A DNA stretch of 33,375 bases from Acidobacteriota bacterium (GTDB taxonomy: Bacteria > Acidobacteriota > Thermoanaerobaculia > Multivoradales > Multivoraceae): positions 1 through 33,375 of the forward strand of contig QQVD01000035.1 in NCBI GenBank assembly GCA_003388555.1, in the 5' to 3' direction. The notes beneath the pieces are model-generated. The model worked only from the letters and a program-made list of their open reading frames with translations, had not been told where the DNA came from and did no database searches. This document shows positions 1 to 33,375 of the stretch, in pieces. Numbering within the stretch: the first letter of the stretch is position 1; each line of letters starts with the position of its first letter. The translations under genes were made by a program, and so were the position numbers.

Positions 1-566
1 CTGACCCCTGACCCTGGCTTCGCGCGCGGTGGAGGGAAGAGATGGACTCGACCGTCCCTCGTCCCTTCCCCCCAACCCCTGACCCCCAACCAGGCCCTCT
101 CGGGTACGCGCCGGCAGTTCTTGGGGACGAGCCGACGGCGACGTCGGATCAACCGTTTGAATCGAGGGACGACACACTACGGTTTTCTGCATCGTCGACC
201 ATGGGATGCATGGCTGGGGCGCCATCTTGGCGCGCTCCGGGACCGTGCGCCATCGCGCAAGTCGTTGATCTGTAGGGCTTTCCGGCGCCACGCCAGATGC
301 GCAGAAACAGGCGTGTAGCTTGGCACGTCCGATGCAGCGTGAAGTGGGCAGTGGGAAGCCGGTGAAGAAAGACCGGTCAGCCTGCACCACGCACGGCTAG
401 GGAGCATCAGATCCGGCCTTCGGTTCAGTACCGACGGCCCAGCGCTCGAGAAAGGCTCCTGACGTCTGCGACCTTCCATGGTCGAGGGCCATGTGGCCCG
501 AGGCCGGGTGTGCGCCGCGAGGATGCGACGCGCGCTCTCCACTCATCTGAGGAGAGATTCGAGAAA
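1..566. other. Non-coding leader region upstream of the TonB receptor
   Basis: I see no convincing gene here. The open frames are short, overlap on both strands, lack a ribosome site and do not resemble any family I know. The first 100 bases hold imprecise repeats of a CCCTGACCCC-like string. A TTGAAT at 157-162 followed by TACGGT at 178-183 could be a poor promoter, but the 15-base spacing is short and I give it little weight. The stretch probably holds the promoter and a long 5' leader of the receptor gene. The real ribosome site of that gene, GGAGAG, is at 551-556. Confidence 0.5.
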
Positions 567-3500
567 ATGCAACGACTCAAGAAGTCAGCTGCGAGTACGG
601 CGGTGACCCTGCTGCTCTTCGCGGTGGTCGGCCTGCTGATCGCAGGCCCGGCCGTCGCCCAGGAGCAGTACGGCATCATCGACGGCACCGTCACCAGCGG
701 TGAGGGCGAGGCCCTCCCCGGCGTGACCGTCGAGGCCAAGGGCCCCGTCGGCACCGTGTCCGCCATCACCAACGCCCAGGGCGACTACCGGTTCCCGCGT
801 CTGCCCTCCGGCGTCTACACCCTGACCGCGACCCTCGACGGGTTCACCCCGGTGCAGGGCCAGGTTTCGCTGACCGTCGGCACCACCAAGCAGCTCGACT
901 TCGAGCTGCGCGACACGGCGGTCACCGAGACCATCACCGTCACCTCCGACCGGGTCCTCATCGACGTCACCTCGGCGTCGACGGCGACCAACCTGAGCCG
1001 CGAGCGCATCGACATCATCCCGCGTGGCCGTGACTTCACCGACGTCGTGTCCCAGGCGGCCGGCGCCCAGGACGAGTCCCAGGCCGGCGGCATCTCGATC
1101 GACGGCTCGAGTGGAGCGGAGAACCGCTTCATCATCGACGGCATCGACACCACTTCGCCGCAGGAAGGCATCTCCAGCGTTCCGCTGCGTGCCGACTTCA
1201 TCGAAGAGGTGCAGGTCAAGTCGGCCGGCTACGCCGCCGAGTTCGGCGGTTCCACCGGTGGCGTGATCAACGCCGTGACCAAGAGCGGCACCGCCGAGTG
1301 GCACGGTGGCATCAACGTCCAGTACGAGACCGACAGCCTCAACGGCGACGAGCGTCCGATCCTCGTCCGCAGCCTGCAGAACGACGCGCCGGAGTACATC
1401 CAGCCCAACACCGACAGCGAGGACCGGATCGACCCGGGCTTCTTCGTCGGCGGGCCGCTGTACCGCGACCGCTTGTTCATGTTCGCGGCCTACCAGCCGG
1501 GCGTGCGCGAGATCGAGCGCACGGTGACCTTCACCGACGGCACCACCAACACCTTCCCGCAGGACTTCCGGGTCGACTACGGTGCCTTCAACCTGACCGG
1601 CAACGCCGGCTCGAGCTTCCTCTACCGCGTGGCGGCGAACTTCTCGCCCTACGAGACCGAGCGCTCGCTGCCGACGCTGACCGGACGGACGTCGATCACC
1701 GACCCCGACGACTACCTGCGTGGCCGCAAGGGCGAGCGCAACACCTTCTCGGGCTCGATGGACTACATCCCGACCCCCGACTGGGTGTTCTCGGTCCGCG
1801 CCGGCCTCTACCACACCGACATCGAGGACACCGAGGTCAACTTCCCCGGCATCATCCACAACTTCTCGACCACCTCGACCGCGGCGGGCGTCGCCGCCCT
1901 GCCGGCCGAGTTCCAGCGCATCCCCGGCTTCTTCAGCGACGTGCTGATCGGTGACGCGACGGCTCGCGACGAGTACGAGCGCGAGTACATCGGTGCCGAC
2001 GGCACGTGGTACGCCGAGGCGAACGGTCAGCACTCGCTGAAGTTCGGCTATCAGACCGAGAACATCTCGAACGACGTGCAGAGCGGCTACAACGCCGACC
2101 GCATCCTCTACTACGCCGGTCGCAGCTACACCACCTCCACCGGTCAGTCGGTGAGCGGTCAGTACGGCTACTTCCGTCTGCTGAACATCTCCACCCTCGG
2201 CGCGGTCGAGAGCCGCAACGAGGCGATCTTCCTCCAGGACACCTGGGAAGTGGGGAACTTCAGCATCAACGCCGGTCTGCGCGCCGAGCACGAGCGCATC
2301 CCGAACTTCGGTGAGCGGGGCCCGTCCTCGCCGATCGAGTTCGACTACGACGACAAGCTCGCGCCGCGTCTCGGCTTCGTGTGGGACATCGGCGGTGAGG
2401 CCAAGTGGAAGGCGTATGCCTCCTACGGCAAGTACTACGACGTCATGAAGTACGAGCTGCCGCGTGGCTCCTTCGGGGGCGACAAGTGGGTCGACTACTT
2501 CTACACCTGGGACAACCCGAACTTCCTGCTCAACGACGCCGCGAGCTGCCGCACCGGCAGCAACACGATCGCCGAGCAGCCGGGCTGCCCCGCCGGTCAG
2601 CTGATCGAGGTGCTCGATCGTCGCTTCAACTCGGCCGAGGACCTCGACGCCACCGTCGATCCGAACCTCAAGCCGATGGAGCAGGACGAGTACCAGATCG
2701 GTGTCGACCACCAGCTGCGTCCCGACATCACCGTCGGAGCACGCTACGTGCGCAAGGAGCTGGTGCGGACGATCGAGGACGTCGGCATCCTGGTCCCGGG
2801 CGTCGGCGAGGTGTTCTTCATCGCCAACCCCGGTGAGGGCATCTCGCTCACCCTCAACGACCCGAACGTGCCGGCCTTCCCGAAGGCCACCCGTGAGTAC
2901 GACGGCCTCGAGCTGACCTTCAACAAGCGGCTCACCGACAAGTGGGCGCTGTGGGCCAATTACACCTACAGCCGCCTGTACGGCAACTACTCCGGCCTCG
3001 CCAGCTCGGACGAGGACGGCCGCCTGTCGCCCAACGTGAACCGGTTCTTCGATCACCTCGAGAACACCTTCGACCGCAACGGCAACGCCGTCGAGGGTCG
3101 CCTCGGCACCGATCGTCCGCACGTGCTGAAGACCCAGTTCATGTACCGGTTGCCCTGGGACATCACCCTCGGCGCCAACCAGTACATCGGCAGCGGCATC
3201 CCGACCTCCGAGGAGGCTCTGGTCGCCGGTGGCGTGCCGTTCTACCCGTACGGCCGCAACAACCTGGGCCGTACTCCGACGCTCACCCGCACCGATCTGT
3301 CGCTGTTCAAGGACTTCACCCTTGGCAAGCTCAACATGCAGCTCGGTCTCAACGTGATCAACCTCTTCGACGAGGACACGGTGACCCGGCGGATCAACGA
3401 GCGCACGGTGAGCAGCCTGCCGCTCACGACCCAGCAGTTCTTCGGTGGCGGCTGGGACTACGAGCAGCTGCTCGCGGCGAACCCGAACCTGACCAACTCG

Positions 3501-3569
3501 CTGTTCAACCAGCCTGATCAGTTCCAGGGTCCGCGCGTGGTCCGGCTCTCGGTGCGCCTGGCGTACTGA
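567..3569 (+). CDS. TonB-dependent outer-membrane receptor, Oar/CarboxypepD_reg type
   Basis: A 1000-residue outer-membrane beta-barrel transporter. The ATG at 567 is chosen because GGAGAG lies 10 bases upstream and a clean signal peptide follows (MQRLKK, hydrophobic core, cut near AVA-QEQ at residue 31). An in-frame start at 510 would put 19 charged residues before it. Residues about 37-115 form a carboxypeptidase-regulatory-like beta-sandwich (GTVTSGEGEALPGVTV, then GDYRFPRLPSGVYTL). Residues about 135-240 are the TonB plug, with FIIDGIDTTSP and a GGSTGGVINAVTKSG segment. The rest has the aromatic, alternating pattern of a 22-stranded barrel and ends in the aromatic residue expected for BAM recognition (SVRLAY). 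This architecture is abundant in Acidobacteriota. The substrate cannot be told from sequence. No SusD, TonB or ExbB gene is adjacent. A strong terminator follows, so the gene is probably monocistronic. Confidence 0.95.
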   Translation: MQRLKKSAASTAVTLLLFAVVGLLIAGPAVAQEQYGIIDGTVTSGEGEALPGVTVEAKGPVGTVSAITNAQGDYRFPRLPSGVYTLTATLDGFTPVQGQVSLTVGTTKQLDFELRDTAVTETITVTSDRVLIDVTSASTATNLSRERIDIIPRGRDFTDVVSQAAGAQDESQAGGISIDGSSGAENRFIIDGIDTTSPQEGISSVPLRADFIEEVQVKSAGYAAEFGGSTGGVINAVTKSGTAEWHGGINVQYETDSLNGDERPILVRSLQNDAPEYIQPNTDSEDRIDPGFFVGGPLYRDRLFMFAAYQPGVREIERTVTFTDGTTNTFPQDFRVDYGAFNLTGNAGSSFLYRVAANFSPYETERSLPTLTGRTSITDPDDYLRGRKGERNTFSGSMDYIPTPDWVFSVRAGLYHTDIEDTEVNFPGIIHNFSTTSTAAGVAALPAEFQRIPGFFSDVLIGDATARDEYEREYIGADGTWYAEANGQHSLKFGYQTENISNDVQSGYNADRILYYAGRSYTTSTGQSVSGQYGYFRLLNISTLGAVESRNEAIFLQDTWEVGNFSINAGLRAEHERIPNFGERGPSSPIEFDYDDKLAPRLGFVWDIGGEAKWKAYASYGKYYDVMKYELPRGSFGGDKWVDYFYTWDNPNFLLNDAASCRTGSNTIAEQPGCPAGQLIEVLDRRFNSAEDLDATVDPNLKPMEQDEYQIGVDHQLRPDITVGARYVRKELVRTIEDVGILVPGVGEVFFIANPGEGISLTLNDPNVPAFPKATREYDGLELTFNKRLTDKWALWANYTYSRLYGNYSGLASSDEDGRLSPNVNRFFDHLENTFDRNGNAVEGRLGTDRPHVLKTQFMYRLPWDITLGANQYIGSGIPTSEEALVAGGVPFYPYGRNNLGRTPTLTRTDLSLFKDFTLGKLNMQLGLNVINLFDEDTVTRRINERTVSSLPLTTQQFFGGGWDYEQLLAANPNLTNSLFNQPDQFQGPRVVRLSVRLAY

Positions 3570-3582
3570 GTCGCGAACCGGT

Positions 3583-3606
3583 GATCGACCGATCCGTCGG
3601 TCGATC
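3583..3606 (+). other. Perfect inverted repeat just after the receptor stop codon
   Basis: The arms GATCGACCGA (3583-3592) and TCGGTCGATC (3597-3606) are exact reverse complements around a 4-base loop, TCCG. It begins 13 bases after the stop codon and 10 bases before the intrinsic terminator. It may be an mRNA 3'-end stabiliser or a protein-binding palindrome. Without a T-tract it is not itself a terminator. Confidence 0.6.
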
Positions 3607-3616
3607 CCAAACGGAG

Positions 3617-3646
3617 AAGGGGGCCCTCGGGCCCCCTTTTCTTTTT
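3617..3646 (+). terminator. Intrinsic terminator of the receptor gene
   Basis: The arms AAGGGGGCCC (3617-3626) and GGGCCCCCTT (3629-3638) pair over 10 bp. The innermost pair must open to leave a tetraloop. A T-rich tract, TTTTCTTTTT (3637-3646), follows at once. This is the best-formed rho-independent terminator in the window and faces the receptor gene. Confidence 0.9.
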
Positions 3647-3921
3647 CTGCTCGACTCGAATGGTCGAGCCGTGCTCACTGCGGAGCGGGTGGCGAGCGAC
3701 CCACTGATGGCGACGCCGGCGACTCGCCCTCGAGGCAGTCGTCGACGAACAGCGCCTCGCCGGTGGATCCGCCTTCACCGGGCAACGCGGATTTCCCGCG
3801 CCAGGGCTCTGCGGCACAGCTTCGTCAGAGCCACAGAGGACGTTTGCGGCCCGAGGTGGGCCTTCTGCCGTTTGGGCCTGCTCGCGCTGGCGCCGCGAGC
3901 GCCAGGGCACGACCCGGCCGC
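3647..3921. other. Convergent intergenic region, no gene seen
   Basis: This lies between the receptor terminator and the stop of the leftward GNAT gene. I see no supported gene. A hairpin at 3887-3905 (CTGGCGC, 5-base loop, GCGCCAG) lies 16 bases beyond the GNAT stop codon and could help end the leftward transcript, but it has no T-tract on that strand. Confidence 0.4.
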
Positions 3922-4476
3922 TCAGCCGAGGCCGGTGACGTCGAAGCTCATGATGAGCATGTCGCGCGTCTTGCCGTCGCGGTCGATGACCCAGTCGGCG
4001 AGCAGCGCCTCGGCAGCGAAGCCGAGATCCTGGAACATCTTGCGGGCGCCCTGCTGCTCCCTGGCCATCTGGGCGACGATCTTGGTCAGGCCGAGGTCGC
4101 GCGCGATGTCGAAGGTCTCGCTGGCGAGCAGCGCCCCGAGACCGATGCGCCGCACCTCCGGCGAGACGATCACCCGGATCTCGCCGAGATGCCGCATCCA
4201 GTGCAGCTCGCGGCGGTTGAGGCTGCCGTAGCCGACCAGCTTGCCGTCGCGTCGCGCCAGGATCGTGTAGCGCTGGCCCTTGGACACGCTGTCCGCCCAG
4301 CGCTCGAGCGTCGGTCGATCGGTGATGTCGATGCGGAGGAACTGCAGGTCGCCTTCGGGGAGTGAACAGGCGAACTGGTGCACGTCGTCGATGTCCTCGG
4401 CGGTGAACACCGAGAGCTCGATCGACATCCCGTTTCGACTGATGCTGCGCGGGTACTTCTTGGAGAGGTCGAGCAT
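3922..4476 (-). CDS. GNAT-family N-acetyltransferase (paralogue 1)
   Basis: A 184-residue GNAT protein that should transfer an acyl group from acyl-CoA to an amine. The acceptor is unknown. The start ATG has AGGAGG 11 bases upstream (4488-4493). The central strand and helix (GEIRVIVSPEVRR, residues 98-110) lead into the acetyl-CoA loop RRIGLGA (109-115), which fits R/QxxGxG/A. The C-terminal part (KMFQDLGF, then ADWVIDRDG) fits the GNAT beta6-beta7 region. It shares WMRHLxEI (residues 93-100) and the ADW segment with the GNAT gene at 10436-11122, so the two are paralogues in one locus. It is the last gene of the leftward lipid-storage run, 146 bases after the phasin-like gene. Its role there is inferred only from position; it could modify the lysine-rich tails encoded beside it. 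Confidence 0.88.
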   Translation of the reverse strand: MLDLSKKYPRSISRNGMSIELSVFTAEDIDDVHQFACSLPEGDLQFLRIDITDRPTLERWADSVSKGQRYTILARRDGKLVGYGSLNRRELHWMRHLGEIRVIVSPEVRRIGLGALLASETFDIARDLGLTKIVAQMAREQQGARKMFQDLGFAAEALLADWVIDRDGKTRDMLIMSFDVTGLG

Positions 4477-4591
4477 CGGCTGGAGAACCTCCTGGGGTTC
4501 CGTGGTTGACGTGAGCGTATCGTCGCCGCGCCGCGCCGTGCAGGTCCCGATCGCGAGGCGGGCGACGCCGCCGCGGCCGGACTCTCGACGG

Positions 4592-4609
4592 GACGCCGGT
4601 CGCGGCGTC
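4592..4609 (-). terminator. Hairpin after the phasin-like gene
   Basis: The arms GACGCCG (4592-4598) and CGGCGTC (4603-4609) pair perfectly around GTCG. The hairpin starts 13 bases beyond the stop of the leftward phasin-like gene. No T-tract follows on the minus strand, so it may only be an attenuator or mRNA stabiliser before the GNAT gene. Confidence 0.35.
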
Positions 4610-4622
4610 GCGGTGAGGTTGG

Positions 4623-5087
4623 TCAGGTCTTCTTGCGGCTGGTCTTCTTGCGCGTCGAGCCCTTCTTGCGGGTCGAGCCCTTCTTGCCCGCCTTGGCGCC
4701 GGTCTTGGCGCCGGTCTTCGTCTTCTTCACCCCGCCCCCACTCTTCGCCGCCTCGGGCGCTGCGGAGTCCTCTCTGCCCGCCAGGCGCTCGAGCAGGTGA
4801 TCGAACTGTTTGAACGACTCGTCGACCGCGTTGCGGAACTGACGGCGCTGCTCGCTCGCCGCCTCGCGCCAGGCGTCGACGATCTCACGCGCCTCGTCGG
4901 GCACCCGGTCGCTGTCGACGAAGCGGTCGACGATCGACTGCTGCTGGTTCTGCAGCGCGCTGAGCGCCTGGAAGGTGTTGTCGAACAGACGCCGCTGGAC
5001 CTTGAGCATCTGCCTCTGACCCTCCAGCAACCTGCGCCCGAGCTCGTTGCGCATCGCATCGCCGGAGGAAGTGTCGCTTGGTGTCAT
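4623..5087 (-). CDS. Phasin-like helical protein with lysine-rich C-terminal tail
   Basis: A 154-residue protein. The ATG at 5087 has AAGGAG 6 bases upstream; the much longer open frame before it has no such support. Residues about 10-105 are highly helical, rich in Q, R, E and L with few prolines (GQRQMLKVQRRLFDN, ALQNQQQSIVDRF). This resembles phasins and other granule-coat proteins in character, though I cannot assign a named family. Residues 115-154 are a basic, disordered tail of short repeats (TGAKTGAKAGKKGSTRKK). Helical phasin plus basic tail is the layout of PhaF from Pseudomonas, which binds both storage granules and DNA. It is the next gene after the degenerate WS/DGAT, 67 bases away. 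Inference: a coat or tether protein of neutral-lipid granules. The alternative is an unrelated nucleoid-associated protein. Confidence 0.75.
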   Translation of the reverse strand: MTPSDTSSGDAMRNELGRRLLEGQRQMLKVQRRLFDNTFQALSALQNQQQSIVDRFVDSDRVPDEAREIVDAWREAASEQRRQFRNAVDESFKQFDHLLERLAGREDSAAPEAAKSGGGVKKTKTGAKTGAKAGKKGSTRKKGSTRKKTSRKKT

Positions 5088-5154
5088 CTCGTGCTCCTTG
5101 GTCGTCGAATGGGGGCGGTCGTCCGTCCGCGGTGACGCCGGCTCTGGTGTGCGC

Positions 5155-6690
5155 TCAGGCCGGGCGCCGGTTGCGGGAGGCCCGCCCGGTGGACGTCTCC
5201 GCCTCGCGTCGCGCGGCGGAGGGGCGGCGCCGACCGATATCGATCGGCTCGAGGTCGGGCACGCCCGCCGCGATGCGCAGGTCGGCCATGGCACGGTCGA
5301 TCTCGTCGCGCAGGGGGCCGATCTGCGGGAAGGCGAGATCGTCTGCCCGCAGACCGAAGCAGATCCTCTGGTTGTACGAGAGAGACGCCAGGCCGAGACC
5401 GTTCTCCCGCAGCATCGGATTCAGCGGGTGGATCTCGCGGATCTCGGCATCCTGGAGGCGCAGGGCGACCTGAGGTCCCGCGGTCTGGGTGTAGAAGAGG
5501 TTGCACAGCAGCGGGAACCTCGCCAACCGGGCGAGCTGCTTCACCGCCGGAGCCGGTCGCTCGGTCAGCACCTCGAGCAGGTCGCCGAGCGCGTGCGGGA
5601 CCCGCGCCGCGCGCAGGGTGCGCGTCTGGGTGCGCACCGCGCGGTACGTGTGGGCCAGGTCCTCGCCGTGCAGCGGTAGTGCCAATGGCAGGTAGGTCGT
5701 CGAGATCGTCGAGCCTTCGCCGAGCAGCTGCACCGGCATCGGGCAGAGCAGCCGCAGCCGACGCTCGCCGGCCCGTCCCGACGACGAGGCGACGACGAGC
5801 CGGCGAGCCAGCGCCGCGGTGACGATGGTCAGCCCGACGTCACCGATCGAGCCGCCGAGGGCGTGGCGGATGCCGCGCGCCTCGGCGTAGGAGAGCGTCA
5901 GGCGCGCGATGCGGTGCCTTCCGGAGCCGAGACGGTTGAAGGGCAGCCTCGGCACCGGCAGGCCGAGCTCGGGCTCGACGTCGAGCAGTGTGCGCACAGC
6001 GATGCGGTTCGACTCGCCGACCAGGCGCAACCAGTCGAAGCCGGAGAGTCCCGCCTCGAGGGCGGAGCGCAGCAGCTCGGAGGGCAGCGACCTGGGAGCC
6101 ACCTCGCCGGCCTCGATCTCCTCGCCGGTGGGCAGCGGCGTTCCCAACTCGTGCGCCGGTGCCGTCGCGACCGCGGCGCGCGCCGCCCGGCCACGCTCGT
6201 GCTCGTTGAGACGGCCCACCAGCAGGCTGAAGAGGTTCAGTCCGGAAGGCTCGTGCACGACCGCCCGGTGGGCCTTGAACAGCAGCGTCGTGGCCGCGCC
6301 GGGGTCTGCCGGCTGCAGGAGATGCAGCTCCCACAGCGGCCTCGAGCGGTCGAGATGCTCGCTCATCAGGCGCGCCGCGACCGACTCCACCGTCTCGTGC
6401 GGCGACAGCGCCTGCTCGAGCACATGATCCTCGGCGACGAAGTCACGGTCGTCGACGAGACTCGGGTGGAGCAGGCCGCCGGCCGCCGGACCGAGACGGC
6501 AGCGCAGGGCCGGGGTCGCGTCTCGCGACGAGATCACCTCCTGGATCGCCTCGCACAGCGGCTCGAGCTCGAGGCGCTGGTCGACGGAGCAGAGGAGGCC
6601 GACGTGCATCGCCGAGCGCGGCGATTCGAGGTAGAGGTAGATCGCCTCGTCACCGCGCAGGCGACGCCGCGGATGCGCCACCGGGCTCAC
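5155..6690 (-). CDS. WS/DGAT-family acyltransferase paralogue with degenerate active site
   Basis: A 511-residue member of the bifunctional wax ester synthase/acyl-CoA:diacylglycerol acyltransferase family. The start is a GTG at 6690 that overlaps the TGA of the upstream hydrolase gene (GTGA), with AGGAGG 4 bases upstream, so translation is probably coupled. Family marks: DEAIYLYLESPRSAMHVG near the N-terminus, RSRPLWELHLL (residues 116-126), and LASLSYNQRICFGL near the C-terminus. The catalytic HHxxxDG motif reads HRAVVHE (residues 141-147, bases 6250-6270). The second, catalytic histidine is arginine, aspartate is histidine and glycine is glutamate, while the flanking K, A, SG and L positions still align with the intact paralogue. 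The usual ND pair is GD. The C-terminus is an arginine-rich tail. It may be a non-catalytic partner or granule-surface scaffold, or have a changed reaction. The frame is fully open, so it is not an obvious pseudogene. Confidence 0.88.
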   Translation of the reverse strand: MSPVAHPRRRLRGDEAIYLYLESPRSAMHVGLLCSVDQRLELEPLCEAIQEVISSRDATPALRCRLGPAAGGLLHPSLVDDRDFVAEDHVLEQALSPHETVESVAARLMSEHLDRSRPLWELHLLQPADPGAATTLLFKAHRAVVHEPSGLNLFSLLVGRLNEHERGRAARAAVATAPAHELGTPLPTGEEIEAGEVAPRSLPSELLRSALEAGLSGFDWLRLVGESNRIAVRTLLDVEPELGLPVPRLPFNRLGSGRHRIARLTLSYAEARGIRHALGGSIGDVGLTIVTAALARRLVVASSSGRAGERRLRLLCPMPVQLLGEGSTISTTYLPLALPLHGEDLAHTYRAVRTQTRTLRAARVPHALGDLLEVLTERPAPAVKQLARLARFPLLCNLFYTQTAGPQVALRLQDAEIREIHPLNPMLRENGLGLASLSYNQRICFGLRADDLAFPQIGPLRDEIDRAMADLRIAAGVPDLEPIDIGRRRPSAARREAETSTGRASRNRRPA

Positions 6691-7505
6691 GCCGCCTCCT
6701 CGCGGCTGCGATCGAGGTCGTCGCGCTCGCCGCGCTCGGTGCGCGAGGCGGCGGCGAGGAACGCCGCGATGTGGCGGTAGGCCTGCGGGTTGAAGGCGAG
6801 GCCGCAGTGGGTGCCGAGCACCTCCCGGTTCCGGCTCGCGTCCGGCAGCCGGGTGAAGCGCCAGTCGACGACGCCGTCGGTGCGCGTGTAGATGGCCAGG
6901 TCGGGCACATCGTCCGGGAAGGCGCCGCTGCGCAGCGCCCTGACGAACGAGCACGAGCAGTAGCCGGTGTAGCAGTCCGGGTCCGCCGGCCCGTCGTCCT
7001 GCATCACCTGGATCTGCCGACGCACCCGCTCACCGGCGCGCAGCGTGGCGGGATGGGAGCGCAGGCCGCGGAGAGGGGAGCCGAGGGTGCAGACGCTGGC
7101 GATCGGTCCGGGCCTCCTGGTGGCAACGCCGCGCGCCAGCACGCCGCCCAGGCTGTGACCGATGAGGTGCACACGCTGGCCGCACTCCAGCGCGGCGCGA
7201 TCGATCGTCTGATCGAGCCTGTCGGCGAGGCGGTCGAGGCAGTCCGCGTTGCGGCCGATGCCGGAGGCATACGGGCGATAGCCTGCCCTGCGCAGCCACT
7301 GGCGTAGATCGGCCAGGTAGGGGTCGGAACCCAAGAAGCCGGGAATCACCACCACCGGCTCGCCACGGCCTCGTGGCAGGCCGAGCCCCCAGAAGGTCGG
7401 CGACCAGCGCAGCGCGGACCACTCGATCAGCGCCAGGGGCTCCCGCCAGAGCGGTACTCGCGCCGGTAGCCGGTCGCGCAGGTCGGGGGCGTTGAACTGC
7501 CTCAT
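6687..7505 (-). CDS. Alpha/beta-hydrolase, lipase-like (paralogue 1)
   Basis: A 272-residue serine hydrolase. The ATG at 7505 sits just after an AGGAG. The oxyanion-side segment VVVIPGFLGSD is at residues 51-61, the nucleophile elbow GHSLGG at 116-121 (Ser118), the acid in IYTRTDGVVDW (Asp210) and the catalytic histidine in GTHCGLAFNP (His233). The triad is complete. There is no signal peptide, so it is probably cytoplasmic or granule-bound. Its closest visible relative is the hydrolase at 11206-12030, which shares the TRTDGVV and HCGLxxNP blocks. It overlaps the next gene, a WS/DGAT, by 4 bases. Inference: an ester hydrolase or lipase that mobilises or remodels stored neutral lipid. Its substrate is not established. 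Confidence 0.88.
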   Translation of the reverse strand: MRQFNAPDLRDRLPARVPLWREPLALIEWSALRWSPTFWGLGLPRGRGEPVVVIPGFLGSDPYLADLRQWLRRAGYRPYASGIGRNADCLDRLADRLDQTIDRAALECGQRVHLIGHSLGGVLARGVATRRPGPIASVCTLGSPLRGLRSHPATLRAGERVRRQIQVMQDDGPADPDCYTGYCSCSFVRALRSGAFPDDVPDLAIYTRTDGVVDWRFTRLPDASRNREVLGTHCGLAFNPQAYRHIAAFLAAASRTERGERDDLDRSREEAA

Positions 7506-7556
7506 GGGTCTCCTGGCGTCGGCGGCCCGATGCAAAGCGGCGGGCCGGTCGCCGTA

Positions 7557-7850
7557 TCAGCTCTCGTCGCCACCCTTGCTGGACTTCTTCTTGCTCGCGC
7601 CGCTCGACTTGGCGCCGGCGGTGCGGCCGGTGGCGACCGAGGTGAGCCCGCCGAACAGGTCCTGCCAGTTCTTCATCGCACCGGGGATCCATGTGCGCAT
7701 GAGGTTCTCGGGGTCCATCCGGTCGAGGTTCTTGCGCACCCTGTCGGCTACCAGCAGCATCACCTGCTGCTGCATCGGCTCGACGTCGGGGAGGCCGAGG
7801 AAGGCCCTCGCTTCCTGTGGCGTGCACTCGATGTCTATGTTGAGCTTCAT
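7557..7850 (-). CDS. DUF6489-like small protein with basic tail
   Basis: A 97-residue protein. The N-terminus MKLNIDIECTPQEARAFLGL and the PDVEPMQQQ segment match what I know of the DUF6489 family, whose function is not known. Residues 26-70 are amphipathic helices (RKNLDRMDPENLMRTW, NWQDLFGG). The last 20 residues form a serine/lysine tail (SSGASKKKSSKG), so it joins the group of basic-tailed proteins in this locus. Its ATG overlaps the stop of the HAD gene (ATGA, 7847-7850), which indicates translational coupling. An AAGGAG lies 12 bases upstream, rather far. The small helical build and position between lipid enzymes fit a granule-surface or adaptor protein, but that is inference. Family assignment is from memory. 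Confidence 0.78.
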   Translation of the reverse strand: MKLNIDIECTPQEARAFLGLPDVEPMQQQVMLLVADRVRKNLDRMDPENLMRTWIPGAMKNWQDLFGGLTSVATGRTAGAKSSGASKKKSSKGGDES

Positions 7851-8287
7851 CTCGTTGTCGGGCTCCTTGAACTGACGGCATCGCCGTCGGGGAGGGGCGG
7901 CTCGGTGACGTCGGCATGCCGGCGCACCGCCTCGACGACGCGGTGCATCTCGCGGTCCGTTGCACTCGGCTGTCGGTAGGCCGACACCACGATGCCACCG
8001 AAGAGATCCACCGGATCGCGGTGGTCGTCGACGACGAAGTCCGGGCGCACCGGGATGCCGAGCGGCGTCAGCATCTCGCGATGGCGGTAGAGCGGTTTGT
8101 CGAAGCAACCCTGGACCAGATCTTCCAGCGCATGGCGCCTGACGATCTCCCACCGCGGGCCGAGCCCCGACCAGAGGTAGATCGTGTGGCCCGCCGCGCG
8201 CAACGAGGTGAAGGCCTCGCGCACGCCGGGACGCAGGGCGTCGTCGCCGTCGACGATGGTGTGGTCGACATCGAAGAAGAGATTCAT
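7847..8287 (-). CDS. HAD-superfamily hydrolase
   Basis: A 146-residue small HAD phosphatase-like protein with all four motifs: DVDHT (Asp6 and Asp8), the serine of YLWSG (Ser40), a lysine in FDKPL (Lys64) and the acidic pair in FVVDDH (Asp87, Asp88). The cap is small or absent, so the substrate may be a macromolecule or a small exposed phosphate ester. No clear ribosome site precedes the ATG at 8287. The stop overlaps the DUF6489 start. In a triacylglycerol pathway a phosphatidate-type phosphatase step is needed before the final acyl transfer, but nothing in this sequence shows that specificity. That link is only suggested by the neighbours. Confidence 0.85.
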   Translation of the reverse strand: MNLFFDVDHTIVDGDDALRPGVREAFTSLRAAGHTIYLWSGLGPRWEIVRRHALEDLVQGCFDKPLYRHREMLTPLGIPVRPDFVVDDHRDPVDLFGGIVVSAYRQPSATDREMHRVVEAVRRHADVTEPPLPDGDAVSSRSPTTR

Positions 8288-8362
8288 GGCGGTTGAGCGG
8301 TGGAGACCTCGGTTCGTGCCTGGTCGATGTGCGGGTTGCGGCGCTCGCCGATCGGTCGGATC

Positions 8363-10219
8363 TCAAGCCACCGACTTGGTGGACGCATCGCCGCCGCCGC
8401 TGGCGGAGTCGGCGGCCTTCTCCTTCCGGGAGGCGCTGTCGGCGGTGGCGCTCTTCTTGGCAGCTTTGTTCTTGGCGGTCTTCTTCTTCGCCGACTTCTT
8501 GGTGGCCTTCTTGCTGGATCCCTTCTGGGCCTTCTTCTTGGCGGCCTTCTTCTTGGCAGCGCTCTTCTTGGCGGCGCTCTTCTTGGCAGTCTTCTTCTTG
8601 CCGGCCTTCGCCTTGCGCTTCTTCTCGGCGCTGCTGCCGCCGGCGGTCACCCTCGCCTTCGCCTTTACCTTCGCCGAGGCTTCCCTGCCTCCGCCGGCGC
8701 TCGAATCGCCGCCCCGCGTCGGGCCTCCAGACGCCGCTTCGGTGCTCGGTGGATCGCTGCCACCGTTGGCCGCCATGCGGAGCTGGCCCTTGAGGTCGAG
8801 ATGCTCCAGGCCCGCCTCGTCGACCTCGGGCACGCCCGCGGCCTCGCGGATCTCGCGCTGACTGGCGTAGAGGCACTGCACCACCTGCCAGGGATCGGAG
8901 ACCAGCTCGCGATCGACGGTGAGCCCGATGACGATGCGACGGTTGTAGCTGAGGATCGCGACGAACAGGCCGATGTGGTTGGAGATGATGCCCATCGGCA
9001 GCCAGCGGAGCAGCTTCCTGCCGCCCTGGTAGAGGGGGATCTGCGGCCCGGGCACGTTCGTCGAGACGGTGTTGAGCACGGTCTGGCGGAACGGCAGTCG
9101 GCTGGCGAAGGCCTGCAGCAGCGGCGGGATCCGCTGGCTCGCCTTGCTCAGGTCGAACAGTGCCTCGGCCTGGCCGACCTCCTTGAGGTTGTCCATGCCG
9201 CTGCGCACCAGGGCGTGACGCGCCACCGGATCCCGTTCACCCACCGGCAGCGGCGCGATCATCACCGACACCAGGTTGCCGAGCTGTCCGTGCTCCGAGG
9301 CGGCGCGCATGCTCACCGGGCACATGGCGCGGAGCGTCTGGTCGCCGACGTCGAAGCCGATCTCCTCGCAGTAGCGCGCCAGGCCGCCGGCGAGGATGGT
9401 CAGCACCAGGTCGTTGAGTGTGCCTCCGAGCTCCGACTTGATCTGGCGCAGCTCGGTGAACGAGAAGTCGGCCCAGGCGTAGCCGAGTCTGCCGCTGAGC
9501 GGAGCGTTGAACGGAGTCTTCGGGGCCGGCCGCAGCGTCGTCGGCAGCGTCGTCGCGAGCGCGTCGAGCAGGCGCCTGCCCTGGTCGGCCATGCGCTGCG
9601 GCCGCAGCAGCGAGAAGAGCCCGCTGGTCCACGCTTCGGCGAGCTCGGTCAGCCGGTGCTGTGCCGACTCCTGGGCCAGGGTGATGGCGTCGGGTAGCGG
9701 TTGTGGGTCCCACGGCGGCGCCGGCGGCCGCGGCTCCCGCTCCGGGGTCAGATCGTTCATCGCCATGGTCAGATCGACGCCGGAGACACCGTCGATCATC
9801 GCGTGGTGGATCTTCCACACGATCGCGGTGTCACCCGACGGCAGACCGTGGATCAGCGTCGCGTGCCAGAGCGGCCGATCGCGCGGCAGCGCTCCCTGGT
9901 AGGCGGCGATCGCCGTCTCGGCGAGGTCGCGTTCGCTGCCGTCGCCCTCGAGGTGGACCTCGTCGACGTGCCGGCTGATGTCGAAGTCGGGGTCGTCACA
10001 CCACAGCGGGTGAGAGAACCCGAGCGGTGGGAAGACCACCCGCTGGCGGTAGCGGGGGATCTCGGGCAGGCAGTCGAGAAGCAGCTGTTCCAGCTCTTCG
10101 CCGGTGATCCGGCCCTCGTAGATCATCGTGCCGCCGATGTGCATCGTCTCGGTCGGCTTCTCCATGTAGAGGAAGGCCGCATCGATCGAGGACAGGAAGC
10201 GGTTGAGCTGTTTTGCCAT
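8363..10219 (-). CDS. WS/DGAT acyltransferase with histone-H1-like lysine-rich tail
   Basis: A 618-residue enzyme of the wax ester synthase/diacylglycerol acyltransferase family, which makes wax esters or triacylglycerol from acyl-CoA. The ATG at 10219 precedes MAKQLNRFLSSIDAAFLYME, the usual family N-terminus; the open frame upstream of it looks untranslated. HHAMIDG (residues 138-144) is intact, as are DRPLW (114-118), the ND pair (269-270), STNVPGP (386-392) and the PMG...SNHIGLF region. The enzyme domain ends near residue 475, the normal length of the family. Residues about 515-600 are an extra tail built from KK, AKK, SAAKK and KKAAKKK units, with a Gly/Ser linker before it. Such tails occur in histone H1, bacterial Hc1-like proteins and PhaF, all DNA binders. 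Inference: granules made by this enzyme may be tethered to the nucleoid. Confidence 0.93.
   Translation of the reverse strand: MAKQLNRFLSSIDAAFLYMEKPTETMHIGGTMIYEGRITGEELEQLLLDCLPEIPRYRQRVVFPPLGFSHPLWCDDPDFDISRHVDEVHLEGDGSERDLAETAIAAYQGALPRDRPLWHATLIHGLPSGDTAIVWKIHHAMIDGVSGVDLTMAMNDLTPEREPRPPAPPWDPQPLPDAITLAQESAQHRLTELAEAWTSGLFSLLRPQRMADQGRRLLDALATTLPTTLRPAPKTPFNAPLSGRLGYAWADFSFTELRQIKSELGGTLNDLVLTILAGGLARYCEEIGFDVGDQTLRAMCPVSMRAASEHGQLGNLVSVMIAPLPVGERDPVARHALVRSGMDNLKEVGQAEALFDLSKASQRIPPLLQAFASRLPFRQTVLNTVSTNVPGPQIPLYQGGRKLLRWLPMGIISNHIGLFVAILSYNRRIVIGLTVDRELVSDPWQVVQCLYASQREIREAAGVPEVDEAGLEHLDLKGQLRMAANGGSDPPSTEAASGGPTRGGDSSAGGGREASAKVKAKARVTAGGSSAEKKRKAKAGKKKTAKKSAAKKSAAKKKAAKKKAQKGSSKKATKKSAKKKTAKNKAAKKSATADSASRKEKAADSASGGGDASTKSVA
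8420..8677 (-). repeat. Imperfect repeats coding the Lys/Ala-rich tail
   Basis: On the plus strand the segment is a run of imperfect units such as CTTCTTGGCGGC and TTCTTGGCAGTC. They encode AAK, KKS and KKA steps in the tail of the WS/DGAT at residues about 515-600. Copies differ by synonymous and Ala/Ser/Thr changes, so the tract has expanded and then drifted. Length variation between strains is likely. Confidence 0.75.
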
Positions 10220-10435
10220 AGCGGGGAGGATGCCCTTTCCGGTCGTGGCGACGGCATGCGGCCAGGCGATCCGACGGGAGTGGCTATCGTAGCGGAGCCT
10301 TCCGTCGCGTTTCGAGGCGGCACGGAGGGCGTCGCCGCGTCGGCCCCGCACTCGGGCCTCGCCGGCGCAGCGGGAGAGGCCTTCGGGTCTGCGCGATCGC
10401 GATTCCGAGAGGCGCCCGTTTCCGCGCCTGGGCCC

Positions 10436-11122
10436 TCACGGGCGTTCAGGAACGGCGGCGTCGGCGACCGTACGGGTGAAGAGATCGAGGTCGGCGGTGC
10501 GGCGGGAGTCCGCGAGCAGCCAGTCGGCCAGGGTGGCCTCGCGACGGAAACCGCATTCGACCAGCCAGTCGGGGCGCAGTGCCAGGGATCTCGGCACGCA
10601 GGCCACGAGCTTGCGGGCGCCCATGCCTGCGGCGTACGGCTCGATCCTGCGCAGCAGGGCGCGCGCCATCTCGGTGGCCTGCGGGCCGACGCTGGGAGGA
10701 ACGCCGGTGGCCGTTCGCTCTCGTCGCCGCCTACCGCCGTCTGCGGCGAGCTCGGCATCGATCAGCAGATCGATCTCGACCAGGTGACGCATCCAGCTGA
10801 GGTAGCGTCGCACCAGGCTGATCGCGGCCACCGCCCGGCCACCGCGCTCGGCGAGCAGCAGCACCCGTCGCGCCGACGCCACTTGCTGGTGCCAGGTGGC
10901 GCCGCCTCCGAGCGCCGACAGGCTGAGGCCGGCCGCGACCGCCGGCCGTGCGAGCAGCAGGCGCTCGAAGGCGGGATCGGGCCGACCGCCGAGCGCACGC
11001 ACGGTCACTGCGCCGCCGCCGGAGAGGCGGAGCGGCCCGGCGGGCACGGAGCGCGTCGAGAAGGGACGCACCTCGGCGTCGAGCCGCGGCCTCGGTTGCT
11101 GGTTCGTGGTGGAAGGTTGCAA
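10436..11122 (-). CDS. GNAT-like protein lacking the usual acetyl-CoA loop (paralogue 2)
   Basis: A protein of up to 228 residues. The start is uncertain: the longest frame uses TTG at 11122 with no clear ribosome site, and a later GTG is possible. It aligns with the GNAT at 3922-4476 through SLxRRxLxWMRHLxEI (residues 102-117) and ADWLLADSR...DLDLF near the end. Where the paralogue has RRIGLGA, this protein has a longer arginine- and proline-rich insertion (residues about 123-150), and no R/QxxGxG/A signature can be seen. It may bind acyl-CoA differently or be inactive. It sits between a hydrolase and the intact WS/DGAT, so each WS/DGAT in the island has a GNAT and a hydrolase close by. Confidence 0.75.
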   Translation of the reverse strand: MQPSTTNQQPRPRLDAEVRPFSTRSVPAGPLRLSGGGAVTVRALGGRPDPAFERLLLARPAVAAGLSLSALGGGATWHQQVASARRVLLLAERGGRAVAAISLVRRYLSWMRHLVEIDLLIDAELAADGGRRRRERTATGVPPSVGPQATEMARALLRRIEPYAAGMGARKLVACVPRSLALRPDWLVECGFRREATLADWLLADSRRTADLDLFTRTVADAAVPERP

Positions 11123-11205
11123 GAGGACTCCGCCGAAGCGGCGCGCAGTCTAGCCGACGCCTCCCGGGCGCTCGAGGAGCCGCTCTGCCGCGGCCGACCG
11201 ACGAC

Positions 11206-12030
11206 TCAGCCCGTGGTGGCCTCGGCGGCTCGCGACCGCTCCGCCGGGAAGAAGGCGCAGCCGTAGCGACCCGGATCGAACGGAGCCCATTCGCCCTCGG
11301 GCTGCGCCAGCCGGTCGGCGACGATCGCCAGCACCGAAGGATTGTGGCCGAGTCCGCAGTGGGATCCGTAGACCTCGACGTTCTCCGACCGCGGGCCTTC
11401 CCGCTGCACGCAGCACTGCCAGCGCACGACGCCGTCGGTGCGGCTGTAGATCGCGGTCGAAGGTACCGGCAGCGGTCGCTCGAGCCCCTGCAGGCGCTTC
11501 GCCTCGTTGGCGATCTGCTCGCCGGCGAGGTTCTCGTAGAGCTTCCAGACGTGATTGGCTTTCGGCGATCCCGCGAACGGGCTGCCCAGGGTGATCACCT
11601 GGCGCACCATCGCCGGCTGGGTGCGGGCGATCTCGCGGGCGTAGATGCCGCCGAGGCTCCAGCCGATGATCGACACCGGCTGGTCGTGCAACCAGGCCAA
11701 CTCACGCAACCGACGCAGCATGCGGATCTCCAGCCCGTGCCGCATGCCGACGTTGACGCCCTGGCGCCAGGCCTTCGCCTCGTATCCGCGGTGGCGCAGG
11801 AAGCGGCGCAGCGGCGTCGTCACCACGTCGCCGGTGGTGAAGCCGGGCAGCACCAGCACCGGGTGGCCGTCGCCCCGCGGCAGCAGTCCCCAGAGCAGGC
11901 GGGAGTTCAGGAACAGACCGAACTCGGCCAGCGCACGCGTCTCGAGGGCGAAGAGCAGCCGCGACGGAGGCGCGTCGAGCGCCTCGAGCTGGTCGTCTCC
12001 GTCCTCCTCGGCGGGGCGGTCGGCGTTCAT
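11206..12030 (-). CDS. Alpha/beta-hydrolase, lipase-like (paralogue 2)
   Basis: A 274-residue hydrolase starting at the ATG at 12030. HPVLVLPGFTTGD is at residues 56-68, the nucleophile elbow GWSLGG at 123-128 (Ser125), the acid in YSRTDGVVRW (Asp199) and the histidine in GSHCGLGHNP (His224). The triad is complete and the blocks match those of the hydrolase at 6687-7505. It lacks a signal peptide. A basic, disordered N-terminus is absent; the first 20 residues are instead acidic. It is followed by the GNAT-like gene and the intact WS/DGAT on the same strand. The likely role is hydrolysis of a lipid ester. The exact substrate is unknown. Confidence 0.88.
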   Translation of the reverse strand: MNADRPAEEDGDDQLEALDAPPSRLLFALETRALAEFGLFLNSRLLWGLLPRGDGHPVLVLPGFTTGDVVTTPLRRFLRHRGYEAKAWRQGVNVGMRHGLEIRMLRRLRELAWLHDQPVSIIGWSLGGIYAREIARTQPAMVRQVITLGSPFAGSPKANHVWKLYENLAGEQIANEAKRLQGLERPLPVPSTAIYSRTDGVVRWQCCVQREGPRSENVEVYGSHCGLGHNPSVLAIVADRLAQPEGEWAPFDPGRYGCAFFPAERSRAAEATTG

Positions 12031-12125
12031 GAAGTCACGGTAAGGGACCCGTGTGGACCCCGTCAACCGCCCGGCGCGGCGGCGACCGGCGTCGCCTCGG
12101 GGCCGCGGGCTGCCGGAGCGGGCGC

Positions 12126-12782
12126 TCAGCCGGCGGCGGTGACGCCGACCGGACAGGCGACTCCCGTGCCGCCGAGCCCGCAGTAGCCGCCGGGGTTCTT
12201 GGCCAGGTACTGCTGGTGGTAGTCCTCGGCGTAGAAGAACTCGGGCGCGTCGAGGATCTCGGTGGTGATGGCGCCGTGACCGGCCTGCTGCAGCCGCTCC
12301 TGGTACGCCCGCATCGACGCTTCCGCCTCGCGTCTCTGCTCGTCCGAGAAGACGTAGATGCCGGAGCGGTACTGGGTTCCGACGTCGTTGCCCTGACGCA
12401 TCCCCTGGGTGGGGTCGTGACTCTCCCAGAAGAGGCGCAGCAGCTCGGCGTAGGAGATGCGCTCGGGATCGAACACGACGAGGACCACCTCGTTGTGCCC
12501 GGTGCCGCCGCTGCAGACCTCGCGGTAGGTCGGGTTCGCCGTCAGGCCGGCTGCGTAGCCGACCGCGGTGGTGTAGACGCCGTCCGCCTGCCAGAACTTG
12601 CGCTCGGCTCCCCAGAAGCAGCCGAGACCGAAGATCGCCTGCTCGAGCCGGTCGGGGAACGGGCCACGCAGCGGGGTTCCGAGCACCTCGTGGCGCTCGG
12701 GCACGGGCATCGGCTCGTCGCGCCCGGGAAGCGCGGACTCCGCGGTCGGCATCGTCGTCTTGTCGAATCGGGAGAAGATCAT
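12126..12782 (-). CDS. msrA: Peptide-methionine (S)-S-oxide reductase MsrA
   Basis: A 218-residue MsrA that reduces methionine-S-sulfoxide in proteins with thioredoxin as donor. The ATG at 12782 has GGAGG 9 bases upstream. The catalytic motif GLGCFWGAE is at about residues 53-61, followed by [29 protein letters not shown] and the [14 protein letters not shown] block. Cysteines in GGYCGLGG and VACP near the end are the probable resolving cysteines. Length and N-terminal extension are normal for MsrA. It is the first gene of the leftward run, 95 bases before the hydrolase, and divergent from the methyltransferase gene. Its catalytic residue is an ordinary cysteine codon, not UGA. Confidence 0.97.
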
Positions 12783-12955
12783 CTGTAGGCCTCCAGCAGG
12801 CGGATTCGCGGAACGGCGGGCGGTTTCGGGAAATGGCCCGCGCCGGCTCCAGGCCGCCTTGGCAGTTTCGCGCGCCGACCGCCCGCGGATTGGTGCTCGT
12901 GCCGGCGCTGACGCCGCCGCTCCGCGACACCGCGGGCTCCGCTATTCTCGCTCAG
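12783..12955. promoter_or_regulatory. Divergent promoter region, msrA / methyltransferase
   Basis: This 173-base gap separates two divergent starts and must hold both promoters. On the plus strand TATTCT (12943-12948) resembles a -10 box and ends only 7 bases before the ATG at 12956, with no ribosome site between. That would fit a leaderless transcript, but no good -35 box lies at the right distance. No clear box is visible for msrA. Confidence 0.4.
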
Positions 12956-13846
12956 ATGTCGCAGCCCACGGCCAGCTCCGGCGCCCGCCCCGAGCGCCCG
13001 CGACAGGCTCACTTCCGTCCGCCCGTCGATCGCCGCAGCCGGCGCAAGGTCAAGCGCAGCAGCGCACTGCGTCTCTACCACGAGGTGCTCCGGCTCGAAC
13101 ACCTGCACTACGGACTATGGGCGGGTGAGCCGCTCGATCTCGACGGGCTGCGGGCGGCGCAGCAGCGCTACGCCGACCGGCTGCAGGAGCTCATCCCGAC
13201 AGGAGTGCACGAGGTCCTCGACGTCGGCAGCGGCACCGGCGCCTTCAGCCGCCAGCTCGCCGCAGCGGGCTACTCGGTCGAGGGTCTGTCGCCGGATCCG
13301 TACCAGGCAGAGCTCTACCGCGACCGGGTCGGTAGACCGTTCCACCTCGGCCGCTTCCAGGAGTTCGAGCCGGCGCACGCCTACGATCTGGTGCTGATGA
13401 GCGAGTCGTCTCAGTACATCTGGATCGACGATCTCTTCGCCGCGGTGCGCCACGCCGTCGACGACGGCCACTGGCTGCTCGCCGACTACTTCGTGGTCTG
13501 CGACGACGGCAGCCGCGCGAGTCGCAGCGGCCATCCGCTGGACGAGTTCCTGCGTCGCGCCGAGCGCGCCGGCTTCGCGCTCGAACATCGCGAGGACATC
13601 ACCGAAGCGACGCGTCCCACCCTCGAGCTCGGTACCCGTCTCGTCGAGCGGTTCGTCGAGCGTACGGCCACGATCGGTGTCGATTCGCTGCGCGAACGCC
13701 GGCCGCGCACCTTCTCGCTGCTGCGCCGTCTGTTCGGAGGCAGTCTGCGGCGGCGTCTGGAGCGACTGCGCGAGGAGGTCGATCCCGAGGCGTTCGCCCG
13801 GGTCAAGCGCTACGAGATGCTGCGCTTCCGCGTGCCGCCACGCTGA
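12956..13846 (+). CDS. Class I SAM-dependent methyltransferase
   Basis: A 296-residue protein. The ATG at 12956 is preferred over one at 12833, because the intervening residues are unlike the family and would overlap the msrA promoter. Motif I VLDVGSGTG is at residues 87-95, and the acidic/aromatic motifs DLVLMSESSQYI and LLADYFVV follow at normal spacing. The N-terminal 30 residues are basic and disordered. The segment HLHYGLWAGEPLDLDGLRAAQ, before motif I, resembles lipid- and small-molecule methyltransferases of the Methyltransf_11/CFA-related kind. The last 60 residues are arginine-rich helices. The substrate is not known. It ends 28 bases before the convergent antiporter stop. Confidence 0.87.
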   Translation: MSQPTASSGARPERPRQAHFRPPVDRRSRRKVKRSSALRLYHEVLRLEHLHYGLWAGEPLDLDGLRAAQQRYADRLQELIPTGVHEVLDVGSGTGAFSRQLAAAGYSVEGLSPDPYQAELYRDRVGRPFHLGRFQEFEPAHAYDLVLMSESSQYIWIDDLFAAVRHAVDDGHWLLADYFVVCDDGSRASRSGHPLDEFLRRAERAGFALEHREDITEATRPTLELGTRLVERFVERTATIGVDSLRERRPRTFSLLRRLFGGSLRRRLERLREEVDPEAFARVKRYEMLRFRVPPR

Positions 13847-13874
13847 TCGACCGGCGAGCCGCCCGCGGCGGCGC

Positions 13875-15749
13875 TCAGTCGGCGAAGCGGAGCGAGATCT
13901 CCGCCAGGCTCTCGGGCGAGCCGACCACGGTGACGCGGTCACCGAGCTCGAGCCGGGTGTAGCCGTGCGAGACCAGCGAGGCGCCACCACGCCGCACCGC
14001 CAGGATCAGCGAGTCCAGCGGCAGCTTGAGGTCGCGCAGGGCGACGCCGTCGAGGTCCTCGTTGTGCAGCTCGATGTCGGCGACCTCCTGCCCCGGATCC
14101 ATGCCCAGGGCCATCGACGCCACCGACGGCGAACGCACGAACTGGTCGAGCAGGCCGACCATCGCCACCGCCGGATCGACGATCACGGCGCCCAGTGCGT
14201 GCAGCTCGTCCCAGAGCTCGCGGTCGCCGCTGCGCACGATCACCGTGCGGGTGCCGAAGCGCTCGAAGGCCAGCTCGCACACCGCCAGGCTCTCGCGCCC
14301 CTCGAGCAGCGAGACGACGGCCGCGGCATCGCCGACTCCGGCCTTCTCCAGCGACTCGGCGCTGAGGTCCGGCACCTGCACGATCTCGACGCCCTCCTCG
14401 CGGGCGTCGGCCTGGGCGAGGCCCTGGCGGGTGATCACCCGCACCCTCCAGCCGTGCGCGTCGAGCCGGCGCGCCAGCGCCAGCGACTGGCCCTCGAGGC
14501 CGAAGATGCAGGCCAGCGGGGTGCCGCGCAGGTCCCTGCGGCCGGCGCGCAGATGCGCCTCGCCGACCATCTGCAAGGCCCACTTGAACAGCGGAGGCCC
14601 GACGAGCTGATTCAGCACGATCACCGAGATCAGCACCGTCGCGAGGTCAGCGCCCCACGACGGGAACATCACCTCCACCTGCTTGCACAGGCCGAGGCCG
14701 ATACCGGCCTGGGTGACGAACGACATCCAGGAGACCCGGTTCCACAGCTCGGGATCGCCGGCGATCCGGCCGCCGATCCAGGATCCGGCGAAGATGCCGG
14801 CGATGCGCACCGCGAAGAGCACCAGCGCCAGCTGCCACGCCGACGCCAGGGTGTCGATCGCCACTCCGGCTCCGGCGAGGGTGAAGAAGAGCACGTAGAT
14901 CGCCGGGCTGGTCTGGTTGAGCACCCGGTGGAAGTCGTTGCGGAAACCGGTGAAGTTGGTCACCGTGAATCCGGCGACCATGCACACAAGCAGCGGCTCG
15001 AGGTAGATCTCGAACGGTCCGGAGTGGGCGGTGGCCTCGCGCAACGTGCGGGCGCCGTGGAAGACGATCCAGCCGAGCAGGAGCGCGACGGCGGCGCGCG
15101 CGTGCCAGCCGGCGAAGAGCCGGAAGAGCCAGGGGATGGCCCGCCCCACGGGGTCCCGGAGCACGGTCGCGACGGCGATCTCGCCGAGCACGATGAGCAC
15201 CAGGCTGGGGTCGAAGCCGAACTGGCTGATCAGGCCGTCGGCCATGCTCGAGCTGAGCGCGAAGAGCAGGATCACCAGCACGTCGGAGGCCACCGTGATC
15301 CCCAGCACCGTGCGGGTGAACGGTCCGTGGGCGCGCATCTCGTTGACCACCGCGATCGCCGACGAAGGAGAGCGGGCCACCATGATCGCGCCGACCAGCA
15401 GCGCGACGGCGAGGCGGGTCGCCGGCGGCATTCCGCGGGTGAAGGCGACCTGACTGGCGAGAGCGAAGGTGGCGAGGGTCGCGGCGGTGAAGGTCGCCAC
15501 CACCTGGCCGACCGTGATCCAGCGGATCGAGCGCAGCCTGGAGCGCAGCTCGACGAGGTAGAGCTCGGCGCCGGCGGCGAAGGCGATGAAGGCGAGCGCG
15601 ATCTCGTCGACGAATCCGAGACGCGCCACCGCGTCGGCGTCGAGGAACGCCAGCCCCTGCGGTCCGATCGCCATGCCGACCAGCAGGAAGCCGGTGATCA
15701 GCGGCAGGTGGGCGCGCGTCAGCAGGTGGCCGAGGCGGTGCGCGGCCAC
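13875..15749 (-). CDS. Kef-type cation:proton antiporter with RCK domain (start uncertain)
   Basis: A CPA2-family inner-membrane antiporter of at least 624 residues. Residues 1-395 hold about 12 hydrophobic segments (for example LITGFLLVGMAIGP, EIALAFIAFAAGAELYL, TVASDVLVILLFAL). Residues about 408-520 form a TrkA-N/RCK nucleotide-binding domain starting at LACIFGLEGQSLALARRL, and about 535-622 form a TrkA-C domain (DLDGVALRDLKLPL, GDRVTVVGSPESL). It should exchange K+ or Na+ for H+ under ligand control. The GTG at 15749 is the first standard start, yet the same frame continues upstream with ELLATLAALGIVAV, which would complete the first membrane helix. No ATG, GTG or TTG lies in that extension. 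A CTG at 15785 or an ATC at 15812 may be used, so the true 5' end is unresolved. Confidence 0.88.
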   Translation of the reverse strand: MAAHRLGHLLTRAHLPLITGFLLVGMAIGPQGLAFLDADAVARLGFVDEIALAFIAFAAGAELYLVELRSRLRSIRWITVGQVVATFTAATLATFALASQVAFTRGMPPATRLAVALLVGAIMVARSPSSAIAVVNEMRAHGPFTRTVLGITVASDVLVILLFALSSSMADGLISQFGFDPSLVLIVLGEIAVATVLRDPVGRAIPWLFRLFAGWHARAAVALLLGWIVFHGARTLREATAHSGPFEIYLEPLLVCMVAGFTVTNFTGFRNDFHRVLNQTSPAIYVLFFTLAGAGVAIDTLASAWQLALVLFAVRIAGIFAGSWIGGRIAGDPELWNRVSWMSFVTQAGIGLGLCKQVEVMFPSWGADLATVLISVIVLNQLVGPPLFKWALQMVGEAHLRAGRRDLRGTPLACIFGLEGQSLALARRLDAHGWRVRVITRQGLAQADAREEGVEIVQVPDLSAESLEKAGVGDAAAVVSLLEGRESLAVCELAFERFGTRTVIVRSGDRELWDELHALGAVIVDPAVAMVGLLDQFVRSPSVASMALGMDPGQEVADIELHNEDLDGVALRDLKLPLDSLILAVRRGGASLVSHGYTRLELGDRVTVVGSPESLAEISLRFAD

Positions 15750-16049
15750 GGCGACGATGCCGAGAGCCGCGAGCGTGGCGAGCAGCTCCGGTGTCGGAGG
15801 AGAGGTGAAGATGCTGCGACCGGTGGAAGGAGATTCGGGACGTGCGCGCCAGGCGCTGGCGGCGCGGCGTGCGGACGGAGAGGGGGCGCTCGGAGGCCAT
15901 GTAGGCGCCGGAGTGCCTCGAGCGCGGGGACGGGCCCGAGGACGCGGGGCGACGTCGGGGGCCGGGATCCGTGGCGCTCGAAGCGCGCACAGTAGCAGAG
16001 CCCCTGCCGGCGTCTCGGCGGGGCCCCGATCGGAGCGCTGCGCCGGCGC
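15750..16049. other. Gap between dnaE2 and the antiporter gene
   Basis: About 300 bases on the leftward strand between the dnaE2 stop and the first standard antiporter start. The part nearest the antiporter (to about 15812) probably codes its missing N-terminus. The remainder is GC-rich, with open frames that look like shadows. I see no terminator with a T-tract and no other gene. Confidence 0.4.
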
Positions 16050-19000
16050 TCAGCGGAAGTCGTGGCTGGGGATGCGCATCAGCTGCTCGAGTGGCCAGAA
16101 GCGATCCGCCTTCACCGAGATCGATCCGTCGCGCTTCTGCAGCACGCCCTCGACGACGAGGCCGGCGCAGCCGACGATGGTCTTGCGATGGCGGCGCAGC
16201 TCGTCGGGCATCACGATCGCCTGGCACATGCCGGTCTCGTCCTCGAGGGTCAGGAAGAGCAGTCCGCGCGCGGTACCGGGTCGCTGGCGCACGATCACCG
16301 AGCCAGCGGTGCGCACCCGCCGGTCCGCCGGCAGTCGCGCCAGGTCGGCGGCACTGACCACCCCACGCCCGGTGAGCGCCGCGCGGTAGTACTCCATCGG
16401 ATGCCGGCCAGTGGTCAGCTCGGCGACGCGGAAGTCGGCGGCGGTCTCCTCGAACGCGGTCATCTCGGGAAGTGGCGAGCGCGCGTCGTCGCGCTGGTCG
16501 CGCAGCAGCGGTCCGCGGCGCTTGGCGGCGCGCGCCACCTGCCAGAGCGCCTCGCGACGGCTCAGGGCGCGGTCGCCGTCCGCCGCCAGCGAGGCGAGGG
16601 CGCCGACCTCGGCGAGACGCGTCACCTGGTCCTCGCGCAGGTCGCAGCGGTCGACCAGGTCGTCGACGGTGGAGAACCGGCGCTCGGACTGCTGCTCTTC
16701 GATGCGCTCGGCGGCGTCGCTGCGCAGGCCCTTGACGTAGCGCAGCCCGATGCGGATGCCGTCCTCCCAGCGACAGCGCACGCCCGAGTGGTTGACGTCG
16801 ATCGGGCGCACCTCGACGCCCGCACGCTGCGCCTCCTTGACCAGGGTCGCAGGGTGGTAGAAGCCCATCGGCCAGGCGTTGAGCAGCGACAGGAAGAAGG
16901 CCGTCGGGTGGTGGCACTTGAGGTAGGCGCTGGCGTAGGCGATGAGGGCGAAGCTGGCGGCGTGCGACTCGGGGAAGCCGTAGAGGGCGAACGAGGTGAT
17001 CGCCCGCAGGATCTGCTGCTGCCCCTCGGCCTCGATGCCGCGCTCGCGCATCCCTTCGACGAGCCGCTGCTCGATCTTCTCCATCCGCTCCATCGAGCGT
17101 TTGAAGCCCATCGCGCGGCGCAGCTCCTCGGCCTCGCCGCCGGTGAAGCCGGCCGCCTCCATCGCCAGCTTGAGGATCTGCTCCTGGAAGATCGGCACCC
17201 CCAGTGTGCGCTCGAGGATCGGCTTCAGCGACGTGTGCGGGTAGGTCACCTCCTGGCGGCCCATGCGGCGCTCGAAGTACGGGTGCGCGATCTTGCCGAC
17301 GATCGGCCCGGGCCGGATGATCGCCACCTGGATCACGAGGTCGTAGAACTTGCGCGGCGCGTTGCGCGGCAGCGACGCCATCTGGGCGCGACTCTCGACC
17401 TGGAAGACGCCCACCGTGTCGGCCCGCCGCAGCATCTCGTAGACCTTCGGGTCGTCGGGCGGCAGATGCGCGAGGTCGATCAGCTTGCCCTCGTGCCTGC
17501 GGATCATCGGTACCGCCTCCTCGAGCGCGTTGAGCATGCCGAGCCCGAGCAGGTCGACCTTGATGATGCCGAGGTCGGCGCAGTCGTCCTTGTCCCACTG
17601 CACGATCACCCGGCCCTCCATCGCGGCGGGCTCGAGCGGCACCACCTCGTCGAGGCGGCCGTCCGACATCACCATGCCTCCCGAGTGCTGGCCGAGGTGA
17701 CGGGGGTGGTTCTGGATGCGGCGCCACATCTCGCGGAAGAGCAGCATGCGCGTCTCGGAGGGATCGAAGCCGAGGTCGCGCAGCTCGGTCTCGACGCAGC
17801 GGTCGTCGCCGCGCTTGATGTCGTAGTGCCAGCTGCCGAGGCGCTTGGCGAGTCTGTCGACCTGCTGCGACGAGTAGCCGAGCGCCTTGGCCACCTCGCG
17901 CGCCGCCATGCGGTCGCGGTAGGTGATCACGTTGGCGGTCATCGCAGCGCCGCGGCTGCCGTAGCGCCGGTAGACGTACTGGATGACCCGCTCGCGCTGA
18001 TCGCCCGACGGCAGGTCGAGATCGATGTCGGGCCACTCACCGCGCTCCTCGGAGAGGAAGCGCTCGAAGAGCAGCTCCATCTTCACCGGATCGACCGCGG
18101 TGATGCGTAGCGCGAAGCAGACTGCACTGTTGGCCGCCGAGCCCCGTCCCTGCGCCAGGATGTCGTGGTCGAGGCAGAAGCGCACGATGTCCCAGACGAT
18201 GAGGAAGTAGCCGGCGAGATCGAGCTTCTCGATCATCCTCAGCTCCTTCTCGATCTGCGCCTGGGCGCGGGCGGTGAGCGGGCGGAAGCGGGTGCGGGCA
18301 CCGTTCCAGGTCAGCTCGCGCAGGTAGGACATCTCGGTCTCGCCGGGCGGCAGCGGATAGCGGGGGAACCGGTAGCCGAGGTTCTCGAGCGTGAAGTCGA
18401 GTCTCTCGGCGAGCTCGCTGGCGCCGTGCAGCGCCTGCGGCAGATCGGCGAACAGCTCGCCCATCTCCGCCGCACCGCGCAGGTGGCGCTGGCGCTCGCA
18501 GGCGAGCAGCGCGCCCGCTTCGTCGAGAGTGGTGTGATGGCGGATGCAGGTCATCACGTCGTGCAGGCGCTTGTCGTCGCCGTTGGCGTAGCGCACCCCG
18601 TTGGTGGCCAGGAGAGGCACGCCGGTGGAGCTCGAGAGTTCGATCAGGGCACGGTTGCGGTGCTCCTCCCGGCGCAGGCCGTGGCGCTGCAGCTCGAGGT
18701 GCAGCCGGCCTTCGGGGCCAGTGCCACCGAAGGCATCGGCGAGCTTCTCGAGGCTGCGCCGCGCCGCGTCGATTCCCCCGCAGCGCAGCGCCTCGCTCAC
18801 CGGGTCGTCGCCGCCGCCGACCAGGCAGTGCAGCCCGCCGGAGTGCTCACAGAGGGTGCTCCAGTCGACCGCCGCCTCACCCTTCGGTCTGGCGAGCGCT
18901 CCGCTGGTCAGCATCCGGCACAGGTTGCGGTAGCCGGCCTGGCTCTCCACCAGCAGTGGAAGACGTAGCTCGTCGCCGCCGGCGGCGGCAGTCGACGCCA

Positions 19001-19613
19001 TCCGCCCCGCCGAGCTCTCACCGTCTTCCCCTCCGGTGCCCCCGGACGCTGGACGGCTGCGCTGCAGCACCACCTCGGAGCCGACCAGGGCGCGCAGCCC
19101 CGCGGATTTCGCCGCCTTGTGCAGACGCGGCGCTCCGTAGACTCCGCCGCGATCGAGCAGCGCGACGGCGGGCAGCTCGAGCTCGGCGGCGCGTTCGATC
19201 AGGTCCTCGGGCAGCGAGGATCCGCGCAGGAAGGAGAAGGACGACGCGACGTGCAGCTCGGCGTAGGGCGGCCTACCGCTGCGACCGGCGCGACGCCGCG
19301 AGCGCTTCTTGTAGTCGCGGCGCTGGAGCAGCTCCTTGCGGGCTCCGGGCGAGACGTAGCCCGAGCGCCTGGCGCTCGGCTGGCTCGCCAGCTCCAGTCC
19401 CCAGGCCATGTCGCGCGTCTCGGCCGCGGGCAGCGGCGAGGGTTCGAGGTCGGTGCTCTCGTGGTCTCCAGGTGACGCAGCTGACGCTTCGGCTCCTGCG
19501 TCGCGAGCGGCACTGGCGTCGTCAGCCACCAAGTCGGGTGACCGGTCCTGCTGCAGGTCGTGCTTCTCGGCAGGTGGAGCGGTGGAGCGGCGGGAGCCCT
19601 TCGTTTCCGCCAT
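16050..19613 (-). CDS. dnaE2: Error-prone DNA polymerase DnaE2 (ImuC)
   Basis: A 1187-residue C-family polymerase for damage-induced mutagenesis. Residues 117-180 begin the PHP domain (AELHVASSFSFLRG, then LLDRGGVYGAPRLHKAAK). The palm has GRGSAANSA (489-497), the PDIDLDLPSG catalytic block (528-537) and a third acidic residue in IIKVDLLGLGMLNAL. FQEQILKLAMEAAGF, FPESHAASFALIAYASAYLKCHHP and the C-terminal OB-fold then follow. The ending IPSHDFR is typical of DnaE2 rather than the replicative DnaE1. Unusual points: about 115 disordered residues precede the PHP domain, a Gly/Ser-rich insert of about 30 residues follows LVGSEV, and the PHP site reads LDRGG where active PHP domains have LTDHG. 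No imuA, imuB or lexA gene is adjacent, and I see no SOS box upstream. The ATG at 19613 lacks a clear ribosome site. Confidence 0.95.
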   Translation of the reverse strand: MAETKGSRRSTAPPAEKHDLQQDRSPDLVADDASAARDAGAEASAASPGDHESTDLEPSPLPAAETRDMAWGLELASQPSARRSGYVSPGARKELLQRRDYKKRSRRRAGRSGRPPYAELHVASSFSFLRGSSLPEDLIERAAELELPAVALLDRGGVYGAPRLHKAAKSAGLRALVGSEVVLQRSRPASGGTGGEDGESSAGRMASTAAAGGDELRLPLLVESQAGYRNLCRMLTSGALARPKGEAAVDWSTLCEHSGGLHCLVGGGDDPVSEALRCGGIDAARRSLEKLADAFGGTGPEGRLHLELQRHGLRREEHRNRALIELSSSTGVPLLATNGVRYANGDDKRLHDVMTCIRHHTTLDEAGALLACERQRHLRGAAEMGELFADLPQALHGASELAERLDFTLENLGYRFPRYPLPPGETEMSYLRELTWNGARTRFRPLTARAQAQIEKELRMIEKLDLAGYFLIVWDIVRFCLDHDILAQGRGSAANSAVCFALRITAVDPVKMELLFERFLSEERGEWPDIDLDLPSGDQRERVIQYVYRRYGSRGAAMTANVITYRDRMAAREVAKALGYSSQQVDRLAKRLGSWHYDIKRGDDRCVETELRDLGFDPSETRMLLFREMWRRIQNHPRHLGQHSGGMVMSDGRLDEVVPLEPAAMEGRVIVQWDKDDCADLGIIKVDLLGLGMLNALEEAVPMIRRHEGKLIDLAHLPPDDPKVYEMLRRADTVGVFQVESRAQMASLPRNAPRKFYDLVIQVAIIRPGPIVGKIAHPYFERRMGRQEVTYPHTSLKPILERTLGVPIFQEQILKLAMEAAGFTGGEAEELRRAMGFKRSMERMEKIEQRLVEGMRERGIEAEGQQQILRAITSFALYGFPESHAASFALIAYASAYLKCHHPTAFFLSLLNAWPMGFYHPATLVKEAQRAGVEVRPIDVNHSGVRCRWEDGIRIGLRYVKGLRSDAAERIEEQQSERRFSTVDDLVDRCDLREDQVTRLAEVGALASLAADGDRALSRREALWQVARAAKRRGPLLRDQRDDARSPLPEMTAFEETAADFRVAELTTGRHPMEYYRAALTGRGVVSAADLARLPADRRVRTAGSVIVRQRPGTARGLLFLTLEDETGMCQAIVMPDELRRHRKTIVGCAGLVVEGVLQKRDGSISVKADRFWPLEQLMRIPSHDFR

Positions 19614-19825
19614 GAGACGTAATCTAAGCGTAAAAAAGAGCGGAGGGAAGAGGAGGCCGCCGTGGATCGTGCTCTCCAGCTCTGGTATTCGGTCGAGAGT
19701 GCGACTATCATCGAGCGTCTAAGTCTCTGAATTGATGGAACTTGCGCTGTCGCCTGTCTCCTCTTCCTGTTCAGTTCTCGCGCACGAATTCTCTGCTGGC
19801 GGCCGGAACCGATGGAGTGCCCCCG
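19614..19825. promoter_or_regulatory. Divergent promoter region, dnaE2 / secreted protein
   Basis: This 212-base gap separates two divergent genes and includes the most AT-rich patch in its neighbourhood (19619-19637). On the plus strand TATCAT (19706-19711) matches five of six bases of a -10 box, but the -35 region is poor. No direct match to the known LexA boxes is visible upstream of dnaE2. The ribosome site GGAG at 19814-19817 belongs to the secreted-protein gene. Confidence 0.4.
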
Positions 19826-21196
19826 ATGAAGACCTCCAGGACCTCGAAGACCGCATCTCGCCCCCTGCCGCGGATTCTCGTGCCGGCGGTGGCGCTGCTG
19901 CTCGCCGCATCGGTGGCCAGCGCCGGGACCCTGTACGTGATGCCGGCGCGGGTCGGCGCGATCGGCGACCGCACCTACGAGACCGAGCTCGTCGTCTCGA
20001 ACCCGACCCAGCAGGCGCTGCGCTTCACCGTGCACGAGATCGCCATGGACGCCGACGGCACGCAGCGGCCGGCTTCGGCGCACTCCGCCCCGATCACCGT
20101 TCCGCCGCGCGCCACGCTGGTGATCGACGGCCTGGTCGACGATGACGCCGGATCGATGCTCGAGGTCGCAGCCGACGAGCCCCTGCTGGTCGACGCCAGG
20201 GTCCGTGTGCGGCCGAGCGCCGGCGGCCGGCTGGGCACGAGTCTGCCGGTGGTCTCGTCGCGCAACCTGCGCGCCGCGGGCAACCGCTACCAGGTCCAGG
20301 GTCTGCAGCGCGGCAGCGGCACCTCCACCGCTTTCGGCGTGGTCAACCTCGCCCACGAGACCAGCTCCTGCTCGTTCTGGGTCTTCGGGGCGACCGGCAA
20401 CCAGGTGCTGTCGGTGCAGATGACCCTGGCGCCGCTGTCCCACCGCTTCTACCCCGACGTGCTGGGAGTCATCGGGGTGCCGTCGGCGAGCGACGTGCGG
20501 GTCGAAGTGGTCTGCGACCGCCCGTCCTACGCCTACGCGATCGTCGAGGGCCCGCAGACCGGCGACTTCAATCTTCTCGAGCCCTCGCTCAGCGGGGCGT
20601 CGGCGCTGACCCTGCCGGGCGGGAACGCCGGAGGGTGCCCGCCCGGCGCGTTCTGCTTCGACCTGCCGGACTTCACGCCGACGCCCGGCAACGCCATCTC
20701 CGTCACCGAGCTGCAGGGCCTGCCCAGCGGTGCGGTGTTCGACTCGGTGCGGGTCGAGATGACCTTCCGCCACGGCGGCTGGCACTCGATCGCCGACGGT
20801 CTGCACGGGCTGTTCTGGCTCTACCGCAACGACACCTGGCGCGCCAACACCTTCGGCTACGTCAACGTGCGCGGGCCGAACCGCAACCTGATCGCCCACC
20901 TGGCCAACGTCGATCTGCCGCCACCGCTCGATCCGGTGCGCTCGACCGCCGGCGTCGAGCTGCTGCCGAACCGCACCTACCACCTCGAGTACCTCTACGA
21001 CGGCCCGTCGCGCCTCATGAGGACCGTGCTGCGCGACGCCTCCGGCGCCGTGATCGCCCAGATCAGCGACGTGGCGCCGACCAACCGGGTGCGGGTGCAG
21101 GACGGCTTCACCATGCAGCTGGCGCTGCATCGCGAGCTGGTCGAGGTGCCGACCTTCGGCTGGCAGTACCAGAACGTCCGCGTCGTCTTCGAGTAG
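19826..21196 (+). CDS. Secreted beta-rich protein of unknown function
   Basis: A 456-residue exported protein. The ATG at 19826 has GGAG 8 bases upstream and begins a signal peptide (basic MKTSRTSK, hydrophobic ILVPAVALLLAASV, cut after ASA at about residue 33). The N-terminal half (ETELVVSNPTQQALRFTVHEI, PPRATLVIDGLV) has an immunoglobulin-like beta-sandwich pattern. The C-terminal half, after a cysteine-bounded GGCPPGAFCF linker, looks like a jelly-roll or LamG-like lectin fold (VRVEMTFRHGGWHSIADGL, YHLEYLYDGPSRLM), but I do not recognise a named family. The gene is divergent from dnaE2 and upstream of the Calx-beta genes. It is probably periplasmic or extracellular. Function unknown. Confidence 0.8.
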   Translation: MKTSRTSKTASRPLPRILVPAVALLLAASVASAGTLYVMPARVGAIGDRTYETELVVSNPTQQALRFTVHEIAMDADGTQRPASAHSAPITVPPRATLVIDGLVDDDAGSMLEVAADEPLLVDARVRVRPSAGGRLGTSLPVVSSRNLRAAGNRYQVQGLQRGSGTSTAFGVVNLAHETSSCSFWVFGATGNQVLSVQMTLAPLSHRFYPDVLGVIGVPSASDVRVEVVCDRPSYAYAIVEGPQTGDFNLLEPSLSGASALTLPGGNAGGCPPGAFCFDLPDFTPTPGNAISVTELQGLPSGAVFDSVRVEMTFRHGGWHSIADGLHGLFWLYRNDTWRANTFGYVNVRGPNRNLIAHLANVDLPPPLDPVRSTAGVELLPNRTYHLEYLYDGPSRLMRTVLRDASGAVIAQISDVAPTNRVRVQDGFTMQLALHRELVEVPTFGWQYQNVRVVFE

Positions 21197-21226
21197 ACCG
21201 CGCGCGAGGCGGTGACGCCGGGCGAT

Positions 21227-21250
21227 CCGCGTCGCGCCCGAGCGACGCGG
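21227..21250 (+). terminator. GC-rich hairpin after the secreted-protein gene
   Basis: The arms CCGCGTCGC (21227-21235) and GCGACGCGG (21242-21250) pair perfectly over 9 bp around GCCCGA, starting 30 bases after the stop codon. No T-tract follows. It could terminate weakly or protect the mRNA end. Confidence 0.45.
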
Positions 21251-21452
21251 CGCGCCGGCCGGCGGTACGCTCCGGGTCGAAACGACCCCCAGCGTCCCCT
21301 CCATAGCCCCTCTGGTCGGGGTGCGAGGGAAGCGCGCCTGCGTTGGATCGTGTTCCATTGACTGCCGCACGCGGTCTCAACGGTTGTCTGGGAGGCGGGC
21401 GCTGGGTCGCTCGCGTCGCAACCCGAGAACCCGTGATCGCGGAGGCAGCGAG

Positions 21453-23498
21453 ATGACGACATCGCAATACGAACGGATCGCCGGCTGCGCCAGTCGGCGG
21501 AGCACCTGGGGATCCCGGTTCCGAGGGTCCTCGAGTCGAGGTCGGTCCACCCACCGGGCGACGGTGGCCTGGAACATCCTGTGCGCCGGACTTCTGCTGC
21601 TCGGCGGCGCGGTGAGCGCCTCGGCGAGTGATCGCGGTGGACCGAGCACGATCAAGGTCGACGAGGATCTGCTGATCACCGTCGAGGAGGCGGGTCAGGA
21701 CGTCGGCGTGGTCGAGCGTTCGCAGGGTGAGGACGGCGCCGTCAGCGTGACCTGGGACACCGCTGACGGCAGTGCCCTGAGCGGCGAGGACTACGTCGCC
21801 TCCAGCGGCAGCCTCGAGTGGGCCGATGGCGACGGCAGCAACCGCAACGTCATCCTGCAGCTGGTCGACGACGGCGCGCCCGAGGGCGATGAGAGCTTCT
21901 CCTTCCGGCTGACGTCGGTCACCGGCAACGCCGTGATCGATCCGGAACGCGACCAGACGGAGGTCCGCATCCTGGCGAACGACGGCGGTGGCGGTGGCGG
22001 CGGAGGAGGAGGCGGCGGCGGCGGCGGTGACGCCGGGGTGCTGAAGTTCGACGACGACGTGTTCTTCACCGCCGAGGGTGCCGCGCTGGCGGTGATCTCG
22101 GTGGAACGTTCGCAGGGCGAGAGCGGTGAGGTCAGCGTCACCTACTCGACCTCGGACGGCAGCGCGACGGCTCCCGGAGACTACGGCGCGACCGGCGGCA
22201 CCCTGACCTGGCCGGACGGCGACGGCGGCACCAGGACCTTCACCATCGAGATCGTCGACGACGACGAAGGCGAGGGCACCGAGACGGTGAACCTGCTGCT
22301 CTCCAGTCCGACCGGCGGCGCCGGTCTCGATCCCGAGCGCTTCGAGGCCGAGCTGCGCATCGCCGACAACGACGGCGGCGGCGGAGGAGGCGGCGGGGGC
22401 GGTGGCGGCGGCGACGCCGGGGTGCTGAAGTTCGACCAGCGCACCTTCACCACCCTCGAGGGCTCCGCGGTCGCGGTGATCACCGTCGAGCGTTCGCAGG
22501 GCGAGAGCGGCGCGGTCACGGTGGAGTACTCCACCAGCGACGGCACCGCCACCGCGCCGGACGACTACCAGGCGACGGGTGGTGTGCTCGAGTGGGCCTC
22601 CGGCGACGGCTCGATCAAGACGTTCACGGTGCCGATCGTGCCCGACGGGATCGACGAGGGCACCGAGACGGTGCTGCTCGAGCTGGCCGCGGCGACAGGA
22701 GGCGCCACCATCGATCCGGTCCGCGGCTCGGCGGTGCTCAACATCCTCGACGACGACGATGCGCCGATCGGCGGCGGCTCGCCAGGTGAGCTGAAGTTCT
22801 CGATGTCGGGCTTCCAGGTCACCGAGTCGGGAGGTCAGGCGACGATCGTCGTCGAGCGCTCGCGCGGCGGCAACGGCGTGGTGACCGTCGACTACGACAC
22901 CGTGCCGGTCAGCGCCACGGCCGACGTCGACTACGGATCGACCAGCGGTACGCTCTCCTGGGGCGATCAGGACGAGAGCGATCGCACCTTCACGGTGCCC
23001 ATCTTCGACGACTCCGAGCAGGAGGGCAGCGAGGTGGTGCAGCTGGTGCTGTCGAACCCGGGTGGCGGGGCCACCCTCGACGCCGAGCGGTCGGAAGTGC
23101 CGTTGACCCTGCTCGACGACGATGCGTCGACCCAGGCCACCTGCGTGCCGAGTGCGACCACCCTCTGCCTGCAGCAGGGCCGCTTCCAGGCGACGATCGT
23201 CTACCGCACCGGGCAGGGGACGAGCGGTCGGGGCCAGGCGGTGCCACTGTCCGAGTCCTCGGGCCTCTTCTGGTTCTTCGGTGCCGACAACATCGAGATG
23301 CTGCTCAAGGCGCTCGACGGCTGCCAGGTGCCGGGTCTCGAGGCCTACTGGGTGTTCTATGCCGCGACGACCGACGTCGACTTCACTCTCCGGGTGACCG
23401 ACCTGGCGACCGGCCTGTCGAAGGAGTACACCAACGTGCTGGGCACCACGGCAGCTCCGGTGCAGGACGTGTTCACCTTCGACGCCTGCAACCCCTGA
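21453..23498 (+). CDS. Secreted protein with four Calx-beta domains and a conserved C-terminal domain
   Basis: A 681-residue exported protein. The ATG at 21453 has GGAGG 7 bases upstream. The signal peptide has a long basic n-region of about 38 residues before ILCAGLLLLGGAVSASA. Four Calx-beta repeats follow (about 64-177, 195-307, 321-437, 445-559). Each has an ERSQGExGxVxVxYxTxDGxA core, a DYxxxxGxLxWxxGD block and an EGxExxxLxL end, which normally bind Ca2+. Runs of 15 and 13 glycines join repeats 1-2 and 2-3. Residues about 564-680 are a C-terminal domain (CLQQGRF, SGLFWFFGADNIEMLLKALDG, EAYWVFYAATTD, DFTLRV) shared with the gene at 25356-27077. It may act at the cell surface in adhesion or as a matrix protein. 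The sigma-factor gene begins 121 bases downstream. Confidence 0.9.
   Translation: MTTSQYERIAGCASRRSTWGSRFRGSSSRGRSTHRATVAWNILCAGLLLLGGAVSASASDRGGPSTIKVDEDLLITVEEAGQDVGVVERSQGEDGAVSVTWDTADGSALSGEDYVASSGSLEWADGDGSNRNVILQLVDDGAPEGDESFSFRLTSVTGNAVIDPERDQTEVRILANDGGGGGGGGGGGGGGGDAGVLKFDDDVFFTAEGAALAVISVERSQGESGEVSVTYSTSDGSATAPGDYGATGGTLTWPDGDGGTRTFTIEIVDDDEGEGTETVNLLLSSPTGGAGLDPERFEAELRIADNDGGGGGGGGGGGGGDAGVLKFDQRTFTTLEGSAVAVITVERSQGESGAVTVEYSTSDGTATAPDDYQATGGVLEWASGDGSIKTFTVPIVPDGIDEGTETVLLELAAATGGATIDPVRGSAVLNILDDDDAPIGGGSPGELKFSMSGFQVTESGGQATIVVERSRGGNGVVTVDYDTVPVSATADVDYGSTSGTLSWGDQDESDRTFTVPIFDDSEQEGSEVVQLVLSNPGGGATLDAERSEVPLTLLDDDASTQATCVPSATTLCLQQGRFQATIVYRTGQGTSGRGQAVPLSESSGLFWFFGADNIEMLLKALDGCQVPGLEAYWVFYAATTDVDFTLRVTDLATGLSKEYTNVLGTTAAPVQDVFTFDACNP
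21984..22028 (+). repeat. 15-glycine codon tract (linker 1)
   Basis: Fifteen consecutive GGN codons (mixed GGC, GGT and GGA) link Calx-beta domains 1 and 2. Mixed codons argue against pure slippage of a perfect microsatellite. A flexible spacer is the probable role. Confidence 0.9.
22374..22412 (+). repeat. 13-glycine codon tract (linker 2)
   Basis: Thirteen consecutive GGN codons link Calx-beta domains 2 and 3. The same DNDGGG...GGDAGVLKF surroundings as linker 1 show that domain plus linker was duplicated as a unit. Confidence 0.9.
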
Positions 23499-23619
23499 GG
23501 AAGCCCGCGGCGGCGATCGGGCAAGAGGCGTCACGGCGGTCTCCGCCACGTCTCGCATGCCGCCGAGCTCTCTGGAACCTCTGAGGCGCTCCCACCACCA
23601 CCTCCGGTAGCACCCCGAA

Positions 23620-24432
23620 ATGGAACCTTCGTGCACGATCGCCGGTCCCGCTCTGGTGGACCCGTGCAGGACGATCCGCGTCGCGGCCCCCGAGGCACGG
23701 CCGGGTCCCTGCCGCTGGCTCCTGGCGACCGTCCGACGCTGGCTGGTCGCGCTCCTCGCGGTGCGTCCCGGCGCCAGCTTCGCCGCCGCCGCCGATCGCC
23801 ACGACGCCCGGGTATCGGAAGGAGACTCAGGGCTCTCGGACGAGGCGCTGATCGACCGGGCGAGGTCGACCGGAGACCCGGAACGTCGCGAGCAGATCCT
23901 GGGGATCCTCTACGGCCGCTATCTCGAGCAGGTGGTGCGCTGGGCCCTGCGCCTGGTCGGCGGCGACGAACAGGAGGCCCACGACCTGGCGCAGGACACG
24001 TTCGTGCGGGCTCATGGCGCCATCGACGGCTTCCGCGGCGACAGCAAGTTCTCCACCTGGCTCTACACGATCGTGCGCCGTACGGCGATCAACCGGGGTC
24101 TGGCCCGCGCCCGGCGCGCCGCCGAACCGCTGGACGAGGCCCAGGTCGACGGGCTCGAAGCCGCCACGCCCGAGGGTGCGCAGGGTGCGGGGTCGCAGGC
24201 AGAGCAGACGGTGGTCGACGAAGTGCACCTGCGGCGGCGGCGCCGGCAGCTGGTGCGGCTGATCGACAGCGAGCTCGATGCGCAGGAACGTCGGGTCTTC
24301 GCCCTGCACTACGGAGAAGGCCTCACCCTGGTGGCGATCACCGATCTTCTCGACCTGGGCAACCGCTCGGGCGCCAAGGCGATCCTGGTCCGTGGGCAGC
24401 GCAAGCTGCGGCGGGCCCTGGCGGAAGGATGA
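23620..24432 (+). CDS. ECF-type RNA polymerase sigma factor
   Basis: A sigma-70-family regulator of up to 270 residues. Sigma-2 spans about residues 72-165 (LSDEALIDRARS, RYLEQVVRWALRLVGG, AHDLAQDTFVRAHGAI, FSTWLYTIVRRTAINRG). Sigma-4 spans about 205-268 (RLIDSELDAQERRVFALHY, then the helix-turn-helix LVAITDLLDLGNRSGAKAIL). The first 65 residues are unlike sigma factors, and neither the ATG at 23620 nor the GTG at 23761 has a good ribosome site, so the real start may be later than shown. The next sizeable gene encodes a one-pass membrane protein placed as an anti-sigma factor would be. The targets probably include the local secreted genes. That is inference, since I see no repeated promoter motif. 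Confidence 0.9.
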   Translation: MEPSCTIAGPALVDPCRTIRVAAPEARPGPCRWLLATVRRWLVALLAVRPGASFAAAADRHDARVSEGDSGLSDEALIDRARSTGDPERREQILGILYGRYLEQVVRWALRLVGGDEQEAHDLAQDTFVRAHGAIDGFRGDSKFSTWLYTIVRRTAINRGLARARRAAEPLDEAQVDGLEAATPEGAQGAGSQAEQTVVDEVHLRRRRRQLVRLIDSELDAQERRVFALHYGEGLTLVAITDLLDLGNRSGAKAILVRGQRKLRRALAEG

Positions 24433-24439
24433 ACGCAGC

Positions 24440-24517
24440 ATGGACAGCATGGACAGCATCGACCACCGTCCCGCGAATGGAGGCAGGCCAGGCGGCCCGG
24501 CCGGCGGGACGGTCTGA
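24440..24517 (+). CDS. Possible 25-residue peptide between sigma and anti-sigma genes
   Basis: A short frame starting MDSMDSIDHRPANGG and ending 12 bases before the next gene. AAGGA lies 10 bases upstream of its ATG, overlapping the end of the sigma gene. The first codons repeat the 9-base unit ATGGACAGC. The tail is Gly/Pro-rich with no known fold. It may be a leader peptide that couples translation, or chance. I cannot decide. Confidence 0.25.
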   Translation: MDSMDSIDHRPANGGRPGGPAGGTV

Positions 24518-24529
24518 AGGGGAAGCGAG

Positions 24530-25354
24530 ATGAACGGCGAGCGACAGGAAGACGTCGGCCTCGACTGGGGCACCTCGACGAGCCTCGTGGGGATCTTCGA
24601 GCACAGCCATCTACCGGGAGAGTGCGCCGCTGACGCCGACTCCACGGCCGCTCGGCGCGATCTCGCGACGCGGCTCGAGGTCGACCCGCCGCCGCGCTGC
24701 CCGGCCTGCCTCGCGGAGCGCGGTATGCACCACACCTTCGAGCGCGCCGCGACCCCGTCGACGAGGTGGCTGCGCCGGCTCGGCGAGGAGCGTAAGGTCG
24801 CCCGCGTCGCCGAGCGGCTGCGCTCGGACCTCGCCGACACCGCAAGGCTGGGAATCCAGCTGGCGCCCGCAGGCGGGCCGGCGAGCGCCGCTCCTGCTGG
24901 CGCCCGGGCCGTGGCAGCCGAGCGGGGCAGACCTGCGCCGCGCCTCTGGGCGCCGCTCGCCGCCGCGGCGGCTCTGCTGCTGCTGGTCGGCCTGCTCGTC
25001 CCCCTGCTGATGGCGCCGCCGCGGCTCGGCGATCCGGCAGACGGCGACGTGCTGCGCAGCGCGGTGATCGAGGGCCTGGCGCCGGACGCCGAGCTCGCCG
25101 AGGCGCCGCTGGCGCTGCGCTGCGACGACGTACCGGGCGCGGCGGGCTATCGTTTCCGCATCGAGACCGGCGACGGGACCGTGGTCGTCGAGCAGACCAC
25201 CTCCTCGCCCAGGCTCGAGCTCGCCGAGCTGCGCGGTGCGCTGCGACCCTTCGTGCGCTACACGTGGAGCGTCGTGGCCGTCGCCGAGGACGGCGACGAG
25301 ATGGCGCGCAGCGCTCCGGTGCACTTCCTGATCGCCCCAGGTGGAGGATCGTGA
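24530..25354 (+). CDS. Single-pass membrane protein, probable anti-sigma factor
   Basis: A 274-residue protein with a GGGGAAG ribosome site before the ATG. Residues 1-135 would be cytoplasmic and include PRCPACLAERGMHH, a cysteine/histidine cluster that could bind zinc but does not match the classic HxxxCxxC anti-sigma motif. A membrane helix lies at about 143-163 (LAAAAALLLLVGLLVPLLM). The outer part (about 185-270) resembles a fibronectin-III-like sandwich (GAAGYRFRIETGDGTVVVEQ, FVRYTWSVVAVAEDG). Its place directly after an ECF sigma gene and 1 base before a secreted Calx-beta gene supports an anti-sigma or signal-relay role. The alternative is a plain membrane-anchored surface protein. Confidence 0.68.
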   Translation: MNGERQEDVGLDWGTSTSLVGIFEHSHLPGECAADADSTAARRDLATRLEVDPPPRCPACLAERGMHHTFERAATPSTRWLRRLGEERKVARVAERLRSDLADTARLGIQLAPAGGPASAAPAGARAVAAERGRPAPRLWAPLAAAAALLLLVGLLVPLLMAPPRLGDPADGDVLRSAVIEGLAPDAELAEAPLALRCDDVPGAAGYRFRIETGDGTVVVEQTTSSPRLELAELRGALRPFVRYTWSVVAVAEDGDEMARSAPVHFLIAPGGGS

Positions 25355-25355
25355 C

Positions 25356-27077
25356 GTGAGTCAGCTGCCGCGCTCCCGAGGGAGCATCTGCCGCCTGAGA
25401 ACCGCCGTCGGCGCCGCGACCCTGCTGGCGCTGGCGCTGCCTTCGGCATCGTCGGCCGGCGAGGACATCACTCTGCGCACCAACGACGTCGACGGCGCTC
25501 CGGGTCAGGTGGTGCGCATCGAGATCCGTACCTACTCGCCGCGCCCGGTCGGACAGGGCCAGATGTGCGTGCGTGCCGGTCGGCCGGGGGCGTTCCTGCT
25601 CGCTGCGCCGCGCGGCTCCGAGGCCGGCGGCAGCTCGCCTCGGTCCGCCACCCAGGCGTCGGTGCTGCTCAGCGGCGCCCCGTTCGCCGAGTTCCTCGGC
25701 GGGGTCGTCTACAGCGAGGAGGGGGACGTCTACGCCGAGTTCACGATGCGCGAGGTCAACGGTGTCCCCGAGCTCGTCGTCGAGTTCGATTCGCCCTCCG
25801 GCACCATCAACCAGAGCGACGGACCGCTGGCGCACCTCGACTTCCGGCTGCGCGACGATCTGCCGATCGACGACGAATGGGAGGTCGGCGTCGACCTGTC
25901 GGGTACCGAGATCTTCGGTCCTCTCGGCGAGCAGCTCGAGGTGCGGGTCGAGCCGGGCAGGCTGCGCATCCGGGAGGACGACGGCGGCGGCGACGGCGCC
26001 GGCAGCCTGCGGCTGACCCAGCGCACCTTCTCCGGACGCGAAGGCGGCCAGGCGGTGGTCACCGTCGAACGCTCCGGTGGCGACGACGGCGCGGTGTCGG
26101 TGGGCTACCGCACTGTCGACAGCAGCGCGGTCGCGCCCGGCGACTACCTGGCGGCGTCTGGCGAGCTGGTCTGGGGAGACGGTGACGACGGAGTGCGGTC
26201 GTTCTCGGTGCAGCTCGTCGCCGACGACGAGGTCGAGGGCAGCGAGACGGCGGCGCTGCAGCTGCTGGCCCCGACCGGTGGCGCGGTGCTCGATCCCTCG
26301 CTGTCCACCGCGGTCCTCTCGATTCTCGACGGGGCGCTGCCGCCGTCGCAGGAGCTGCGCTTCACCGGCGAGCCGACCCTCCGCTTCGTCGAGGGCGAGG
26401 GGCTCGCTGCGGTCGGGATCGAGCGCAGCGGCGATCTCAGTGGACCGGTGACGCTGAGCTACGCCAGCCAGGCCGGGTCGGCGCTGCCCGGCGTCGACTA
26501 CGAAGACAGCCGTGGGCAGGTGGGCTGGGCCAGCGGCGAAGGTGGCGTGCGCACGATCTCGGTGCCGCTGATCGACGACTTCCTGTTCGAGGGAACCGAG
26601 AGTCTGGTGGTCGAGGTGCAGCGCCGGATCGCGGGCGCGCTAGTGCGTTTCGGCGAGCGCGAGATCGAGATCGTCGACGACGACGCGCCGGGTGGCGGCG
26701 GATGCGAGCCGACCGAGCGCAGGCTCTGCCTGCAGGGTGGGCGCTTCCGCGTCGAGGCCACGTGGCGAGCGGCCGACGGGCGCGGTGAGGCCGCGACGGC
26801 CAACCGTCTCACCGACAGCTCGGGCACCTTCTGGTTCTTCTCCCCCGACAACGTCGAGATGCTGGTCAAGGTGCTCGACGGCTGCTCCGTGCCGGGGCAG
26901 GAGGCCTACTGGGTCTTCGTCGCCGCCACCACCGACCAGGACTTCACCCTCACCGTGCACGACACGCTGGCCGGAGTGCTGCAGGAGTACCGCAACCCGC
27001 TCGGCCGGCTCTCCGTGCCGATCCGCGATCTCGACACCTTCCGCACCTGCGGCAGCGCCGCGGTGGGCGGCGACTGA
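25356..27077 (+). CDS. Secreted protein: cohesin-like domain, two Calx-beta domains, conserved C-terminal domain
   Basis: A 573-residue exported protein. The GTG at 25356 is chosen because GGAGG lies 8 bases upstream and a signal peptide follows (MSQLPRSRGSICR, hydrophobic TLLALALPSASSA). The start lies 1 base beyond the stop of the membrane-protein gene, so translation is probably coupled. Residues 35-205 resemble a cohesin-type sandwich (GAPGQVVRIEIRTYSP, SDGPLAHLDFRLRDD). Two Calx-beta repeats follow (about 213-320 and 326-443). Residues about 450-565 are the same C-terminal domain as in the gene at 21453 (LCLQGGRFRV, SGTFWFFSPDNVEMLVKVLDG, EAYWVFVAATTD). It ends 3 bases before the convergent CHAT gene. 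Probably a surface or matrix protein controlled by the adjacent sigma factor. Confidence 0.87.
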   Translation: MSQLPRSRGSICRLRTAVGAATLLALALPSASSAGEDITLRTNDVDGAPGQVVRIEIRTYSPRPVGQGQMCVRAGRPGAFLLAAPRGSEAGGSSPRSATQASVLLSGAPFAEFLGGVVYSEEGDVYAEFTMREVNGVPELVVEFDSPSGTINQSDGPLAHLDFRLRDDLPIDDEWEVGVDLSGTEIFGPLGEQLEVRVEPGRLRIREDDGGGDGAGSLRLTQRTFSGREGGQAVVTVERSGGDDGAVSVGYRTVDSSAVAPGDYLAASGELVWGDGDDGVRSFSVQLVADDEVEGSETAALQLLAPTGGAVLDPSLSTAVLSILDGALPPSQELRFTGEPTLRFVEGEGLAAVGIERSGDLSGPVTLSYASQAGSALPGVDYEDSRGQVGWASGEGGVRTISVPLIDDFLFEGTESLVVEVQRRIAGALVRFGEREIEIVDDDAPGGGGCEPTERRLCLQGGRFRVEATWRAADGRGEAATANRLTDSSGTFWFFSPDNVEMLVKVLDGCSVPGQEAYWVFVAATTDQDFTLTVHDTLAGVLQEYRNPLGRLSVPIRDLDTFRTCGSAAVGGD

Positions 27078-27080
27078 CTC

Positions 27081-29849
27081 TCATCGCCGGTACACACCCC
27101 GCAGCCAGGCGAGGGCCGAGGCCAAGGCGAGGATCGCGGCGGCGGCCACCAGCAGAGTCGAGCCTTCGGCGACCCGGCGCCAGCCGGACCAGCCGACCGG
27201 CTCGATCACCGGCGCCTCGCCCAGGAGCACGAAGCCGGACCACAGGTGGGGTGCGCTCCAGCGCGGATCGCCGAGCAGCTCCAGCTTGGCGCGGCGCAGC
27301 GCCTCGGCGGCGTCGAGGCCGCGATCGAGCTGGTGGTAGAACTGCTGCATGAAGGTGGCCGTGTTGCGGTCGCCGACATCCCAGAGGCTGGCGACCACCG
27401 CGTCCGAGCCGGCCGCCAGGAAGCTCCCCACCAGCGTCTCCAGTCCCTGGCCGTCGATCTCGAGCCCGGACGCCGTGGAGCAGGCGCTGAGCACGGTGAG
27501 CTGGACCTTCAGCTCGAGGGAGGCGATCTGCCGCGGAGTCACCACCCCCGAGCCCGGGTTCCCGTCGGCCGGGGCGAGCTGCAGCGAGGAGGCCGCGCCG
27601 GCGCGGTCGTCGAAGGTCGTGTGGGTGGCCAGATGCAGGGCGCTGGCACCGCCCCCGACGGCTTCGCGCAGGGCGGCGAACGTGGCCGAGCCGCCGCGGA
27701 GGATCCGGTGTCGGCCGAGCCGCCGAGCCGCTGCGTCGAGCTCGCGAGCGCTGGCCGGCAGCGGCTCGCGCCCGGGACTGTCGACCTCGCCGACTCCCAC
27801 CAGCCGGTAGCGCGGCGGCTCGAGCCTCTCGTCGGGTGGATCGAGCAGACTCAGCGCCGAGGGCAGGTAGCGCACCGCGACTCTCTCGACCACGAGATCG
27901 CCCTGCAGCGCCGCGGGCCGCAGGAGCTCGAAGGGCACGTAGCGCAGAACGCCGTCCGCCGCGACGAGGATCTCCCGCGGCGTCCCGCGCCAGGACTCGT
28001 CCGGCAGCAGGCGCGACAGCTGGGTCACGTCGCCCGTGTCGACCGTGTTCCCCGCCGCCGCGGTGGCGCCGCGTCGCAGCCTGTCGTGCAGCCGCCTGGC
28101 GATGCGTTCGAGCTCCTCCCGGTCGCCGAGATCGCGGACGAAGAGCTCGTCCCGGGTCAGGGTGAAGGCGACCGAGCTCTGCTCGAGGGCGAAGATCTCC
28201 ACCAGCACCTGGTCCTCTTCGAGACGGCGTTGCAGCTCGCGGACCAGCTGTTCGGGACCGAGCTCCGCCGTGGCGTGCAACGCCACTCTGCCCAGCCGCT
28301 CGAGCAGCTGGCGCTGCTTGGCGCGCACCGTCCACAGGTAGGCCTCGGCGTACCCCGTGTCGACGACGGTGTGGCGCTCGTCCGCGCGTCGAAGCTCGGA
28401 CGGCGAGGCTCTCGACAGCAGTAGTGCGACCAGCTCCTCGAACACCGATCGCTGCTCGGCGACGGTGCGGGCATCGAGGGCAGTGCGGGCAGCGTCGGAC
28501 TGGGTACGATCGATCGCGGTCGCGGCGGAGCGCAGATGCTCGGCGGCCTCGTCCGGCCGTCCGTCGTCGAGCGCGAGGCGGCCTTCGAGTGCGTCGATCT
28601 GCCACAGAGCCTGGGTCAGCTGGGCCTCCCGGGCCAACCGCCGCGCGCGCTCCGCGGCGCGCCGCGCCGACTCGAGATCGCCGGCACTCCTCGCCAGCCG
28701 CGCCCGCTGCAGCAGCGCGTCGACCACCTGGAGGCGGTCGCCCAAAGACTCGGCCAGAGCGATCGCCCGGTCGAGCACCAGGGCGGCCTCGGCCGGCGCG
28801 CGGCGGTTCTGTGCCAGCACCCGGCCGCGGTTGATCAGCACGTTGAGCTCGCCGCCGAGGTCGCCGAGCTGGCGGAAGAGCCGTTCGGCCTCCTCCAGAC
28901 GCTCGAGAGCCGCTTCACTGTCGCCGAGGTTGCGCAGGATCACCGCCAGGTTCGCCTCGGCGAAGGCCCTCGACCTCTGCTCGAGACGCGGATCGCCGGC
29001 CACCCCGCGGAGCAGATCGGCGGCGTCCCGGTAGCGGCCGATCTGTTCGAGCAGGACGGCCCGATTGATCCGGGTGGTGGCGAGTTGCTCGTTGGCGGCG
29101 TCGTCGCCGGCCGACGCCATTGCGGAGAGCTCGTCGCCAGTGGCGCGTAGCAGCTCGTCGGCGGCCGAGAAGCGTCCCGCCGCCTGGTAGACGTTGCCGA
29201 GGTTCAGCGTCGTCTGCAGTGCCGAGAGGGGATCGCCCGAGTCACGATGCAGGCGCACGCTCTCGGCGAAGGCGGACTCCGCCGCTGCGAGCTGGGCGGC
29301 GGCGAGCCGCGCCAGCCCGAGGTTGTTCAGGGCGCGCGCCAGCCCGGACGACTCTCCCACTGTCCTCCACGCCTCCACCGCGGCGACGCACAGCTCTCCG
29401 GCACGCTGGGTGCGGCCGCTCTGGTTGGCGACGAAACAGGCGTTGTTGAGAGACGCGGCGCGTAGTTCGGCCTCGCGGGTCTCACCTGCCGCCTGCGCGA
29501 ACAGCTCCATCGCCGTCTCGAGATCTCCCTGCGAGTACGCGGAGAGGGCGCGCTCGTAGACGGCGTCGGCAGCGCCGGGGCCGGCGGCGCTGCCGTCCTG
29601 GGCCGAGACCGCGACGGTGGCGGTGGCGAGCCCAGCCAGCCAGGAGAAGAGGCCCGTGCGAAGCGTCAGGCGGAGCGCATCGGCGAGGCTCCCCGTACCG
29701 CGACGGACGTGATGTCGGGGGAGGATCGACTCCCGTTCCTCGCGCCCTCGGCGCGCGATCGCACTCCTCGCACCCGTTCGTCGGTCGCAGGGCCCTCGGC
29801 CCGGGCCTGGGGCGCTACGATCGCAGGCGCCATGAGCGGAAGCAGACAT
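27081..29849 (-). CDS. Secreted, membrane-anchored TPR-CHAT caspase-like protease
   Basis: A protein of about 922 residues if it starts at the ATG at 29849. That start puts about 60 basic residues before the signal-like segment GLFSWLAGLATATVAVSA and overlaps the divergent ferredoxin gene. A CTG at 29669 would give a neat signal peptide, so the start is open. Residues about 95-450 are TPR-like helix pairs (ARALNNLGLARLAAAQ, TTLNLGNVYQAAGRF, ANLAVILRNLGDSEAALERL). Residues about 610-880 form a CHAT domain with the catalytic pair intact: histidine in LHLATHTTF (His743) and cysteine in LSACSTASG (Cys790). SLWDVGDRNT and a family-typical PHLWSGFVLLG follow. A membrane helix at about 896-916 sits next to the C-terminus. 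Seen together this is a periplasm-facing, tethered protease. CHAT proteases usually have a specific substrate; the neighbouring Calx-beta proteins are candidates. Confidence 0.88.
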   Translation of the reverse strand: MSASAHGACDRSAPGPGRGPCDRRTGARSAIARRGREERESILPRHHVRRGTGSLADALRLTLRTGLFSWLAGLATATVAVSAQDGSAAGPGAADAVYERALSAYSQGDLETAMELFAQAAGETREAELRAASLNNACFVANQSGRTQRAGELCVAAVEAWRTVGESSGLARALNNLGLARLAAAQLAAAESAFAESVRLHRDSGDPLSALQTTLNLGNVYQAAGRFSAADELLRATGDELSAMASAGDDAANEQLATTRINRAVLLEQIGRYRDAADLLRGVAGDPRLEQRSRAFAEANLAVILRNLGDSEAALERLEEAERLFRQLGDLGGELNVLINRGRVLAQNRRAPAEAALVLDRAIALAESLGDRLQVVDALLQRARLARSAGDLESARRAAERARRLAREAQLTQALWQIDALEGRLALDDGRPDEAAEHLRSAATAIDRTQSDAARTALDARTVAEQRSVFEELVALLLSRASPSELRRADERHTVVDTGYAEAYLWTVRAKQRQLLERLGRVALHATAELGPEQLVRELQRRLEEDQVLVEIFALEQSSVAFTLTRDELFVRDLGDREELERIARRLHDRLRRGATAAAGNTVDTGDVTQLSRLLPDESWRGTPREILVAADGVLRYVPFELLRPAALQGDLVVERVAVRYLPSALSLLDPPDERLEPPRYRLVGVGEVDSPGREPLPASARELDAAARRLGRHRILRGGSATFAALREAVGGGASALHLATHTTFDDRAGAASSLQLAPADGNPGSGVVTPRQIASLELKVQLTVLSACSTASGLEIDGQGLETLVGSFLAAGSDAVVASLWDVGDRNTATFMQQFYHQLDRGLDAAEALRRAKLELLGDPRWSAPHLWSGFVLLGEAPVIEPVGWSGWRRVAEGSTLLVAAAAILALASALAWLRGVYRR

Positions 29850-30365
29850 CCGGAGGCCGATCCTGTCACCGAGGGCGTGCCGCGGCGGCGCTCGCCATGG
29901 GAGGAGGAGCTCGCCGGCCTGCCGCCGAATCTCGCCGCCGAGCGCAAGGCGCAGCTGATCGGTGTCGCCAACGCGCGGCGCCACATCTTCCTGTGCGCTG
30001 ACCCGACGAAGCCGAAGTGCGCGCCGGCGGAGCGCGGGCGGGTGGCCTGGAAGTACCTCAAGGGCCGTCTCGCCGAGCTCGGGCTGCAGGACGACGGCTC
30101 GATCCTGCGCACCCGCGCCGACTGCCTGCGCATCTGCGCCGACGGCCCGATCGCCGTGGTGTACCCGGAAGGCGTCTGGTACCGCCGCTGCGATCCGCCG
30201 GTGCTCGAGCGCATCGTGCAGGAGCATCTGCTCGGCGGCCGCGTCGTCGAGGAGCACCGCCTGACCACCCGCGAGCTCGCCGGCGGCGTCGTATCACCGC
30301 GGTCGCCCCATTCGGATCTCGAGTCTTCCGGGCCGGAAGGGGCCGCCTCCGGGCCGGATCGCTGA
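29832..30365 (+). CDS. Thioredoxin-like [2Fe-2S] ferredoxin domain protein
   Basis: A 177-residue protein of the thioredoxin-fold [2Fe-2S] ferredoxin group (COG3411-like). The ATG at 29832 gives a start compatible with the family; the frame extends upstream without support. Four cysteines are in the expected places: CADPTKPKC (Cys55, Cys63) and CLRIC (Cys98, Cys102), followed by GPIAVVYPEGVWY. The first 35 and last 40 residues are disordered extensions. It should be a cytoplasmic electron carrier. Its start overlaps the proposed 5' end of the divergent CHAT gene, which is one reason to doubt that start. Confidence 0.9.
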   Translation: MSGSRHPEADPVTEGVPRRRSPWEEELAGLPPNLAAERKAQLIGVANARRHIFLCADPTKPKCAPAERGRVAWKYLKGRLAELGLQDDGSILRTRADCLRICADGPIAVVYPEGVWYRRCDPPVLERIVQEHLLGGRVVEEHRLTTRELAGGVVSPRSPHSDLESSGPEGAASGPDR

Positions 30366-30559
30366 GTGTCTCCGCGAGAGTCCGCGGATGCCGACTCGGG
30401 CTGCTAGCCTGCCGCTTCACCGACGGCCGGGTGCAGGCGTGAACGAGAGCGCCGCGTCCGCCGGGCCGAGGATCGCGAAGGCAGGGAAGAGACTCGAAGC
30501 CGCGACCGCGCCGGAGGGCGCCGGGTCGGCGGCTCGCAGATATCCAGGAGCAGATCGAG

Positions 30560-30880
30560 ATGGCGAAGATCACCTACATCGAGCCGAGTGGCGAGCGCAA
30601 GACGATCGACGTGCCACCGGGATCGACCGTCATGGACGGAGCGGTCGACAACAACGTCGACGGCATCATCGCGTCGTGCGGCGGCTCGTGCTCTTGCAGC
30701 ACCTGCCACGTCTACGTCGACGAGGAGTGGATCGGCAGGACCGGCAGGGCTCACCTCGCCGAACAGGACACTCTCGAGTTCGCCATCGACGTGCGCGAGA
30801 ACTCCCGCCTGAGCTGTCAGATCGAGGTCACCGACGAGCTCGACGGCCTGGTCGTGCAGGTGGTCGACGAGCAGGCCTGA
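30560..30880 (+). CDS. [2Fe-2S] ferredoxin, adrenodoxin type
   Basis: A 106-residue plant/vertebrate-fold ferredoxin. AGGAG lies 9 bases before the ATG. The cluster ligands are Cys40, Cys46 and Cys49 in [10 protein letters not shown] (CX5CX2C) and Cys86 in NSRLSCQI. The sequence around them ([24 protein letters not shown]) is typical of adrenodoxin/Fdx-IV types that feed electrons to cytochromes P450 or to Fe-S assembly. No P450 or isc gene is adjacent. It lies 194 bases after the other ferredoxin gene, and a leftward gene converges on it. Confidence 0.96.
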
Positions 30881-30898
30881 GCGGCGACGCTCGGTGCT

Positions 30899-30921
30899 CC
30901 TGGAGGGCGTGGAGCTCCAGG
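30899..30921. terminator. Hairpin between convergent genes
   Basis: The arms CCTGGAG (30899-30905) and CTCCAGG (30915-30921) pair around a 9-base loop. It lies in the 56-base gap between the ferredoxin and DUF3179 stops and could act on both strands. No T-tract is present. Confidence 0.35.
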
Positions 30922-30936
30922 CGCGCGGCGACGCGT

Positions 30937-32262
30937 TCATCCGCCCAGCCGGCCGCCCGAGTAGATCGCGGTCCGCGGGTTGTACGCCTGCCAGTCGAAC
31001 CAGTAGTCCTTGAGCACCCTCAGCCGCTCGAGCCGCCGGCCGGCCAGCGGCCCCGAGATCGCTTCGCCCGAGAACGACCAGGTGCTGCCGGTCTGCGCGT
31101 CGATCAGCGTCCCGCCGGCCCTCCACGGGGTGGCTTCGGGAGAGTCCCGCGCCGCATGCGGCATCCCTTCGAGAGGGGCAGTCGTCGGCGGCTCGATCGG
31201 TTCGGCGCCGCTCAGAGCACGATCATCGGCTGGGCGCACGAAGTCCAGCACCCGATCGTCCAGTCGGCGCGAGAAGCCGCGCACCGAGAGCCCGTCCTCG
31301 GCGACCCACAGCAGCAGCGGCTCGCCCGAGAGGGTGTCGCCGACCGGCGTCTGTTCGGCGAGCAGCTCGAGCGGATAGGCCTTGGCGCTGCCCCCCAGCT
31401 CGACGCCGACGATCAGTGCTTCTTCCGGGAGGGCGGTGCCGGCCGCCAGGCCGAGGGTGGGGAACGATCCGCGGCTGCCGGCGCTGTCGTCGCCGGCCTC
31501 GAGGCCGAGCCGGTAGGAATCGTGGTGCTGGGGATCGCCGGCCAGGACCTGGGTGCGCGGATGCTCGCGTCGCCAGATCGCGAAGCCGACTTCGTCCCAG
31601 GGCAGCGGCTCGAGCCGTTTTCCGGCCAGCGGCCCTCGGATCGCCTCGCCGGTGACCTGCTGCCACCAGGTACCGGTCTGGCGGTCGGCCATGACGAAGT
31701 TCTGGTTGTTGATCCCGACCAGCTGGAAGGTGAGCTCGATGCCGTCGACCGACGACCTCCACACCAGACCGGTGTGGCAGAGCGTTCAGTAGGTGACGAC
31801 GAAGGGCTCGTCCGAGAGCCGGTCGTTGACGATGTGGTGGTAGGCGACGATCCCCACCGGATAGGCCTTCGACTCGTCGCCCAGTGAGACTCCGAGAACC
31901 AGGTCGTGCGGGCTGAGGAAGTCGGCCTGGTGGGCGGCGACGAAGCCCGGGTCGGGAAGCGGCGCGAACATCTTCTCGAACACGTTGACCCGCGCCGCGT
32001 AGGTGCCGAGGCCGAGCACCGCGACCGGGATCAGGAGCGCAGCCCGGGCGGCGCGGTTCTCGAGGCGGAAGAAGGATCGCGCCGCGAGCACCAGGCCCAG
32101 AGCCAGCAGGATCGCGGTGATCGCCGGGTTCCAGGTGACCAGCAGATGCACCAGTCTGATCTCGCCTGCGCTCTGGGTGCGCGACGGTTCGAGCAGGAGC
32201 ACGGGTAGCGCGGCGCAGATCGCCGCGATCAGGCTCAGGATGTAGGGAATCGCGTGGAACAC
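30937..32262 (-). CDS. Membrane-anchored DUF3179 protein, probable selenoprotein (in-frame UGA)
   Basis: One 441-residue frame if the UGA at 31786-31788 is read as selenocysteine (residue 159). Residues 1-92 give three membrane helices (YILSLIAAICAALPVLLL, ITAILLALGLVLAA, AALLIPVAVLGLGTYAA). DUF3179 follows: LGVSLGDESKAYPVGIVAYH, then VVTY-Sec-TLCHTG, where family members have a CxxC in VTYCPLC. DRQTGTWWQQVTGEAIRGPL then continues in the same frame. A hairpin with the loop GGUCU starts 8 bases after the UGA. The part after the UGA has no start codon with a ribosome site, so it is not a separate gene. Residues about 283-441 repeat the domain (IVGVELGGSAKAYPL, GEAISGPLAG) without the redox motif. 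The GTG at 32262 lacks a visible ribosome site. It probably faces the periplasm as a thiol/selenol redox protein. The alternative is a pseudogene broken at exactly this codon. Confidence 0.85.
31759..31777 (-). promoter_or_regulatory. Bacterial SECIS-like hairpin
   Basis: Read on the minus strand, the element is CCACACC-GGUCU-GGUGUGG: seven perfect base pairs and a 5-base loop, beginning 8 bases after the UGA. The loop begins at base 16 after the UGA. Known bacterial SECIS elements place the SelB-binding apical loop about 16-37 bases downstream, and GGUCU is the loop sequence in E. coli fdhF. The bulged U of fdhF is absent. The element lies within coding sequence, as is normal in bacteria. 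Confidence 0.85.
31786..31788 (-). other. In-frame UGA, candidate selenocysteine codon
   Basis: The codon follows GTC GTC ACC TAC and precedes ACG CTC TGC CAC. It takes the place of the first cysteine of the DUF3179 CxxC pair, and the second cysteine (TGC) is kept. The reading frame is the same on both sides, and the protein family continues without a gap. Confidence 0.85.
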
Positions 32263-32369
32263 GGCGGGGACGTTAGCAGGCAGACAGGAGCCGGGAGCCC
32301 TCCTGCAATCTCCGCCGCCGTGTGCGGTGGAACCCCCCGGGGCGAGCGCGTCCGCCGGGCCCGCTCGCC

Positions 32370-32921
32370 TCAGAACTTGTTGCCCGGGTGCCCCGGCAGC
32401 TCGAAGTCGTCGTCCCAGGTGATCACCTCCGCCGCGCCGCCACAGCAGGTGGTCCAGGCGAAGTCGAAGTTGGCGCACTGAGCCAGCTCGTAGTCGGTGC
32501 GCATCATGTAGCCGGCTCCGGGGATGCCTCCGTGATTGTTGTTCCCCGAAGGATTGCCGGCGTCGAAGAAGGTGCACGTCTCGTTGCCGTGCCCGTTGTT
32601 GCCGTCTTCCTCGTCGGAGCAGTAGTAGACCGTGTCCGGTGGGCGCTGGCCCTCGTACGCCTCCTCGAGGCTCGTCGGCCAGCGGCCGTGCTCGAGCTCG
32701 AAGGCCTCGACGCGCGCCTTCGCGTGCCGCATGTCCTCGAGGATCGCCGCGATCTGCCCTTTGCGGATCTGACAGGTGGCCAGGGGCATGAGGACCATCG
32801 AGAGGATGCTCAGGACCGTGAGGCCGATGAGGATCTCGATCAGGGTGAAGCCGTCGCTGGTCGGCCTGCCGGCACGGTGGAGCGCTCGGGGACGGGCCTC
32901 GACTCGTCTCTGCTGGATCAT
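32370..32921 (-). CDS. Type II secretion/type IV pilus-like pseudopilin
   Basis: A 183-residue pseudopilin. The ATG at 32921 has GAGGAG 9 bases upstream. A basic leader of 24 residues ends in the prepilin peptidase site G-FTLIE (Gly24/Phe25, with Glu at +5), followed by the helix ILIGLTVLSILSMVLMPLA. A GspG-like alpha-helical spine follows (IAAILEDMRHAKARVEAFEL, GRWPTSLEEAYEG). The C-terminal half is rich in Asn, Gly and cysteines (C-x12-C and CC pairs). No ATPase or secretin gene is in the window. It starts 11 bases after the stop of the preceding pseudopilin-like gene, so the two are in one operon. It may also be one of the stand-alone pseudopilins common in Acidobacteriota and Planctomycetota. 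Confidence 0.9.
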   Translation of the reverse strand: MIQQRRVEARPRALHRAGRPTSDGFTLIEILIGLTVLSILSMVLMPLATCQIRKGQIAAILEDMRHAKARVEAFELEHGRWPTSLEEAYEGQRPPDTVYYCSDEEDGNNGHGNETCTFFDAGNPSGNNNHGGIPGAGYMMRTDYELAQCANFDFAWTTCCGGAAEVITWDDDFELPGHPGNKF

Positions 32922-32932
32922 CGCTCTGCTCC

Positions 32933-33375
32933 TCACTTCCACGACCAGGTGCTGAGCCCGGTCTCCTGGTGGCGGCCGTACTCGTAGAAGCCCGGCGGGC
33001 CGCCCCATTCGGGCTCGGCCTCGTACTTGCGGATGTGAACCCTCGCGGTGGCGGCCGGGCCGATGCGCACCTCGAGCGTGCGACCGAACCGATCGCGGAT
33101 GCGGAAGGCACCCGGGTTCTCGATCGAACCGTCGGGGAGGAAGACGGCGCCGATGGTGCCGTCGGCGAGAACGCTCAGCCCGTCGGTCTGGCTGGTCGGA
33201 TCGTCGTTGCCGTTGCCGCCGCCGTTGCCACCGCCGTTGCCGCCACCGCCGTTGCCGCCACCGCCGTTGCCGCCGCCGTTGCCGCCACCGCCGTTGCCGC
33301 CACCGCCGTTGCCGCCGCCGTTGCCGCCACCGCCGTTGCCGCCGCCGCCGTTGCCGCCGCCGTTGCCGCCACCGC
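32933..33375 (-). CDS. GspH/FimT-like pseudopilin C-terminus with Gly-Asn repeats (5' end outside window)
   Basis: The last 146 codons of a leftward gene whose start lies beyond the window. The stop TGA is at 32933-32935. After about 56 residues of glycine-asparagine repeats the protein reads DGLSVLADGTIGAVFLPDGS, then FRIRDRFGRTLEVRIG and ends YGRHQETGLSTWSWK. The FLPDGS...FRIRD..GRTLEVRI pattern is that of the C-terminal beta-sheet of GspH/FimT minor pseudopilins. The close coupling to the GspG-like gene supports this. A long Gly/Asn insert is unusual for the family. The N-terminal prepilin motif cannot be seen here. The alanine-rich reading of the same repeat in another frame is a shadow. 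Confidence 0.75.
   Translation of the reverse strand, partial: GGGNGGGNGGGGNGGGGNGGGNGGGGNGGGGNGGGNGGGGNGGGGNGGGNGGGNGNDDPTSQTDGLSVLADGTIGAVFLPDGSIENPGAFRIRDRFGRTLEVRIGPAATARVHIRKYEAEPEWGGPPGFYEYGRHQETGLSTWSWK
33206..33375 (-). repeat. Gly-Asn codon repeat with 42-base higher-order period
   Basis: AAC codons are separated by runs of GGN codons. Counting from the C-terminal side, the run lengths are 1, 3, 3, 4, 4, 3, 4, 4, 3, 4, 4, 3 and then at least 4 at the window edge. The recurring 3-4-4 pattern gives a 14-residue (42-base) unit, GGGGNGGGGNGGGN. The tract runs off the window. Confidence 0.9.

Follow-up and report, generated by a model that had tools for sequence, protein, structure and literature searches.

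A 33,375-nucleotide stretch of DNA from an Acidobacteriota bacterium (contig QQVD01000035.1 of assembly GCA_003388555.1; hereafter the window) carries a gene of the DUF3179 family (PF11376) whose reading frame is interrupted by one UGA codon. This raises the question of whether the codon ends translation or is read as selenocysteine (Sec), and of what a Sec residue would do in a protein family of unknown function.

The interrupted gene and the Sec machinery of its genome

The gene occupies positions 30937-32262 of the minus strand (the original prediction gave no strand), with the interrupting codon at 31786-31788, where the plus strand shows TCA. Read from a GTG at 32262, assumed to be the start, to the UGA stop at 30937-30939, the frame has stops only at codon 159 (UGA) and at its end, and would encode 441 amino acids with Sec as residue 159. 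The assumed start leaves 158 residues ahead of the motif, and about 155-190 precede it in most clade relatives. The same family was expected on both sides of the interruption, and this was confirmed by a score of 230.9 bits for the read-through product against PF11376 (Pfam gathering cut-off 27; best stretch, residues 104-431) and of 139.2 bits for the ORF downstream of the UGA taken alone. The PF11376 motif alignment likewise agrees that UGA occupies the position of the leading Cys in the family's CxxC motif (TY-UGA-TLCHTG); the second position of the resulting UxxC is Cys162 (31777-31779, minus strand), a residue often missing from other Sec-forms. The locus appears as two separate ORFs, and any gene caller that treats UGA as a stop would truncate or divide the gene, in line with its anticipated annotation as two false genes. 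No match to the window protein was found in NCBIfam at an E-value of 1, or by sequence search among solved structures at E-values up to 1, and an Rfam scan of the whole window at gathering thresholds gave no match.

In bacteria, Sec is inserted when SelB with Sec-tRNA binds a SECIS hairpin at the ribosome. A search of the genome for selA, selB, selC, and selD had been proposed, their absence counting against Sec, and all four genes were found in this draft assembly (6.8 Mb, 74 contigs, 98.8% complete): tRNA-Sec at 70.1 bits (against a cut-off of 47; ARAGORN also identifies it, as tRNA-SeC (tca)), SelB at 315 bits (cut-off 242; E 8.2e-94), SelA at 422 bits (cut-off 268), and SelD at 228 bits (cut-off 125). 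A formate dehydrogenase was also considered as a second selenoprotein of the genome and rejected, with nothing over the cut-off and no candidate with an inner stop.

In the window gene, SelB and Sec-tRNA would bind the hairpin CCACACC-GGUCU-GGUGUGG (31759-31777, minus strand; loop, 31766-31770), with insertion of Sec at residue 159. Its sequence and position are as originally described: it begins 8 bases 3' of the UGA, comprises 7 bp (-11.0 kcal/mol for the hairpin alone), and has its loop starting at base 16, that is, 15 nt after the UGA codon. The claimed identity with the loop of the Escherichia coli fdhF SECIS also holds, as GGUCU is present in fdhF of strain K-12. The bSECIS rule given in the available portion of PMC13188914 describes a loop of 3-9 nt with G in the first two places, a stem of 4-16 bp, and a stability of -7.5 kcal/mol or lower, and the loop, stem length, and stability of the window-gene hairpin fall within all of these. 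The spacing between UGA and loop is quoted there as 16-37 nt, with the counting convention unstated in that portion; if the same convention applies, the 15 nt of the window gene (loop at base 16) would fall one short of this range (PMC13188914). No SECIS-like hairpin was found behind the terminal UGA of the gene. On its own, the window-gene hairpin is only mildly unusual and not significant: an equally stable one occurs at 37 of the 572 TGA triplets on both strands of the window and in 15% of 300 trials of synonymous-codon resampling of the gene, and the 54-nt fold behind the UGA gives z = -1.39.

Distribution of the UGA codon and constraint on its hairpin

We surveyed 297 Acidobacteriota genomes, drawn evenly from a larger group and including the window genome. 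PF11376 matches were found in 91 of them, and 60 matches, the window gene included, contain one inner TGA (46 genomes). In 59 of these 60, which come from many families, the TGA falls exactly at the motif codon; the lone exception (L115) is a frameshifted copy. Nine named matches from genome_contigs gave the same picture, as all eight that contain the motif have TGA there, including one from Nannocystis pusilla (Myxococcota), and the ninth (L058) starts behind the motif. With duplicates and second hits still included, the motif column comprised 74 TGA, 63 Cys, and 15 other-codon rows. The suggested search for other family members that share the UGA column and have a hairpin downstream showed them to be common.

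The occurrence of TGA also follows that of SelB. In 44 of the 46 TGA genomes, the best SelB match has an E-value of 5.2e-90 or better, and on these E-values the 44 were taken as over the SelB cut-off; over the whole sample, SelB exceeds the cut-off in 194 of 297 genomes, namely 44 of 46 TGA genomes compared with 150 of 251 others (Fisher 3.5e-7, kinship ignored). The TGA genomes without a strong SelB match are G080 and G290, which are 75% and 65% complete, respectively.

Several loci were seen to depart from the usual arrangement. A further DUF3179 gene of the window genome (L119, G000:C9:7349-8233) has Cys instead of Sec (CTLCGSM). Three genomes of family code f66 carry divergent DUF3179 genes (L109-L111) of about 580 residues, with UGA in a UENC motif. 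In N. pusilla (L057:4001-5771), the gene start is present in two tandem copies, each containing UGA and a stretch that resembles the hairpin, and copy 1 ends right behind that stretch, as though a partial duplication had truncated it.

Six duplicates were dropped before hairpins were counted, copy 1 of L057 is absent from the resampling set, and one contig, present as L051 and L089, enters twice in the hairpin, resampling, and GGU-background counts and once in the counts of +3 residues and of the 26 clade members. A SECIS-like hairpin of -7.5 kcal/mol or lower follows the motif codon in 58 of 68 UGA rows, compared with 6 of 63 Cys rows, leaving 10 of the 68 UGA rows without such a hairpin under the perfect-stem rule. 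In synonymous resampling, p 0.05 was reached by 21 of 67 UGA rows compared with 2 of 63 Cys rows.

Two SECIS layouts can be distinguished among the UGA rows, one nearly frozen and seen in the clade of the window gene, the other with compensatory changes. In the window clade, the loop starts 15 or 16 nt after the UGA in 24 of 26 aligned rows; it is shifted to 20 nt in L059. The loop Gly codon is GGU in 25 of the 26 Sec members, compared with 11.5% GGU among Gly codons in the same frame (HTGLVW rows), and the His codon is CAC in 26 of 26 HTGLVW rows, with one contig counted twice. L072 has GGC for the loop Gly and a weaker hairpin under the perfect-stem rule. In most UGA rows outside the window clade, the loop starts 20-22 nt after the UGA. 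Among 28 UGA rows selected for this second layout (alignment A2), 99.5% of cells pair, with two-sided changes in six of seven pairs; among all 40 UGA rows outside the window clade, unselected, 90.4% of cells pair, with two-sided changes in seven of seven pairs, compared with at most 47% pairing in a control in which the partner was slid by 1 to 3 columns. As judged from these alignments, the hairpin is maintained by selection in the relatives.

The relationships within the family were assessed with a tree of 95 rows, built by a quick method with SH-aLRT as the only support measure and no bootstrap, with one copy from L057 excluded, as well as 35 named loci that were near-copies of others, truncated, or divergent. 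The window gene belongs to a clade of 32 rows (26 Sec, 6 Cys; support 100), with all six Cys rows grouped in a single branch (support 99). These six have TGC where the others have UGA, and GGU in none of six. In their genomes (G094, G163, G155, G233, G171, and G130), the best matches to the SelB model range from 4.4e-56 to 1.5e-25; we read these genomes as lacking SelB, since the values are comparable to those (3e-53 and 4e-53) of two frames in the window genome, each of 399 residues, which we take to be elongation factors. Two genomes of the same family code as the Cys genomes, f19, keep both the UGA and a strong SelB match (G084 and G210). As the Cys members without strong SelB have TGC together with a decayed hairpin, the SECIS constraint can be separated from the protein constraint, and the phylum offers a natural experiment on the two.

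These comparisons bear on whether the UGA could have another meaning. A true stop, through a nonsense mutation that left a pseudogene or through a sequencing error, would suit a draft genome in 74 contigs and a window-gene hairpin that alone lies within chance, but it is a highly improbable explanation of a codon that is TGA in nearly every TGA-bearing match across many families, with a frame behind it that still reaches 139 bits to DUF3179 and with hairpin codons frozen among the clade's UGA genes but not among its six Cys relatives. Decoding of the UGA as a different amino acid (Cys, Trp, or Gly), whether through code reassignment or through near-cognate read-through, could draw on Cys being the commonest alternative at the column, but is scarcely credible in a genome with the whole Sec pathway, for a gene whose own stop is a UGA with no SECIS-like hairpin behind it, and in a clade whose six members without a strong SelB match have TGC. 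With the Sec machinery complete, the UGA at a conserved Cys column, and hairpins in the UGA homologues, the original reading stands, and the window gene very probably encodes a DUF3179-family selenoprotein in which residue 159 is Sec. The case is strong because of the comparison, in which 59 of 60 TGA-bearing matches share the codon, and not because of the lone hairpin.

The gene neighbourhood was examined as a source of clues to the substrate. Among the 26 Sec rows of the window clade (one contig counted twice), no conserved neighbour gene was found; the ORF recurring in 10 of them is antisense over the gene itself, and one other ORF cluster reached 3 loci. When 89 loci of 3200 bases or more were compared, the most populous neighbour cluster had 10 loci, sigma-factor-like by eye and at varied places and strands. 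In the absence of a conserved partner, the neighbour genes give no substrate clue. The window itself has a [2Fe-2S] ferredoxin gene (PF00111; 30560-30880, plus strand), convergent with the selenoprotein gene and 56 bases from its stop. Elsewhere in the window, the products of 21321-23498 and 25341-27077 (both plus strand) have C-terminal stretches much alike by eye (FWFF..DN.EML.K.LDGC..PG.EAYWVF), with Calx-beta repeats found in a scan of the latter protein, 27081-30257 (minus strand) encodes a CHAT-domain protein with TPR repeats, and 33200-33375 holds a run of GCC/GTT-rich short repeats next to a pilin-like gene.

Predicted architecture and possible role of Sec159

An AlphaFold2 model based on 68 aligned sequences (pLDDT 89.7) contains three long helices within residues 2-91, followed by two similar domains. 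The helices (residues 2-23, 32-66, and 70-91; 31978-32262, minus strand) may anchor the protein in the membrane, and the soluble part would then lie outside the cytoplasm, because the N-termini of several relatives are signal-peptide-like or lipoprotein-like by eye and because an Arg-rich stretch at about residues 61-73 lies between the second and third hydrophobic segments. The first domain, repeat 1 (residues 104-245; 31528-31953, minus strand), has a predicted Rieske-like fold and holds Sec159 and the conserved Asp193 (31684-31686). Repeat 2 (residues 270-436; 30955-31455, minus strand) is homologous to repeat 1 (hhalign probability 99.8%, E 1.4e-27) and lacks Sec/Cys.

Structural comparison of the whole model returned Rieske domains, recognized from entry titles or from general knowledge, in 43 of the 50 rows listed, on either repeat, and the other seven match residues 1-98 only. 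Repeat 1 modelled alone (pLDDT 95.8) gave Rieske entries in 50 of 50 rows listed in the VIA comparison, with a best Z of 8.6 (91 residues, 2.8 Angstrom) and a Z of 6.6 at rank 50; the usual values for models without a clear match are 7 to 8 for the best Z and 4 to 5 at rank 50. The best E-value for Rieske likeness in Foldseek was 0.085. In hhalign comparisons with 29 Rieske segments, repeat 2 reached E 0.0022 (probability 13%) and repeat 1 E 0.21. The pooled repeats scored 16.0 against a Rieske profile, with 1 of 40 column shuffles higher; since column shuffles do as well, the profile comparison gives no support. No PF00355 match to the window protein was found at an E-value of 0.01, and the C-x-H ... 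C-x-x-H ligand pattern of the Rieske [2Fe-2S] cluster is absent from the window protein and from the repeat-1 consensus. Based on these models, a Rieske-like fold of the DUF3179 repeats is likely. From the aligned ranges and the positions of the Rieske ligands, the Sec/Cys of DUF3179 presumably lies ahead of the Rieske cluster loops. In a gap-free alignment by eye, Asp193-x-x-Thr196 falls on the Rieske C-x-x-H loop.

The residues around the motif differ between the two forms. The +3 position is Cys in 60 of 63 Cys-forms compared with 38 of 67 Sec-forms, the other 29 Sec-forms having A (13), T (8), V (2), S (2), E (2), I (1), or K (1), and this frequent loss makes the partner Cys look dispensable once Sec is present. 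Every row of alignments A1 and A5 was chosen for having Cys or Sec at the motif, and the invariance of that column in them follows from this choice and is not evidence; Asp193 is invariant in both, and His142, Asp147, and Asp193 are conserved in at least 90% of 68 aligned rows. In ten further genes (L148, L150-L153, L156-L158, L160, and L161) and one weak match (L168), the Cys/Sec column is Asn, Ser, His, Asp, or Gly, with the second Cys kept in 6 of the 10. Some DUF3179 branches would therefore work, if at all, without Cys/Sec159, and the ten genes perhaps represent a branch of another function.

We propose that the two tandem Rieske-like domains serve as a scaffold without Rieske cluster ligands, on which the selenol of repeat 1 would be a redox centre or a metal ligand, assisted in the window clade by Cys162 three residues on. 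An extracytoplasmic redox role of the DUF3179 selenoprotein is the reading towards which we lean slightly. A fuller version is offered tentatively, in which DUF3179 would be a tandem Rieske fold that lost its iron-sulfur ligands and gained a new selenol/thiol centre, acting as an extracytoplasmic redox enzyme whose Sec could work without the partner Cys retained by Cys-forms. A rather unlikely alternative, yet one to be weighed, is that Sec159 acts mainly as a metal or haem ligand on the Rieske-like scaffold, with no selenol chemistry. It would be consistent with the predicted fold, the +3 Cys gone from 29 of 67 Sec-forms, the conservation of His142, Asp147, and Asp193, and the Asn, Asp, or His found at the column in other DUF3179 genes, but the Rieske ligand pattern is missing, and most selenoproteins known so far are believed to have redox functions, as stated in the available portion of PMC9312934. 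Two leads open the role of Sec to experiment: a predicted fold for an uncharacterized family, and the disappearance of the second Cys from many Sec-forms.

Comparison with known systems

The original prediction hinted that DUF3179 might be new as a selenoprotein family, and this did not stand. DUF3179 is already tabulated as a selenoprotein with UxxC/T in the available portions of two reviews, of 2022 and 2026, where it is credited to Zhang and Gladyshev (2007), the organism being a symbiont of Olavius algarvensis (PMC9312934, PMC13188914). A new family is thereby ruled out, and the window gene adds a member and not a family. Acidobacteria are credited with 3 selenoprotein families in a table of PMC1794560, a source available in part, and the accessible part of a further selenoprotein paper does not mention DUF3179 (PMC12013277). 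In the available portions of the two reviews there is no phylum census and no mention of two SECIS layouts, of a Cys reversion, or of the fold lead, and the word Rieske is absent from their main text (PMC9312934, PMC13188914). The spread of the family through the phylum and its likely Rieske-like fold are new clues to the function of DUF3179.

The window protein shares its Pfam family and the position of Sec, first in UxxC, with the DUF3179 selenoprotein as described in the available portions of the reviews; it differs in coming from Acidobacteriota and in its predicted membrane anchor, and the wider sample adds two SECIS layouts and, in addition to the reported C/T, the residues A, V, S, E, I, and K at +3 (PMC9312934, PMC13188914). 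Compared with the E. coli fdhF SECIS, the window gene likewise has a hairpin just after the UGA and the loop sequence GGUCU, but this sequence starts 18 nt after the UGA in fdhF and 15 nt after it in the window gene, and the proteins are unrelated. With Rieske ferredoxins and NirD, the small subunit of nitrite reductase, both DUF3179 repeats share a predicted fold, and the alignments of repeat 1 with the 25 top-ranked entries, which are small, cover 90-98 residues at 2.5-3.7 Angstrom; in contrast to Rieske domains, the DUF3179 protein lacks the C-x-H...C-x-x-H ligands and a PF00355 match, and is tandemly duplicated.
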